From a virus, in the IMG/VR virus record IMGVR_UViG_3300025904_000004, positions 1 to 54,608 of that record: a stretch of 54,608 nt of DNA. The stretch is one strand, 5' to 3'. Position 1 is the first letter of the stretch, and every line of letters begins with the position of its first letter. A model generated the notes under the pieces. That model worked only from the letters and a program-made list of their open reading frames with translations. It searched no databases and had not been told where the DNA came from. This document shows, one piece after another, positions 1 to 54,608 of this stretch. The position numbers were made by a program, and so were the translations under genes.

Positions 1-99
1 AAGCTGTGAGTCAAGCTGTGAGTCAAGCTGTGAGTCAAGCTGTGAGCGAAGCTGTGAGCGAAGCTGTGAGTCAAGCTGTGAGCCAAGCTGTGAGCGAAG
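1..99. repeat. Terminal direct repeat (circular contig overlap)
   Basis: Bases 1-99 are identical to bases 54510-54608. An exact 99-base redundancy at the two ends is what a k-mer assembler leaves when it closes a circle, so the unique length is about 54,509 bp. The overlap lies wholly inside a 12-bp tandem repeat, so the number of repeat units at the join could be mis-assembled. The reading frame of the minus-strand gene is kept across the join, which supports true circularity. It could in principle be a short physical terminal repeat, but that is less likely. Confidence 0.9.
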
Positions 100-168
100 C
101 TGTGAGTAAAGCTGTGAGCGAAGCTGTGAGCCAAGCTGTGAGCGAAGCTGTGAGTCAAGCTGTGAGTC
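1..168 (-). repeat. 12-bp tandem repeat coding for SQLx tetrapeptides (left part)
   Basis: Fourteen consecutive 12-bp units follow the pattern aagctgtgagNN on the plus strand. On the minus strand each unit reads NNC-TCA-CAG-CTT, that is X-Ser-Gln-Leu. The only variable bases are NN, giving GAC (Asp), CGC (Arg), GGC (Gly) or TAC (Tyr). The Ser-Gln-Leu codons are invariant even at third positions, which points to recent expansion or homogenisation by slippage or unequal recombination. The array continues at 54450-54608. Confidence 0.95.
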
Positions 169-468
169 CTCTATCTTCGGTAGTTCTATATTGTTTTTTG
201 CGGCATAAAGAAGGTAAAGCGGAAGCTGAAATTCTTTGTTAGCTTTTATCCAATTGAAAAAAACTTGCATTTCTTTTGGGTTTTCCGCAACTATTACTAC
301 TGGTTTTTTATAGCCGGAAGTTTCATAATTCCAGTTAACATGCGCCTCAGCCTTTGATAACTCAAATGATTTGTAACGCCCGCCGTCATATATACCGGCA
401 GTATAATTTTTAATGTATTCAGGTATTTTAGCCTGGATTTCCGGGGTGAAGTCTTTTAAGGTCTTCAT
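1..468 (-). CDS. SQLx-repeat protein, DUF6745-like (N-terminal part, continues at 54608)
   Basis: This is the N-terminal part of a 465-residue protein that crosses the cut. It starts at ATG 468, behind an A-rich leader (AAAAAAAGAAGC) 25 bp after the HNH gene. It reads in frame to base 100, which equals base 54608 plus one on the circle. Residues 1-101 form a small mixed domain. Residues 102-177 are 19 tandem Ser-Gln-Leu-X units with X = Asp, Arg, Gly or Tyr. The rest lies at 53580-54608. The architecture resembles DUF6745 proteins of phages and bacteria: N domain, highly repetitive xSQL/xDQL block, then a C-terminal domain with LHS-xxxAVEW- and EENEE-like motifs. Function unknown. The coding call is firm because the frame is open through every repeat and across the join. 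Confidence 0.85.
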   Translation of the reverse strand, partial: MKTLKDFTPEIQAKIPEYIKNYTAGIYDGGRYKSFELSKAEAHVNWNYETSGYKKPVVIVAENPKEMQVFFNWIKANKEFQLPLYLLYAAKNNIELPKIEDSQLDSQLRSQLGSQLRSQLYSQLRSQLGSQLDSQLRSQLRSQLDSQLDSQLDSQL

Positions 469-493
469 GCTTCTTTTTTTAATTGATGATGAT

Positions 494-853
494 TTATTTT
501 GATAACCGGCTTTCAGAATATCCGTTAGCCTTTGCCCATTTGGGATCTTTCTCTATTTGTTTGTGATGCTTCCTACAGGTGCTTAGCATGTGCTTAATGA
601 GATAAAGAAATTCTCCAATCCTTCCGCGCTTATGATGAACCTCTGCTGCCCGTTCATTGCAACCCTCTACTTCACAGTTTGGGTTTTGTTTTAACTTTTC
701 CGCCCTGGCTTTCCTGAATAGTTTCTGCCGTTCCTTTTCATCTACCACTGGCTTATCAACCATCGATGTCTTTCCATATTGCCGCCAATGGCTATAGCAA
801 AGCTTTCCATGGGTAGCCTCCTGCCGGCAGGTTGGCCATTCACATTCAATCAT
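494..853 (-). CDS. HNH-type nuclease-like zinc protein
   Basis: This 119-residue protein has two metal-binding clusters. An N-terminal knuckle uses C4, C9, H15, C19 and H22. An HNH-like core has C60-x4-C65, the His pair H73-H74 in EVHHKRGR, and C93 with H96/H97. The pattern CxxxxC...VHHKxGR...L.CRxHH matches small HNH endonucleases found in many phages. It overlaps the gene upstream (850-1233) by four bases (ATGA), so it is co-translated in the recombination operon. It could nick DNA in recombination or packaging; that role is inferred. The metal ligands are directly visible. Confidence 0.8.
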   Translation of the reverse strand: MIECEWPTCRQEATHGKLCYSHWRQYGKTSMVDKPVVDEKERQKLFRKARAEKLKQNPNCEVEGCNERAAEVHHKRGRIGEFLYLIKHMLSTCRKHHKQIEKDPKWAKANGYSESRLSK

Positions 854-1233
854 GACACAAACTTTTTAGGTTCAGGAATGGTTTCTTTAAGCTCTTCGGC
901 AGCAAACTTGCAAACTCGTTCTACGTAATTATTGAAATCCGCGTCATTCATATCTGAAGTAGTTTTGCCTTTATTAAAAAGCTTTTTACAGAACTGATGC
1001 GCATCATATACATCCTGTATATCATCGTGGCCCAGAGCCTTTAAACCACGCTGAACGAATGAAAGAACCACTTTGAAATAATACCCATCAGACTGCCTGC
1101 TATGCCTGTTGACAATCGTTATTTCCATCATGGATAAACCAACCGGAAGCACGTCGAATATTGCACGCAAAGCCTTACCGTTTTTAATGGTCCCATCCTG
1201 GGCTTTGTCTATTGGTAAAAAATGTGATGCCAT
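850..1233 (-). CDS. NinB-like recombination protein (putative)
   Basis: This 127-residue protein is read from ATG 1233, directly after the 86-residue gene. It keeps the pattern seen in NinB-like phage proteins: a basic stretch with a YYFKVVLSF helix (residues about 51-60), then G-x-D-D-IQDVYDAHQFCKKLF (about 67-85), and a C-terminal helix VERVCKFAAEELK followed by IPEP. In lambda, NinB (Orf) binds single-stranded DNA and works with annealing recombinases; ERF and a nuclease lie two genes upstream, which fits. I recognise the family pattern only from memory, so the specific name is tentative. Confidence 0.6.
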   Translation of the reverse strand: MASHFLPIDKAQDGTIKNGKALRAIFDVLPVGLSMMEITIVNRHSRQSDGYYFKVVLSFVQRGLKALGHDDIQDVYDAHQFCKKLFNKGKTTSDMNDADFNNYVERVCKFAAEELKETIPEPKKFVS

Positions 1234-1494
1234 TTAAAAAAGTGTGTTTGTGCTTTGAGTATTTGATTTTACCGGTTTTGTTTTCTTCTCAGGAACTACC
1301 GGTGTTTCAACTGATGGTTTTACTTCCACATTTTCTTCAGTGAGATTTGCTTTTAAAGTGGGGAACCGGTCTCCTTTCAAACTTTCCACTATTACCACAT
1401 TGCCACGCTCCACAATTATTAAAACCGGTTCCCCTGCAGCTCCGTATACTTCCTTTGTCATGAAACTTTTCACAGTATCTTTCAGCTTCAGCAT
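1234..1494 (-). CDS. Small hypothetical protein of the recombination operon
   Basis: This 86-residue protein has a short beta-rich N-terminal half, including GEPVLIIVERGNVVIVES, that could form an SH3/KOW-like fold. A low-complexity tail follows, rich in Val, Pro, Lys and Thr, probably disordered. It sits tightly between the nuclease-FtsK gene and the NinB-like gene (overlap of one base upstream, adjacent downstream), so it is probably expressed with them. I do not recognise a family. Confidence 0.65.
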   Translation of the reverse strand: MLKLKDTVKSFMTKEVYGAAGEPVLIIVERGNVVIVESLKGDRFPTLKANLTEENVEVKPSVETPVVPEKKTKPVKSNTQSTNTLF

Positions 1495-3569
1495 TAGTCA
1501 ACAATTATTGCATCAGAAATGTGCGAGTGTTTTACAACAGCTTGGCCATTGTCTTTGTAAAAGGCCTGGAAGCGGACAGTTTGTATATACTCAGGTGATT
1601 TCATCAACCCGTCACCACGGCCAGCCAATCCTTCAGCACCTGGTTCGTCCAAAACAACCTTACTATCGATTTCTTTTGGTACACGGAAGCAAACCATAAC
1701 CGGGAAGTTTACTTTTGCATCACCGGTAATAACTTTTGTAGAAGCTCTTTGTGTGGCAGCCAGGATGCGGAAACCAGACGAGCGGCCTTTTTGTAGAAGT
1801 ATGCGCAAATTTTCTTCCAGGGATTTTGCCCCGAAGGCCCGCAACTCTTTTGCACTGCGTGACTGAGCAACCGCATCCGCAAACTCATCGAAGACAATAA
1901 GTGTCCTTGTTTGCTTTCCTTTTTTTTCCAGCTCATTCATGAATTCAACCAGCTTTGCCATCTCATCTTCTATATCTTCAATTTCATTGAAAACCTTTAT
2001 GCCCCTTTGCCCTTTGTAATAAGTGAATTCATGTTTGGGGTCCATGATGACAATGTTATCCGCATCTACCAGGCGGCCATATTCAATGGTCGATTGAATA
2101 GAAACTGATTTACCACTACCTGTGGCACCGCAAACAAGCATGTGCGGTGTAGAATGATTGTTCCAATCCCAAACGATTATTTCACCGAAGTTGTCCTTAC
2201 CGATGGGTATGCGTTGACCCTTTAATAGTAAGGGGTCAAAGAATAAATCTTTTTCACGTTTTTTGCTAAAGTCCACAGACAGGTATGATTTGCCTTCATA
2301 TACTACCATTTCGGGTGAGATGCGCACATTTGAAACATCAAGCGCATTGGCAATGTCCAGGCGCCTGCTGAACACAGAAGATACTTTTACACCTGCAGAC
2401 ACAGAAAGTAAAAAGGTGTTGCTGCTATAGCCTTCAAACTTGTGTGCTACCTGCACGATAATTCCGAATGAACGCAGCACGTGCTCAATTTTTTCTTCGT
2501 TTGTCATATTCTTGTTTGATAAATCGTATTGAATAAATTGTGAGGCATTCTCCCGGAAAGTTTTTATGATGGCCGGGCTTACTGAAGCGATTGAACTATC
2601 GCGGATTTTCTTCAGGCGTCTTGAAACCATTGCCTTTTTGGTCTCATCCACATTAAAATCATCCACCTCTGCAATCATTGTTCTGCACCAGAAGTCGTAT
2701 AGCTCAGCTTTGTCAACAAAATTGTCTGAAGGATTAATTAAGTACACGTAGTCCGGGTTATTAACCGCCGCGACCATGCGGCTCAATGGTTCATACAGCA
2801 AAGCCTCATAAAGCCTTCTGTTATCGGGAGTCGTTTCCACACTGAACAAATTCAGCTGCGGCCTGCCGTCTTTGTTTTTTGAATATTTATTCTCAACGAA
2901 CCAAACCTCGTCAACATGCTGGCCAGTCTTTGATTCGTATCCCAGAACGTAGGTCATTGCCTGTTCACCGATTGACAGGGCTATTTCCTCATCATCAGAA
3001 AATGTAGCCTTTGATTTATGGTCAATGATGACAATTGTATCATCATGAGTTCTTACAACCAGGTCAATTATACCATGACACGGCAAAGGAATATCCACAC
3101 CGTTAACAGTCAGGAATTCGCTGAACTTAATTTCTACTTCCAACACTTCCTTAATTCTGTCTTCGTATGTTGATAATTCGCCAAAGAAGTTTTTAAGCAG
3201 GTCACTGGCAGTTTTACTGGCTTTTATTTGGCACTCTTCCACAGTGGGCGTGGTCTTCTGTAGCTTCCACGAATTGCCGTGCACTTCACTGATATATTGG
3301 AATGCCGCCTGTTCACACTCCACCAGGTCAATTTTCTTTCCTTCTTTCTTTTGAGTGAAATAATATTGAAGTGCACTATGGTACGCCTGGCCAGCGACAG
3401 ATGAAGCGGATTTTTTGGAATAAAGGCCAAAAATGTAATTCATCTCAAACGCCTTTTCGTTACGGGAGAAGGCTGTAATCTTTGAATGGCTCCAACTGTC
3501 AACCAGGAATTGGGAAAAGAGCTCTTCAAGCTGTTCTATCTCGTAGCTTTTGTATATACTTTGGCTCAT
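1494..3569 (-). CDS. PD-(D/E)XK nuclease fused to FtsK/HerA-like DNA translocase
   Basis: This 691-residue protein has two catalytic halves. The N-terminal half has RecB/Cas4-type nuclease motifs: G60-xxx-H64, E144/E146, GIID (D169), DHK (D183-x-K185) and Q203-xxx-Y207. The C-terminal half is an FtsK/SpoIIIE-type ATPase with Walker A GATGSGKS (481-488), Walker B TLIVFDEF (556-563), the LQKGRSSGFRILAATQR segment (592-608) and a late AGRGDGL loop (649-655). Residues about 290-440 link the two and resemble no domain I know. Its start overlaps the ERF gene by four bases, so the two are translationally coupled. The likely role is ATP-driven resection or unloading of DNA ends to feed ERF-mediated annealing, as HerA-NurA does with two separate proteins. 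The domain calls are strong; the joint role is inferred. Confidence 0.9.
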   Translation of the reverse strand: MSQSIYKSYEIEQLEELFSQFLVDSWSHSKITAFSRNEKAFEMNYIFGLYSKKSASSVAGQAYHSALQYYFTQKKEGKKIDLVECEQAAFQYISEVHGNSWKLQKTTPTVEECQIKASKTASDLLKNFFGELSTYEDRIKEVLEVEIKFSEFLTVNGVDIPLPCHGIIDLVVRTHDDTIVIIDHKSKATFSDDEEIALSIGEQAMTYVLGYESKTGQHVDEVWFVENKYSKNKDGRPQLNLFSVETTPDNRRLYEALLYEPLSRMVAAVNNPDYVYLINPSDNFVDKAELYDFWCRTMIAEVDDFNVDETKKAMVSRRLKKIRDSSIASVSPAIIKTFRENASQFIQYDLSNKNMTNEEKIEHVLRSFGIIVQVAHKFEGYSSNTFLLSVSAGVKVSSVFSRRLDIANALDVSNVRISPEMVVYEGKSYLSVDFSKKREKDLFFDPLLLKGQRIPIGKDNFGEIIVWDWNNHSTPHMLVCGATGSGKSVSIQSTIEYGRLVDADNIVIMDPKHEFTYYKGQRGIKVFNEIEDIEDEMAKLVEFMNELEKKGKQTRTLIVFDEFADAVAQSRSAKELRAFGAKSLEENLRILLQKGRSSGFRILAATQRASTKVITGDAKVNFPVMVCFRVPKEIDSKVVLDEPGAEGLAGRGDGLMKSPEYIQTVRFQAFYKDNGQAVVKHSHISDAIIVD

Positions 3570-4339
3570 GGCATTGAAACTTTTTCAGGTTTAAAATTTT
3601 GTTTCAATTCCTCCTGCCGGTCTTTGAACATGGCCTTTAGCTTATCCCATCCATCCACAGCTTTTTTATTTTTCATATATAGGCCGGTAAGCTCAACTTG
3701 CCTGGAAGTGGCTTTAAGAAGCTCAGCCCATTGTTCCAGCGCCTCGTCTTCAGTCTGTTCCGGCTGTTGCTTCTGTTCCTGCTGTGTGGTACTGCCGCCC
3801 TTGCCATCAATATCTTCATCCGCGGTTGAAAGTCCCAGGGCTCCGATGAGCGTATATCGTTGCAGGTATGTTTGCGTGCTGCCTTTCTGCTGAATATCAT
3901 TTTTGGCGCCGCTCATGTCTTTGCCGGCTTCCATGCTTGTTGTTTGTTCATGGCCATCCCTGTGGCTTACATGGCAGGTTACTTCCAGCTTATCACCTTT
4001 CTCTTTAAAATCCCAGGTGTATGACAAACCGCATTCTCTCAAAAATGGATTGATGGCTTTCGTGATGCTGCCCAGGTCTGCGTATTTGTAAGAGAAGCTT
4101 CCTTTTTGTGAATTAATCTTTGCAGTCTTACCCTTTTTTAATTCAGGTACCATTGATTGAAAATTGGAAAGCGCATCAAGAAAGGCTTTCTTCGCTTCTT
4201 TCTTTTCCCATCGTTCCTGCAAATCCATCAGCTCTTTAAGCTGAGCCATATCCACACCCTTTTCAATTGCCTTCTCCAAAAGTGTTGTTGGAGTTGGAAT
4301 CGGCAAGGCGGGTTGCATTTTTGTAATTTGATTTCGCAT
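3566..4339 (-). CDS. erf: ERF-family single-strand annealing recombinase
   Basis: This 257-residue protein is an ERF superfamily annealase. After a 40-residue N-terminal extension, residues 50-190 carry the typical features: AFLDALSNFQ, then PELKKGKTAKI, then FSYKYADLGSI, NPFLRECGLSYTW and GAKNDIQQKGSTQTYLQRY, ending in LGLSTADEDIDG. ERF proteins (P22 Erf and relatives) anneal complementary single strands in phage recombination and can circularise genomes. It is the first gene of the recombination cluster, downstream of a hairpin-rich leader (4340-4543), and overlaps the nuclease-translocase gene by four bases. The C-terminal 60 residues are Gln/Glu-rich and variable, as is usual. Confidence 0.92.
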   Translation of the reverse strand: MRNQITKMQPALPIPTPTTLLEKAIEKGVDMAQLKELMDLQERWEKKEAKKAFLDALSNFQSMVPELKKGKTAKINSQKGSFSYKYADLGSITKAINPFLRECGLSYTWDFKEKGDKLEVTCHVSHRDGHEQTTSMEAGKDMSGAKNDIQQKGSTQTYLQRYTLIGALGLSTADEDIDGKGGSTTQQEQKQQPEQTEDEALEQWAELLKATSRQVELTGLYMKNKKAVDGWDKLKAMFKDRQEELKQNFKPEKVSMP

Positions 4340-4374
4340 ACTTTTGTAGGGTTATAGTGATTAAATAGTTTCAG

Positions 4375-4408
4375 ATGAAAAGCGGAGATCCTAAGTCTCC
4401 GCTTTTTT
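4375..4408. terminator. Bidirectional hairpin ahead of erf
   Basis: A perfect 8-bp stem agcggaga/tctccgct has a 7-base loop at 4381-4403. It is followed by six Ts on the plus strand, and by a TTTTC tract on the minus strand. It lies between the 96-residue gene and erf, in the leader of the recombination operon, so it would act as a terminator or attenuator of early minus-strand transcription. Confidence 0.65.
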
Positions 4409-4543
4409 AGTTTATGATAGATGGCTTCATCAGCCAGAGTTCCCAAATAACCGGCAGGCATGAGACCTGCCGGGTGTTATGGTTGGTAGCTTGAACTACC
4501 GTTTTAAAGAACTGCACCGGTGCTTACGTCCACCGTCAGACGC
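4409..4543 (-). other. Leader with two further hairpins
   Basis: Two more stems lie in this leader. At 4451-4473 there is a perfect 8-bp stem ccggcagg/cctgccgg with a 7-base loop. At 4485-4500 there is ggtag/ctacc with a 6-base loop. No convincing gene is seen; the open frame through here runs into erf out of frame and is not supported. The stems may be RNA processing sites or weak terminators. Confidence 0.5.
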
Positions 4544-4834
4544 TTAAAAATCTCCAGTTGCACCGCCTCCGCCGCCATCACCTCCGCCAAAATCAAAGCT
4601 GCTACTATTGTCAGGCGTGCTGTCAAATGAAGATGAACTGTCAAATGAAGGCATAGAAAATGATGGAGGATCCTCTACGGGCCTGCTGGTAGAATAGCTT
4701 GGCTCATCTTCCACTCGTGAAAAATTCTGCTGGTCTACGTAACTCAAAGAATTGTATTCGATACCACTAATCTTTTGGCCATAAGAATATTTATGGTTAT
4801 TGTGTGCTGTAAAAGACCTGTTGCATTTGTACAT
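4544..4834 (-). CDS. Small hypothetical protein with Ser/Phe-rich and glycine-rich tail
   Basis: This 96-residue protein starts with a compact basic segment (MYKCNRSF...YSYGQKISGIEYNSL). A Ser-, Phe- and Pro-rich low-complexity stretch follows. It ends in a glycine-rich tail, GGGDGGGGGATGDF. Proteins with this same plan, ending in a Gly-rich tail with a terminal GDF/GDY, recur in early regions of Bacteroidota phages; their role is not known. It has hairpins both upstream and downstream, so it may be a separately regulated early gene. Confidence 0.7.
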   Translation of the reverse strand: MYKCNRSFTAHNNHKYSYGQKISGIEYNSLSYVDQQNFSRVEDEPSYSTSRPVEDPPSFSMPSFDSSSSFDSTPDNSSSFDFGGGDGGGGGATGDF

Positions 4835-4925
4835 ATTGTTTGTTTTAATTGAGTTTTAAAAGAGGCCCGCCTGGAAAAGCAGGCCGTTTTCACATAATTA
4901 TCTTCAATAAAAACCAGAGACTTTT

Positions 4926-4951
4926 TAAAAGCCCCCACTGAAGCAGGGGCC
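4926..4951 (-). terminator. Hairpin with T tract
   Basis: On the minus strand a GCCCC/GGGGC stem is followed by TTTTAAAAAG. It sits between the 119-residue membrane protein and the 96-residue gene. The stem is short (5 bp) but GC-only, so a weak terminator or attenuator is plausible. Confidence 0.45.
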
Positions 4952-5031
4952 GATAAGTTGAACTGCACTTTTGACGCAAAGGCAGTCATTTAAAACATGC
5001 GAAGCGACTTTCCAAGAAGTAAAGAACTTTT

Positions 5032-5060
5032 AAAAAACAGCCCACAAATCCGGTGGGCTG
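5032..5060 (-). terminator. Rho-independent terminator after the 119-residue gene
   Basis: On the minus strand a perfect 8-bp stem CAGCCCAC/GTGGGCTG with a 7-base loop is followed at once by six Ts. It lies 29 bases past the stop codon of the 5089-5448 gene. This is the best terminator in the early left operon; downstream genes would need readthrough, antitermination or their own promoters. Confidence 0.8.
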
Positions 5061-5088
5061 TAACCCCTAAAACCCTAAACCGTCTTGC

Positions 5089-5448
5089 CTATGAAACAGT
5101 TGATTTATTCTTACTCATGATTAATTCAAAGCGCCTGTTCTTTATCTCCAGACAGATATTATCATAGAATTCTTTCAGGTCTTTTGAATCAACCCTCCCC
5201 TGGAATTCGGAATGAAATTCATCTGCATGGTCAAAGAACTCTGACAAGCCAGTTGTGGTACCGCATTCATTTATCTTTTGTAAAAGGGCTATATATGACT
5301 CGGTGCAATTTTTTCTGCTCACATTGGGAGGCACTATAGCCTTCTTCTTTGGCTCTCTCATTACATAGTATCCGCAGGCAATTATGAACAGGCCGCAGGC
5401 AAGGGTTAGTCCCAGTGATGGCGTAGTGGGGTTAATCGTTAATAGCAT
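5089..5448 (-). CDS. Small membrane-anchored protein
   Basis: This 119-residue protein has one N-terminal membrane segment (residues about 11-29, LGLTLACGLFIIACGYYVM). A charged soluble part of about 85 residues follows, with two predicted helices (ESYIALLQKINEC and DLKEFYDNICLEIKNRRFEL). It overlaps the 43-codon gene before it by ten bases and ends at a strong terminator. Family and role are unknown; early membrane proteins can affect superinfection or host takeover, but nothing here shows that. Confidence 0.7.
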   Translation of the reverse strand: MLLTINPTTPSLGLTLACGLFIIACGYYVMREPKKKAIVPPNVSRKNCTESYIALLQKINECGTTTGLSEFFDHADEFHSEFQGRVDSKDLKEFYDNICLEIKNRRFELIMSKNKSTVS

Positions 5449-5570
5449 GGTTTTCGTTTTAGATTATATAAGGTTGCTCGAAGAAATGCTTTGGCTTCAG
5501 TCCTGGTCTCTTCTCTCAGGCGCTGGCTGTAATGTTTTATCAGAAACTTTAAAAAGAATTCGGGATACAT
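5439..5570 (-). CDS. 43-residue early protein (short)
   Basis: From ATG 5570 the frame codes for a 43-residue basic helical peptide, with EFFLKFLIKHYSQRL and TEAKAFLRATLYNLKRK. It ends by overlapping the start of the 119-residue gene, which suggests coupling. A longer start at ATG 5654 (71 residues) is open, but it would run through the hairpin at 5590-5611 and through a repeated element, so I prefer 5570. Family unknown. Confidence 0.5.
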   Translation of the reverse strand: MYPEFFLKFLIKHYSQRLREETRTEAKAFLRATLYNLKRKPCY

Positions 5571-5581
5571 GAGGTTGGTTT

Positions 5582-5611
5582 TTAAAAGAGGGGCAAGTAA
5601 AAACAAGCCCC
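5582..5611 (-). terminator. Hairpin between Cro-like gene and early operon
   Basis: On the minus strand GGGGC/GCCCC (5590-5594 and 5607-5611) encloses a 12-base loop and is followed by TCTTTTAAAAA. It lies downstream of the Cro-like gene and 20 bases upstream of the 43-codon gene. A terminator or attenuator between the first early gene and the rest would fit an antitermination circuit. The stem is short. Confidence 0.5.
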
Positions 5612-5634
5612 CGGTAATACATCGTCTATTGCTT
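5612..5634 (+). repeat. Short repeated element, copy A
   Basis: The sequence CGGTAATACATC, two bases, then CTATTGCTT recurs at 7213-7236 in the same orientation with a 4-base spacer. The two copies flank the immunity region about 1.6 kb apart. Function unknown; a binding site is possible. Confidence 0.6.
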
Positions 5635-5656
5635 GTGAAAAAATACTCGTTCATCC

Positions 5657-5693
5657 TGTACAGAAAAATATGTACATAAGTGCTTGCACTTAT
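5657..5693. promoter_or_regulatory. Palindromes at the end of the Cro-like gene
   Basis: A perfect 18-bp dyad, ATAAGTGC-TT-GCACTTAT, spans 5676-5693 and overlaps the stop codon of the Cro-like gene. Two copies of the palindrome TGTACA lie at 5657-5662 and 5671-5676, fourteen bases apart. The cluster looks like protein-binding sites or a small terminator (minus strand: stem then ATATTTTTC). Which of the two is not decided by sequence. Confidence 0.5.
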
Positions 5694-5917
5694 ACGTTTT
5701 CCTTTGTTTCTTGAGGCTCAATTTCTAATATCTGTTCTTCTGTAAGACCAGTCTCCTTTTTAATAATAGCCAGCACAGATGCCTTTGTGAGCATATCGTC
5801 ATTGGTGTTTATCCATCTATGAACGGTCTGCTTTGTCACACCCTGGTCATCCATTACCTGCTGAACAAACCCCTTTGTCCCTTTGATTGCCAACCATGCT
5901 ATTTTTGAAAGTTTCAT
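5690..5917 (-). CDS. Cro-like helix-turn-helix regulator
   Basis: ATG 5917 gives a 75-residue protein; an upstream start at 5950 would reach into the operator region and is less likely. Residues about 12-40 carry a helix-turn-helix: GFVQQVMDDQ-GVTKQTVHRWINT. The C-terminal part (LTEEQILEIE) is acidic. It diverges from the repressor gene at 6029 over an operator-like region and is the first gene of the minus-strand early path, the position Cro holds in lambdoid phages. Role by position and motif; binding is inferred. Confidence 0.75.
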   Translation of the reverse strand: MKLSKIAWLAIKGTKGFVQQVMDDQGVTKQTVHRWINTNDDMLTKASVLAIIKKETGLTEEQILEIEPQETKENV

Positions 5918-5947
5918 GTTACTTTTTCTTATTTTTAATTGACAAGT

Positions 5948-6028
5948 CAAATATAGAATACAAAAGTATACAAAAGAACACCAATTGTAAACTTTAGTAA
6001 TCTTTTAATTACCAAATGTAATCTTTAG
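5948..6028. promoter_or_regulatory. Divergent operator/promoter region of the immunity switch
   Basis: Two sets of direct repeats lie between the divergent regulators. GTAAwCTTT occurs at 5987, 5997 and 6018 (full units TGTAAACTTTAG 5986-5997, AGTAATCTTTTA from 5996, TGTAATCTTTAG 6017-6028), offset 10 and 21 bp, that is one and two helical turns. ATACAAAAG occurs at 5958-5966 and 5968-5976, offset 10 bp. A Bacteroidetes -7 box, TATATTTG, is on the minus strand at 5948-5955, pointing at the Cro-like gene. The last repeat abuts the repressor ATG, so repressor binding could block its own expression. Confidence 0.7.
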
Positions 6029-6406
6029 ATGAAATCTAATGAAGTGGAGTTGTTGCTGCATAAGATTCAATCTGCAACCCGGCAGACACTGGATGATATT
6101 GCCGACACAATTAAAGTCAGCCGCCCTTATTTAAGTAAGGTCAAAAAAAAGGGGGAGGGTGATAATATTATAAGGCTATTGAAAAAACATTATGCAGATT
6201 CATTGAAGGAAGATGACAGTAAAATAGCGGCTGTTATTAACAGCCGGCTTATTGAAATAGAAGCAAGATGCAGGGTTTTTGAGATTACTTTGATTGAGTT
6301 ATTATCCGGTGCAGAAAAGAAATCCAGTGCCGTTGTCGCTTCTGAATTGAAGAAAGCCATTTTAAATGAGCGTGAGATGTTAATGAAGGAACATGGGGGT
6401 GTTTAG
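6029..6406 (+). CDS. CI-type phage repressor (HTH)
   Basis: This 125-residue protein has an N-terminal helix-turn-helix, residues about 9-40: HKIQSATRQTLDDIADTIKVS then RPYLSKVKKK. A C-terminal helical part (residues about 60-120) follows, likely for multimerisation: KIAAVINSRLIEIEARCRVFE. There is no LexA/CI-type S24 protease domain, so SOS-type self-cleavage is not expected. It diverges from the Cro-like gene and is the first plus-strand gene, as expected for the lysogeny repressor. The assignment rests on motif and position. Confidence 0.75.
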   Translation: MKSNEVELLLHKIQSATRQTLDDIADTIKVSRPYLSKVKKKGEGDNIIRLLKKHYADSLKEDDSKIAAVINSRLIEIEARCRVFEITLIELLSGAEKKSSAVVASELKKAILNEREMLMKEHGGV

Positions 6407-6541
6407 CAAACTTTGGCTTGCATTTCCTAATACGCATAGCAACGCGGGTTTGAAGGGTTAATGTGAAGTGTCCTAAAGGTTTCGATTGGATAACTAATGT
6501 AAGTTTAAAACATTGTCTTATTTGTCAACAAAATCTTAAAC

Positions 6542-6850
6542 ATGAAATTATTGATTTTAGTCATTGTAATGGGCAACTTCGTTGCATGCAAATCGGCACC
6601 CGACAGGAACCAGATAATGACTGACTTTTTAAACCAAAAAAAAATCACTGAAGATAGCATCAGCCTGGCTTCAAACTATGAGCATTATTATTATCAAAAG
6701 GCAAAAGAGAGTATACATGCCGGGGAAGATTCTATAAAATGGAAAACTCTGATTGATAGTTCCAGTTATTATTCTTATCGTGGAAGCATTTTAAAACGGA
6801 GATTAACTGCGCTTGACTTTTCCGTTGATAGTTTGAGCAAAATGAAATAA
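6542..6850 (+). CDS. Predicted lipoprotein of the lysogeny block
   Basis: This 102-residue protein has a short signal peptide with a lipobox ending in NFVAC (Cys16). The mature part is about 86 residues, helical and Tyr/Ser-rich. No Bacteroidetes surface-export signal (acidic run after Cys) is seen, so it probably faces the periplasm. It is on the same strand as the repressor, behind a 135-bp gap, and so may be made in the lysogen. Phage lipoproteins made in this way can block receptors (as T5 Llp does); that role is inferred. Confidence 0.7.
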   Translation: MKLLILVIVMGNFVACKSAPDRNQIMTDFLNQKKITEDSISLASNYEHYYYQKAKESIHAGEDSIKWKTLIDSSSYYSYRGSILKRRLTALDFSVDSLSKMK

Positions 6851-6855
6851 CTGGC

Positions 6856-7176
6856 ATGCCCCCAAAAACAAGGAAAATAGAACCGCGGACCATTCAGTTT
6901 TCAAAAGAGATGGAAAGAATGGAGCTGGCGGGCACATTGCCTACCACCCAGGAACTGGCCAAGATAATGAAGTTGAAGAGTAAGAGTAGCATATCAGAAA
7001 TCCGGTATCACCGGCAGAACATCCAGCCAGCACAGTGGAAGAGGTTTATTGAGTATTTCAAGATAAAGGACCATAGCCCAGTGGCAGACCCAGTGCAGGA
7101 GCAGCTGGCGACAATCATCCGTAATCAGCAAATGATCATGAAAAAGCTGGGTATTACGAATTCTACAAAAAAATAA
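6856..7176 (+). CDS. Putative DNA-binding protein
   Basis: This 106-residue basic protein starts five bases after the lipoprotein stop. Residues about 28-50 (LPTTQELAKIMKLKSKSSISEI) read like a helix-turn-helix. The C-terminal 30 residues (VQEQLATIIRNQQMIMKKLG) form a probable coiled coil for dimerisation. I do not recognise the family. It sits in the lysogeny block between repressor and integrase, which suits a regulatory role. Confidence 0.6.
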   Translation: MPPKTRKIEPRTIQFSKEMERMELAGTLPTTQELAKIMKLKSKSSISEIRYHRQNIQPAQWKRFIEYFKIKDHSPVADPVQEQLATIIRNQQMIMKKLGITNSTKK

Positions 7177-7212
7177 TTGGGCGAATTCAAATTTTTCCTA
7201 ATTTCACATTCT

Positions 7213-7236
7213 CGGTAATACATCTCCCCTATTGCT
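7213..7236 (+). repeat. Short repeated element, copy B
   Basis: CGGTAATACATC, four bases, then CTATTGCTT; the partner is at 5612-5634. This copy lies 15 bases ahead of the excisionase-like gene at 7252, where a regulator could act. Confidence 0.6.
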
Positions 7237-7251
7237 TTCAATCTTTAAAAG

Positions 7252-7461
7252 ATGGAAGCAGCAATCACCAAAGAAGTTTTACAAGTCTTTCGCCCGTATA
7301 AGGATTACATGACCTATAAAGAGGCTGTGGAGTATATGGGCCGCTCGGAAAGCTATCTCAACTCCAGGTTAAAATTATATTGCGTTGCGCCCAATGCGGA
7401 GGGCTTTTATTCAAAGTCAGATTTGGACCGTATTAAAACAGCACAAAGGAAAATAATATAA
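7252..7461 (+). CDS. Excisionase-like winged-helix protein
   Basis: This 69-residue protein has one winged helix-turn-helix of the MerR/excisionase type: MTYKEAVEYMGRSESYLNSRL followed by FYSKSDLDRIK (residues about 20-62). Small proteins of this kind serve as excisionases or as AlpA-type regulators. Its place 0.7 kb before the integrase on the same strand fits directionality control of integration. Not proven. Confidence 0.6.
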   Translation: MEAAITKEVLQVFRPYKDYMTYKEAVEYMGRSESYLNSRLKLYCVAPNAEGFYSKSDLDRIKTAQRKII

Positions 7462-7462
7462 A

Positions 7463-7672
7463 ATGGTTAACATTGCAGACCTTAAAAAGGGCGATATGGT
7501 AATTTCTCGCATTACCAATGATAACGGGTTGAGGGCCGGAAAAGAATATATTGTTGTGGAAGCTGGTTATAGTCGTTGGGATGCATCTCCCTATGCGGAT
7601 ATTAAAACCAATTATCCCGGCCACACGATAGAAATTAATTGCAATAATTTCAAAGATTTTGATAAGGTATGA
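7463..7672 (+). CDS. Small hypothetical protein, beta-rich
   Basis: A 69-residue protein begins one base after the previous stop. It holds a probable SH3/KOW-like beta barrel (DLKKGDMVISRIT... GKEYIVVEAG). It overlaps the next gene by four bases, so the two are translated together. Family and role unknown. Confidence 0.6.
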   Translation: MVNIADLKKGDMVISRITNDNGLRAGKEYIVVEAGYSRWDASPYADIKTNYPGHTIEINCNNFKDFDKV

Positions 7673-7971
7673 ATAATATAACCATCTTAAAAGAAAGTTG
7701 CGGCGGATGCCCTATGATATGGGATGTTATTCTTCCAGATGGTAGCGAGGGCTATATAAAATACAGGTGGAGCTGGATAGGGTTGTTTAAGGTCGATGAA
7801 CAATGCGGCTTATTTCGTGACCCAATCGAAACCGAATTAATTGGCGATTCCGACGAATTAAGCGGAGTTCTTGAATTATCAGAAACTGTCGCATGGCTGG
7901 GAAGGAGAGGCTATGAAGTTGTTATCAGTGAAAATTATAGTATAAAAGAACATGATGATTACGGGTATTAG
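7669..7971 (+). CDS. Small hypothetical protein
   Basis: This 100-residue acidic protein overlaps the gene before it by an ATGA. The N-terminal half is beta-rich with a CGGC motif (residues 11-14) and several Trp; the C-terminal half has ETVAWLGRRGYEVV. No family recognised. A terminator follows at 8044-8076, so it ends this plus-strand unit. Confidence 0.6.
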   Translation: MNNITILKESCGGCPMIWDVILPDGSEGYIKYRWSWIGLFKVDEQCGLFRDPIETELIGDSDELSGVLELSETVAWLGRRGYEVVISENYSIKEHDDYGY

Positions 7972-8043
7972 TCTTACAATTTGCCTGACAGTATCCTGAA
8001 ACCCGCCACTGGCTTGAAAGTATGTTCCATTCCTGGGCACTTG

Positions 8044-8076
8044 CCCCCTGTTTAAATGCAGGGGGATTTTTATTTT
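8044..8076 (+). terminator. Strong rho-independent terminator before integrase
   Basis: A stem ccccctg/cagggggg-type (7 bp, 8-base loop, 8044-8065) is followed by ATTTTTATTTTT. It ends the plus-strand lysogeny unit and leaves the integrase under its own promoter. Confidence 0.85.
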
Positions 8077-8101
8077 TACCTCTTTATACCACTTTACACA
8101 G

Positions 8102-8133
8102 TTTTGTACCACTCATTTTTTGCCTTACATTTG
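8102..8133 (+). promoter_or_regulatory. Bacteroidetes-type promoter of the integrase
   Basis: TTTTG at 8102-8106 and TACATTTG at 8126-8133 match the Bacteroidetes sigma-ABfr consensus (-33 TTTG, -7 TAnnTTTG) with 19 bases between. The box ends 22 bases before the integrase ATG at 8156. This is one of the clearest host-lineage signals in the genome. Confidence 0.75.
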
Positions 8134-8155
8134 ACTGACAACCCGCCCGACACCC

Positions 8156-9178
8156 ATGGAAGCAAAGATTTTCAAAGTCAAATCCAGAGACAAAAAAAAG
8201 TATTGGTACTATCTTGACAAAGGCCGTGGCGAAGGTGGCCGTGAAGCACTGGGTCTTTATACCTACGTAAAGCCCGGTGATATTTATGAGCGCCAATACA
8301 ACGAACAGCAAATGGCTATCATACGCCAGCGGCAGGGTGAAATGCTGATAGGCTCACAAAAGAAAAAACAGAAAACCGATTTCCTATATTTTTATCAGTC
8401 CTATGTACTGGAAAACGAACGCCCGGGTAAACGTCATCTCCCATCCTCCCTTACCCATTTCAAAACATTCATTCAAGAAAAGAAGATTAACCCGGATAAT
8501 TTAACTGAAGATAATTGTATTGCCTTCCGGCGCTGGCTACTCGATAGATTTAATGGGGAAACTCCACTGAATTACTTCTCCTGCTTTAAAGCCGTAATTA
8601 AATCTGCACATAAGTCGGGGTATTTTGAAAGCAACATTGCAGAAGACATAAAAGGAAAAAAGAACCCGAGTAAAGGGCGGGACTTTTTAACTGGGGATGA
8701 ATATCTAAAACTATCGGCCATACCTTGCCCCAACCCAGAAATCTACCGGGCCGCTATTACCAGTCTTTATACTGGCCTAGCGTGGTGTGATGTAAAGGAT
8801 CTAAAATATGAGGACATAAAAGATGACGTTATTACTTTGAAACGGAAAAAAAGTAAAGTGGTTGGTAGGATACCTATTCACAAATCTTTGAAGCAAGTGC
8901 TACTCACCGGCACCGGGCCCGTTTTTAATCTACCCACCGCAAACGGATGTAATAAAATTCTGAAAGCCTGGGCGAATACTGCAGGCATTGACAAGCATAT
9001 AACCTGGCACTGTCTGCGTCTGTCCTTTTCTGTGGAATTATTACGTAAAGGAATTAATAACTCAACTGTGGCAGGCCTTATGCTTCATACCAGTACCACA
9101 ATGGTAAATAAAACTTACCGGAGATATGTTGACGATGACGGACTCGCAGCAATCAAACTCCTCCCCGGCAATGATTGA
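8156..9178 (+). CDS. int: Tyrosine recombinase (integrase), Arg I replaced by Ala
   Basis: This 340-residue integrase has an N-terminal arm-binding part and a SAM-like core-binding domain (residues about 72-165), then the catalytic domain. Visible active-site residues are a basic hairpin with K231-K234, H285-x-x-R288, H311 in GLMLHTS and Tyr321 in KTYRRY. At the Arg I site, where TGLR is usual, the sequence reads TGLAW with Ala209 (codon GCG). The CTnDOT integrase of Bacteroides also lacks Arg I and is active, so this need not be a dead enzyme. The gene has its own promoter and lies next to the immunity genes. The attP site could not be identified. Confidence 0.9.
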   Translation: MEAKIFKVKSRDKKKYWYYLDKGRGEGGREALGLYTYVKPGDIYERQYNEQQMAIIRQRQGEMLIGSQKKKQKTDFLYFYQSYVLENERPGKRHLPSSLTHFKTFIQEKKINPDNLTEDNCIAFRRWLLDRFNGETPLNYFSCFKAVIKSAHKSGYFESNIAEDIKGKKNPSKGRDFLTGDEYLKLSAIPCPNPEIYRAAITSLYTGLAWCDVKDLKYEDIKDDVITLKRKKSKVVGRIPIHKSLKQVLLTGTGPVFNLPTANGCNKILKAWANTAGIDKHITWHCLRLSFSVELLRKGINNSTVAGLMLHTSTTMVNKTYRRYVDDDGLAAIKLLPGND

Positions 9179-9185
9179 ACAAAAA

Positions 9186-9211
9186 AATCCCTGATATTGC
9201 TACCAGGGATT
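9186..9211 (-). terminator. Terminator at the end of the long minus-strand path
   Basis: An 8-bp stem aatccctg/cagggatt with a 10-base loop lies between the convergent integrase and 9219-9473 genes. On the minus strand it is followed by seven Ts, so it ends late transcription before it runs antisense into the integrase. On the plus strand the tail is TTAAAA, weaker. Confidence 0.8.
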
Positions 9212-9218
9212 AAAACCG

Positions 9219-9473
9219 TTAATTTAATCTTGCGAATGTTTTGCCGCCTTCAGTCATTATGAAAGCATTTGAATCTTCATACAGAGAGTAGGCATTCCCA
9301 TTGGAATCTTTTATTATGCCATGAACCCCGTCGTCCTTTATAAAGCCATGAACCCTCAATACTTCTTTGAATAGCTCAGGGGACCTTTCTTTTGAAATAA
9401 ATTCATAATAATTCCCGAGAAAAGTGTTCGATTCACAATTGTTTTCTTTTGTAATTTGTCTCAATGTATACAT
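9219..9473 (-). CDS. Small hypothetical protein, last gene of the late operon
   Basis: This 84-residue protein starts MYTLRQITKEN and ends with YEDSNAFIMTEGGKTFARLN, a plan (SH3-like sheet with a final MTExGKTFxRL) common to small proteins of Bacteroidota phages. Function unknown. It lies between the esterase gene and the terminator at 9186-9211, behind a small hairpin in the 34-bp gap. Confidence 0.7.
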   Translation of the reverse strand: MYTLRQITKENNCESNTFLGNYYEFISKERSPELFKEVLRVHGFIKDDGVHGIIKDSNGNAYSLYEDSNAFIMTEGGKTFARLN

Positions 9474-9507
9474 ATATATATCTAAACCGTTGAGCCGGTT
9501 CCTGCTT

Positions 9508-10692
9508 TTAAACTTGGGTCACTACCTCACTGGTTCCATCCAAATAGTTCACGGTGATATTTTTTATCTTCTTCGTTGAACCAACAACCGCTCCGCTCAC
9601 AATACCATTGGCGTTTGCGTCCGTTGAAATTGGAAATTTCGCAGTAGCCGAATTGCCGACTGCATCCCAAACAGTCAATGTAAATACATAGCTGTAATTC
9701 GGCTGAATGTTTTTCACTGTCATTACACCCAGCGTGCTGCTATTCTGGCTACCATTCGGGAATTGCGGAAAGCCGGTAGATGGATATGGGTAGTTCACGT
9801 CCCATCTATAAGAAGCTATTGCTCCAGTTGATGGTGTTGTATCCAGTGTAGCTACGCCTGCGGTGATACTTATTTTTGCTGCTGCTGTCATTGTTGTAGG
9901 TTTTATGACTGTAGTAGAAGCCCCGAATCTGTATGCCGGATTGCTGCGCTTCTGTAAAGTCAATTGATAAATATTAAATGTTGTTCCCGGAATAAGGTGT
10001 ATTGGGTTATAAATGATATCCCAGCCTCCGTGGCCGGTCGTAGTGGTTTCCAGCATGGCCATGCCTGGCGCAAATCCGTTAACCGCTAAAACATGGTTGT
10101 TATCATCCGCCCAACTGGTTACTGTATCATTGCTCGAATGCATGGCATAAACAATGGCCTTTCCGGCCCAGTTGGTAATTGGTCCACTCATACCCGATGC
10201 ACTGAGTGGTGCGCCGGCAACAAACATGGCGCCATCTGCACTGTTTAACATATCCCAGGTTGTACCACCTCCAGCTGATAAGCCGGTTGGTAATACCAAT
10301 GCAGTATCAATTTCAGGATGGTCTATAAGAAATTGTTTTAAAACGAAAATGTTTTCATTGGCATAGCAGCACCAGCCTGTACCAGGGTCAGCATTGTTTG
10401 ACCTTATACCCTGCAGGCCCACCACAGCAAACTTGCAGCTCTTCCCAGTGACCGGATCTATTACGCTGTCGAAGTATCCTGATTTTGCTATATATAAAGG
10501 GCTGCCATTTTTATATAAAAGGCTTTCATTGCCCGTGGCACCGTTACCGGCGCCATCATTTAATCCTGCCTCACCCATACCATGGGAAAACCATATAAGA
10601 CCACACTTCTCACCAGCTGCCAATGTGGGCATGCTCACAATTCCTTGACGGGTATAGCCTGATTGTAATTTGAAAGTTTGAATAGTTATCAT
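9508..10692 (-). CDS. Alpha/beta-hydrolase (serine esterase) with PKD-like domain
   Basis: This 394-residue protein has a serine-hydrolase fold in residues 1-240. The oxyanion loop is SHGMG (36-40), the nucleophile elbow TGLSAGG (Ser139), the acid D189 in SSNDTV and the histidine H221 in GHGGWD. The fold recalls PHB-depolymerase/feruloyl-esterase-like enzymes. Residues about 262-365 form a PKD/fibronectin-like beta sandwich (TLTVWDAVGNSATAKF). No signal peptide is seen. Placed right after the endolysin in the late operon, it may remove acyl groups from capsule or wall polysaccharide, or be part of the virion. The triad is directly visible; the substrate is not known. Confidence 0.8.
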   Translation of the reverse strand: MITIQTFKLQSGYTRQGIVSMPTLAAGEKCGLIWFSHGMGEAGLNDGAGNGATGNESLLYKNGSPLYIAKSGYFDSVIDPVTGKSCKFAVVGLQGIRSNNADPGTGWCCYANENIFVLKQFLIDHPEIDTALVLPTGLSAGGGTTWDMLNSADGAMFVAGAPLSASGMSGPITNWAGKAIVYAMHSSNDTVTSWADDNNHVLAVNGFAPGMAMLETTTTGHGGWDIIYNPIHLIPGTTFNIYQLTLQKRSNPAYRFGASTTVIKPTTMTAAAKISITAGVATLDTTPSTGAIASYRWDVNYPYPSTGFPQFPNGSQNSSTLGVMTVKNIQPNYSYVFTLTVWDAVGNSATAKFPISTDANANGIVSGAVVGSTKKIKNITVNYLDGTSEVVTQV

Positions 10693-10701
10693 AAAAATCT
10701 T

Positions 10702-11208
10702 TTAAGCTGCGTTCGGAAGATTCAAATATTTGGTTCCCGGAATAAAACCTTTTGAATTATATATTATCAAAAGCGTCCGCCACTGATATCCGAATGTTAT
10801 TTGAAAGTGTGGCATATCAACCAGGTGCTCATCGGTATCACCTTGTGCTTTTGTTTTGCCGTCATTATCCCAATCAGCACCCCATATAATACCGAAATCC
10901 CGGGCTATTTGCTGCAGATGAGAATAATCATAGTTCCAATTTATTTGGCCGTTAACTAATTGGGCAACATCTATGGCCAGTCCGTAATTATGGTAAGAAC
11001 TACCGGCGCGGGCATTACTGACTATTTTACCCGGCTTGGTTCTACCCTGCTGATATATTGCGTCCTGTTCTTCAAACGTTCGCAGGCCTTGTACAATGCG
11101 TAAGGTTATGTTTAAAGTATCCTCAGCAGTTTCTATGAACTTTTTAAACTTGTCTCTCACAGCTGGGTGCAATAGCTGCAAACGGCTTATACTGGTAATG
11201 TCCCTCAT
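10702..11208 (-). CDS. Endolysin, peptidase M15 family (D-Ala-D-Ala/L-Ala-D-Glu peptidase)
   Basis: ATG 11208 (168 residues) is chosen because it overlaps the previous stop as ATGA; a longer frame starting at 11268 would overlap by 64 bases. The M15 zinc site is complete: SYHNYGLAID (H73, D80) and DMPH (D131, H134), with the usual QGLRTFEEQDAIYQQGRT upstream. Relatives such as Ply500 cut peptidoglycan peptides. It lies in a lysis cassette after many small membrane proteins. There is no signal peptide, so a holin is needed for release. Confidence 0.9.
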   Translation of the reverse strand: MRDITSISRLQLLHPAVRDKFKKFIETAEDTLNITLRIVQGLRTFEEQDAIYQQGRTKPGKIVSNARAGSSYHNYGLAIDVAQLVNGQINWNYDYSHLQQIARDFGIIWGADWDNDGKTKAQGDTDEHLVDMPHFQITFGYQWRTLLIIYNSKGFIPGTKYLNLPNAA

Positions 11209-11609
11209 AAGAAGTGATTTACAATTAAAACAATAATCAACAATCCGACAAAAGCAGCCCGGCGCCACCAGAAAGGAATCTTCGTTAGCCGTTGCTCATT
11301 GAGTGAATTGCTTTTGCTGGATATGTAGTCAATGGCCCTGGGAATGATAAAGAAGTTCACAAGCATATTTAAAGCGATATCATAAAACATTCCACGGAGA
11401 GCAACGCAGCCAACAATAAAGGGAATTGCCGCGCACGTTATTGCCCATCCGTGGATTGTCAACCATAGTGCTATAATGCCGATAGCAGCCAGTAGATAGC
11501 TCAACCAATGGTTGATATTGCCGACCTTGCCCCAGGTTCGCTTCATGCGCCAGGTGTCAACGCCGGCCAGGATAATTGATATGATGCTGAAATATATCAT
11601 GCTTAACAA
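11205..11609 (-). CDS. Multi-pass membrane protein of the lysis cassette
   Basis: This 134-residue protein has about four hydrophobic segments: residues 2-16, 36-54, 56-72 and 115-133. Basic residues sit between the third and fourth. It overlaps both neighbours (ATGA to the endolysin; seven bases to the gene before). A holin-related role fits the place, but the size and number of segments are not decisive. Confidence 0.65.
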   Translation of the reverse strand: MLSMIYFSIISIILAGVDTWRMKRTWGKVGNINHWLSYLLAAIGIIALWLTIHGWAITCAAIPFIVGCVALRGMFYDIALNMLVNFFIIPRAIDYISSKSNSLNEQRLTKIPFWWRRAAFVGLLIIVLIVNHFL

Positions 11610-11908
11610 GTTGGGCAGTAACCAATGGAAATAGCAGAAGCCGCGGCAAGAATTATTACTACCCCTTCAGGCCAACCGAAATCTTCAGTCAAATCTGCAT
11701 TTCTCCAAAACATCAAAGCCAACCAGACAACAGCGGCGGTTGCAACGCCAAATAGCAGTATACGCCATCCGTGAAAGTGGTTTACTGCAGGAATGAAAAA
11801 GGCCAGCGAATGCAATGCGGCGAATGCCAGGATATAAATTACTGCGGCAAGTTTTTGGTTACGGGCATCATTGGAGCCCATTGAACCTTTTGGATAATTT
11901 GTAGCCAT
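11603..11908 (-). CDS. Small membrane protein, three segments
   Basis: This 101-residue protein has three hydrophobic segments: about 20-40, 48-68 and 83-98. The N terminus is polar and the end reads ISIGYCPTC. It lies between the spanin-like gene and the 134-residue membrane gene. Holin candidate by position and topology only. Confidence 0.6.
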   Translation of the reverse strand: MATNYPKGSMGSNDARNQKLAAVIYILAFAALHSLAFFIPAVNHFHGWRILLFGVATAAVVWLALMFWRNADLTEDFGWPEGVVIILAAASAISIGYCPTC

Positions 11909-11913
11909 AAAAT

Positions 11914-12522
11914 TTATTTTTTGTGAAATGATAATTTGAAAAAAGTACTGGCCTGGTAAATCTGGCCACCGTTGAAACTCTGCAGTGCTGCGAGCTGATA
12001 TACCTGGTCCCGTTTTGTTTGCAGCATAAGCCCAGCTCCGGCGCCACTCAAGAAATTGTCCTTGCCTCCCTGAAACAATATGCCGGCATATATCTTATTT
12101 CTAACTTTGGTGGCAACAGTATTGGTGATTATAGGCAGGCGAAGGCTGTCAACATGCTTGCGTCTTACTATTTTGTTTTCGCTCACCGTGTCCTTTATTA
12201 TGATGTAACCGAAATCGTTCCGGATAGTGTCTTCATAATAACGTTTGGCGAAATAGTCTTTTAGAATGGCCAGCGTATCAACAATGGCGGGCACTTCCTT
12301 GACAATAGTATTGGCAATCTCCAAAGTATCATGTTTCCAGTAAGTAATAGATTTCTCTTTTGGGACTACCCACGATGTACTGTCTAAAATGTGCTTATAT
12401 ACAGTATCCCTCTTTATAACTTCACCTGGTTCCGGGCATGGCTTAGGTTTTCCGCTACACATCCTTAAAAAAAGAATGATCAATATCAGAACTGCTATTA
12501 CTCCGAGATAAAATTTGTTCAT
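11914..12522 (-). CDS. Membrane-anchored periplasmic protein, spanin-like candidate
   Basis: ATG 12522 (202 residues) is chosen because it overlaps the previous stop as ATGA. An N-terminal membrane segment (residues about 4-20) ends at RMCSGKPKPCPEPG. The periplasmic part that follows has repeated DTV/DTL patches and ILKDYFAKRYYEDTIRND. The last 60 residues alternate like beta strands and end FKLSFHKK. Proteins of this plan recur beside endolysins in Bacteroidota phages. A spanin role (joining inner and outer membranes at lysis) is plausible but not shown; the Cys pair near the membrane could be structural. Confidence 0.65.
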   Translation of the reverse strand: MNKFYLGVIAVLILIILFLRMCSGKPKPCPEPGEVIKRDTVYKHILDSTSWVVPKEKSITYWKHDTLEIANTIVKEVPAIVDTLAILKDYFAKRYYEDTIRNDFGYIIIKDTVSENKIVRRKHVDSLRLPIITNTVATKVRNKIYAGILFQGGKDNFLSGAGAGLMLQTKRDQVYQLAALQSFNGGQIYQASTFFKLSFHKK

Positions 12523-12893
12523 AACATTTTTATTAGCTTGCCCCTGTGTGGCCAACATTTATAAAAAGCCCAACATCCAACCGCAATCAACATTATCAAA
12601 AACAACCATCGTGAAGTACTGTAATTGTAAAGCCATATTATAAGCCCGGCAGCATGGTAAATAAACAGTATCCTGAAAAACCCAGTTATCCCTTTTACAT
12701 TTCTGCCCCTCGTAAAACAATAGGTGCAAAACAATAATTGGTCGTTCAATCCTTTTATATACCACCAGAGAATTACTCCGTGTGATTTGCCGTCTAAAAA
12801 AACAACAAGGTTGTTACCGGATTTGTCCCCGAATAAGATCCACGATTCACCCAATAAATGAACGGTAAGTATCAGTATAATATACCATTTCAT
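12519..12893 (-). CDS. Multi-pass membrane protein
   Basis: ATG 12893 (124 residues) is chosen because it overlaps the stop of the 55-codon gene as TAATG; the longer frame to 12986 would run against that gene. Hydrophobic segments lie at about 3-20, 72-90 and 94-112. It carries an FCTYCF motif and a basic C terminus (HRGKLIKML). Similar segments occur in its neighbours; no family recognised. Confidence 0.6.
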   Translation of the reverse strand: MKWYIILILTVHLLGESWILFGDKSGNNLVVFLDGKSHGVILWWYIKGLNDQLLFCTYCFTRGRNVKGITGFFRILFIYHAAGLIIWLYNYSTSRWLFLIMLIAVGCWAFYKCWPHRGKLIKML

Positions 12894-13060
12894 TAGTGAT
12901 TGCCTGGTGGAGGTGGTGGAGGTGGCGGCGGATTTGAACCTGAATCGTCCAGAGCCTCTAATCCGCTTGGTTGTTCGTTCAACCATTTCTCCAATTCAAC
13001 CATATATTTTTTTAAGGCTTTGATGTAGCCGCGCCAAAGTTTTTTTGTATCCGGTGTCAT
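12893..13060 (-). CDS. 55-residue protein with nine-proline tail
   Basis: This short gene fits exactly between two others: its ATG overlaps the stop before it (ATGA at 13057-13060) and its TAA overlaps the next ATG (TAATG at 12891-12895). It codes for an amphipathic helix (LWRGYIKALKKYMVELEKWL), an acidic linker and nine consecutive prolines before Gly-Asn-His. The prolines are coded by mixed CCG, CCA and CCT codons, which argues for selection on the protein. Proline runs stall ribosomes unless EF-P acts, so this could tune the next gene. Function unknown. Confidence 0.7.
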   Translation of the reverse strand: MTPDTKKLWRGYIKALKKYMVELEKWLNEQPSGLEALDDSGSNPPPPPPPPPGNH

Positions 13061-13197
13061 GCTGCTTTGTTTTTGTCTTTTTTCTTCAATTTGAAAATCT
13101 TAAATTCTTTTTTTTTGAGGAATTTAAACAGCAGCATCCCCATCCCGGATACGGCAAGAAGTACAAAAGATGAGGCGATATGAGGCAATTGATTCAC
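13057..13197 (-). CDS. 46-residue single-pass membrane peptide with basic tail
   Basis: A GTG start at 13197 gives a 46-residue peptide. One hydrophobic segment lies at residues about 7-24 (IASSFVLLAVSGMGMLLF), followed by a strongly basic tail, KFLKKKEFKIFKLKKKDK. It ends by an ATGA overlap with the 55-codon gene. This plan (one membrane segment, Lys-rich cytoplasmic tail) is seen in small holin-type and toxin-like peptides. No ATG in frame is available. Confidence 0.55.
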   Translation of the reverse strand: MNQLPHIASSFVLLAVSGMGMLLFKFLKKKEFKIFKLKKKDKNKAA

Positions 13198-13266
13198 GCA
13201 TTAAAATTAGTATTTACGCAGTAATTAAATTGTAGGTGTTATCACTCATATCTTGTCATTGTTATA

Positions 13267-13500
13267 CTACTTTTTTTTATTTCCTCTCCCTTGCTTCCAT
13301 GCCTTATAAACATCTTTTCCCCACATTGACATAAAGCCTGCTGTAAATGCGGAGAAAATAGAAATGAATGGCGGTACCCACGCTGATATGTCAACGCGCA
13401 GGAGCTTAATAAGGAAGCTGCTTATCCCCCAAACTATTATTCCGATTACGAAACTAAAAACGTCATCTGTGTTTGTATGGTGCATGTCTATGTGTCGCAT
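13267..13500 (-). CDS. Holin-like membrane protein
   Basis: This 77-residue protein has two hydrophobic segments (about 15-33 and 41-58). The N terminus is His-rich and the C terminus basic (WKQGRGNKKK), as many class II holins have. It is upstream of the other membrane genes of the cassette. It is one of several holin candidates; sequence alone cannot pick among them. Confidence 0.65.
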   Translation of the reverse strand: MRHIDMHHTNTDDVFSFVIGIIVWGISSFLIKLLRVDISAWVPPFISIFSAFTAGFMSMWGKDVYKAWKQGRGNKKK

Positions 13501-13534
13501 AATTTTTTAAGAAGTAATACAAAGGGTGTACCTA

Positions 13535-13816
13535 TTATTTTTTTAGTACTAATGCAATCGCTGAAACCACTATTGCAAGTATTGCCAGTACCGCTGCCCA
13601 TAGTTCGCGCCGGGTTACAAATGTTGATGTTTGATCTTTATACTGCTGCCGCCATTCGTTCTGCGCTTCAAACTTTTGATTGTTGGTTGCTTCTACTTTG
13701 CTTACCGCTTCACGGTTGGTTCCTTCCACTTTATCAACGGCCGAACGCACAGACTTTATTTCCGCATCCATATTCGATTTAAGCCATGCAATCTGATTGT
13801 CGATATACTTTTTCAT
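13535..13816 (-). CDS. Coiled-coil protein with C-terminal membrane anchor
   Basis: This 93-residue protein has a long coiled coil (residues about 8-65, including DAEIKSVRSAVDKVEGTN). One membrane segment (73-90, AAVLAILAIVVSAIALVL) and two lysines end it. It overlaps the previous gene by four bases. Tail-anchored coiled-coil proteins of this kind often accompany holins in phage lysis cassettes. Confidence 0.7.
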   Translation of the reverse strand: MKKYIDNQIAWLKSNMDAEIKSVRSAVDKVEGTNREAVSKVEATNNQKFEAQNEWRQQYKDQTSTFVTRRELWAAVLAILAIVVSAIALVLKK

Positions 13817-14115
13817 TTTACCTCAGTCGTTTTTGTCTCTACAATAGTTTGCGATGGCGGCGGATTCTGCAGATTTTCCTGTATACTTTTTGCCTTATCA
13901 CTCTCCATTTTACTTGCTGCATAATTAAAACCAATCACACCTCCTACACTGGTGCTGATAATTGATGTCCCCAATATTTGTATAACGTCTTTATTTGCCG
14001 GTGGTATCGCGATGAAAAGCAATAAAATAATAAAAACGTAAGACCCTGATATTATCATAACTGCCAGGACTGCGCGGATATTTGATTGGCTGATATTTGT
14101 CATCATCTTTCGCAT
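13813..14115 (-). CDS. Holin-like two-segment membrane protein
   Basis: This 100-residue protein has two hydrophobic segments (about 13-37 and 45-65). A GFNYAASKMESDKAK turn and a polar Pro-rich tail follow. The pattern (segment, short loop with PP-x-NKD, segment ending G-x-x-xG-x-NYxxSS/AS-K) recurs in Bacteroidota phages next to lysis genes and is often called a holin-like protein. ATG codons at residues 4 and 5 are alternative starts. Confidence 0.7.
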   Translation of the reverse strand: MRKMMTNISQSNIRAVLAVMIISGSYVFIILLLFIAIPPANKDVIQILGTSIISTSVGGVIGFNYAASKMESDKAKSIQENLQNPPPSQTIVETKTTEVK

Positions 14116-14117
14116 GG

Positions 14118-16568
14118 CTATGGATAAATTTTTGTGACCTTGATGTAATCGAATTTGATTCCGTTGCTACCGAAATAGTAGAACCCAATCGCGTTGCCGG
14201 TGAGTGAGTTATTAATTGTTGCTGTTGCCTTCTGAACTCCATTTTGCAGGATGGTAATACTTTGCCCGTTCACCCTTACAATGATGATATCATTCACGCT
14301 AAATGAGCTGATGTTGTGTGGGGTGATAGATGCATCAACAGTAGAAATAATCTGACCGATAGAGCCACCAGGGTAAAGGTCCAGGTATGCAAAATCATTT
14401 CCCGTCTTTTTAAACAATGGCCGGCAATAACCTGAACCGCCCAGTGCAGATATTTTGAATTCATATTCATGCGCATTATTGGTACCGGCGGTAAAATAAA
14501 TATCGTTGCCGCTTCCGGTATGATAGAGATTGGCTCCATCAGCTCCAATAGTACCATCATTGTAATAAGCAGCCCATGCAGAGACGCCAATGGGTGCCGG
14601 TGTTACACCAATTAGGTTAGAGGCTGTATAATTAAAATCATCCTGTACGACAATATCACTACTTACCCCACCTGCAATTACTTCTACAACCATTTGCTTC
14701 CATCCACCGGGAACAGGGCTATTAACGATAGTCTGAGGTCCTGGTGCTGTGGCAACGTCTACGCCAGAACGGTTGATGGCAAATGTGGGCACGCCCAATG
14801 CGATAGGTATTTCAAAGAATGCAACACCGGCTCCAAATGTTGTGGAGGAAAGCGTGCCATTTATTTTCAACTTGGCAGGGGCGGTTAAATGAGCTGCCAT
14901 CCTTATAGTGTCGAATTTCGGATACTTGCCAGCGGCCACCCACGCTGGAACTGATGAAAACGGCGAAGCATTCCACCACGATTGCGTATACTGAGACGGG
15001 TAACTTGAATAAGGCGCCAATATAGTGCTGCCAACTGAAACTGTGCTCGGGTGCAATGAATACCATGCAAACATTTTATCTGCAGTGATAGCCACAATTC
15101 CATTACTGCGCGCAGCTGCGATATGAGGGGCAATGAATTTAATAGCACCGGTCCTGTCAAGTGTGGGGTCAGTATTTGACGGACCACCGAAAACATAATT
15201 GCTGCCTTGTGGTGGGTAATAGCTGAGGCCTGTTGATGATGGTACCGGCTGCGGTCCTACACTGGAACATTCCTGGTAATCATTCATGGTAGTCCAGCAA
15301 TAGCCAATAGGCCGTTGGGCACTTGGCAAAGCCAGCATCGCATTCATTACATCATCAAGTGCAGAGAAGCTCATTGAGGTCTGCTGCACAGCAGCATTGA
15401 AATAATTGGCGCTTAAGCCGGCGAAAGCAATTTTGCCCCTTGAATAAGCCTCTTGCGCCACCCATGTATTTTCGTTGATAATATTTTGACGCATGGCGGC
15501 ATCGGTTGTTCCGCGGTCCACTGAAAAAGGAATGATGCCATCCCATCCGCTATCCAATGCGTGACCGACGGCGGCCTGGCTTTCGGGATAAGAAGAATAA
15601 TTTTCTTGCCAGCTCGTTCCATTAAAATGTGCATAGAAAGGATTGGCGAATAAGAAGTATGTATTCCGGGCCCATCCCGCAGAGGCCAGGTCTGTTACCA
15701 AGTCATTATAGCTGGTGACTGTTCCATAATATATCTGGAAGCATGGTTTGTTGTTTATTTTCCAGCATGCCGGATGCGCGAAGGCCGCCAATGCCATATT
15801 CACCCTGTCTGTGCGACTGGCCGTCTGGCTTATTTGTGCGAGCGCAGGAATGCCTTTTGCCTGCGCAGCATCCATCATATGAGTTAGCCTTGCGGGATAA
15901 TCACTGCCGAAGATGTCTGAAAAAAGTTGAATCCAATTAAGACCCAAATCTTTCATGTCCTGAATATAAGCCTGCTTATCTGCGATATTTTCAGTCCACG
16001 AAAGCATGGTATGGCCGCCGTGAAGAATAGTAACAACAGGCACGGCAGGTGTTGCATTGGCTGTTGCATAACTGCTATCAAAGTATCCTGATGCAATTGC
16101 CCTTACCCGGTAGAAATATTGAGTACCATTGGTAAGGCCATTATCAATAAATTCCAGCGCCTGGCCAATATATAGTGCTAATGACACGCCGGTGGTAAAG
16201 CCAGCATCGATGGCCCGGTCAAGTATATAAAGAGTCGCGCCTGTAACCGTATTCCAATCTACTGTCACAAGGCTGTCTCCGGCTGTTGCAATCATTCCTC
16301 CTGGTGCGGGTAATGCGGTAGCTGCAGAGGGCAAAGGCGGAGCTGCAATCGCGGTAATATCCATGTCGATTTTTGGGATTAAATAATATCCCTTACCGTT
16401 CTCAAATCCTGAAATACCATTGATGTCTCTTCCAGGCACAAAGCTTTGAATCGGATTATCGATTTTATAAATGATGGCAACGTTATCAGCAGTTATGCCG
16501 GCATCATCAAAAGAAATATCTCCTTTCGCTAATACAACATTTGGCTGATTTGCAAAAACATTGCTCAT
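14118..16568 (-). CDS. Tail fibre with adaptor module, Fn3, TIM-barrel glycosidase-like domain and jelly roll
   Basis: This 816-residue protein is modular. Residues 1-80 are a module shared with two proteins at 20531 and 21841 (IIYKIDNPIQSFVPGRDING; KGYYLIPKIDMDI). Residues 88-174 are a fibronectin type III domain also shared with the 21841 protein. Residues about 180-480 look like a TIM barrel of the GH71/GH99 type (DMKDLGLNWIQLFSDIF; CWKINNKPCFQIYYG; GYCWTTMNDYQECS). Residues about 638-816 form a concanavalin-like jelly roll. It follows the connector genes and is probably a host-binding and glycan-cutting fibre. The GH family is a tentative call; catalytic acids were not identified. Confidence 0.75.
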   Translation of the reverse strand: MSNVFANQPNVVLAKGDISFDDAGITADNVAIIYKIDNPIQSFVPGRDINGISGFENGKGYYLIPKIDMDITAIAAPPLPSAATALPAPGGMIATAGDSLVTVDWNTVTGATLYILDRAIDAGFTTGVSLALYIGQALEFIDNGLTNGTQYFYRVRAIASGYFDSSYATANATPAVPVVTILHGGHTMLSWTENIADKQAYIQDMKDLGLNWIQLFSDIFGSDYPARLTHMMDAAQAKGIPALAQISQTASRTDRVNMALAAFAHPACWKINNKPCFQIYYGTVTSYNDLVTDLASAGWARNTYFLFANPFYAHFNGTSWQENYSSYPESQAAVGHALDSGWDGIIPFSVDRGTTDAAMRQNIINENTWVAQEAYSRGKIAFAGLSANYFNAAVQQTSMSFSALDDVMNAMLALPSAQRPIGYCWTTMNDYQECSSVGPQPVPSSTGLSYYPPQGSNYVFGGPSNTDPTLDRTGAIKFIAPHIAAARSNGIVAITADKMFAWYSLHPSTVSVGSTILAPYSSYPSQYTQSWWNASPFSSVPAWVAAGKYPKFDTIRMAAHLTAPAKLKINGTLSSTTFGAGVAFFEIPIALGVPTFAINRSGVDVATAPGPQTIVNSPVPGGWKQMVVEVIAGGVSSDIVVQDDFNYTASNLIGVTPAPIGVSAWAAYYNDGTIGADGANLYHTGSGNDIYFTAGTNNAHEYEFKISALGGSGYCRPLFKKTGNDFAYLDLYPGGSIGQIISTVDASITPHNISSFSVNDIIIVRVNGQSITILQNGVQKATATINNSLTGNAIGFYYFGSNGIKFDYIKVTKIYP

Positions 16569-17275
16569 ATATTGCCGCTATAAAGGATTAAAAATTTTTC
16601 GCCTGTATTCACCGGTGATCCCAAACCAATGACCAACCCATCCCATGTATATTCTGTGGGCGAAGGGTTGTTCGAAACTTTATAAATTGGGGTGTCACCT
16701 CTTTTTATAAACAATATTTTGTTGCCCGAAACCTGTGGCACCGATAACGTTGACCCTTCCGTTCCCAGCCCTATATAGGTGATATCATAAATATTCTGCA
16801 GTTCCTCATTGCCGGTTTCAAAGAATACTTCGGAAGGGATGGCGCAAACGTTCTGTTTGAATTGGATGCTAACAGAAAAGTCAATTGTACAGCCTCCATA
16901 CATATCGTCATTGCCTTCTGAGATTACCAGGTTAAGATTATTCTCAACGCTGATTCTCCAGTCATCCCAACCTGGATGATTGAACTGCGCGATAATATCC
17001 ATGGCAACACTTACCATATCGCTATCTACATCCTGTTCGTTTGTTTTGGTATCGGATGCAACATGCACCAGGTCAAACAGAGAAAGCCTGTAATTAAATG
17101 TGGCTGCCTTGCCAGCTATGTTTATTGACCCTGAACTGTCTTCCAGGAAAGCTGCAGGATATTTTCTTGTTTTATCTGCAAGAAGATCTTGGGAGAAGCC
17201 ACGGTAAAAGCTCCGTACCTGCTTATGTGCAAGGCATATTTTTTTAATCCGCGCTATCACCTGGTTGAGCGTCAT
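16565..17275 (-). CDS. Head-tail connector/tail completion protein (putative)
   Basis: This 236-residue protein begins MTLNQVIARIKKICLAHKQV, with YPAAFLED, a NYRLSLFDLVHVASDT stretch and SDMVSVAMDIIAQFN. The plan matches a neck or tail-completion protein common beside portal and DUF6712 genes in Bacteroidota siphophages. Residues about 175-236 add a beta-rich extra domain. It overlaps both neighbours by four bases. Confidence 0.65.
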   Translation of the reverse strand: MTLNQVIARIKKICLAHKQVRSFYRGFSQDLLADKTRKYPAAFLEDSSGSINIAGKAATFNYRLSLFDLVHVASDTKTNEQDVDSDMVSVAMDIIAQFNHPGWDDWRISVENNLNLVISEGNDDMYGGCTIDFSVSIQFKQNVCAIPSEVFFETGNEELQNIYDITYIGLGTEGSTLSVPQVSGNKILFIKRGDTPIYKVSNNPSPTEYTWDGLVIGLGSPVNTGEKFLILYSGNI

Positions 17276-17373
17276 GGCTTTTTCTTTTTATCAGTTTTTT
17301 TAACCTCTTTGGTTTGCTTCGCTAAAAACAGTCGAAGCTTCTCTTCATTTTTTTTACTCGTACTCTTTCCCAT
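17272..17373 (-). CDS. 33-residue lysine-rich protein
   Basis: This short gene fits the gap exactly. ATG 17373 lies three bases before the stop of the DUF6712-like gene, and its TGA overlaps the next ATG (ATGA). The product has 13 lysines in 33 residues (starting MGKSTSKKNEEKLRL). The exact fit and the overlap argue that it is real. Role unknown; a small basic protein could bind DNA in the head. Confidence 0.6.
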   Translation of the reverse strand: MGKSTSKKNEEKLRLFLAKQTKEVKKTDKKKKP

Positions 17374-17376
17374 TTA

Positions 17377-17970
17377 TTAATCTTTATATGGTTGGCCGTT
17401 AAAGCCACCCTTGTTACAATAAGGATTATCAATACCGTCGCTGTCGCCCAAATAAATTGGCGAAGTAAAATTTCTTTGCTCAGGCGTTACCGTATCAATG
17501 GTATTGCCCGGATTCAGATATTCAGGATACCAGGTTGGCGCCTTGTCAATAATCCGCAGGCGAAGTCGCTGCGCGTAGAACTCTGCCCTGTTTTTATATT
17601 TGTTGCTGAGGTCTATCAGCTCACTCATGGTTGGCAGCTCTGTATCATTGCCGATTTTTCTGGAAACACCTTTATTCCAGAATTGATAGGAAATAGTTGT
17701 CGGCAACTCCGACAGCGTATAGTACATGAGCGCATCCACCAGGTATTTATCAATAAGGTCTTTGTAGTTGACATTTTCAGCATCCTTCATCTTATCAGTA
17801 GAAATAAGAGATTGCAATTTGTTGTAAAGGTTAGTGCCCAGGATAGGCATGATATACATGTCCTGCGCCACTTTAATGTCAGGGTAGATGAGCTTAGGGT
17901 CGATGTTGCCATGGATGACCGTCCGCTCCTTTATCATTGTGTCCGATATGAGTAATATATTTTCTGACAT
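17377..17970 (-). CDS. DUF6712-like head-tail adaptor
   Basis: This 197-residue protein has the helical pattern of DUF6712/head-tail connector proteins: IHGNIDPKLIYPDIKVAQDM, PILGTNLYNKLQSLI, then YLVDALMYYTLSELPTTISY and KNRAEFYAQRLRLRI. It ends PYCNKGGFNGQPYKD. It follows the portal gene directly (one-base overlap), the usual place for an adaptor that plugs into the portal. Confidence 0.75.
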   Translation of the reverse strand: MSENILLISDTMIKERTVIHGNIDPKLIYPDIKVAQDMYIMPILGTNLYNKLQSLISTDKMKDAENVNYKDLIDKYLVDALMYYTLSELPTTISYQFWNKGVSRKIGNDTELPTMSELIDLSNKYKNRAEFYAQRLRLRIIDKAPTWYPEYLNPGNTIDTVTPEQRNFTSPIYLGDSDGIDNPYCNKGGFNGQPYKD

Positions 17971-20096
17971 TATTTTTTCTTTACTACTATGTTACTTTTC
18001 CATAAATGCCTGCATTCGGGGTTGTGACCCCACCATCCGCCTTTGCGGTCAAAAACAGAATAGCCAAGGCGTTGAGAAATGTTTTCAATTTCAGCCCTTG
18101 AATAAAGCCTGTCGAGTTTTATCATCTTTATGCAGAAAGGCCGGCTGGTGGGTATAATGGCCGGGCCTATGCCTGGTTTTACTTCATAGCTGTACTTTAC
18201 AAATATTTGAACCGGCGGTGTTTTAGCTGTAGGCGGTGGCGTGGTTATGTCAAGCTCTTTGGGAATATTTCTGCTGATTACTTCATCTTCACCAATTGTC
18301 TCAGTTGTAGATTCCAAATAACCGCGTTGTGTGAGATTGGCAATCTTAGCATCGACATACGCCTTGGTCTGACCGATAGCTTCCGCAATAACTTCAGATG
18401 TTACTTTGGGGTCCTTTTTAATCATCTCCAAAATCTGGTCTTCAGTATAGGTGACGTCGTATGTTTTAAAAGCCTCTTGCATGAAAACCTCTTCATCCGC
18501 TTCTGCCTCGAGCTCACTGGAAAAACAAACTTTTTTAGATTTTAATACCTCAAAGTCTGCTTTGGCTTCGCCGCATGCATCAAACATGGCAACAATGGCA
18601 TCCAGATTATCCACTGCAGCCATTGCGGCTGGTGCTGGCTGTATGCCAAGGATGCTGTTTATATCAGCGTCACTTAATCCCAATCCTGTTCTTAAAAGCG
18701 TTGTAGCCTGGGCTTGGTTCAACTGGCCCTTTCCATATTGGCGGATGATGCGCATTAACTGCTGATGCTGTTTCGCTGAAAGGTTTTTAATATTATCGTT
18801 CGCCATCGCTGTAGCCTCACCAGGTGCAACGGGAGCCGCAGGGGCTGGTGTATTAACGGGCTTTGTAACATCAGCAGGGACCGTTCCATCGGAAGGCTTA
18901 TTGTCAGAACCGATATTTGGAAGCGCCCACAAGTCTTGTGGAATGCCCAATTTTTCAAATACAAATTGTTTTGGAAGCGAATTCACTATATCCTTTACAT
19001 CGAATTGAATACCGATGGGATCTGTTTGTTTGAGCTTGTAAGCACCCGGCCACATGGAATAGGAGAACAAATAATTTATTTCTTTATCAAAATCATTGGC
19101 CTTTGGCTTTGCGTATGTGTTGATGAAAATTTCGTATGCTGTTTTTAATTCCTGCGTGGCACCGAGTTGCCCTTCGGTTTTTATTCCGAATAAAGCGGGA
19201 CTTGTAACCAGGTGCCCTGAGAAGATTTCCTGCTGGCAAGTTTTGTTCAACTCCACAAACATCTTATCCAGTTCACTACCGGATAGGTCATCCACCTTCA
19301 CCGTCTGGTTAACACTATTGGCATCATTGAAAACAAGTAAGAATTTACCGGCATTTTCAGAGCCTGCAAATTTCTTTTGCATCCGCATTTCCACTTCTCT
19401 TTTCTTTTCTTCCGTGGGCTCTCCTTTAAAGAACTGTATCAGTTTTGACGGATTCATGCCATTGCGGATGGCAGACAAATAATACTTGCTGATTTCAATA
19501 TCCGTTTCTACATAGTTGTTGCAGCCGATATAATCAGGCAAAGGATAATACCTTATCATGGGCCTGTATTCATCGTAGGCGTAAATCTGAGAGCCTACAG
19601 GCTTGCCCGGATTAAATGACGGGATGGGTTCTTCTTCTTCCCGGTTGGCAGGGCCCCAGTTTTCCTTATAATAATAACCACCCTCTTTACCGGTGCGGAT
19701 GCTGGTAAAATCTACATGATAGATTTCTGAAACCCTCCTGTTCTGATTCCAGATAATTTCAAGCCTGAAGCCGCCATATATACGCACATCCAGAATTGCC
19801 TTTTTTGAAATATCGTTCAGCGTTTCCCCCAGCCGGTTAATCACCATATTTCCGTTTTCATACCCTTCACCAAAGATGTAATTGGCTTTGCCGGTTAAGA
19901 TGGCATTATGCTTGGCAGATTTGTTATACAGAAAAGTCAAGTATTCCGGGTAGCGGTTGTCCTCTCCATATTTTATGTAGTCTTTATTCTTGCTTTCTTT
20001 GAAGACAGGAATTTTACTGTCAGCAAATTTCAAGACAATAATGCCTGGTTCGCCTGAAGAAACAACTTCATGTGGTATATCTACTGTCTCAGCCAT
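17970..20096 (-). CDS. Portal protein with C-terminal winged-helix and MuF-like tail
   Basis: ATG 20096 (708 residues) is preferred because it overlaps the gene before it by only eight bases; the frame is open to 20141. Residues about 20-400 are a portal protein (YPEYLTFLYNKSAKHNAIL; FIYG-type stem region; ELKTAYEIFINTYAKPKAND). A Pro/Ala linker and about 270 more residues follow. These hold a winged-helix pattern (EDQILEMIKKDPKVTSEVI) and a final part like the end of MuF/SPP1 gp7 proteins (CIKMIKLDRLYSRAEIE; GGWWGHNPECRHLWKS). A fused minor head protein would enter the capsid with the portal. Portal call firm; tail domains tentative. Confidence 0.85.
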   Translation of the reverse strand: MAETVDIPHEVVSSGEPGIIVLKFADSKIPVFKESKNKDYIKYGEDNRYPEYLTFLYNKSAKHNAILTGKANYIFGEGYENGNMVINRLGETLNDISKKAILDVRIYGGFRLEIIWNQNRRVSEIYHVDFTSIRTGKEGGYYYKENWGPANREEEEPIPSFNPGKPVGSQIYAYDEYRPMIRYYPLPDYIGCNNYVETDIEISKYYLSAIRNGMNPSKLIQFFKGEPTEEKKREVEMRMQKKFAGSENAGKFLLVFNDANSVNQTVKVDDLSGSELDKMFVELNKTCQQEIFSGHLVTSPALFGIKTEGQLGATQELKTAYEIFINTYAKPKANDFDKEINYLFSYSMWPGAYKLKQTDPIGIQFDVKDIVNSLPKQFVFEKLGIPQDLWALPNIGSDNKPSDGTVPADVTKPVNTPAPAAPVAPGEATAMANDNIKNLSAKQHQQLMRIIRQYGKGQLNQAQATTLLRTGLGLSDADINSILGIQPAPAAMAAVDNLDAIVAMFDACGEAKADFEVLKSKKVCFSSELEAEADEEVFMQEAFKTYDVTYTEDQILEMIKKDPKVTSEVIAEAIGQTKAYVDAKIANLTQRGYLESTTETIGEDEVISRNIPKELDITTPPPTAKTPPVQIFVKYSYEVKPGIGPAIIPTSRPFCIKMIKLDRLYSRAEIENISQRLGYSVFDRKGGWWGHNPECRHLWKSNIVVKKK

Positions 20097-20475
20097 TGTA
20101 TGTTTTGAAGCTTGTTGGTGAATCGTATTTTGTAAATTCAAACTCAGTAGCCCTGTCTAAAATCATTTTGCCGAATTCTAATTCTGCAACGGCCAGCAGC
20201 GGGTCCAGGTTGATATCATTTGCCTGCTCATAAATTGTGTAATGCCATTCGCCGGGTTGCATGCCTGCAAAGAGTACTGAGGCATCAATTGTGAACATGT
20301 TATACCGTTCGCTGTAAAAGCTTTGATCATCTGCTGTGGATTTGACGAATGCCACCACGTCTTTTGTCAACACATGAGTAAAAACAAACAGGTAAAATGG
20401 ATTGGCTATAGTCACATTTTCTGTGAGCGTAAGAACCAATTCCACGGCGGTATCATCCAGTTTGAATTCCAGCAT
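20089..20475 (-). CDS. Putative virion protein, beta-sandwich
   Basis: This 128-residue protein has LVLTLTENVT, NPFYLFVFTHVLTKDVVAF, ERYNMFTIDASVLFAGMQ and GEWHYTIYEQ. This beta-sandwich pattern recurs next to fibres and connectors in Bacteroidota phages, so I call it a probable minor virion protein. Its start is preceded by the recurrent motif TATTTACCAG at two bases distance; CCAG-TATATG-CTGG around the ATG can fold. Confidence 0.7.
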   Translation of the reverse strand: MLEFKLDDTAVELVLTLTENVTIANPFYLFVFTHVLTKDVVAFVKSTADDQSFYSERYNMFTIDASVLFAGMQPGEWHYTIYEQANDINLDPLLAVAELEFGKMILDRATEFEFTKYDSPTSFKTYNG

Positions 20476-20478
20476 ATA

Positions 20479-20488
20479 CTGGTAAATA
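20479..20488 (-). promoter_or_regulatory. TATTTACCAG start-site motif, copy 1
   Basis: On the minus strand TATTTACCAGTAT leads into the ATG at 20475. One of five copies found at starts of structural genes, all on the same strand. Confidence 0.55.
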
Positions 20489-20530
20489 GAAAAAGCCGCA
20501 TTCTGTTTCCAAAATGACTGAGGGAGAGTA

Positions 20531-20839
20531 CTATTGGAGGGGGGGAGAGGTGTATTGTGATAAGTCCATATCTATTTTGGCAATAATATAATAGCCCTTA
20601 TTTCTGGTGAAAGCGGTAACGCCGTTTATTGACCGGCCGGGAACATAAGACTTTGTAGGTGAGTCAACTTCGTAAATGATGGCGGTATTGGATTCGTTTA
20701 TGCCGGCATCTATAAAAGATCCACTTGCCCAGGCAACGGCAACATTGGGACGGCCGCCAAAAATATTTGATGACCCTCCGTAATAAACAATTTCGGAATT
20801 GTAGGTAACTGCCTCACCGCCTATGGTTACTACTGCCAT
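20531..20839 (-). CDS. Stand-alone copy of the shared tail-fibre adaptor module
   Basis: This 102-residue protein consists almost wholly of the module found at the N termini of the 816- and 327-residue proteins. Residues 26-102 carry NTAIIYEVDSPTKSYVPGR, SINGVTAF and KGYYIIAKIDMDLS. The first 25 residues (VTIGGEAVTYNSEIVYYGGSS) are its own. It may be the base to which fibres or spikes attach, or a remnant after loss of a C-terminal domain; it ends cleanly at a stop after PPLQ, where the others continue. Confidence 0.75.
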   Translation of the reverse strand: MAVVTIGGEAVTYNSEIVYYGGSSNIFGGRPNVAVAWASGSFIDAGINESNTAIIYEVDSPTKSYVPGRSINGVTAFTRNKGYYIIAKIDMDLSQYTSPPLQ

Positions 20840-20848
20840 GATTACTTT

Positions 20849-21835
20849 TTATGCTATTTCTTCACAAGTAATACCAGTGCCGCCGTTTTTTGTAAATGTG
20901 GTATCCGGGCCAACATCCCCTTTTACAACTGCATAATTTATTTTTTTGCATTTGCCCAGGTTAGAAGGGTCATTAATATCATAGGCGGTAACCTGCCAAA
21001 TATTATTTGAATCGGTTTGAGTATCCACATTTGCATGCTCAATATTCATTTGGAATATGCCAAACCGGTGGGCTCCTGAAACAGTTATGTTGTTTGTATT
21101 TCGGTAAGCACCATATCTGAAAAAAGAAGATGCATGCCCATTGGCTTGAAAGTTCAATCCATGCCGGCAGCAAACAATATTTATATTATCTCCATTTGTA
21201 TGCTCGTTTACGAAGATTCCGCTGTGGTATCCTGAAATTACAATATTCTGCAGCCTGGTTAATGCGCCATTGTTTACTGCTGGAGTAATCAAGCCAACCT
21301 TAGCATTTGTAGGGTCAGAGCTTTCCGGGCTATATAGACTGTTGTTGATGAACAGATTTTCTGCACTCATTTGCTGGGCATAGTTTAAATCTACGCCATG
21401 AATAGCCGGATTGTTTGCGGTCCTTATTTCCAGATTAAGCAATGAAACATGGATAGACGAAAACCCCATATAGTTACCTGGTGCTGTGTTTTGTTCAGCC
21501 TTTACCACTGCCCCGTACGCGGTATTGTTGCTTTTAATTATTGTTCCATTATTTGGCAGCGTAAAAGTTCCGATTGTTCCAAAAACGGTAACGGGCTGAC
21601 TTTCTCCCATTACAGTAATGCTCAGCCAGCTTGTACCAGAGATAGCAGGAATAGAAATTTTACCCAGGTAAAGACCACGTGGTATAAATAAAATACCGCC
21701 ACCATTAGCAATGATTGCGGTAAGCGCTGCTGAGAATGCTGTTGTATTTTGAGCCTCTGTGTTAGAGGGGGAAGCCCCATATTCAGTGGCGTTAAAAAGT
21801 CCTTGAGTTAACCGCAGCGCGTTTATTAATTCCAT
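20849..21835 (-). CDS. Tail spike, pectate-lyase-type beta-helix
   Basis: This 328-residue protein begins with the classic Pectate_lyase_3 entry: FNATEYGASPSNTEAQNTTA, then FSAALTAIIANGGGILFIPRG. Repeats of a right-handed beta-helix follow (LLNLEIRTANNPAIHGVDL; LQNIVISGYHSGIFV; NINIVC). Such phage spikes bind and often cut capsule or lipopolysaccharide. It lies between two adaptor-module genes with gaps of 9 and 5 bases. It has no adaptor module of its own, so it may join the virion through its neighbours. Confidence 0.8.
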   Translation of the reverse strand: MELINALRLTQGLFNATEYGASPSNTEAQNTTAFSAALTAIIANGGGILFIPRGLYLGKISIPAISGTSWLSITVMGESQPVTVFGTIGTFTLPNNGTIIKSNNTAYGAVVKAEQNTAPGNYMGFSSIHVSLLNLEIRTANNPAIHGVDLNYAQQMSAENLFINNSLYSPESSDPTNAKVGLITPAVNNGALTRLQNIVISGYHSGIFVNEHTNGDNINIVCCRHGLNFQANGHASSFFRYGAYRNTNNITVSGAHRFGIFQMNIEHANVDTQTDSNNIWQVTAYDINDPSNLGKCKKINYAVVKGDVGPDTTFTKNGGTGITCEEIA

Positions 21836-21840
21836 TGCGA

Positions 21841-22824
21841 TTACAATTTCTCGATTTTAATAGACCTGATATACGCTTCCAGCAAAACTGAACCGGTCGG
21901 CTCGTGATATAATTCAATTGCAACGCCTAAACCAGATGTTGTCCATCCTGTTGTATCAATGTCAATAGTATTTGTTCCGGTAACTAAATTCGCAAAATAC
22001 CGTGAGCCCTGAACAGTTGATGCTGCGAAAAAATAAACGTTTGGAGACGCATTAACTGTGTTTGGAGTTATTACGTTTGCCACAACAGTGAGCCTTAACT
22101 GATCGCCCGGTGTTACTCCTGGCAGTCCGGCATCTAATGTTGCATACATAGTATTTACATCTGACTTAAAGTGCGCTTTTGATACACCACCATCTGTAGT
22201 ATCTACACGGGAAAGGTCGCCCGTTGATAAACCATCATTTGCAAAAGTCCAGCCTGTTGCATCACTAAATGTCTTGTCCACCAACGTAATGGTTCCAGAG
22301 GTAGGCGTTGCATTTGCTGTTGCATAGGCGCTGTCTGCGAATCCCGCGGCTGTAGCGCGTACGCGATAGAAATATTGCACGCCATTGGTACGGCCGGTAT
22401 CGGTATAAGCAGAAGTGCTACCTGTATAAATTCCCAAAGCCACTCCTGTTGTGAATCCAACATTCGTAGCACGGTCAACTATATAGCTGGTGGCGCTTGT
22501 TACATTGGCCCAATCCAAAACGTTTTGAGTATCACCAGGTGTTGCAGTAAAGCTTCCAGGGGTTGCCAATTGAGCTAATGCGGGCACCGGTGGAATTAAA
22601 TAAGCGCTAAGATCCATATCCGTCTTGGCAACAAGATAATATCCGAGGCCTTCTTCGAAACCGGTAATAGCGTTAATACTGCGGCCTGGTATATAAGATT
22701 TTAACGGATTATCCACCAGGTAAATAATAGAAGTATTTGAGCCGGTGATTCCGGCACCGGTAAAAGAAACAGTTGCCATTGCGACAACTGCATTTGGAGC
22801 ATTCCCTTTTATATTGTTAGCCAT
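21841..22824 (-). CDS. Tail protein: adaptor module, Fn3 and carbohydrate-binding-like domain
   Basis: Of 327 residues, 1-80 are the shared adaptor (TSIIYLVDNPLKSYIPGRSI; GYYLVAKTDMDLS). Residues 86-175 are an Fn3 domain close to that of the 816-residue fibre (SYIVDRATNVGFTTGVALGI; VQYFYRVRATAAGFADSAYA). Residues about 180-327 are a beta-sandwich like a carbohydrate-binding module (FSDATGWTFAND; LRLTVVANVITPN; IELYHEPTGS). It lacks the enzymatic barrel of the larger fibre. Probably a host-binding virion component. Confidence 0.75.
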   Translation of the reverse strand: MANNIKGNAPNAVVAMATVSFTGAGITGSNTSIIYLVDNPLKSYIPGRSINAITGFEEGLGYYLVAKTDMDLSAYLIPPVPALAQLATPGSFTATPGDTQNVLDWANVTSATSYIVDRATNVGFTTGVALGIYTGSTSAYTDTGRTNGVQYFYRVRATAAGFADSAYATANATPTSGTITLVDKTFSDATGWTFANDGLSTGDLSRVDTTDGGVSKAHFKSDVNTMYATLDAGLPGVTPGDQLRLTVVANVITPNTVNASPNVYFFAASTVQGSRYFANLVTGTNTIDIDTTGWTTSGLGVAIELYHEPTGSVLLEAYIRSIKIEKL

Positions 22825-22835
22825 AGGAAAATCAA

Positions 22836-23639
22836 TTAAAACGAAACGGTTCCGTTAGTAAATACTCCTGTATGTTCAACACCAACTTTATCAGTATACC
22901 TGAATGCTGCACCAGAATAATCGGTTGGGTAATCAATTACCAGTTCTGTCACGCCACCCACTTTAATGGTCATGGATTGTGGCGTACCCAATGGTGAGGC
23001 AATTGCATTGAATTCAAATAACTGGTCGGCATCTATTGAGCCCACAGTTCCACCCACACCGGATGCGCTATCAGAAGTGCTGCCTGAGAATTCCAGTGAT
23101 GTATCAAATGTTATCACGATGTTGTCATCCTGCAGGGATGAAATAATAGCAGGGTCTACGAATGGCGCCAGCTCAGGTTCTTTGCTACTGAAGTTTAGTG
23201 TATAGCCATTACGGTCGCCCCAGGCTGTACCGGTAGTAGCCGCACCCGTTTCAACACGCATCCCGTATTGACGGCCATAAAGCCGGTAGGTATCATTGTT
23301 ATCTTTAATAACAACAATTAAATAGTTTTTGGCCAGCAGTAGAATTTCATTCCTTACGGCTACCTGTTGTTTATTCAAGACGATGGTGCCTTTCTGGTCG
23401 TAGTAGATAGTACCGTTCTGGCGGTTACCAACAATGGCTTCTTCGAAGTTGGCAGTCTCCTGCACCAACTGGTATTTGCGGAATATTTTTCCAGTGCCTT
23501 TGGTAATGTCAACAATGGTACCTGAGCTTTCAGTCATCGATATCACATTGTTTAGCTCTATCAGATAAAGCTCTTTGGTACCACCGGTACCAACGTCACA
23601 TCCGAAACTATAATCCTGGGTTAATGCGCAATTGGCCAT
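22836..23639 (-). CDS. Major tail tube protein
   Basis: This 267-residue protein starts MANCALTQDYSFGCDVGTGG with TKELYLIELNNVISM, the pattern of tail-tube proteins in Bacteroidota siphophages. Residues about 185-267 add an Ig-like C-terminal domain (SMTIKVGGVTELVIDYPTDY) that would decorate the tail surface. It follows the capsid gene and a hairpin at 23654-23674. Confidence 0.8.
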   Translation of the reverse strand: MANCALTQDYSFGCDVGTGGTKELYLIELNNVISMTESSGTIVDITKGTGKIFRKYQLVQETANFEEAIVGNRQNGTIYYDQKGTIVLNKQQVAVRNEILLLAKNYLIVVIKDNNDTYRLYGRQYGMRVETGAATTGTAWGDRNGYTLNFSSKEPELAPFVDPAIISSLQDDNIVITFDTSLEFSGSTSDSASGVGGTVGSIDADQLFEFNAIASPLGTPQSMTIKVGGVTELVIDYPTDYSGAAFRYTDKVGVEHTGVFTNGTVSF

Positions 23640-23653
23640 AGCGAATATGTTAA

Positions 23654-23674
23654 AGGCCGGGTGTTAGCCGGCCT
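23654..23674 (-). terminator. Hairpin directly after the capsid gene
   Basis: A GC-rich 7-bp stem AGGCCGG/CCGGCCT with a 7-base loop lies six bases past the capsid stop; on the minus strand it is followed by TTTAAC. It could act as a leaky terminator or RNA-stability element that raises capsid over tail message. Confidence 0.6.
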
Positions 23675-23679
23675 GTTTA

Positions 23680-24660
23680 TTAAACTAATTTGAAAGAAGT
23701 GATTTCGTCAGGGAAGGCTACGTTTACACCGTATTTGAACTCGGCATCGAAACGCAGGTAGTTTTTGAACTGGTCAGGAAGTATCTCCCATTTTTCTTCT
23801 TCATTTTCCATATCCACACCGGCAAACATGTTGCTTGTTCTCATACCAAACAAACGGTTGGTACCATCCAGACCATGAACAGCGGTCAGTTTGTAATTGG
23901 TACCAGGTATGATTATTTCGCCATTCTCAGCTGAAACTTCAGAACCTTTGGGAGCGAAATTGAAAAGGTTCTGGTCGGTATAAGCAGCAACGAATTTTTG
24001 GAATGTATCCCAGCCTGCGAAAATGCGGACATCGGATTTACCCTGTATCCTTGCAGGAAGGGCAAGCCACATAGAGTTCACAATCGCCTTCACGTTTGTG
24101 GAGATAATGCCAGTACCGGTAGCGATAGCGCCTGTACCATTATAAGCAGTTTGATTGGCATTTACTGCAACGGCAGCAGCATCAATCAGTTTGATGAAAC
24201 CATCAAATCTGCTGAGGTTAGCATTCAGGCTGGTTGTATCACCCTGCCAGATAGCCACCTCCAATTGTTCAGCGATGGTGCCTGATTTAAGGTCGGTATA
24301 TTCCTTTTCAAAAGGAATTGTTTGGCCTTCCGCGCGGCTACCTGCAGCGAGCTTCTTGCTCATGTATTTTTTGTTCAGGGTCTTTACGCAGATATCTTCA
24401 ACAACGGCAACTTCACCAACGGTCACCTTACGCTGAGTAAGGGATGTGGTACCGCTGGAAACCCTTGTACAACCAACGCCACTTTGGAAAATAGCATCGG
24501 TAGCCAATACGTTGATGGTTTCGGCGAACTTAACACCTGTCATTACATTGCCTTCAGCGGCAATCAAGTCAGCGGTTTTTCCACTGAAAATCGATCTGGT
24601 GATGAGCTCGTTTTCGTTTTCGATTACGTAGTCTACCAGGGTTGAAATATCTAAGGCCAT
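23680..24660 (-). CDS. Major capsid protein (HK97 fold)
   Basis: This 326-residue protein starts MALDISTLVDYVIENENELI and has RSIFSGKTADLIAAEGNVMT, EYTDLKSGTIAEQLEVAIWQ, FAGWDTFQKFVAAYTDQNLF and the ending FRFDAEFKYGVNVAFPDEIT-type strand (YLRFDAEFKYGVNV). These match capsid proteins of Bacteroidota siphophages. Length and the place after scaffold and protease support the call. Confidence 0.88.
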   Translation of the reverse strand: MALDISTLVDYVIENENELITRSIFSGKTADLIAAEGNVMTGVKFAETINVLATDAIFQSGVGCTRVSSGTTSLTQRKVTVGEVAVVEDICVKTLNKKYMSKKLAAGSRAEGQTIPFEKEYTDLKSGTIAEQLEVAIWQGDTTSLNANLSRFDGFIKLIDAAAVAVNANQTAYNGTGAIATGTGIISTNVKAIVNSMWLALPARIQGKSDVRIFAGWDTFQKFVAAYTDQNLFNFAPKGSEVSAENGEIIIPGTNYKLTAVHGLDGTNRLFGMRTSNMFAGVDMENEEEKWEILPDQFKNYLRFDAEFKYGVNVAFPDEITSFKLV

Positions 24661-24705
24661 AAGATTTTGATTTTAAGATTGAAAAGATTTATTCTTCAGT
24701 TTGAT

Positions 24706-25521
24706 TTATGCGGGTTCAGTGTGTGCTTCTTTTTTCATTTTCTTGAATGCATCAGCCAGTCTCTGCAGGTTCGCTTCTTTCTTATCAAGGAATTTTTCCT
24801 TCTTTGCGTCATGAAGCGTTTTTGGTTCAGAGCCGGGTTCATTCACCAATATTTCCACCAGCTCAAAAAGATCTTTGATTGTTTTTTCGTGACGGTCAAT
24901 CACTTCTTTCTGGTCAGTAATTTTTTGAGATTCCATTTTCAACGTGTTGTTGTAAATGGCGATGGCTGCATTTGTATCTGCCAGGCGTTGTTGTTCCATT
25001 ATCTGCCAGCCGAATTCACTCTGCATTAAAGCTTTTGATATCAGCTCCAGATTGGTGAGCCTTTCTTCGGGCGTACCAACAGCAAACTTTGTCATCATAT
25101 CAGCCATCTGCGCAGCGGTTACCTGTTGTTTAGCAGGAGGCGTTGTGGGAGCGGCTGGTGGCGGAGTAGCGGGAGGTGTTGCGGCCTGCGCAGGAACATC
25201 GGTTGTTACCGGCGCTATAGGTGTATAAGCTGTGATTGCACCGGATGCATCACAAGTAATTATTGAACCATCAGCCAATACCAAGTCGCCGGCAGGGGCA
25301 GGAAGCGCATTGATAGAAACCTTATCACCAACAGCGGGGATATCACCTGTCATCACAATGGATATCTGTGTGCCATCCTGTAAAGTGAAAACTGTTCCGT
25401 CAGGAACGGCTGGCGGGGCAGGTGCTGCAGGAGGAGGTGTAGCCGGCGGCGCAGCGGGTGTTACATCAAACGCTGCTTTTATTTTTGCAAGAAGTTCTTT
25501 AGCTTTTTCTTTTGCATTCAT
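24706..25521 (-). CDS. Capsid scaffold protein with Pro/Ala-rich and DGT repeats
   Basis: This 271-residue protein has a short N-terminal helix, then an Ala/Pro-rich linker (residues about 20-40 and 105-130). Between these lies a small beta domain with DGTVFTLQDGTQISI and LADGSIITCDASGAI repeats. The C-terminal half is a long coiled coil (KMESQKITDQKEVIDRHEKT; ANLQRLADAFKKMKKE). It lies between protease and capsid genes, the normal place for a scaffold. Confidence 0.75.
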   Translation of the reverse strand: MNAKEKAKELLAKIKAAFDVTPAAPPATPPPAAPAPPAVPDGTVFTLQDGTQISIVMTGDIPAVGDKVSINALPAPAGDLVLADGSIITCDASGAITAYTPIAPVTTDVPAQAATPPATPPPAAPTTPPAKQQVTAAQMADMMTKFAVGTPEERLTNLELISKALMQSEFGWQIMEQQRLADTNAAIAIYNNTLKMESQKITDQKEVIDRHEKTIKDLFELVEILVNEPGSEPKTLHDAKKEKFLDKKEANLQRLADAFKKMKKEAHTEPA

Positions 25522-25522
25522 A

Positions 25523-25532
25523 CTGGTAAATA
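25523..25532 (-). promoter_or_regulatory. TATTTACCAG start-site motif, copy 2
   Basis: Minus-strand TATTTACCAGTATG; the last ATG is the start codon of the scaffold gene at 25521. Confidence 0.55.
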
Positions 25533-26177
25533 TTATTGTTGGGAATATGTTTCACTTAGCGCCTCAAAAATTTTATCGGCGTACTCAGTTCCAAAATGTT
25601 TTTCGAGGAGATTCCATTTGCTTGCCGGAGAATTGGCAGACATTTTTACCGGGATATAATTGAATAACCCTTCTACGCTGAAACCTTTTATCAGTCCGGT
25701 TTTCACCTTTTCCCACACATCAGCATTATTTATTTTTGCTGATATAAACCAACTACCATCAGCCACATCTTCAAATCCTTTTAGCGGCATCACACCCATA
25801 GCATTATCCGAAACAAAAGAATTGAATATGGTCACATCTGTAACCTGCTGTTGTTCGTCGTGGAAGAGATTGAAATTTTTTAAGTATCCTTTGGCGGAGA
25901 ATTTTTCAACTATGCTCTGAATGGTGGGCTTATCAAACACCACATAATATTCACCCAGCTGGTCATCTTTACGATAAAGCGGCATATCGGCAACCATAGC
26001 AGGGCCGCTGACTATTCTTTTTTCTTCATTGATAACAAAGTGCGCCTTATGCTCATTGGCTTTGAACGCCTGGAAATTGCGCTCGATGGCGGGACGGTCA
26101 ACCAGTCCGATAAAATTGACCTCTAAATCAGAATTGAAAGCAGGGTCTATTTGTGCTTTGTAAATCTGCAGCTCCAT
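25533..26177 (-). CDS. Prohead protease, XkdF-like
   Basis: This 214-residue protein has the XkdF/prohead protease pattern: IVSGPAMVADMPLYRKDD, YYVVFDKPTIQSIVEKF, then NLFHDEQQ with the likely catalytic His106, and LIKGFSVEGLF with the likely catalytic Ser167. Such enzymes mature capsid and scaffold. It is the first structural gene after the divergent lipoprotein gene, so its transcription must start or continue through 26178-26293 or come by readthrough from the tape measure gene. Confidence 0.85.
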   Translation of the reverse strand: MELQIYKAQIDPAFNSDLEVNFIGLVDRPAIERNFQAFKANEHKAHFVINEEKRIVSGPAMVADMPLYRKDDQLGEYYVVFDKPTIQSIVEKFSAKGYLKNFNLFHDEQQQVTDVTIFNSFVSDNAMGVMPLKGFEDVADGSWFISAKINNADVWEKVKTGLIKGFSVEGLFNYIPVKMSANSPASKWNLLEKHFGTEYADKIFEALSETYSQQ

Positions 26178-26199
26178 GCTGGTAAATAGCTTTTACCAG
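26178..26199 (-). promoter_or_regulatory. Hairpin with TATTTACCAG motif, copy 3
   Basis: The 21-base CTGGTAAA-AGCTA-TTTACCAG is a perfect 8-bp inverted repeat that abuts the ATG of the protease gene (motif 26179-26188). It could occlude the start or bind a regulator. The rest of the 116-bp divergent gap is AT-rich. Confidence 0.6.
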
Positions 26200-26293
26200 A
26201 TTCTGTTTCATTTAGCTATCTGAAACGTTAATATTTAGCTATTACCACTAACCGGGTATTGCATATTGTTCAGAATTTTCTGTACTTTATGGA

Positions 26294-26671
26294 ATGAAAA
26301 AAATTATACCATTTATCGTAGTCGCAATAGTTTCTTTTTCATCATGCAAAAAAGAAAATGAACAGGTTGCTAGTCGGTCAGCGGTGGCTGGCGAACCCTC
26401 TATTGTATCCGTTAAAGCATACCCTGTGTACGCAGGCGCAAACGAAAGTGCAGCCTTTGATGTTAGCCTGATTGCAGACAGTAATTATGTTTCCAGATTA
26501 GATTTATATGAAGTGCCAAATTTGAAAAGGGCCAGTGTTTACAAGCCTGTGACCGGCAAATACACCATGTATGACCATGTGGGCGATTACACGCGTGGTG
26601 CCTCCTATTTTTTTGTTTTTACAAAAACGGATGGAACTAAAATTACTTCTGATATTTTTGAACTGCAATAA
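26294..26671 (+). CDS. Moron lipoprotein inside the structural operon
   Basis: This 125-residue plus-strand protein lies between the minus-strand protease and tape measure genes. It has a signal peptide and lipobox ending SFSSC (Cys18), followed by KKENE. That resembles the Lys-acidic surface-export signal of Bacteroidota lipoproteins. The mature domain is beta-rich, about 105 residues. Its stop directly abuts the tape-measure stop (taacta). Upstream, TTG, 21 bases and TACTTTAT make a weak promoter. A gene of opposite strand in a late operon is a classic moron; exclusion of other phages is a fair guess, not shown. Confidence 0.8.
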   Translation: MKKIIPFIVVAIVSFSSCKKENEQVASRSAVAGEPSIVSVKAYPVYAGANESAAFDVSLIADSNYVSRLDLYEVPNLKRASVYKPVTGKYTMYDHVGDYTRGASYFFVFTKTDGTKITSDIFELQ

Positions 26672-28879
26672 CTATCCACCGAGCCGGGCTTGACGGTTCA
26701 AACGCTCATCCCTTTCACGGTTGTTCTGCACATCGCTATCCAGAACATATACACGACTTGCAGCATTGCCGATGCTGTTCAAACTTTTTGAATCCAGCGT
26801 GGTGTTTGTTTGTGTAGGTGCGACGGGTGCTGCCGGTGGTGTTAATCCTGTTGGCGTTGTACCACCTCCCCCACCCTGGCCGGGGATTTGAACTGATACA
26901 ATTTTTTTAACAGCGGCTATACCTGTAACTATTGCGCCGGCAGCTGCTACGGCTCCCAATGCAATACCTACGGGTCCGGGTATAGTAGTCACCATACCCT
27001 TGAATGCGCCAATGGCAGCCTGATAAGTATTGATAGTCGTGGACGCAATAGATAACGCCTTACCGATTGCTGTTTGCTTTCCTGCAACACCAGCCAGCGT
27101 TTCCAGTCCGCCGGCTATTGCTCCGGCCACTTGTGCATTGTGCTGCGCTTCCGCATCCCTTATTGTTTTTCTTGCATCAGCAAGCGCGGCAACTTTGGTA
27201 TTATATTCAAGTTCCGTAATTACTTTATTGTCAAAAGCCTGTTTTACCAAATCCTGTTCGGCTTGCGCTGCCGCCAGTTTGCCTTCAAAATCAAAATTTC
27301 TTTTTTCAATGATGGCTTTCTGCTCCTGTTCAGCCAGTTCAAATTTTTTCTTATCATCTTCTTTTTTAAATTTAGCCTGGGCCTTATCCTGCTCTGCTTT
27401 TAACTGGGCATCAAGCGCCGTTTTTATCTGCTGCAGTTTGTCACTATCATCCTTGTAATGCTCAATAGCCTGCTGCAATTTTTCCTGATAGCCAATTTCA
27501 AGCTGTACTAACTCTGCCTTGCGGGCATCGGTAATCCCATCCAGCCTCGTTTTCTGGGTGATAGAAGAAAGTTCTTTCTGGAAATCAGCTTCCTTTTTTT
27601 GAATTTCCTTATTGTGCTTATCATCCAGCGCTGCTTTTTGTGAATCAAATTGTTTCTGCAATGCTTCGTCAAGTTCAGCCTGCTGTGCCCGGGTTATTTT
27701 TTTATCCTGAAAAGAAACGACATTGGCCCGCTTCTCATCGGCGATTTTATTCTGTAGCTGTTTGAGCTCCTTATCATAACCATCCTTTAGTGTGGCCAGC
27801 TCGTTTTCCTGAGTTATTTTTAAAAGCTTATTGGTGAACTCAACCAGTTTCTGGCGCTCAGCTTTCGCCGCTTCCGTGGCTGCTTTTTCAGCTTCCTTTC
27901 TTTCAGCCAGCTCCTGTTTATTGGCGGCGGTCAATTGCTTATCAATCCTGCGCAGTTCATTGGCGTTGTCCGTTTCTACTTTTATGGCCTCAATCTTAGC
28001 ATCATTTATCTCCTTCAGATTCTTTTTGGCGCCATCCTTTTCAAGAGTTAATTGGGCGATTTTATTTTCTGAAGTTCTCTTGGCGAGGTCAACATCCTCT
28101 TTTGCGTTTTTTTCGGCTTCATCTTTCAGTTCCTTCAATGCCGCTTTGCGTTTAGCCAGTGGCACGCTATCATCGCTGGCCTCCTCGCGAAGTATCGCCA
28201 GCTTTTTTTGTCTCTCCGCCTGTTCCAAATCATTCTGCGATTGTTCGCGCTTCAGCTCCTGTGCCTGTTTTGTAAGATTGGCCATTTTAGAATAAGCATT
28301 GGCGGCAGCATCACCCACCGCTTTCATATCCGCTATGGCTCCTGAAAAATCAAACTTGAATAGTTTAATAATTGAGCTGGCAATTTTATCCAGGCTATCA
28401 AGTAACGCCTGGCCTACGGCCTTGATACCGGCAAAAACTTGTTCCACCTTTTCACCACCCTCGAATGTGTTGGTGAACGCTTTGTAAATTAACGTGCACA
28501 CCGCTACAATAGCAGTCAGAATAGCAAGAATAGGGTTTGCTGCCAACAGCTTCAGCATGACATTAAACTTACTGGCCCCCTCCGTTGCACCAGTCAATGC
28601 GGGACTGGTTTGAGCCAATCCTTCCTTTATGTTTTTAAAATGCTCAGAAGTTCCCTGAGCTGTTTTATTTAATTCTGTTGTGCTGGCTTTCAGCTGATCC
28701 TGAGCTGCTTTCAGATTCTTAAATGCTGTGGCCTGGTCGGCTGTGCCGGCTTTTGTATTCTCAAAAGTTTTCTGTAACTGCTTTATCTCATCCTTCAGTT
28801 CCTTGACAGATTTTGAGGCCGTCACCGTGCTTGATGCGTCCACTTTGAGGGTTGCGCCTATAACTTGATTATCTGCCAT
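26672..28879 (-). CDS. Tail tape measure protein
   Basis: This 735-residue protein has long coiled coils (DEIKQLQKTFENTKAGTADQ; many Lys/Glu/Gln heptads at about 200-560). Hydrophobic segments lie at about 110-140 (LAANPILAILTAIVAVCTLI) and 600-670 (AGAIVTGIAAVKKI). A Pro/Gly/Thr-rich part precedes the basic end. At about 1.5 angstrom per residue the tail would be near 110 nm. It overlaps the chaperone gene by 11 bases. Confidence 0.85.
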   Translation of the reverse strand: MADNQVIGATLKVDASSTVTASKSVKELKDEIKQLQKTFENTKAGTADQATAFKNLKAAQDQLKASTTELNKTAQGTSEHFKNIKEGLAQTSPALTGATEGASKFNVMLKLLAANPILAILTAIVAVCTLIYKAFTNTFEGGEKVEQVFAGIKAVGQALLDSLDKIASSIIKLFKFDFSGAIADMKAVGDAAANAYSKMANLTKQAQELKREQSQNDLEQAERQKKLAILREEASDDSVPLAKRKAALKELKDEAEKNAKEDVDLAKRTSENKIAQLTLEKDGAKKNLKEINDAKIEAIKVETDNANELRRIDKQLTAANKQELAERKEAEKAATEAAKAERQKLVEFTNKLLKITQENELATLKDGYDKELKQLQNKIADEKRANVVSFQDKKITRAQQAELDEALQKQFDSQKAALDDKHNKEIQKKEADFQKELSSITQKTRLDGITDARKAELVQLEIGYQEKLQQAIEHYKDDSDKLQQIKTALDAQLKAEQDKAQAKFKKEDDKKKFELAEQEQKAIIEKRNFDFEGKLAAAQAEQDLVKQAFDNKVITELEYNTKVAALADARKTIRDAEAQHNAQVAGAIAGGLETLAGVAGKQTAIGKALSIASTTINTYQAAIGAFKGMVTTIPGPVGIALGAVAAAGAIVTGIAAVKKIVSVQIPGQGGGGGTTPTGLTPPAAPVAPTQTNTTLDSKSLNSIGNAASRVYVLDSDVQNNRERDERLNRQARLGG

Positions 28880-29648
28880 TGTTGGGAATATTATTATTTA
28901 ATGAAGGAGCATTTTTCTTTGCCATTTCCGCTTCGTATTTGCCCTTGGCTTTTAAGAACATTAGATCGTGAAATGCCTGCCTGACAGGAAGACCATAAGC
29001 CTCTTCCAACTTTATCCGCTCATATTCTGCAACCTGGGAGGCAGCGTAAATCCAACCGTATCTTTTGTTAAACATATCGGACTGAGCAGACTCGGCATGC
29101 ACGCTTGTATCCAGGCCGAACAACCCTTTATACTGATTGTCCAATTCTTTTTTTCTTTCCCTTATCAACTGCAGACTACCCATCACCTCGGTAATTGGCT
29201 GCTTCAAAAAATAGGCAGCCCTTTTTTCATGTAGCCTTACCCTTCTCTCTACAGCTTTCTGTTTACTGAATATTTTCATGAGCCAATCGACATAGCTATG
29301 GCAAACCGTAGCCAGCATTTTTTGCGCATTGACAATAGGCGCAGACTGATAATGCGACAACTCAATATATTGGCCAAAGGTCATGGCACCTGCATCATAG
29401 TTAATGGCATATTTACCTATTCTTTTTTTGGTTACAGGAACGAATGGGCTGCTGAATATTTTTGAAATCTGGTTGAGCAGCTTACCCACTTTTTTCATAC
29501 CGGCGTTGTCAAGCTGATATTCGGTCATATCAAAAGCAATGCATGTGCAGAAAAGCGTCTTGTCCAAATCCGGCACGCCCTTGCGCTCACTGATTTCATT
29601 TATCTGCTGATATTTATAGAGCGATATTTTATTCCAGTGGTTCATCAA
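28869..29648 (-). CDS. Tail assembly chaperone-like protein
   Basis: This 259-residue protein starts WNKISLYKYQQINEIS and has KIGKYAINYD-type and RYGWIYAASQVAEYERI motifs, then LEEAYGLPVRQAFHDLMFLK. This matches proteins found directly before the tape measure gene in Bacteroidota siphophages, the place of tail chaperones. A programmed frameshift, as in lambda gpG/GT, was looked for at the 11-base overlap and not seen. The Asn-rich end (NNNIPNNGR) is odd. Confidence 0.7.
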   Translation of the reverse strand: MMNHWNKISLYKYQQINEISERKGVPDLDKTLFCTCIAFDMTEYQLDNAGMKKVGKLLNQISKIFSSPFVPVTKKRIGKYAINYDAGAMTFGQYIELSHYQSAPIVNAQKMLATVCHSYVDWLMKIFSKQKAVERRVRLHEKRAAYFLKQPITEVMGSLQLIRERKKELDNQYKGLFGLDTSVHAESAQSDMFNKRYGWIYAASQVAEYERIKLEEAYGLPVRQAFHDLMFLKAKGKYEAEMAKKNAPSLNNNIPNNGR

Positions 29649-31738
29649 TAAATGGTGTTTATGACTTTCAATAATTGCACCTCACAGTCTGACGGAATGG
29701 TGGCATTGTAATCGGTGATTTTGTTCAGCCTGAACAATACCCCATCCAGGTACACGTATTTTGAAAAATCAAGATCAAAGATATCTTTGGGTGTCAGGTA
29801 GAATTTTGCAGTCAATAGTTTACTGTCTTTGTCGGTAATCTCCGCCATGTAAGAACTCCAGTAAAGATTGAACTGTGTCTTGGTAAGGTCTCCCGTGGTC
29901 AGTGTAAAAAACAACTCGTGCAATACTCCAAAATTTAAATCATTGGTGGGGGCATCGGGGTCATCCAGGTGGCCGGCATATCCATAACTGGTTAATGACG
30001 CCAGCACGGTACCTGCATCTGCCGGGCCTGCTTTAATATCCCAGCTGGCAACACCGGTTATTTTTTTTGTCTGCATTATTCTTATGACGCTATCAACTGT
30101 TTCCTCAACTGGAGATGAGGCAGAGCCGGACCTTTTAAAGATGGTAGAATATATTTTTTCTTCACCGGCATAACCAACAAGCGGGCTAGACGCAAAGATT
30201 ATTTCAAGTTTACTTTTCTGACTTGCAAATTCAAATTCACTGTCGAATGTGTAGGAACCATAACCTTCGTTATACCTCTTTTTGTATAGGTCATTAAAAT
30301 AATCGGAATCATCCTTGTAATTGAAGTTGTATATCTTACTGTTTAGTTCCGACAATGGCTTTATTTTCAGCGGCTTGTTTCTGTTTAGCTTATAGGTCCA
30401 ATCGACGGCATTTGACGAGTCGGTAGAATAAAAATCAACGAATGGGGATATCAAAATCATTCTCTCATCAAACCTGTCTTCATAAACATAAAGGTTAAAA
30501 AGTTGCACAATCCCCATCAGGAAATCAATTTGCCTGACGTTTTGGGGAATGGAATCATTTATTAAAATGGTATCCCCAGGGTTTACGTTAATAGTTGTGG
30601 ACGCTGGCGCGGATACTAAAACTGACGCCTCACTAATATCCACAAAGGCGTCGTCATAGTCAAAGGCAACGTTCGATGCAATTGAAACCTCAAATTGTGT
30701 ATTAGTAACTATGGAAACACCTGACACATTAAACAAAACATCAATTACTCCGGGCCCAGGTTCATCCGTCGGCAACGAAAGCGTCTGTAATAATATCGGT
30801 AGAACAGAAGGATTGTTTTGGAATAAACTTATTTCAATGGCATTCCCATGGTACGTTCCCTTTACAATTACGGTCAGGTTTACGAAAATGGGAGTTGCCG
30901 CATTATATTGAATATCCTGCGAGCTAATAAGGCTAAAATCGGTACCGGTAAAAGAATCATAGGTTAACGGAATACCTGTGCCAGAATGCGCTGCAATGTC
31001 TATGCTATAGCCGGTTGTCGTTTTAGCAAGAGCCAGGAGGGTGCCCTTTTTTGAAAGCTTTTTTTGATTGTGGGGAATGATGAGTTTTTTAAATCTGGTA
31101 GTATTAAAAAGGTCACAGGTATACCGGAAGCCGGCGGCTGCAAACATTTTATCTATATACTCTTTTACGTACAATGCCGGCCGGAAGGTTCGTATATCCC
31201 AATTATGTTTTCCCACTGAGTAACTGCCATAGTCGATTAAAGGAAAATACAATCCGCTGCCAGGTGCCGCATCCCAACTGTTCGTTATTGCAGTCGCATC
31301 ATAGGTTGTATCATATGCTGAAAAGTCCAGGTCGCTTAAATACCCTGAACTCAGGGCAACGTTTAATGTGGTAAGATCCCCATTTAGAGCCACTTCATAT
31401 TCAATTCTTTCGCGGTCTTTATCAATCTCCAGCAAACGCATGCTCCCCTTAAACGTTTGGAGATTGTCCTGAAATATTATGCAGCTTGCGGACTTGGCAG
31501 CATTGAAATTGTATCCAATATTATCGGTATTTGGATAATACGGATTTGCCTGACCCAGTTCAAAAATGTTACCAAAGATGGCATTGTTATTTGCTGTTCC
31601 GGGTATTACAACTGTTTTACTGAAAGTAGTCTGCCTGCTGGCAAACTCTTTTACATCATCTATTGCAAATGTCAACAGGCTGCTGATATCAGCATTAATG
31701 TCGAGTCTTTTTCCTTGTACGAATATTTCGGTTATCAT
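29645..31738 (-). CDS. Distal tail/baseplate protein (putative)
   Basis: This 697-residue protein starts MITEIFVQGKRLDINADISS and has VKEFASRQTTFSKTVVIPGT, a pattern typical of large tail-tip proteins of Bacteroidota siphophages. Also visible are ALYVKEYIDKMFAAAGFRY and PQNVRQIDFLMGIVQLFNLY. These are hub-like segments. It overlaps both neighbours by four bases, and lies after the next tail gene and before the chaperone in transcription order. Exact role not known. Confidence 0.7.
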   Translation of the reverse strand: MITEIFVQGKRLDINADISSLLTFAIDDVKEFASRQTTFSKTVVIPGTANNNAIFGNIFELGQANPYYPNTDNIGYNFNAAKSASCIIFQDNLQTFKGSMRLLEIDKDRERIEYEVALNGDLTTLNVALSSGYLSDLDFSAYDTTYDATAITNSWDAAPGSGLYFPLIDYGSYSVGKHNWDIRTFRPALYVKEYIDKMFAAAGFRYTCDLFNTTRFKKLIIPHNQKKLSKKGTLLALAKTTTGYSIDIAAHSGTGIPLTYDSFTGTDFSLISSQDIQYNAATPIFVNLTVIVKGTYHGNAIEISLFQNNPSVLPILLQTLSLPTDEPGPGVIDVLFNVSGVSIVTNTQFEVSIASNVAFDYDDAFVDISEASVLVSAPASTTINVNPGDTILINDSIPQNVRQIDFLMGIVQLFNLYVYEDRFDERMILISPFVDFYSTDSSNAVDWTYKLNRNKPLKIKPLSELNSKIYNFNYKDDSDYFNDLYKKRYNEGYGSYTFDSEFEFASQKSKLEIIFASSPLVGYAGEEKIYSTIFKRSGSASSPVEETVDSVIRIMQTKKITGVASWDIKAGPADAGTVLASLTSYGYAGHLDDPDAPTNDLNFGVLHELFFTLTTGDLTKTQFNLYWSSYMAEITDKDSKLLTAKFYLTPKDIFDLDFSKYVYLDGVLFRLNKITDYNATIPSDCEVQLLKVINTIY

Positions 31739-32898
31739 CTGTATTGTGCATTTAGCTGATTGCCGAATTCAATATCGATGGTCAGGTTTGATACATCCTC
31801 GTTCACATTTTTCTTCTGCTCGTAGTTATTGGCAGCAATAACACATGGGAAAAAATATCCGCCGTCCTCCAGGTATACCATGGGTGAAATAATCAATTCT
31901 TGCAGCCAGATATATTCATCATCCGGAAGTAGATCGGAATTAAGGCTCATCTTTTCTACATATTGAACCGAATAGGTAGACCGGCTTTCGTTGTATACTT
32001 TATTGGCTGTTTTGTAAAAAGGAATGCCATCGCTTCCTACCTGGTAGCGGAGTTTGCCAAAATCTTTGCGCTCAATGTCTATGGTATTGTGGCTCACCTT
32101 GCTGAATATCTTGGTTTCAAACCCACCATATTTATTTAAGAAATGAAGCGTATAAGGCTGATAAGTTGGCTCACAGACAACTTTAAACCAGTAAGTAAGT
32201 GTGCCCACCTGCACGCTATATGAAGTCGTTGCCGGGGTTATAGTACCCGGCTGCAGGTATATTAAATTCTGTGGCCCCACGTTTAAGACAAGCAGGTTAT
32301 TTGCATCTGCAGGTGTAATATCTGCCTCGTATTGAATGCCATCACCATAGGGTGTTACAATCACATGCACTACCGATGTTACTGTTGGGAAGTAGGGAAT
32401 AAAGCAATAGGAGCTGGAAAAAAGTACTTCGCTGCTTACAGGCCGGTTGCTAGCAATGGTATTCAGGAAAGGAGAAAGGCTGGTGCTCTGTCCTTTTAAG
32501 CGGCCATTATAATTATTGTAGAATGTTCTGGCGATATCATCGGTGACGTTATAGTAAGAGGTAAAAGCATATTCCTCTCCAAACTTCATCTGAACGGAAA
32601 GATTGAATATGCCCGGACCCATGATTTGAGAAACGAGCGTTCCGGTGGTAGGGTCGAAAATAACTTTCAAATAATTCCTTACTATTTGGCTGACATTGAA
32701 TATTCCAATACCGGTAACCGGGTCGGGCACTTTTTTTACCCTGGCAACCAGAACGCCGCCCACATATACGTCAGCAATAAATTTATAATTAGGATAAGTT
32801 ACCGGGTCGGCCGTCTTGACGGTTTCGGAAACGGTGTAAATCAGGTCATCCTGAATGGATGAGTAAGCCGGTGGAGTGTAAACAATTGTAAGCGCCAT
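31735..32898 (-). CDS. Tail-tip protein (putative)
   Basis: This 387-residue beta-rich protein starts MALTIVYTPPAYSSIQDDL. It has YVGGVLVARVKKVPDPVTG, GIGIFNVSQIVRNYL, LHFLNKYGGFETKIFSKVSH and YFFPCVIAANNYEQKKNVNE. These are hallmarks of a family paired with the 697-residue tail-tip protein in Bacteroidota siphophages. Its start codon lies within an inverted repeat (32891-32922), which may control translation. Confidence 0.7.
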   Translation of the reverse strand: MALTIVYTPPAYSSIQDDLIYTVSETVKTADPVTYPNYKFIADVYVGGVLVARVKKVPDPVTGIGIFNVSQIVRNYLKVIFDPTTGTLVSQIMGPGIFNLSVQMKFGEEYAFTSYYNVTDDIARTFYNNYNGRLKGQSTSLSPFLNTIASNRPVSSEVLFSSSYCFIPYFPTVTSVVHVIVTPYGDGIQYEADITPADANNLLVLNVGPQNLIYLQPGTITPATTSYSVQVGTLTYWFKVVCEPTYQPYTLHFLNKYGGFETKIFSKVSHNTIDIERKDFGKLRYQVGSDGIPFYKTANKVYNESRSTYSVQYVEKMSLNSDLLPDDEYIWLQELIISPMVYLEDGGYFFPCVIAANNYEQKKNVNEDVSNLTIDIEFGNQLNAQYR

Positions 32899-32922
32899 AT
32901 TGGTAAATATGGAAATGGCGCT
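32891..32922 (-). promoter_or_regulatory. Inverted repeat over a start codon, with TATTTACCAA motif (copy 4)
   Basis: On the minus strand AGCGCCAT (32915-32922) pairs with ATGGCGCT (32891-32898), which holds the start codon of the 31735-32898 gene. An alternative inner stem CCATATT/AATATGG is possible. The motif TATTTACCAA is in the loop (32900-32909). The layout suggests a start-codon hairpin. Confidence 0.6.
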
Positions 32923-32929
32923 TTTGTTT

Positions 32930-33553
32930 TTATGGTTGAATAGAATCGATGATATCTATTTTTAAAGCTGCTCCCAAGCGGTCAGAAATCTTGTTGCTGG
33001 TGCTGGTGACTGCTTTATCCAGGAAGCCCGTAGGTTTTAACCCCTGCATTTTTATTGTACGTGCCAAAGCGAAGGCGCCTTGCCTGGCAAGGTCAACGTT
33101 CTTTTTTTCCTGCCTTCCATAAGTGCCGTATTTTTTCACATCCTTTACAGATGTTCTTCTTTTTGCTCCTTTGATATATTCCTCAAACGCTTTTACCATA
33201 TTCTCAGATGGATATGGTGTTTTGAAAGAATAACCTGCAGTGCTCCTGCCTGATTGTAAGCCCTTCACGCCCTTATTTACAAATCGGCCATAGAAGTTCA
33301 TCAGGATATCAGTGCGTATAATGTTGCCATTCTGAATAGGCTCATCAACAATCAGAGAGGCAGACAGCTTGCCTGTGGCGATATTGTTTCCCTCTATCAG
33401 GTTCTTCTGCGCATCGTCCACCAGCTCACCAGCCAAAAGAAATAATTCTGTCAGTGTATTGCGTGGAAGGATGCCAGGTTCGTTTTTCCCGGTATCCAAT
33501 GTATCCAGGAATCCTTCTGCAAGTAGTTTTGCCTGTGCTTTTGTTATGGACAT
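32930..33553 (-). CDS. HK97 gp10-like tail completion protein (putative)
   Basis: This 207-residue protein has RNTLTELFLLAGELVDDAQK, FYGRFVNKGVKGLQSG and a C-terminal MQGLKPTGFLDKAVTSTSNK. The G-x-K-x-TGFLDxA end is typical of HK97 gp10-like neck and tail-completion proteins. It lies between two hairpins with the coiled-coil gene upstream. Confidence 0.65.
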   Translation of the reverse strand: MSITKAQAKLLAEGFLDTLDTGKNEPGILPRNTLTELFLLAGELVDDAQKNLIEGNNIATGKLSASLIVDEPIQNGNIIRTDILMNFYGRFVNKGVKGLQSGRSTAGYSFKTPYPSENMVKAFEEYIKGAKRRTSVKDVKKYGTYGRQEKKNVDLARQGAFALARTIKMQGLKPTGFLDKAVTSTSNKISDRLGAALKIDIIDSIQP

Positions 33554-33567
33554 ATCTGAAAAAAATT

Positions 33568-33593
33568 AAAGCCCCGCAATAATACAGGGCTTT
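33568..33593 (-). terminator. Hairpin between 33614 and 33553 genes
   Basis: AAAGCCC and GGGCTTT arms (7 bp) enclose a 12-base loop. On the minus strand AATTTTTTTC follows. Good rho-independent layout; some readthrough must occur for the tail genes, unless they have their own start at the downstream motif. Confidence 0.65.
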
Positions 33594-33613
33594 TTAAACT
33601 TACATTACATAGT

Positions 33614-33994
33614 TTAAGCGGCAGGTGTATTGGCGGCAACCGCTGCTGCGAGAGCATCTTTCTTTGCTGACACATCAGCAATTGTAGATGTCAAAGAATC
33701 AACGACAGCCTGCTGAGCTACGGGGTCGTTTGATGCAAGAGCGTCTGCTAATTGCTGTTTGATACCTGCCAATGTTGTACTGAATCCGCCGATAAGGGTA
33801 ACGGCGGAATCGATAACCGTGTCTTCTGCCTGCACGGCTGCAATTAATGCTGTGTTCTGATCCTGAATGTCTTTTAATGTTGCCATGATTTGTTCTTGTT
33901 TTTTACTGTTATTAATAACTAAATCAAGGATCTTATCAATCTTCTCAGCGGGAAGGTCGATAACCAATTGGCCAATGTGAAGATGAATATCCAT
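33614..33994 (-). CDS. Coiled-coil phage protein
   Basis: This 126-residue protein has a short N-terminal strand-helix (MDIHLHIGQLVIDLPAEKID). A second possible start is at residue 37. A helical part with ALIAAVQAEDTVIDSAVTLI follows, then an Ala-rich tail. Small helical proteins with the x-T-VIDSAVTLI core are common in Bacteroidota phages near structural genes; role unknown. The motif TATTTACCAG (34010-34019) lies 15 bases before the ATG. Confidence 0.65.
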   Translation of the reverse strand: MDIHLHIGQLVIDLPAEKIDKILDLVINNSKKQEQIMATLKDIQDQNTALIAAVQAEDTVIDSAVTLIGGFSTTLAGIKQQLADALASNDPVAQQAVVDSLTSTIADVSAKKDALAAAVAANTPAA

Positions 33995-34009
33995 GATGAA
34001 ACGTTTATA

Positions 34010-34019
34010 CTGGTAAATA
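34010..34019 (-). promoter_or_regulatory. TATTTACCAG start-site motif, copy 5
   Basis: Minus-strand ATATTTACCAGTATAAACG lies 15 bases upstream of the ATG at 33994, farther than in the other four copies. It is downstream of a terminator (34071-34099), where a new promoter would be useful. Confidence 0.5.
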
Positions 34020-34070
34020 TGGAAAGAGAGGTTTTGTTTCCCGAAGCAGGAATTAAATTGACGTTAACAA

Positions 34071-34099
34071 AAAAGCCCCGCATTTCTGCTGAGGCTTTT
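34071..34099 (-). terminator. Terminator after the terminase unit
   Basis: AAAAGCC...GGCTTTT arms with an inner GCA/TGC extension; on the minus strand six Ts follow. It overlaps the stop of the 39-codon gene and divides terminase from the tail genes. Confidence 0.65.
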
Positions 34100-34218
34100 T
34101 ATTCGAGCCGCGCCAGGTTTAACTGACCAGACGAACCGCCAATGATTTCATAAATACCATTGTCGGAAATATAGGTCAGTATTCCGCTGGCTGATACGGC
34201 CATAACGGAGCTGAGCAT
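34099..34218 (-). CDS. 39-residue protein after large terminase
   Basis: ATG 34218 gives a 39-residue peptide starting MLSSVMAVSASG, with ILTYISDNGIYEIIGGSSG. The stop lies in the stem of the next terminator. It begins 28 bases after the terminase stop. The sequence looks protein-like (beta strands, no rare residues), but the size makes the call uncertain. Confidence 0.45.
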   Translation of the reverse strand: MLSSVMAVSASGILTYISDNGIYEIIGGSSGQLNLARLE

Positions 34219-34245
34219 GTGGGCAAAGTAAGTAATTAATGGGAT

Positions 34246-35571
34246 TTACCAAACAGAAATCTCTCCGCCAGAATGCGCCGTCTGCCATTTGTGCCATGCA
34301 AGCGCCAGCCCGCAGACATCATCATCATGCTCACCCTCCGGTGCACTGTATACTACCCCTGTGCGTGTATAAGTTATTTCAAATTGCTCCAGCTGGTGAC
34401 GGAGTTTTCCAGTACCATTAATTACATCTCCATCATCCGCGATTAGCAGTTTGCGTTGTTGGATGCCAACTGCGAGGCCCTCCATTAAACGCTGCTTGCT
34501 CTGTTGGGTGAAGATATAACCTTCTACATCAGACCTTGATTGCTGCACCTGTGACAGCACCACATCACCGACGCCTGTACTGTCCATGGCCACAGGCTTT
34601 GGTGGCAGATGTTGTATCGTTGCAATCACATGCGGCCATCCTGTTCGCTTAAAGTTTTGATAGTGGCTCATTGTTCCGAGCTTATCTAAACCGATGATTG
34701 AGCAGCTATCTACTTTATTGGCCACATCGGCCCCATAGCATACAGACGGTTGACTACTCAATGTCGGATAACAGATAGCAGAAATATACTTCAGACCAAA
34801 AGGATTGTTACCATCCTCGCTGGCTTCCGCCATATAGAGAGAATTAAACACAGCCTCTGGAAGGTCATTCTTTGCCGCTTCAATTTCCTCAATGAATGGC
34901 CTACCGTCTTTTGTTTTCATACCCGCCGCCGCAGCATCATAGGCTGTTATCTTAAAATATTGATAATCCTTTTCCTGACCGGCCTTTGCGCGCATTGCCA
35001 GTTTTACTCCCCAATTCTTCTTTGAAGTGGCATTGCCAATGAACTTACATTTTCCACCGGTGCTGGTGAGTGTGGAGCGTAATGCAAACCATGCGGCCTC
35101 TCGCGCCCTGGTAAACTCATCAAAGACTATAGCATATACATCATCACCATAAAGATTATCCGGCTTCTCTGCAGTCTTGAAATGGATTTTAACACCGGTA
35201 ATCAATGTAATAATAAGATTTGTTTCATTCGCTGTGAAGAAATCTCTATCGCTGAGCTGGCTCTTCATACGACCATACGCAATCTTTGCCTGCCCAAATG
35301 TAGGGGCTACCCACCACACAGATAAGTTAAGCAGCCCCGGGTCAGTATTTTGAATAAAGATTACTTTGCCGCCATCTTCTTTCATCACCGTTTGCCGCAT
35401 AGTTGGCTTGGCGCCACACTGAAGAGCCTCTTCAAAAAGCCATACAACATGGGATGCCGTCTTACCAACCTTGGTGGATGCAAGTGTTACCGTATATCTG
35501 GCTGGACTATCAATGATTTCTTTTTGGTAGCTATATAAGGGAGGGCGGGTATAATTTATTTCTCTAACCAT
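34246..35571 (-). CDS. terL: Terminase large subunit
   Basis: This 441-residue protein has the packaging ATPase and nuclease. Walker A is ASTKVGKT (31-38), Walker B VYAIVFDEF (145-153, D151-E152), and the coupling motif GNAT (179-182). Nuclease acids are D282 (YGADVANKVDS), D330 (AMDSTGVGD) and D416-D418 (GEHDDDVCGLALAW). The ATPase has an insertion around residues 52-85. It pairs with the small subunit at 41208, 5.6 kb away, with the sugar cassette between; the two subunits are usually adjacent. Confidence 0.93.
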   Translation of the reverse strand: MVREINYTRPPLYSYQKEIIDSPARYTVTLASTKVGKTASHVVWLFEEALQCGAKPTMRQTVMKEDGGKVIFIQNTDPGLLNLSVWWVAPTFGQAKIAYGRMKSQLSDRDFFTANETNLIITLITGVKIHFKTAEKPDNLYGDDVYAIVFDEFTRAREAAWFALRSTLTSTGGKCKFIGNATSKKNWGVKLAMRAKAGQEKDYQYFKITAYDAAAAGMKTKDGRPFIEEIEAAKNDLPEAVFNSLYMAEASEDGNNPFGLKYISAICYPTLSSQPSVCYGADVANKVDSCSIIGLDKLGTMSHYQNFKRTGWPHVIATIQHLPPKPVAMDSTGVGDVVLSQVQQSRSDVEGYIFTQQSKQRLMEGLAVGIQQRKLLIADDGDVINGTGKLRHQLEQFEITYTRTGVVYSAPEGEHDDDVCGLALAWHKWQTAHSGGEISVW

Positions 35572-35574
35572 AGA

Positions 35575-36765
35575 CTATCGTTCTATGATTTTTAATTTGG
35601 GCAGCGGCACAATGAATTTTCCGCCATCGTTTAGGTAATCAGCTTCCCGTTTCACAAACTCATCAATAAAATGCCACGGAAGTATTAGCAGATAATCCGG
35701 CTTTAATCTCCGCATTTCCCGTTCAGATATAATCGGGATGTCAGTTCCAATAGTTCTCAGACCAACTTTACATTCTTGCTTTTCGGCTATTGCTGTGATT
35801 AGCGTATTATCCAGACCAAAGTACTGAAGGAGCGTGTTACCCTTTGTACTGGCTCCGTATGCCATTATTGTTTTGCCATCCTGCACAAGGCGGGCGATGG
35901 TTGTTGTGATATCATATTTCAGTATTTGAAGTCTGTTATCAAATTCTGCCCAGGTTATTACACTATCAAGCCGCATCTCATTTTCCATGCGCAGCAATGA
36001 ATCCATACGGAATTTGCACACATCCTGGTATTGCTGAGTGGCAAATGGCTGTCCTTTTTTCTTCACAAATATTCTGAATGAACCACCATTCACATCATTG
36101 AGTGTACAATCCACTATCTCAAACCCGTTAGGCTCTAGCACCTTCTTCATAGATGACAAGCTATGGTAGTAAACATGCTCTGAAAGAATATTGTCAAATG
36201 CAAGCTGCTGAATCATCAATGGCGTATAGCTGAGCTGCAAAACCCATATTCCACCCTCAGCCAGTACTTCGTATACGTCTTTAACAAAAGTGCTGTAATC
36301 CTCGATATCATAAAACATTGCAATGGTGGTGATAACCGCAGCCTGCATACCGTTTACCAGTTCCTTTTTAAAGTAATCATTAAAAACAATTGCATGACTT
36401 TGCGACTGACTATAGATGCTTTTTTCGCAAGGGTCGATATTAAAGCGAATAAAATTATCCGGAACAAACGATAGTAGTGTTCCGTCATTTCCTGCGATAT
36501 CAAACCATCCCTGGCCATAGTTTGAATTTACATGCGGTAAAATACTATCCACCACGTCCTTCAGCGCCGCCTTCATTGTCTCATTCGTTCCTGACCGGTA
36601 CCAGTATTTACCAAACATACTGCTCAGCGGAGCGGTTGTTTCAAGGCGTGGAGCTCCTATTTTTTCATCCAGCACGAGTTTCAGCTCATGCTTAATTCCA
36701 GGTTCTTCGCCTGGTTTTAGAAAATCGCTCACATATATCTCTCCGAGATTAAGTAGTTCTACCAT
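35575..36765 (-). CDS. Sugar C-methyltransferase-like SAM enzyme
   Basis: This 396-residue protein follows the plan of NDP-hexose C-methyltransferases. The SAM motif is FDIAGNDGTLL (88-98), followed by IEDYSTFVKDVYEVLAEGGI and LSEHVYYHSLSSMKKVLEPN. The C-terminal domain has IMAYGASTKGNTLLQYFG and LKPDYLLILPWHFIDEFVKR. The N-terminal zinc domain normal for this family is shortened and lacks its CxxC pairs. It overlaps the small gene upstream by 17 bases and ends three bases before terL. It likely adds a methyl to a sugar nucleotide or glycan; substrate unknown. Confidence 0.85.
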   Translation of the reverse strand: MVELLNLGEIYVSDFLKPGEEPGIKHELKLVLDEKIGAPRLETTAPLSSMFGKYWYRSGTNETMKAALKDVVDSILPHVNSNYGQGWFDIAGNDGTLLSFVPDNFIRFNIDPCEKSIYSQSQSHAIVFNDYFKKELVNGMQAAVITTIAMFYDIEDYSTFVKDVYEVLAEGGIWVLQLSYTPLMIQQLAFDNILSEHVYYHSLSSMKKVLEPNGFEIVDCTLNDVNGGSFRIFVKKKGQPFATQQYQDVCKFRMDSLLRMENEMRLDSVITWAEFDNRLQILKYDITTTIARLVQDGKTIMAYGASTKGNTLLQYFGLDNTLITAIAEKQECKVGLRTIGTDIPIISEREMRRLKPDYLLILPWHFIDEFVKREADYLNDGGKFIVPLPKLKIIER

Positions 36766-36973
36766 AAAGCTTTATTGAATTGGTTTTATCGCCCAGCCGT
36801 TCGTTTATTTCGTTTATCAAATCGTTGCGCTGCTGATTGAGCCCATTGGTTGCCCGGGTGGCATCGGCAATGGTTTTATCGGTGGCTCCTGGCTCGCGCT
36901 TAATATCCTCTGCCTTGAATATTTTGAGATTCACAATCACCAGCTTGTCAATCAAACTACCTACAGTATCCAT
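36749..36973 (-). CDS. DUF4254-like small helical protein
   Basis: This 74-residue protein starts MDTVGSLIDKLVIVNLKIFK and continues with a helix NGLNQQRNDLINEINERLGD. The pattern is that of small DUF4254-type proteins that accompany glycan genes in Bacteroidota. It overlaps both neighbours. Its role may be structural support of a glycosyl-transfer complex; this is inference from context. Confidence 0.65.
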   Translation of the reverse strand: MDTVGSLIDKLVIVNLKIFKAEDIKREPGATDKTIADATRATNGLNQQRNDLINEINERLGDKTNSIKLYGRTT

Positions 36974-37152
36974 CGGTTACATTTTAAATTTGCTGCCAAT
37001 AAAACAAAATACAATGCCAACTCCCGCTTGCACCGTTCGCCCTTCTTGCTTTGCCTTATCCACATTATGTAAGCGTAAGGAATAGTGAAAGGGACTGTTA
37101 GCCATGCAATACTTAGAATAATAATTCCCATTATCTTTTTTAAGGTTTCCAT
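36961..37152 (-). CDS. Small membrane protein in sugar cassette
   Basis: This 63-residue protein has one or two hydrophobic segments (residues about 7-29 and 44-54), with a basic loop RQSKKGERCKRE. It overlaps the GT9-like gene by 13 bases and the next gene by 13. It may anchor the sugar enzymes at the membrane. The call rests on tight packing; family unknown. Confidence 0.5.
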   Translation of the reverse strand: METLKKIMGIIILSIAWLTVPFTIPYAYIMWIRQSKKGERCKRELALYFVLLAANLKCNRWIL

Positions 37153-37832
37153 GTTGCCAGGTTAATAATGATTTCGCGAGGCATCAGCAGGCTGCTGCAA
37201 GTATGACCGGGCGCTTGTTCAATCCGGTAATTAATGCCCAGCCCCATAGCAATGGTACTCATGGCTGAATAGCAACCCGTAAATATATTGGCGTATTTAA
37301 TCAGGTAGGCTGCATGCATAAAGTCAGATTGCAGAAATTTTGCCTTTGTTTTAAAAAGAGCCTGAAACCATTTGTACTCACTTTCATATCCAATGAAATA
37401 GCAGTCACTTGAAAAACCCAGTAAATAATCAACCTCTGTTTTCCAGTCGAAATTGGGGTCTGCATAATTTGTAGTGCGATTTATTACAGAATAATTGGTA
37501 AGGGAAAATGGCGGACCATCAAGCTCTGGAATTGTTAACCAACCGTCCCGCCAGCTTTCATCCTTTAATCCCTGTGCCGTTAAATGCGCGGTAATTAGGT
37601 TACTATGATGACCGGCATATTCACGGAATTTATCCAGGTTAACGCAGTCGCCAGGTGGATTGGATGTTATAAACACATTTTCGATATATGGTTGTTTACG
37701 GATAAGCTGTGCAATACTGATTGCGCGGCTTTCATCATATGGATGAATATAAAGTGTCCCACCACCCATAGCCTTGATTGTTGGAAGACTGAATATTATA
37801 TCGCCGGTTGCACCAGAATGTTTAAAGTTCAT
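37140..37832 (-). CDS. Glycosyltransferase, GT9/heptosyltransferase-like
   Basis: ATG 37832 (230 residues) is chosen by its ATGA overlap with the gene before it. The frame before it has no support. The N terminus MNFKHSGATGDIIFSLPTIK is the classic GT9 start (GxxGDxxxxxP). Also seen: LYIHPYDESRAISIAQLIRK and FTGCYSAMSTIAMGLGI, where a late GT-B donor site would sit. It is about two thirds of the usual GT9 length. It may transfer a sugar in phage or host glycan; the acceptor is unknown. Confidence 0.75.
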   Translation of the reverse strand: MNFKHSGATGDIIFSLPTIKAMGGGTLYIHPYDESRAISIAQLIRKQPYIENVFITSNPPGDCVNLDKFREYAGHHSNLITAHLTAQGLKDESWRDGWLTIPELDGPPFSLTNYSVINRTTNYADPNFDWKTEVDYLLGFSSDCYFIGYESEYKWFQALFKTKAKFLQSDFMHAAYLIKYANIFTGCYSAMSTIAMGLGINYRIEQAPGHTCSSLLMPREIIINLATWKP

Positions 37833-38056
37833 ATAGATATCATTGAAATTTCGTTTGCTTTTTCGGGTACATAGTAGACGCCATGTTCGAACATATTCTT
37901 TACATGAACCAGGCTGCAACCCTTTAGCTCTTGGCCATGTCCTTCAGATGAGATAAGAATAAGGTCCACTTCTGTTTCACGGATAGCCGATACCCTTGCC
38001 GTTTGGGTGAAATGCTGAGACTTAAATTCCAGTCCTATTGTAATCGGCACTGTCAT
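37829..38056 (-). CDS. Small hypothetical protein
   Basis: This 75-residue beta-rich protein starts MTVPITIGLEFKSQHFTQTA and overlaps both neighbours by four bases (ATGA). It may be an SH3-like fold. No family recognised. Its role is likely tied to the glycan cassette by packing. Confidence 0.6.
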   Translation of the reverse strand: MTVPITIGLEFKSQHFTQTARVSAIRETEVDLILISSEGHGQELKGCSLVHVKNMFEHGVYYVPEKANEISMISI

Positions 38057-38376
38057 TTTCTGAAACGGTTTTTGTGTTTATGAGAAGGGAACGTCACATG
38101 CACTTCTTTGATGGGCGCCGGAATGATGGGGTTGGTAACCGGGTCAGGATTGTTCTGCAGGTATTCATCGTACAACCGGTAAAGCAATGTCACCATATCC
38201 GCTACGCAGGGTGGGCACCAGAGGTCTGAAGTGTAATTGGGATTAAACTCTTCCCGCATTATCCGCTGCATGCCTTCCCGTTCATTTGAACTCAGATGGC
38301 GCATATACTGCGCTCTTACAAGCGTGGTGTGGTGATGGCGGTTAGCTTCAAGGAATGCACGGTTTTCTGGTTTCAT
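38053..38376 (-). CDS. Conserved hypothetical protein (RHHHTTLVRA family)
   Basis: This 107-residue protein has ANRHHHTTLVRAQYMRHLSS, MREEFNPNYTSDLWCPPCVA and DMVTLLYRLYDEYL. The W-C-x-x-C-V-ADMV core recurs in Bacteroidota phage proteins near terminase or sugar genes. The CPPC could bind metal. The tail is basic (SHKHKNRFRK). Function unknown. Confidence 0.65.
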   Translation of the reverse strand: MKPENRAFLEANRHHHTTLVRAQYMRHLSSNEREGMQRIMREEFNPNYTSDLWCPPCVADMVTLLYRLYDEYLQNNPDPVTNPIIPAPIKEVHVTFPSHKHKNRFRK

Positions 38377-38579
38377 GATTTATCCATTGGATTTAAATTG
38401 TCAAATCCTAACCCTAATTTGAGTTCTAAAAGTTCTTTTTTGAAATAAAAAAGTGTCTCTGAATATTGTATTAACTCCCACCCTTTATCACCATAGAAAT
38501 TCAATATTTTTTCAAACAGTATACACTGGCTTTCATTCATAGCATCCTCAATTCCGATAACTTTATATACGTATTTCAT
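38373..38579 (-). CDS. DUF4177-like small protein
   Basis: This 68-residue protein has the DUF4177 pattern: YKVIGIEDAMNE at the start, then LNFYGDKGWELIQYSETLFY ending in FKKE. It overlaps neighbours by four bases on each side. Role unknown. Confidence 0.65.
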   Translation of the reverse strand: MKYVYKVIGIEDAMNESQCILFEKILNFYGDKGWELIQYSETLFYFKKELLELKLGLGFDNLNPMDKS

Positions 38580-39580
38580 ATTCCTATTTTTGATGCCGCA
38601 TATTCCAGTATCTCTCTGCGGGCATTATTAATCTTATGGAAATTGTAATGCTCCTGGCAGAACTCCTGCAACTCTTGCCCTGCCTCTTTCTGCCGCTTCT
38701 TACTTTTAACCAGCCGGGTAATGTGGTTTATCCAGTCTGAACTGTTCTTACAATAGAGCAATGGCATTTCCTTATAAGGGTGGACGTCCGATGCCACCAC
38801 CGGCAATCCCAGGTTCGCGGCTTCCAATACTTTCAGGTTGCTCTTCATCCGATTGAACATTGAGTTAACTAGCGGTACCAGACAGATATCTGCGTCTTTG
38901 TATGCCTCGTAATAGCTGGTGATAGGCAGCGCCGGGATTAACTTGTACTGGTGTTTGAGGTTCGCCGTGTAGGTCTTCGCCATTTTATACCAGGTATCTT
39001 CTTCGCAATACCCAGCCATGACCATCTTTATTTTGGGTGAGATTGTATTGAGCCGGTAAGATGGAACGCCCAGCAGGTTTATATCTTCCTGGTGAGTGAT
39101 ACTCCCTTGCCAGAATAGCCGCGTTAAATAGTAAGGCTCTCTTTCGATATCATACTGTCCTAAATGCGGTATGGCATTAGGACATACGTGCACATTGGTA
39201 TTGAACCAGCGGACCTCTTCTGCCAGCCGTTCGTGAGTGGTGAGAACAACATCCGCATCTTTCAGGTGCTGTATCTGGTGGGCCGCAAAACCCTCACGCA
39301 GGTAATCCCGGTAAAGAATATGGTGCTCATCGAGCAGCCAGTAATCATCAATATCCACGCAGATTTTAAAGCCATGTTTTTTTTGCAGTTCGTGGATCTT
39401 CGGCATTTGCTCTATCGGCAGCACCCTGTTATAGATAAATAGGTCGCATCCTTTTTCAAAGTGTTCTTCCAGTAGGTTGTTGGTGATGAAGACATCCGGG
39501 CCATCCATGAGCATGAGTGGCATAATGATTCGGTGGAAGCAAGGGCCAGAGTCTTTATGTACAAAAGCGATTATGCGCAT
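38576..39580 (-). CDS. Glycosyltransferase, GT-B fold (GT4-like)
   Basis: This 334-residue protein has GT-B halves: MRIIAFVHKDSGPCFHRII at the N terminus, CVDIDDYWLLDEHHI, DADVVLTTHERLAEEVR, then a linker and the donor half with MVMAGYCEEDTWYKMAKTY, YEAYKDADICLVPLVNS and LKVLEAANLGLPVVASDVHP. The E-A-x-x-x-GxPVVAS site is typical of GT4. It begins the sugar cassette in transcription order, behind a hairpin (39594-39611). Confidence 0.85.
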   Translation of the reverse strand: MRIIAFVHKDSGPCFHRIIMPLMLMDGPDVFITNNLLEEHFEKGCDLFIYNRVLPIEQMPKIHELQKKHGFKICVDIDDYWLLDEHHILYRDYLREGFAAHQIQHLKDADVVLTTHERLAEEVRWFNTNVHVCPNAIPHLGQYDIEREPYYLTRLFWQGSITHQEDINLLGVPSYRLNTISPKIKMVMAGYCEEDTWYKMAKTYTANLKHQYKLIPALPITSYYEAYKDADICLVPLVNSMFNRMKSNLKVLEAANLGLPVVASDVHPYKEMPLLYCKNSSDWINHITRLVKSKKRQKEAGQELQEFCQEHYNFHKINNARREILEYAASKIGI

Positions 39581-39593
39581 GATTTAAAATAAT

Positions 39594-39611
39594 GGCGGCT
39601 TTGACACCGCC
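39594..39611 (-). terminator. Weak hairpin ahead of the sugar cassette
   Basis: GGCGG/CCGCC (5 bp) with an 8-base loop; on the minus strand ATTATTTT follows. It might be an attenuator between the 85-residue gene and the glycosyltransferase. Confidence 0.4.
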
Positions 39612-39618
39612 TTTGTAA

Positions 39619-39876
39619 TTAAACTAAATTTCCAGCCAGCGGTTGAATTGAAACAGTGCACTGACGGTAATTGTCATACCCATGGCCTGACGCTGTTAAG
39701 TTAATAACAGGTCCGACAGTAGTGGTAGTATTGAAATTCTGCTCTACCAAGCCGACAAGATGTGGCAACGCGTCATCAAATTCTGTTTTAGACATACCCG
39801 ATAATTTTTCGCTTTGTTCTTTGAGGGCAGCGACAATGTTTTCCGGCTTTCCGATTAATGTTATTGACCAGCTCAT
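39619..39876 (-). CDS. Conserved small phage protein
   Basis: This 85-residue protein starts MSWSITLIGKPENIVAALKE and has KTEFDDALPHLVGLVEQNFN and LTASGHGYDN. This plan is very common in Bacteroidota phages. Role unknown; it may be an assembly factor as it lies near terminase genes. Confidence 0.7.
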   Translation of the reverse strand: MSWSITLIGKPENIVAALKEQSEKLSGMSKTEFDDALPHLVGLVEQNFNTTTTVGPVINLTASGHGYDNYRQCTVSIQPLAGNLV

Positions 39877-39894
39877 AGTATTTAATTCGGACCG

Positions 39895-40080
39895 CTAAGC
39901 CGGTCCCTGCTTTTTAAAAGTTGCTTTATATTCCTCCACGGTCATTGTTGTTACATGATAGCTGCCGCATCTGCAGAGATATATCCTGAACATGGTGACA
40001 GGCAATTTTGTCCTTCTTGCCAGACTGACAACCTGCCGGCCTGCCCGGAATTCGGATATGTGTTTTTGCTTGCGGCACAT
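39895..40080 (-). CDS. Small zinc-ribbon-like protein
   Basis: This 61-residue basic protein has RIYLCRCGSYHVTTM, which recalls short Cys/His zinc sites (CxCxxxH). It ends KKQGPA just before a hairpin whose arms are GGACCG/CGGTCC. Small proteins with YxCxxCGxYHLT recur in phages. The shadow frame 39926-40114 is not supported. Confidence 0.6.
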   Translation of the reverse strand: MCRKQKHISEFRAGRQVVSLARRTKLPVTMFRIYLCRCGSYHVTTMTVEEYKATFKKQGPA

Positions 40081-40085
40081 TCATA

Positions 40086-40274
40086 TCAATATTTTTTCGG
40101 TCCGTTTGGCCCATAGCCCCACTTTGCGGGTATGTATTTACTATGATTGCCGTTGCTCACTTTTACCCGTTGCTCAGCGGCCCGACGCTCTTCTTCGCTA
40201 TTACGAACATCTAAAATCGGGATGACAATAGTTTCCCCCTTGCCATTTTTAACCTGTCTGCTTTGTACTTTCAT
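40086..40274 (-). CDS. Small hypothetical protein
   Basis: This 62-residue basic protein has GETIVIPILDVRNSEEERRA and ends HSKYIPAKWGYGPNGPKKY. It is packed 5 and 10 bases from its neighbours. No family recognised. Confidence 0.55.
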   Translation of the reverse strand: MKVQSRQVKNGKGETIVIPILDVRNSEEERRAAEQRVKVSNGNHSKYIPAKWGYGPNGPKKY

Positions 40275-40284
40275 AAAATTGTTT

Positions 40285-40617
40285 TTATAGAAATCTCATT
40301 TTTACTGCTGAATACATGGAGCCGGCGAATAGCCCCAATGCCATATGGAAAAAACAAAACGCCACCTGGTGAAAGACCAGCGACAATATCAGCGCAAACC
40401 ACGCGGATAAACATTTAACGCAGGTGAAAGGCTTCACTGATCCCAACTTCAAAACCTCCACCCATATAAATGCTAGGCTCAGCGCGAACGGAACCACCAA
40501 GTAACCTGGCACTACAGGGAAAACAGGAACATGGGGCCGGAAGCTGAACCCCATAAGGATGAAATAAGTAACCGCTATAACAATGGCCCATTGGATTATA
40601 GATGATGTAATTTTCAT
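40285..40617 (-). CDS. Membrane protein with CxxC-W motif (DUF1360-like)
   Basis: This 110-residue protein has three hydrophobic segments (about 7-25, 37-56, 73-98). A conserved-looking FTCVKCLSAWFALI at about 64-77 is like DUF1360 membrane proteins. It overlaps the sigma-like gene by four bases. Role unknown. Confidence 0.6.
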   Translation of the reverse strand: MKITSSIIQWAIVIAVTYFILMGFSFRPHVPVFPVVPGYLVVPFALSLAFIWVEVLKLGSVKPFTCVKCLSAWFALILSLVFHQVAFCFFHMALGLFAGSMYSAVKMRFL

Positions 40618-41204
40618 TTACCTACTTTTTGTTTGATGTTTTTAAATGATTTTTGAATGGTCTTATAAGCGCTGATATAAGGAATTCCTGTTTCGGCCTG
40701 GATTGCACGGTAGTTTCCATGTTTGAGATATAGATGAATAAGGCCCTTGTTGTACCAGTATTCCCGGTCTATTTCTTCGAGGGCCATATCCTCAACCAAC
40801 TCCCGCAATTCGCGCTCTTCGATGTCTATATTAAAATCTGCTTCAATTGCCTGAGATCTTTTAGTGAAGAAGGTTATCTCATCTTTTGTAAATTCCCTGC
40901 CTTGTTTACTGTTTTCCCATTCTCCATTAACATGGAGGCCATTATACTCTACCAAATGTTGCCGGTACTTCTTGGCAAATGGTGACGAGTTGGATTTTAT
41001 TTGGTTCAGAATAATCTTCACCACAAAAAAGTCAAGCTCCTTTCTTTCCGCCAGCCCGATTATCTTTTCTTCTGGTATCTCACAAACAATGGCAATCACC
41101 TCCATCTTTAAATCTTCCCGCAAGTGGTCGGGCTCCATCTTGCCAATGCAATCATTGAAATTCTTCCCGGTATAAAGCTTTTCTATAATCTGGTTCCGGG
41201 TCAC
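40614..41204 (-). CDS. Sigma-like/HTH transcription factor (putative)
   Basis: This 196-residue protein has ENFNDCIGKMEPDHLREDLK-like N-terminal helices, FFVVKIILNQIKSNSSPFAK, and a C-terminal part that ends with HGNYRAIQAETGIPYISAYK and IQKSFKNIKQK, a sigma-region-4-like helix-turn-helix. Related proteins in Bacteroidota phages are often called RNA polymerase sigma-like. It lies just after the small terminase gene, where a late regulator would fit. Its binding site is unknown; the TATTTACCAG motif is a candidate. Confidence 0.6.
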   Translation of the reverse strand: MTRNQIIEKLYTGKNFNDCIGKMEPDHLREDLKMEVIAIVCEIPEEKIIGLAERKELDFFVVKIILNQIKSNSSPFAKKYRQHLVEYNGLHVNGEWENSKQGREFTKDEITFFTKRSQAIEADFNIDIEERELRELVEDMALEEIDREYWYNKGLIHLYLKHGNYRAIQAETGIPYISAYKTIQKSFKNIKQKVGK

Positions 41205-41207
41205 TGG

Positions 41208-41687
41208 TTACAAGTTGAGTGTGATACGGAATGGTTGCGCCTCGTCTGTTGGTCCGGTTGGATTGGCGAGCGTTGCATCAACTTTCTCACCCAGTCCCAG
41301 TTTTCTGGCAATTATATTCGCATTAAAAGCACCAACAGCAGCTCCTTCGAACTGCTGCGTGATGATAATATTCTCTATCCGCTGTACGATGTATATAAAA
41401 TCTTCCGATAAATCGCGCTTCTTAAATGAATACCAATACTTTTCTGAGGCATCGAGATATGCACAAAGGCCTGATAATGTATATGGTCTGGCTATCGGAA
41501 CTTTTATTATGCGGTCTGTTCTTTCTTCCGCGGTCCTGTTTACCTCATTCTTGTGCCAAGGATGACCATCAATCCAGTTAAAATATTCTTCAGCGGCTTT
41601 CCATAATTCATTGTGATTTGCGAAAAGATATTCGCGACCGTGTTCAGAACGTAGTTTCCAGAATTGATTTCCCTTTGGAGCTGCCAT
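41208..41687 (-). CDS. terS: Terminase small subunit
   Basis: This 159-residue protein starts MAAPKGNQFWKLRSEHGREY with KAAEEYFNWIDGHPWHKNEV, YTLSGLCAYLDASEKYWYSF and VGAFNANIIARKLGLGEKVD. This matches DNA-packaging small subunits of the P22 gp3-like type common in Bacteroidota phages. It would recognise the packaging site, often within or near its own gene. The large subunit is 5.6 kb away. Confidence 0.85.
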   Translation of the reverse strand: MAAPKGNQFWKLRSEHGREYLFANHNELWKAAEEYFNWIDGHPWHKNEVNRTAEERTDRIIKVPIARPYTLSGLCAYLDASEKYWYSFKKRDLSEDFIYIVQRIENIIITQQFEGAAVGAFNANIIARKLGLGEKVDATLANPTGPTDEAQPFRITLNL

Positions 41688-41769
41688 AAACCAAATGTAC
41701 AGAATATTCTGAACGATATGAACACAGCGTTTCCGCTGAACGTGGTAAATGTTGTTAACACTTTATGCA

Positions 41770-41970
41770 CTATTCCTTTTCCTGAGTAAGCAAATAAAAC
41801 CTTTTGACCAACTCTCCGACCAATAAATCATAGTCTTCATTTGGCCTTGCTGGTATTTGGCCATAATGTATTTTTCCTGTTTTATACATCTCATCAGTCA
41901 TGCTGTCAACTTTATCCAGTAGCTCTTTATCGGTGAGTGTGCACAACCTGAAGTTTACTATTGCATTCAT
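41770..41970 (-). CDS. Small conserved phage protein
   Basis: This 66-residue protein has LCTLTDKELLDKVDSMTDEM, GQIPARPNEDYDLLVGELVK and a final LLTQEKE. The plan (TDKELLxKVDxMTDEMYxTGKIxxxQIPARPxEDYDLL) is very common in phages of this host group. Role unknown. It overlaps the gene upstream by 44 bases. Confidence 0.75.
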   Translation of the reverse strand: MNAIVNFRLCTLTDKELLDKVDSMTDEMYKTGKIHYGQIPARPNEDYDLLVGELVKRFYLLTQEKE

Positions 41971-42196
41971 TATCGTTAATTTTTATCGTTTTTGCTTTTC
42001 CTCTACTGTTAATTTTTACGCACCATGTACACCTGGCTGGATTGACCAGGTGCTGGATTGTTGCTTCGCAGTATTTTACTGCACCGTTTATGTGTCTCCG
42101 CAAATTCTCGTGGTGAGCTGCATCACAACCGAACTTTACATCTGGCCACCAGAATTCTTTTACTTCAATACCATCTATCAGTAGGGCTACAATCAT
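41927..42196 (-). CDS. Small hypothetical protein
   Basis: This 89-residue protein has LIDGIEVKEFWWPDVKFGCD, HHENLRRHINGAVKYCEATI and CTWCVKINSRGKAKTI. Three Cys and several His might bind a metal. It overlaps both neighbours. Family not recognised. Confidence 0.6.
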   Translation of the reverse strand: MIVALLIDGIEVKEFWWPDVKFGCDAAHHENLRRHINGAVKYCEATIQHLVNPARCTWCVKINSRGKAKTIKINDNECNSKLQVVHTHR

Positions 42197-42375
42197 GGTT
42201 TTATTTTTCTTAGCAATCTGCCAATCACGTTCACTTTTATACCGCCTGCAAATTCAACCAGCATGCTCCCGTTCCTTCCACGGATACATTTCCCATCTGG
42301 CCGGCGAACTGCTTGACATAGTTGCCCTTTATATTTTTCGTCAGTGAAGCGGTCACCCAGGTATTTATAGGTCAT
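42193..42375 (-). CDS. Small conserved phage protein
   Basis: This 60-residue basic protein has YKYLGDRFTDEKYKGQLCQA, VRRPDGKCIRGRNGSMLVEF and a final RLLRKIKP, a plan common in Bacteroidota phages. It overlaps neighbours by four bases. Role unknown. Confidence 0.7.
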   Translation of the reverse strand: MTYKYLGDRFTDEKYKGQLCQAVRRPDGKCIRGRNGSMLVEFAGGIKVNVIGRLLRKIKP

Positions 42376-42788
42376 GTTTCAAGTATTTCAATGCCATGCA
42401 CTTTTTTCATCAAGCGCTTTTTCTTTAAATATTCCCGGGTTCTGTGGCCTTTACTGTCTTCCACGATTTGTTTTCCATCAGCAGTGGTATAGGTGAAGTC
42501 AGCCTCATAGATTAAGCTATGGGTGCCCGGTGCATTTAGCTCGAACTGGACCTGCCTAGCCAGAAAACTAATTTTTCCTTCCTTCAGGGCCTTGCGTAAA
42601 ACCCGGTAACGCTTTGCTTCTTTCTGTGAATCGAAAGGAATACCGTCAACATAAGTGATATTGTTGCCGAATTTGCCTTTCTTCTTTTCTTCCTGCGGGG
42701 CAGGCGACGGCTCTTCAAATAGGTGCTTGTTGAGCCTGGCAGCTGCTGTGTTGCGGAAGTCTTCTATTCGGATAACTGGCTTTTTCAT
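42372..42788 (-). CDS. DUF1064 PD-(D/E)XK-like nuclease
   Basis: This 138-residue protein matches DUF1064: KFGNNITYVDGIPFDSQKEA, KRYRVLRKALKEGKISFLAR, IYEADFTYTT and KQIVEDSKGHRTREYLKKKR. The D-F-x-Y, EDSKG and K pattern is a restriction-endonuclease-like active site. Relatives may be Holliday junction resolvases. It lies in the replication operon between the DnaA-like gene and a small gene. Confidence 0.85.
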   Translation of the reverse strand: MKKPVIRIEDFRNTAAARLNKHLFEEPSPAPQEEKKKGKFGNNITYVDGIPFDSQKEAKRYRVLRKALKEGKISFLARQVQFELNAPGTHSLIYEADFTYTTADGKQIVEDSKGHRTREYLKKKRLMKKVHGIEILET

Positions 42789-43084
42789 TCCCCTATCAGT
42801 ATTTTAATTGCTGCCACATCATTCTTAACCCCCTCATCATAACACAATAGGTCATTAATAGTCTGTACAGAATGAATCACTGTCGTATGGTCCTTGTTGA
42901 ATAACTCTGAAATTTTCCTTTGGTTCATGTTTGTATACATGGTTAGCATATACATGGTCAATTGTCTTACGTAAACCACAGGCCTCTTCCGAGTATTGAG
43001 TTGTATTTCATGCAAAGCCATACCTTTGTGACTGAGAACGGCATCTACTACGGTTGACATGGTGGGTTTGAGTTTTGTAATCAT
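42785..43084 (-). CDS. Stand-alone DnaA domain IV-like DNA-binding protein
   Basis: This 99-residue protein is like the C-terminal DNA-binding domain of DnaA: RKRPVVYVRQLTMYMLTMYT then KISELFNKDHTTVIHSVQTI. The DHTTVxH signature binds DnaA boxes. It has no ATPase part. It lies next to DnaB and a replisome organiser, so it may mark the phage origin or divert host DnaA. The family match is clear; the role is inferred. Confidence 0.85.
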   Translation of the reverse strand: MITKLKPTMSTVVDAVLSHKGMALHEIQLNTRKRPVVYVRQLTMYMLTMYTNMNQRKISELFNKDHTTVIHSVQTINDLLCYDEGVKNDVAAIKILIGE

Positions 43085-43094
43085 TGGTTATTTT

Positions 43095-44582
43095 TTAAAA
43101 TTTCAAATCACTATTCTTGTCAAATAAATCAGAGACTGGTTTCCAACTGCCGGTCTTCTTTTCTGCCGGTCCCTGGGTATGTTCATAAGGAATAAATTTT
43201 TGAAACCATAGCCTTGCCTCAAAGTCAATCGTTTCCAGTGTGCCGTTTCTATGCTTGGCTATTTTCAAATGGGTGAGGCCCTTATTACTTTCGCCCATTT
43301 CGTTTGAATCCTCCTCACGGTAGAGAAACATTACCATATCAGCATCCTGCTCAATAGCGCCCGATTCGCGCAAGTCACTCAGCTGCGGGATCTTTCCTCC
43401 TTTCCTATCCTCGACCTTACGGCTCAGTTGACTGAGTGCTATAATAGGTATCTCCAGCTCTTTAGCGAGTATTTTCAACTGCCGGGAAATGGTTGATATC
43501 TCCTGTTCGCGGTTGTTGGTTTTACGGTCTTCCATGCCACTCATCAGCTGGATATAATCCACGATAATGAGCCCAATTTTATGCTTGCGTTTCATGCGCC
43601 TGGCCTTGCTTCTTAACTGGAAAACATTTACCGCGGCTGTATCATCAATATAAATTTTCATTTCGCTGATACGGTTTGAAGCCTCATCCAGTTTTACCAT
43701 TTCATCATTTGCCAGTTGCCCGTTCGTAATATGGTCCAGTAGTAATTCACCGTCTGCAGAAATGATTCTATCTACCAGCTGGCCAGTACTCATCTCCAGC
43801 GAAAAGAAACCAACCGGAACCTTGTATTGAAAATGAGTCGCTGCATTGCGTGCCAAATTAAGCGCAAAAGCTGTTTTACCCACTGAAGGCCTTGCGGCAA
43901 GAATAATCAAATCAGTAGGCTGCCAGCCGTGGGTTACGCGGTCAAGTTCTGCATAACCCGTATGAACTCCGGTCACGTGACGGTCTTGTTTACGCAATTC
44001 CGCAATTCTTGATAACCTGCTGACAACAACAGAAGAAATATCGCTGTAGCTTTTCACGTGGCCCCCAGTGGTAAGGACGGACATTTCCTTTTCAACCATG
44101 CCGATTGAATCAAAAACATCACTCGAGTCTTCATAGCCTTCATTGACCGCCATACTTCCAATCCGGATGAGCTCCCGGGCCATGAACTTTTGTAAAACAA
44201 TCCGGCAATGCGCCTCGATATTAGCGCTTGATACGACTGAATTTGTAAGGCGGGCAAGGAAATATGGACCGCCAATAGTTTCCAATTCTTCTTTAAACTT
44301 CAAATGTTCAACCAGGGTGAGTAAATCAATTGGACTATTCTTCTGCTGCAGCTCTTGCATGGCTTTAAAAATCCGCTGATGGGCATCCATGTAAAAACAT
44401 TCCGGGCGAAGTATTTCGGCCACAATATCAAAAACGTTTTTTTCCAGCATAACCCCTCCCAGTACTGCCTCTTCGAGCTCCTTGGCTTGTGGCGGAACCT
44501 TACCATAAACCGCGGTGCTTAGGTCAATCTTGCTCAGCTGTGCTTTGTTTAATTTAGTTCTATCGTATTTTGAATCTCTCAT
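43095..44582 (-). CDS. dnaB: Replicative DNA helicase DnaB
   Basis: This 495-residue protein is a full DnaB. The N-terminal domain has PPQAKELEEAVLGGVML and MDAHQRIFKAMQEL. The RecA-like domain has Walker A ARPSVGKT (230-237), Walker B IIVDYIQLM (339-347) and IIALSQLSRKVEDRKGG with QLSDLRESGAIEQDADMVMF. It overlaps the organiser gene by four bases. It would unwind the phage fork with host primase and polymerase, since no phage polymerase was seen. Confidence 0.95.
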   Translation of the reverse strand: MRDSKYDRTKLNKAQLSKIDLSTAVYGKVPPQAKELEEAVLGGVMLEKNVFDIVAEILRPECFYMDAHQRIFKAMQELQQKNSPIDLLTLVEHLKFKEELETIGGPYFLARLTNSVVSSANIEAHCRIVLQKFMARELIRIGSMAVNEGYEDSSDVFDSIGMVEKEMSVLTTGGHVKSYSDISSVVVSRLSRIAELRKQDRHVTGVHTGYAELDRVTHGWQPTDLIILAARPSVGKTAFALNLARNAATHFQYKVPVGFFSLEMSTGQLVDRIISADGELLLDHITNGQLANDEMVKLDEASNRISEMKIYIDDTAAVNVFQLRSKARRMKRKHKIGLIIVDYIQLMSGMEDRKTNNREQEISTISRQLKILAKELEIPIIALSQLSRKVEDRKGGKIPQLSDLRESGAIEQDADMVMFLYREEDSNEMGESNKGLTHLKIAKHRNGTLETIDFEARLWFQKFIPYEHTQGPAEKKTGSWKPVSDLFDKNSDLKF

Positions 44583-45517
44583 TTAAATTTTCCCTCCAAA
44601 ATTTCTGAATAAGTTTTTTCTGAGCGAATTAGATAATTGAAATCAACCTTCCACCCACTGGAATTTTCTCCTCTCATTGCCGGTCTTTCCCTTATTGCAC
44701 TGAGAATTCCGAAAAAATCAAAAGAAGATTCTGCAAGCCTTGTCCGTAACTTTTGACGACGGTCCGCGGTAAGCTCTATTTGGCGGTCAATCAGTTTATA
44801 CCTGATAGCAAAAATGTTCCACGTGTCAATATATGGCTCTGGGAATTGAGGTTTATTTTCTTCAATGAAGTTTTTAAGGTCTGACCAAATTGAAATAGTA
44901 TCCTTATTCGCAAATGATTCACACAACTCCGTATATTTCTTTTTCAGTCCTTTATCCTTCACCCGGTCTGCTTCGATAGAAGCAGAAAGATTATTCCTTT
45001 TCCTAATTCCTTCTTCTTTATTATCCTTTATTATATTTGTCGTTTCCCCGTCGCCTGACTGTCGCTTCAATGTCGCCTTTTGCGTCTTTTCATTGTCTTC
45101 TTCATTAATATAACCATATGATTCTTCGTCAACTGAGCCGTCTCCTTTGCGTCTTTTTTGTAAGTTTTTTCCGCTGTGCTTTTCATAGTTTGTGAGTGTG
45201 ATAACAGAGATGCCATTTTGCTTTTCAATTGAGATCATTTGTTGGCTACGCAATAATTCGAGAAAGTCTGAGACTTTTGAGTTGCTCCATCCCCAGGCTT
45301 CCATTAAGTAACGGACGCTTGCTATTATTTGTCCTTTGTTTTTACTGATTATTTTACCCTTAATCATTTCCGTTACTTCTTCACTGAAGGATGCTTTTCG
45401 AATTAAGTCCAGCCACGCCTCAAAGCGGCTAAAGGCTCTCTTTTCGTTCCACAAAAAATGCTTGAACAGAGATCTGCTTATTTTTATATAGGCTACTAAC
45501 TCGTCCTGGTTGTTCAT
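44579..45517 (-). CDS. Replisome organiser/helicase loader-like protein
   Basis: This 312-residue protein has an N-terminal winged helix (YIKISRSLFKHFLWNEKRAF; RFEAWLDLIRKASF; WGWSNSKVSDFLELLRSQQM). A charged linker follows, then a C-terminal part with LTADRRQKLRTRLAESSFDF and GWKVDFNYLIRSE. This plan is that of phage replication initiators that load DnaB. It is just upstream of dnaB, as expected. Confidence 0.8.
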   Translation of the reverse strand: MNNQDELVAYIKISRSLFKHFLWNEKRAFSRFEAWLDLIRKASFSEEVTEMIKGKIISKNKGQIIASVRYLMEAWGWSNSKVSDFLELLRSQQMISIEKQNGISVITLTNYEKHSGKNLQKRRKGDGSVDEESYGYINEEDNEKTQKATLKRQSGDGETTNIIKDNKEEGIRKRNNLSASIEADRVKDKGLKKKYTELCESFANKDTISIWSDLKNFIEENKPQFPEPYIDTWNIFAIRYKLIDRQIELTADRRQKLRTRLAESSFDFFGILSAIRERPAMRGENSSGWKVDFNYLIRSEKTYSEILEGKFK

Positions 45518-45520
45518 AAA

Positions 45521-45994
45521 CTAAAACTCTAAATCTTCCGTAGGTTCTTTGTTTTCCCCTTTTGTCGGTTTTGGTATTGCTGCAATGGCTGTTAATAATA
45601 TTTCGTTGATTTCTCCTCTTATAGCCAGGTCAGTAATAACATCATGAAAAAGGCTCGTCCCTAAAAAATTGATGGCGCCCTGAAGTAATGCAGCTAGGTG
45701 GTCAAGCTCAGTGTTGAAATGGCCGGCTTCCAAAAAAGCGCGGATTATTTCCTGCTTGTTACCCTTAGCCTCTTCCTCTTCAGAATGACAACCTTCGCAC
45801 AGGGTAACTAAAACCTCTGTCTTATAGTCCCAAGGGTCTTTACCAAAATCGTAATATTTGTGATGAACGTGAAGTGTATTGTTTTTATCACCACATTTTT
45901 TACAGGTGAAGTCATCACGTTGTAATATTTGCAAGCGCACACGCTGCCAGCGAGGGTCCTTTAGTTTCTGTGAATAAGTCTGTTTGTTCTCCAT
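45521..45994 (-). CDS. HNH endonuclease
   Basis: This 157-residue protein has a typical HNH: FTCKKCGDKNNTLHVHHKYY with C31, C34, H42, H44 and H45, then LCEGCHSEEEE with C66, C69 and H70. The N terminus WQRVRLQILQRDDFTC is the usual lead-in. The C-terminal half is helical. It may be a homing-type or DNA-processing nuclease of the replication operon. Confidence 0.88.
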   Translation of the reverse strand: MENKQTYSQKLKDPRWQRVRLQILQRDDFTCKKCGDKNNTLHVHHKYYDFGKDPWDYKTEVLVTLCEGCHSEEEEAKGNKQEIIRAFLEAGHFNTELDHLAALLQGAINFLGTSLFHDVITDLAIRGEINEILLTAIAAIPKPTKGENKEPTEDLEF

Positions 45995-45995
45995 A

Positions 45996-46193
45996 TTAGA
46001 AAATTTCTCCTTGGTTACTCTTTTGAATTTTTACCTCTTCTGATATTATAGCATCTACTTCACGCTCGAGGCGTTTAGCCTTCTCCAGGTCTGTACCTGC
46101 CCTGTATTTGAAATACTCTTTTTGCCATCCGCGCATCTGCCTGGTCTTATCCAGCAGGCGGTCATACTTCTTTTGCAGTTCATCCTGTGTCAT
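45996..46193 (-). CDS. Small helical protein
   Basis: ATG 46193 (65 residues) is preferred over 46232, which would overlap the helicase gene. The product is helical and charged: QKKYDRLLDKTRQMRGWQKE and EKAKRLEREVDAIISEEVKI. It may form a coiled coil. Role unknown. Confidence 0.65.
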   Translation of the reverse strand: MTQDELQKKYDRLLDKTRQMRGWQKEYFKYRAGTDLEKAKRLEREVDAIISEEVKIQKSNQGEIF

Positions 46194-46210
46194 GATGATT
46201 ATTTTTGAGA

Positions 46211-47830
46211 TTATACTTCTATTGCCGGCCATTCAAATTCCTTTTCCAGTGCCTCACGCATCCACTGGCCAGCCATCTTTTGATGCCAGGCGCCGTTCCT
46301 TATCCAACTGTCTCCATGCTTATCGGGCCACCTACCAAACTTTTCTTTTCCGATTTCAAGCCACAGATATACCATTTGGTTATAGTGAGACAATATCTGC
46401 TCAGCGATTTCATCGGTCATCTTACCCCGGCGTATTCTCCATTTGTATTTTACATGGGTGATGATAGCAGCCTTTATTTTGTGAAGGGCGAAGTACATTT
46501 TGTTGTTCATCGTTTCAATAATCAATGTTTCAATATCAACCTCTGGCAAAAGTTTACCACTAAAATCTTGAAAAGTGGCCGGACCATTATCATATACATT
46601 CTGCCTTTTTTCGCGGTTCTCATGGCCACATTCAGGACAAATATTTACACCGATTTTTATAAGCGCGTGGCAGTTTTTACACTCCTTTCCAACCTTTTCA
46701 TCAGATTTTTTTCTTGCTTTCTCAGGGCGGAAGAAAATATCTTTCCAATCACGCGCATCACTCCAGTCACCGTGCTCTACGGCGTTTCCCCCGAGGTCTA
46801 TTATGTGAAACAATTCTTTGCCTGGATGAGGTCTGCCCCCGCGTCCTGTTGTCTGTAACCATTTAGTAAGGGATTTTGTAGAGAAGTTTGTAATAACGGC
46901 TTCCACGCTTGGTTCGTCATTGCCTGTGGTAGCGATATCAAAATTCACCAATATAGAACCAGGAGTTTCTTTAAACCATTTAAAAATCCCTCTTCTGATT
47001 TCTTTGGGCGTGGTACCGTCTACCATTTCTACCGGGTAACCGGCCGCTTTGAATACCTCATATACTTTTTGATTGTGCTCTAATCCGGTGTTGAAAATGA
47101 TGGTCTTTTTACCGTCGCAAAAAGTCTTATATGCGTACAGACAATTCTGAACGTGCTTGGCTTTTTTATATTCTTCCTGCATTTCCTTATCTACGAACTC
47201 ACCACCTTTTATGGAAAGCTTATCCCGGTCAACAGATGACATGCACTTGGTTTTGTTCGGTACCAGGCCTTGTGTATGGTCCGCCCTCCAGATTTCTATC
47301 AATTCGGGGATGTCTATGCTGCATACGATATCATCAAAATGGTTCTTCAGTGGATCATCTTTTTTGCCACTGATTGGCGTGGCTGAAAAACCACAGATAA
47401 ACGCATTAGGAAAATGCGGGTATAGCTTCTTAAACTCCCCCCTATGTGTCTCATCAATTATCAGCAAGCCTACCTCTCCAAAATAATTTGGGTTCTTTTT
47501 GAGCCGGTTAAAAGCCGTCTCCACCATGGCTACTACCACCTGGTAATTGGGTAAATATTCGGTCTCAGCGGTCAAAGCGGCGGAGGTGATATCATACCAG
47601 TTGTATAAAGTCTTTCTCGCCTGCTGCAACAACTCCTCCCTGTGAACAAGAATGAGAACACGGTTTTTCATCTTTTGGGTATACCGGTGACTCATCGTTA
47701 CAAAGCAAGGGGACTTACCCCCTCCTGTCGCCATCTGGAAAACAACCCTGCGGATGTTGTTGCCAAACTTTGCAATAGTCAGATTGACCGACCGCTCCTG
47801 ATATTCCCAAAGTTTCTTTTCTTGTACCAT
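46211..47830 (-). CDS. SF2 DEAD/DEAH-type helicase with zinc ribbon
   Basis: This 539-residue protein has Walker A ATGGGKS (34-40), DETH (126-129), FSATP (148-152), and QTTGRGGRP (326-334). A zinc ribbon C384-x2-C387...C398-x2-C401 follows. The C-terminal 120 residues are basic. It is like UvrB/Res-type phage helicases. It shares one base with the helicase-methyltransferase gene upstream, so the two are made together. It may act in replication, recombination or transcription. Confidence 0.9.
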   Translation of the reverse strand: MVQEKKLWEYQERSVNLTIAKFGNNIRRVVFQMATGGGKSPCFVTMSHRYTQKMKNRVLILVHREELLQQARKTLYNWYDITSAALTAETEYLPNYQVVVAMVETAFNRLKKNPNYFGEVGLLIIDETHRGEFKKLYPHFPNAFICGFSATPISGKKDDPLKNHFDDIVCSIDIPELIEIWRADHTQGLVPNKTKCMSSVDRDKLSIKGGEFVDKEMQEEYKKAKHVQNCLYAYKTFCDGKKTIIFNTGLEHNQKVYEVFKAAGYPVEMVDGTTPKEIRRGIFKWFKETPGSILVNFDIATTGNDEPSVEAVITNFSTKSLTKWLQTTGRGGRPHPGKELFHIIDLGGNAVEHGDWSDARDWKDIFFRPEKARKKSDEKVGKECKNCHALIKIGVNICPECGHENREKRQNVYDNGPATFQDFSGKLLPEVDIETLIIETMNNKMYFALHKIKAAIITHVKYKWRIRRGKMTDEIAEQILSHYNQMVYLWLEIGKEKFGRWPDKHGDSWIRNGAWHQKMAGQWMREALEKEFEWPAIEV

Positions 47831-50382
47831 CAGGATGCTTCATTTATGAGGTCAAACAATGTGGGCGTTTTAACTGCTGATTCAGCAGCCTTGCAATAAG
47901 CCACACCATCAAAAAAATAATTGTGGTTCAGCTCGAAGCCCATACCATACCGGCCAAGTTTAATAGCCTCCGATGGTACCGTCATAAGTCCACCAAACGG
48001 GTCCAGAACAATATCTCCTTCATTTGAAAATTGGGTGATAACCCTGGTAGCTAAATCCAGCTGCATAGGGCATAGATGCATTTCCTTACCCTTACTGTAT
48101 TGGGAACCATTCAGCGTCCGCATGCGGGTGATGTCAGTCCAAACTTCATTACTCCAGCTTTGCGGCTGCAATAGCATGAACGTGGTCGGTAGCTTTCCTT
48201 CAGCGGCCAGCGCTTCACCGATTTTGACATGGTATTCAAAATCATAGATTTCATTCAATGAATGCTCACGAAATATTTTAAATATTTTGTCATGCGGCAA
48301 GGCTACCAGCTCATCAATATCCAGTCTGCGATTGCCGGAGCTTCGAGTGTAACCATGCGCATCTACTTGCCATCGGGATAGACTGTAATCATCTTTTGAT
48401 TTTACGACAGGAACATCAGCATATGCATTGTTGGTGTCACTTGGCGGCTTACGGAAAAGTAAGAGGTATTCGGGCATACCCACTCCCATTTTGCTACCAT
48501 CCTTACATTGCTCAGTCCAGCCTAACCGGTATGTTTGATTGTTTTCCCTTACCACATCAGTGACAATGGTTTTCATGCCCAGGTATTGAAAGCCGTGCTT
48601 TGTATAATGAATGAATGTTTTCATGTGGAACGGATACACGGTTTGAAAGCCCAGGCCTGTCATGCCACCTGGTACAATCCGGTCTTTTACATGGATGGCT
48701 GCTATTCTCCCAGGCTGCAGAGATCTAAATAACTCGGGGGTTAAATAATCCATCTGGTTAAAGAACTCATCATTGTTGTCCGAGTGACCAAAATCAGAAT
48801 AGTTGGGCGAATATTCGTATTGCGTTGAAAAAGGAATGGAAGAGAAAATTAAGCCAACACTATTTTCTTCAAGCCGTTTAGCTTCCAGTACTGCATCGTT
48901 GTGTACACAGGTGAATCGGTCACCGTTGATTTCTATCCTTTCAACACCAATTTTACGGGTAAGGAGATTGGCCATTGCTACCTGTGAAAGACCAAAATTT
49001 TGTATGATGTCTGTCATTTTTTGAACCATTTTATTGTGTTGTGACCATTTGCGTTCCAACTGTTTTCGGATGTCCCGTTCAGCTTCTGTATAAATCAAAT
49101 CAATGCGACACTGGCCCGCTGAAAGGAATCGGTAAATCCTGTGAACGCTTTGTATAAAATCGTTGAATTTGAATCCTATGCCGGCATAAATGGACCAGGA
49201 GCAATATCGCTGCAGGTTGGTACCAGAACCAATCATCGAAGGTTTGCCGGCTATTTCTGCAACGGTACCATTACTAAATCCTGCGACAATCTCTTCGCGG
49301 TCCTCGAGGGGCTGACTGCCATAAACTGTTTTACAATCGGGCAATAATTTTTCAATGGCATATCTTTCATTCTCTAAGTCATGCCAGATAATTCGGTGGG
49401 CGGATAAATTCTCTTCACGGAGTTCCAATACTTTTTGAATCCTGGCAGGGAGACTTTCGCGTTTCTCTTTTGCTGAATCTGATAAACCGCTCGTTATTTT
49501 TTTCAACAGTCGCAGCTGTCCGTTCTTTTCAGCGCCAGCTGTTGAATGGTCCGATGGTATTTCATGCCAGCGAACATCCAAGGGTGGAAGAATGTAACCC
49601 TCATCATCAGCAATATTGCACGTAAGGTCAGAAGGCTTTGATATAAACAATGCCCAGGATGCCATCCATAACCAGAACTCTTCTTCTTTATGTGCATGCA
49701 GTTTGAGTTTATCAGCCTGCGTGCTGTCTCTTTTGAAGAACCTTGTTTTAGCCTGGCTTACATCCATTATTCCCAAAAAGTCCGCGTATGCCAGCAACTC
49801 TATGTAATCATTTGGGCTTGGTGTAGCAGTGGCAACGAATCGGTAAGGGACACATTGCGTGCCGCGACGGTTGCCGTTCGGGCCGGCATCACCGGTGAAT
49901 AGTCGCATGAATTCACGGAATGTTTTTGAACCACCAAAACCACGGAGTATGGAAGCCTCGTCAAGAGAAGCCGCATCAAACAATCGTGGGTCAAGTTTAC
50001 CGTCACGAACCGTTTCATAATTGGTAATGTAAATACCAGTCTCATCAGCTTCTTCAATCCGACGTATAAACTTTGGTGGTGTTGGCCATTTCAAAATATT
50101 AACTGAATCTTTGATAAATTCTTGTCTCACTCCCAAAGGAGCAATGATAAGCCCGCGGCCGCCTGTATGCAATAATGTGCAGCGCAATGTCTCCAGCTGA
50201 GTAACCGTCTTATGTAAACCAAATGCAGCAAAGCAAGCCCGGCGCCCACCATTCACCAGCCATTTTACCATTAATCTATTGTGAGGCTTAATAAATGGAC
50301 TGATATCGGAATCTTCAATTAAGAAACCGGTACTCTGCGCAAGCTTCACTTTATTCTGTAAAAACTGTTCGTACGGTATCAT
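47830..50382 (-). CDS. SNF2-like helicase fused to DNA methyltransferase
   Basis: This 850-residue protein has two halves. Residues 1-460 are SNF2/SF2-like with a Walker A variant FGLHKT (54-59), DEAS (141-144), VATATPSP (183-190) and QSVHRIYRF (411-419). Residues 480-850 are an N4/N6-type methyltransferase with motif IV SSIPF (514-518, in place of SPPF) and motif I LDPFGG (793-798). FHMKTFIHYTKHGFQYLGMK and MPEYLLLFRKPP lie between. The order is the beta class. Related fusions with an SIPF motif occur in other phages, so it is probably active. It may protect phage DNA while moving along it. Confidence 0.88.
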   Translation of the reverse strand: MIPYEQFLQNKVKLAQSTGFLIEDSDISPFIKPHNRLMVKWLVNGGRRACFAAFGLHKTVTQLETLRCTLLHTGGRGLIIAPLGVRQEFIKDSVNILKWPTPPKFIRRIEEADETGIYITNYETVRDGKLDPRLFDAASLDEASILRGFGGSKTFREFMRLFTGDAGPNGNRRGTQCVPYRFVATATPSPNDYIELLAYADFLGIMDVSQAKTRFFKRDSTQADKLKLHAHKEEEFWLWMASWALFISKPSDLTCNIADDEGYILPPLDVRWHEIPSDHSTAGAEKNGQLRLLKKITSGLSDSAKEKRESLPARIQKVLELREENLSAHRIIWHDLENERYAIEKLLPDCKTVYGSQPLEDREEIVAGFSNGTVAEIAGKPSMIGSGTNLQRYCSWSIYAGIGFKFNDFIQSVHRIYRFLSAGQCRIDLIYTEAERDIRKQLERKWSQHNKMVQKMTDIIQNFGLSQVAMANLLTRKIGVERIEINGDRFTCVHNDAVLEAKRLEENSVGLIFSSIPFSTQYEYSPNYSDFGHSDNNDEFFNQMDYLTPELFRSLQPGRIAAIHVKDRIVPGGMTGLGFQTVYPFHMKTFIHYTKHGFQYLGMKTIVTDVVRENNQTYRLGWTEQCKDGSKMGVGMPEYLLLFRKPPSDTNNAYADVPVVKSKDDYSLSRWQVDAHGYTRSSGNRRLDIDELVALPHDKIFKIFREHSLNEIYDFEYHVKIGEALAAEGKLPTTFMLLQPQSWSNEVWTDITRMRTLNGSQYSKGKEMHLCPMQLDLATRVITQFSNEGDIVLDPFGGLMTVPSEAIKLGRYGMGFELNHNYFFDGVAYCKAAESAVKTPTLFDLINEAS

Positions 50383-50690
50383 AGTAATTCGGTTGAGAGT
50401 TCCTTCGCTTCTTCTGCCTTTGTTTTTGTTTTACCTATGTTCTCCAGGAAGCGGATGCAGCTAGCTGCGGTTTGAATGGCTTCCTGTTGCATTTCCATCA
50501 GCTGACCGTGTTGCTCTTCAGGTGTCTCTGCACGGCCATATTTCCAATCCAATGCAGCCCTCATTAATTCACCAGCCTCTTCGACTACTATCCCCGCCTG
50601 GCCACAAACGTGGTCCGGGTAATTAGGGTGTTTTTTCTTGGCTGAGCGTAATTCCAATTCCACAGCGGCCCATATTTCATTTCGTTTCAT
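50379..50690 (-). CDS. MazG-like nucleotide pyrophosphohydrolase
   Basis: This 103-residue protein has QAGIVVEEAGELMRAALDWK (E36-E37-x2-E40), then MEMQQEAIQTAASCIRFLEN, the all-alpha MazG-like metal site EExxE and ExxxxA. It cleaves nucleoside triphosphates in its family. It overlaps the helicase-methyltransferase gene by four bases. In a phage it may alter nucleotide or ppGpp pools, or clear modified nucleotides. Confidence 0.75.
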   Translation of the reverse strand: MKRNEIWAAVELELRSAKKKHPNYPDHVCGQAGIVVEEAGELMRAALDWKYGRAETPEEQHGQLMEMQQEAIQTAASCIRFLENIGKTKTKAEEAKELSTELL

Positions 50691-50695
50691 TCGAA

Positions 50696-52381
50696 TTAAT
50701 TTAATGATGCTACAACCTGTTCAATAAGCCATTCCATTGCCGGTGGGGTAACTGCGTTACCGCATTGCTTCACCTGGTCTTTCCCATTGCCAAGAATTAT
50801 ATAGTCTTTGTCAAAAGCCATTGCCAATTTTATTTCCGGTGGCTTCAACATTCTGTAATAACAATCTTCAATGTTTGGTTGCTGATAACTTACCAGGCCT
50901 GACCGGTCGTTTGTTGTCACGCAACCGACAGCTTCAGTGATATCGGTGGTACAATTACTACCACCATAATATTGAGCGATGAAAGAATTCCACGTTTCTG
51001 TTGTAACTAATCCATGCTTATTGCCTTGCGCAGTTACTGATATAGCTGGGTCTGTAATCGGCTTTGCTTTACCAGTTCCATAGTATTCTGTAATAAATGG
51101 GGGTGTCAATAAGGCGTTATGGTCGGCGCAAGTAATACTTGGTAATGGTTCGTTTGCAGGCTTCGTATAGCCTGGTGAATAATTTGCTACTATCTGCGGT
51201 GTAACCACTGACATGCTTTGCCTGGTATTCTGTGTTTGCAGGGCTTCGCCTACAGAACGTACATATCCTTTTTGACTGGCATTTTCATTTTGAATAACAA
51301 AAGGCGTGATAAGTTTTAGCCGGTGGTCCGTCGTGAGTGTTGGTAATCTCCCGGATATTGGATTTACACGATAATCAATTCCTGTTGTATGCTTATCATC
51401 AATAATGAAGCCTTGTGATTGCAAAGTGGTATGTGTAAAAGATGGTTCCAATAAAGCTCTGGTCCTATGCACGTGCTCGCCGCCATTTACTGTCTGAACC
51501 TGGAAAGGCTCTGAACCATACTTATTTAATCCGTACTTTATTCTGGTAACTGTATTTTCAGATAGCGGCTTTTTTCTATCACCAATGCGGATGCCTATAT
51601 CAGACCAGTCAATACAATTGAAAGCGGCATAATAATAAGGCTCAACCTTTTTACCGTGTACCGGACAGCAATACACATATTGTTGTTTATACTTTCCAAA
51701 TCGCTTGTCCGATTGCTTCCATGTCTGGATGGCATTAACATTTTTTCCACAATCAGGACAATGGGCTACAGGGGTGTAATCAAGCATTGGCGCCCTGTTC
51801 CCTTTCTTCCAGAAAACAATATACATCCGGTCCCTGCTTTGTGGCGTTGGGTGGCAATGCATTGAATTCAGATAGACACATTTATGATTATACCCCAGGG
51901 TAAACATGGCGGTCAACCACACATCAAACAACGGCCACCTGGTCTTGGCTTCAACCACATTCTCAACAATGATGGCGTTGTATTTATGATATTCAGTAAA
52001 TCTGCATACATCCCACATGGTTGCACGGCTTCTTTCTGTGGCTGCATCGATAGTGCCTTTATCAAATAGGTCCATCTGGTTTTTAACAACTTTATGCCTG
52101 TTCCCCCCAGCTGGTGAATGTGTGGTGCATTCAGGAGATGTTATTAAAATATCAGTAGAAGGATATCGGCGCGGGTCACATGCGCTGATATCTGTGCAAT
52201 CATGATGCGTATCCGGGAAGTTTGTATTGTGTGTTTCTATGGCCAGTTTCCAATGATTCATGGCCAGGGTAACCTCTAACCCTCCGTTCTTTCTTTCTGC
52301 CAATCTGCGCACCCCCTGACTGCTTCCGCCGGCGCCGCAGAATTGGTCCGTTACTGTTATAAAACTTTTCTTCCTGCCCAT
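50696..52381 (-). CDS. DNA cytosine-5 methyltransferase with repeats and zinc insert
   Basis: This 561-residue protein has FCGAGG (14-19, motif I), SPECTTHS with catalytic Cys85, ENV (140-142), QSRDR (181-185) and CGNAV (540-544, motif X). A zinc-like insert C208-x2-C211...C239-x2-H242 precedes a target-recognition part. That part (residues about 344-497) holds five repeats of roughly 30 residues, with cores such as LPTLTTDHR, LPSITCADH, ISVTAQGNKHG and VTTNDRSGLV. The family is known in phages. It makes 5-methylcytosine, probably to escape restriction. Confidence 0.92.
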   Translation of the reverse strand: MGRKKSFITVTDQFCGAGGSSQGVRRLAERKNGGLEVTLAMNHWKLAIETHNTNFPDTHHDCTDISACDPRRYPSTDILITSPECTTHSPAGGNRHKVVKNQMDLFDKGTIDAATERSRATMWDVCRFTEYHKYNAIIVENVVEAKTRWPLFDVWLTAMFTLGYNHKCVYLNSMHCHPTPQSRDRMYIVFWKKGNRAPMLDYTPVAHCPDCGKNVNAIQTWKQSDKRFGKYKQQYVYCCPVHGKKVEPYYYAAFNCIDWSDIGIRIGDRKKPLSENTVTRIKYGLNKYGSEPFQVQTVNGGEHVHRTRALLEPSFTHTTLQSQGFIIDDKHTTGIDYRVNPISGRLPTLTTDHRLKLITPFVIQNENASQKGYVRSVGEALQTQNTRQSMSVVTPQIVANYSPGYTKPANEPLPSITCADHNALLTPPFITEYYGTGKAKPITDPAISVTAQGNKHGLVTTETWNSFIAQYYGGSNCTTDITEAVGCVTTNDRSGLVSYQQPNIEDCYYRMLKPPEIKLAMAFDKDYIILGNGKDQVKQCGNAVTPPAMEWLIEQVVASLN

Positions 52382-52392
52382 CGTGTTTTTGG

Positions 52393-53235
52393 TTATTTTT
52401 TACTGGCGTTCTTGAGGTCTTCGTCTGATACAGGAAGTGCGCTATCAGAAAGCTCCTGCCCCAGATGATTTTTTTTTACTGTCTGTTTAGCTCCACGAGG
52501 AGATTTACCGCCTGGCTTTTTCTTGCGTGATGCAATATGTGCTTCCAGCTCCTGGGGAGTGTATTCTTTGTCTTCAGATGGCTGGTCCAGTTTCTTTTTG
52601 CCACGTGCTTTTTTAAGGGGCGTAACCTTGCCAGCTTTACGCAGCGCAGCAGTTTTGTTAAACTCGTCTACGTATTCATTTGGTGCGAATTCTTTTCCTT
52701 CGCCGGTCATGCCTGTTTCATCGGGAGCGGCAATTTTCATATTGGTGACTGTCTTCATTTTGCCGTCATTCTCTTCATTAAAGAGATTCCCTTGCGCCTT
52801 TTTTCGACCGGCCAGATATTCGCCTACTTCAAATTCAATAACCTTAATGGCTTTTAAAAAAGTTTTCTGTAGCGTATATTCCTCTGCTGATTCGCCTTCC
52901 ATGGGAAGCATGATATTAAGCACCACAGATTTACCGCGGGAGGTAGATCTTACACCGGTGAGTGTAATACCGGTTTCTTTTTGATTCCATGAATAACCTG
53001 TGCAAATCCATGGCGTCAGGTTCTCACGCTTCATGGCGTCTTTTTCAGAGAGATAGTCTGTATGGATAGCGATGTGCGGGCACAATGCGTTAACTGCTTT
53101 CACCAGGTCAGGGTGTACTGCCTCCTTGCATTCTTTGCCGTCATTGGAAACAACGCCTTCGTTGTTCCGGAAAGAAAGTTCCAGGCCCTCACCTTGCTTG
53201 ATGAGTTTTACTTGTAAGATTTTGATATCGCTCAT
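52393..53235 (-). CDS. Hypothetical protein with lysine-rich disordered tail
   Basis: This 280-residue protein has a folded part (residues 1-155: LSFRNNEGVVSN; SWNQKETGITLTGVRSTSRG; KTFLKAIKVIEFEVGEYLAG). The C-terminal 125 residues are Lys/Pro-rich and look disordered and histone-like (KKARGKKKLD; RKKKPGGKSPRGAKQ). It precedes the C5 methyltransferase. A DNA-binding role is plausible by charge. Family not recognised with certainty. Confidence 0.7.
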   Translation of the reverse strand: MSDIKILQVKLIKQGEGLELSFRNNEGVVSNDGKECKEAVHPDLVKAVNALCPHIAIHTDYLSEKDAMKRENLTPWICTGYSWNQKETGITLTGVRSTSRGKSVVLNIMLPMEGESAEEYTLQKTFLKAIKVIEFEVGEYLAGRKKAQGNLFNEENDGKMKTVTNMKIAAPDETGMTGEGKEFAPNEYVDEFNKTAALRKAGKVTPLKKARGKKKLDQPSEDKEYTPQELEAHIASRKKKPGGKSPRGAKQTVKKNHLGQELSDSALPVSDEDLKNASKK

Positions 53236-53301
53236 TTTGTTGAATTGATTTTATTAAAAAATAATTCTCAATGAGGCACGGAGTATAAGCGGGTAAGAAA
53301 T

Positions 53302-53318
53302 GGCCGGTCTTCCCGGCC
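53302..53318 (-). terminator. GC hairpin in early operon
   Basis: GGCCGG-TCTTC-CCGGCC (6 bp) lies between the 78- and 280-residue genes. No T-run follows on the minus strand (ATTTC), so it may be an RNA-processing or attenuator element. Confidence 0.4.
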
Positions 53319-53323
53319 GGCAA

Positions 53324-53560
53324 TTAATCTTTGGATTTGTTGAAAGCTCCCGTGAAAGGGTCTACAACAACCTGACAGGTGATTAATCCACCTTCTTTTT
53401 GTTTAAGCGTTGTGTGATTAGCAGAGGTCAGCGTGCTTTCACCTTCTACGCGAAAGGTTTCATTTACGATATCCAGGTCAATTACTTTTTCTGCACCAGT
53501 CACAAAATGGCCATGAGTTGATGATGGTGCTACGTTTACTTTTTTGATTGTCTTTTGCAT
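53324..53560 (-). CDS. Small hypothetical protein
   Basis: This 78-residue beta-rich protein has QKTIKKVNVAPSSTHGHFVT, DLDIVNETFRVEGESTLTSA and LITCQVVVDPFTG. It lies 19 bases after the SQLx-repeat gene. No family recognised. Confidence 0.6.
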   Translation of the reverse strand: MQKTIKKVNVAPSSTHGHFVTGAEKVIDLDIVNETFRVEGESTLTSANHTTLKQKEGGLITCQVVVDPFTGAFNKSKD

Positions 53561-53579
53561 TGTATTATATTTTAAAAGT

Positions 53580-54608
53580 TTAATATTCGTAAGTCATGAG
53601 AGAGAAATATTCTTTACCTGTAATGCTTTTTAAATCTTCGATTTCAGGTTTGGTGAGATTGTCCAACACTTTATTGCCCTCATCTGTGAAAACAGTGAAA
53701 TAACGTTCACCCTGCCTTGATATGCTTTTTATGTATTTGACGAGTTTTGATGGAACGCGATATAGGCTGGCAATTGCATCCTTTGCATTTGTATTAGTCG
53801 GGCTGACAGACAAGAAAAACAATCTGTCAGTAGAAGGGCAATAGCATCTTACAAATGCCATATCGATATCATTCACTCTGCCTTTAAAGAGGGTATACAC
53901 ACCGATGTTCATTCCTTTGGTTGTGCCTTCCAGGTATCTTTCATCCTTTTTATCGGTATAGGTATTTACCTCCTTTAGGTGTTTTGAAATAAATCTGAAC
54001 AGAAATTCGGCACCCCATCTTTCTTCCATGAAAGCGAGCATGGCAGATTTAATTTCTTCGTTCTCCTCTTTTGCCCAGTCCTCAAATGTTAATTCTTTGC
54101 TGGAAAGCTTTTCAAATAAGGCAGGTTCGATAAGAACGCCATGTATATAATGGCAATCCCATTTGGTTAATTCAGTGGAGTTCCCCCATTCAACAGCCTG
54201 GCTGGTCACACTGTGCAATCTTTTTTCTTCATCTACATGTATTTGCTTTGGGTATTTGCAGACAACACAAACCAGTTCAGAAAACACTGCAGTGTAGATA
54301 TCTGACTCCTTATAAAGCGCATCCCACTGGTCCAGCATTACACCAATCTTGCTATCAAGCTTAAATTCATCTTTCATGAACTTGAACCACGCGGCGTACA
54401 CGTTTGAGTATATATCGCATGTAAATAGGCCGTAAGAATTTACCACGCGAAGCTGTGAGTCAAGCTGTGAGTCAAGCTGTGAGTCAAGCTGTGAGCGAAG
54501 CTGTGAGTCAAGCTGTGAGTCAAGCTGTGAGTCAAGCTGTGAGTCAAGCTGTGAGCGAAGCTGTGAGCGAAGCTGTGAGTCAAGCTGTGAGCCAAGCTGT
54601 GAGCGAAG
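53580..54608 (-). CDS. SQLx-repeat protein, DUF6745-like (C-terminal part, continues from base 99/100)
   Basis: This is the C-terminal 342 residues of the protein that starts at 468. The frame is open to 54608 and joins in frame with base 99 of the left end. It begins with SQLx units, then residues 178-465. These hold YSNVYAAWFKFMKDEFKLDS, VVCKYPKQIHVDEEKRLHSV, QAVEWGN, YIHGVLIEPALFEKLSSKEL and WAKEENEEIKSAMLAFMEER. That series matches the C-terminal part of DUF6745 (PxxIxxDxxGRLHxxxGPAVEY, WHGVxVP, EExNAExRRxM). A GTG at 54446 that would give 288 residues is not the true start. Function unknown. Confidence 0.85.
   Translation of the reverse strand, partial: LRSQLGSQLDSQLRSQLRSQLDSQLDSQLDSQLDSQLRSQLDSQLDSQLDSQLRVVNSYGLFTCDIYSNVYAAWFKFMKDEFKLDSKIGVMLDQWDALYKESDIYTAVFSELVCVVCKYPKQIHVDEEKRLHSVTSQAVEWGNSTELTKWDCHYIHGVLIEPALFEKLSSKELTFEDWAKEENEEIKSAMLAFMEERWGAEFLFRFISKHLKEVNTYTDKKDERYLEGTTKGMNIGVYTLFKGRVNDIDMAFVRCYCPSTDRLFFLSVSPTNTNAKDAIASLYRVPSKLVKYIKSISRQGERYFTVFTDEGNKVLDNLTKPEIEDLKSITGKEYFSLMTYEY
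54450..54608 (-). repeat. 12-bp tandem repeat coding for SQLx (right part)
   Basis: Thirteen 12-bp units plus three bases, of the same form as 1-168. The last eight units are those of the left end. The total on the circle is 19 units. No spacers occur, so it is not a CRISPR. Confidence 0.95.

Follow-up and report, generated by a model that had tools for sequence, protein, structure and literature searches.

A phage-borne nuclease-FtsK fusion protein coupled to exchangeable annealing or presumed annealing proteins, nearly all of which share a short C-terminal end

The window analysed here is a stretch of 54,608 nucleotides, positions 1 to 54,608 of the IMG/VR virus record IMGVR_UViG_3300025904_000004. 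All of the genes considered lie on its complementary strand. A 257-amino acid single-strand annealing protein of the ERF family (positions 3566–4339; PF04404 [2.2e-20], phrog_155 [1.2e-41]) is followed by a 691-amino acid protein (1494–3569) in which a nuclease is fused to an FtsK-type motor. The ERF stop codon (TGA, 3568–3566) and the start codon of the fusion gene (ATG, 3569–3567) result in a four-base ATGA overlap (3566–3569) within the junction ...TCAATGCCATGAGC..., as described in the first-pass annotation. The ERF protein terminates in KPEKVSMP (3569–3592), a putative docking peptide judging from its sequence and the tail rule developed below. Directly downstream of the fusion gene, and probably in the same operon, is a gene for an 86-amino acid protein (1234–1494) with no Pfam or PHROG match. 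It is followed by genes for a 127-amino acid protein (850–1233; phrog_23774, unknown function [7.7e-05]) and a 119-amino acid protein (494–853), which had been called NinB-like and HNH-like, respectively. The NinB identity was abandoned, as no support for it was found in Pfam, NCBIfam or PDB sequences. The HNH-like label is retained tentatively on a weak match to phrog_740 (HNH [4.5e-05]), Pfam giving none.

The fusion protein is specified by an uninterrupted single ORF, and the occurrence of nuclease and FtsK in one chain is borne out by its Pfam and PHROG domains and by an AlphaFold2 model in which the two halves match both classes of protein. Pfam recognizes PDDEXK_1 (residues 25–227 [1.9e-14]), FtsK_alpha (PF17854; residues 351–431, positions 2277–2519 [4.2e-08]) and FtsK_SpoIIIE (PF01580; residues 454–495 [2.4e-08]). 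Together with invariant residues and Foldseek matches these place a RecB/Cas4-type PD-(D/E)XK nuclease domain at residues 25–245 (2835–3497) and, with matches to FtsK in the PDB, a RecA-like FtsK motor domain at residues 454–672 (1554–2210). The nuclease carries the RecB-family motifs G-x3-H (G60, H64), D (D169), D-x-K (D183, K185) and Q-x3-Y (Q203, Y207) on a nuclease fold, along with E146. In 80 aligned relatives G60, H64, E146, D169, D183, K185 and Q203 are identical throughout, which covers every nuclease residue singled out previously (H64, D169, D183, K185, Q203), while Y207 is kept in 79. In the motor half G481, G486, K487, E562, Q607 and R608 are identical in all 80, and D561 in 79. 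Both the Walker A site (GATGSGKS, residues 481–488, positions 2106–2129) and the Walker B site (TLIVFDE, residues 556–562, positions 1884–1904) are thus intact, as had been reported. In one relative (L096) the Walker A site is split by an intein-like insert. The AlphaFold2 model, built on the 80 relatives, is confident (pLDDT 88.7, pTM 0.78), residues 676–691 being of low confidence, and its nuclease half is predicted to adopt the PD-(D/E)XK fold, the absence of which had been named beforehand as grounds for rejecting the reading.

Structure searches with the model found the motor closest to the FtsK proteins of E. coli and Pseudomonas, including the DNA-bound structure 6t8o [1e-23], at 24–27% identity; by sequence it matches FtsK in the PDB at 7.8e-28. 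The nuclease half matches the RecB/Cas4-type nucleases ACE1, AdnAB and Dna2. The fusion had been likened to HerA-NurA, which also combines a ring ATPase of the FtsK-HerA superfamily with a nuclease at DNA ends. That likeness is one of functional analogy only, and membership was ruled out because both halves derive from other families. FtsK_alpha, and not the N-terminal HAS barrel of HerA, precedes the motor, the structural match to HerA (ca. 1e-6) is far behind that to FtsK, and DUF87/HerA [3.8e-06] is matched as a member of the superfamily only. The nuclease is PDDEXK_1, and NurA is not among the Pfam matches of the fusion. Moreover, unlike HerA-NurA, this is a single, phage-borne chain with an annealing protein as its partner. 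RecBCD, AddAB and AdnAB likewise combine a RecB-family nuclease with an ATP-driven motor, but their motors are SF1 helicases, whereas FtsK is a double-strand translocase. From FtsK, SpoIIIE and TcpA, with which it shares the alpha and RecA-like motor domains and Walker sites, the fusion differs in possessing an N-terminal nuclease in place of a membrane or linker region and in lacking the gamma winged-helix domain: Pfam finds no gamma domain, and the chain stops some 20 residues past the motor.

Full-length relatives, approximately 50–67% identical, were found on 22 genome contigs and about 78 IMG/VR virus contigs. These 100 sequences, from prophages and viruses, correspond to some 90 distinct ones at 95% identity. 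The genome contigs are all from Bacteroidota with the exception of one of 4.9 kb filed under Sedimentibacter. The fusion is rare in genomes: searches with the nuclease half through three draws of 395–399 Bacteroidota genomes gave one match beyond the three centre genomes. Among INPHARED phages and PLSDB plasmids no fusion was found at a coverage of at least 80%, the matches listed covering the FtsK half. At the loci examined, 153 ORFs carry one half or the other, and in 152 of these the two occur together. A very distant fusion (L586; 27% identity) occurs directly after a recT gene in a phage which reads TGA as tryptophan; this RecT is without the tail discussed below. In the open literature we found no paper on the nuclease-FtsK fusion or on the tail.

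The first-pass annotation had proposed that the frequency of the fusion and the constancy of its annealing neighbour be examined by profile search. In nearly all of the 100 loci the gene immediately upstream shows coupling to the fusion, for the most part through an ATGA overlap, and almost always an annealing protein, or an unnamed protein in its place, adjoins it; the suggestion would have fallen had homologs never been found beside recombinases. The partners themselves are not constant. They belong to ten sequence families: c0 (phrog_3657), Sak4-like, RecT, c3, ERF, Rad52, Bet/RecT, phrog_561, phrog_15333 (c8) and a singleton (L076), of which ERF, Sak4, RecT, Bet/RecT, Rad52 and the RecT-like phrog_561 were named by profile. 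No library names c0, c3, phrog_15333 or the singleton as annealers, and a model of c0 (pLDDT 81) gave no significant match in the PDB, Red-beta appearing at an E value of 0.27. Some of the partner families probably belong to a single annealase superfamily as remote members; Sak4, a RecA-like protein, has no kinship to the others. The fusion tree requires no fewer than 35 switches of partner family, as against a minimum of 9 were each of the ten families acquired once and 54 when the labels are shuffled, from which it follows that a partner family is inherited for a time and replaced often. The fusion thus stays constant while the coupled partner family changes.

What the partners have in common is their extreme C-terminus. 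Among 87 distinct partners 65 end in [LMI]P and 80 in [LMI][PLM], and Leu or Met occupies position -2 in 86. About a quarter of the tails are without the final proline, the last residue then being L, M, A, K, Y or S. Within the same five families, [LMI]P ends are found in 57 of 79 proteins encoded beside a fusion versus none of 236 encoded without one (Fisher's exact test, 7e-45), a difference which is significant in each of the five families taken separately. These raw counts are inflated by related sequences. Among 21 well-supported pairs that are independent on the tree, about 16–17 are concordant and at most about one is discordant. A later search with other patterns recovered 11 further distinct fusions, 47–75% identical to the known ones. 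The rule had been formed beforehand, and the partner ends in [LMI][PLM] in all 11 and in the strict [LMI]P in seven. Comparison of unrelated partner families by hhalign gave weak matches confined to the tails. Six annealers without a fusion end in [LMI][LM]; a search of the remainder of their records, some of them fragmentary, revealed no fusion. By these sequence comparisons, the C-terminal end of the partner tracks the fusion and not the family of the partner.

Could such an end arise passively, from the coding constraints of an ATGA junction or by the spread of one ancestral operon end through recombination? Of the 83 junctions between partner and fusion that were counted, 49 have a spacing of -4, and at a few loci a C-terminus of approximately 70 amino acids has clearly passed between partners of the c0 and c3 families (L063 and L017, 72% identity). 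However, only one of 105 other ATGA-coupled genes at the same loci ends in [LMI]P, and at the 34 junctions with a different spacing 22 partners still end in [LMI]P and 29 in [LMI][PLM]. Two partners, moreover, are separated from the fusion yet tailed: one ending in MEMP with a homing-type gene in between (L083) and another ending in PQMP with three intervening genes (L091), so that the tail is no by-product of the overlap. These three observations rule out a coding artefact. Spread by recombination is countered by the sequence ahead of the last residues, which differs between partner families, and a tail that had spread in this way and was nonetheless kept would imply a use. We regard the passive explanation, in either form, as very improbable.

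Annealers of the same families which lack the fusion have other neighbours. The gene that follows most of them, at 151 loci, belongs to a single family, phrog_4763, listed as of unknown function, which profile searches identify as the lambda exonuclease family (3k93 [2.6e-36]; lambda exonuclease [7e-10]). The annealers beside it have longer C-termini which are similar across several families (89 cross-family matches), as would be expected if these proteins too were matched to their nuclease. Seventeen relatives of the c3 family precede a protein of metallo-beta-lactamase fold, and 16 of these end in Phe. Three named phages of Bacteroidota served as controls for the host: the Sak4 of Flavobacterium phage FL-1 (...KDEQ) and the RecT of Leeuwenhoekiella phage Arctus_1 (...AEKS), each beside an exonuclease-type gene, and the RecT of Riemerella phage GDF21 (...DLTK), whose neighbour is annotated only as hypothetical. 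None ends in [LM]P. Together with the fusion-less families they indicate that the tail follows the nuclease rather than the annealer family, and they weaken the idea of a host signature. As far as tested the tail does not follow the host; host effects are partly controlled, and the control stays small since no fusion-less c0 partner was found in 395 Bacteroidia genomes.

The main rival explanation accepts the recombination machine and directs the tail to a third protein, such as a host or phage SSB, a clamp or a part of the replisome, instead of the fusion. The acidic-hydrophobic-proline end of the tail is loosely like the C-termini of SSB proteins, which read ...DDDIPF. Were the target a host protein, one would not predict the tail to go with the nuclease, yet it does so in five families and is absent from the Bacteroidota-phage relatives beside an exonuclease-type gene; we therefore consider a third-protein target unlikely. 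The suggestion from the sequences is that the [LMI]P end is a transferable docking peptide which brings the annealer to the motor-driven nuclease, rather like a plug for one socket.

A docking role for the tail is proposed because of an analogy with lambda Red. In that system Red-beta contacts lambda exonuclease through its C-terminal domain, a contact which presumably serves to load Red-beta onto the emerging strand, and the components of Red and RecET are not interchangeable (PMC8303780, PMC5052646). The systems have in common an adjacent and coupled exonuclease and annealing protein, here the PD-(D/E)XK nuclease and ERF, and several annealer families occur both at fusion loci and at loci with a lambda-type exonuclease. 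They differ in several respects. The exonuclease of Red or RecET is a small toroidal enzyme, while the fusion nuclease lies outside the lambda exonuclease/YqaJ/RecE family, being RecB/Cas4-type, and is part of a 691-amino acid protein with an FtsK ATPase motor. The annealer C-terminus is a known contact in Red (PMC5052646, PMC8303780) and a folded three-helix domain; in the present case the contact would be a peptide of a few residues. Lastly, Red and RecET partners are not exchangeable, whereas one exonuclease family here serves about ten partner families.

We consider it likely that the fusion and its partner form a two-component phage recombinase in which a single-chain, ATP-driven nuclease-translocase replaces the lambda-type exonuclease and the annealer is docked by its [L/M]P tail. 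In this scheme the FtsK part would assemble as a ring, presumably a hexamer, on double-stranded DNA and pump the duplex into the tethered RecB-type nuclease or past it, and the nuclease would degrade one strand in an ATP-dependent resection of defined polarity. The annealer, held on the machine by its C-terminal peptide, would then be loaded onto the emerging single strand and pair it with homologous DNA. The joint role in recombination which had been surmised for fusion and annealase is likewise judged likely. An alternative would make the fusion a genome-processing or anti-host nuclease-pump, for degradation of host DNA, as an aid to packaging or in anti-phage defence, the annealer then being no more than a neighbour in the operon. 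FtsK-HerA motors are known from packaging and defence systems, the motor half has weak PADLOC matches (mad8, SspH, HerA), and related motors are listed in PHROG as host-takeover genes. The near-constant coupling to several annealer families, which at loci without the fusion lie beside a lambda-type exonuclease, and the matches of the nuclease half to PHROG exonucleases speak against such a pump, and we hold it to be improbable. For the two-component recombinase there is a broader version, on which our own opinion is evenly balanced: the annealer C-terminus may be a transferable address label which chooses the exonuclease, [L/M]P for nuclease-FtsK, longer modules for the lambda type and Phe for the metallo-beta-lactamase-fold protein. 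If any annealer that gained the label could plug in, this would explain how one nuclease has about ten partner families.

The exchange of partners and their common C-terminal tail go beyond what had been noted for this locus and are stronger evidence than the observation of the fusion itself; they lead to a strong claim about the matching of annealer and nuclease. If the scheme is correct, these phages possess a recombinase of undescribed build, with an ATP-driven nuclease in one chain, and a single nuclease would be compatible with many annealers by way of a few C-terminal residues. It would provide a direct test case for the handover of single strands from exonucleases to annealers, and gene slot and tail together could guide the recognition of unnamed annealers (c0/phrog_3657, c3 and phrog_15333). 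One nuclease used with different annealers might also, unlike the unmixable Red and RecET, furnish a modular recombineering tool for Bacteroidota.

Four families without a name occupy the annealer slot, the position directly upstream of the nuclease-FtsK fusion, and carry the annealer tail as well: c0 (phrog_3657; 7144-7998 in locus L018), c3 (L020, 7237-7995), phrog_15333 (L066, 3350-4060) and the family of the partner in L076 (7159-7977). These are probably unrecognised annealing proteins. The c0 and c3 partners in L017, L029, L063 and L094 have in common a C-terminus of approximately 70 amino acids (55-72% identity), which is a tail region visibly exchanged between the two families. In the c3 relatives of loci L474-L507 the next gene specifies a metallo-beta-lactamase-fold protein, and 16 of the 17 c3 relatives preceding it end in Phe, possibly a further partner-specific tail.

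The distant nuclease-FtsK fusion in L586 (4196-6947; 27% identical) belongs to a phage in which TGA is read as Trp, its ORF being open for 668 amino acids under table 4. It is immediately preceded by a RecT gene, with an overlap of 83 nt, and this RecT lacks the [LM]P tail. The fusion gene of L096 (3784-6684; IMG/VR 3300006483_000020) contains an intein-like insert of ca. 260 residues, including an HNH-like stretch, which interrupts Walker A exactly within the motif (GATG^C...HN^SGKS). At the left edge of the window, a 12-bp tandem repeat (AAGCTGTGAGCC, 13.8 copies; 1-166) lies in a minus-strand ORF extending past that edge.

In fusion-less viruses, annealers from five families are followed by phrog_4763 genes (L122, 5043-5780, and 150 similar genes). 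Listed in PHROG as of unknown function, phrog_4763 belongs to the lambda-exonuclease family.
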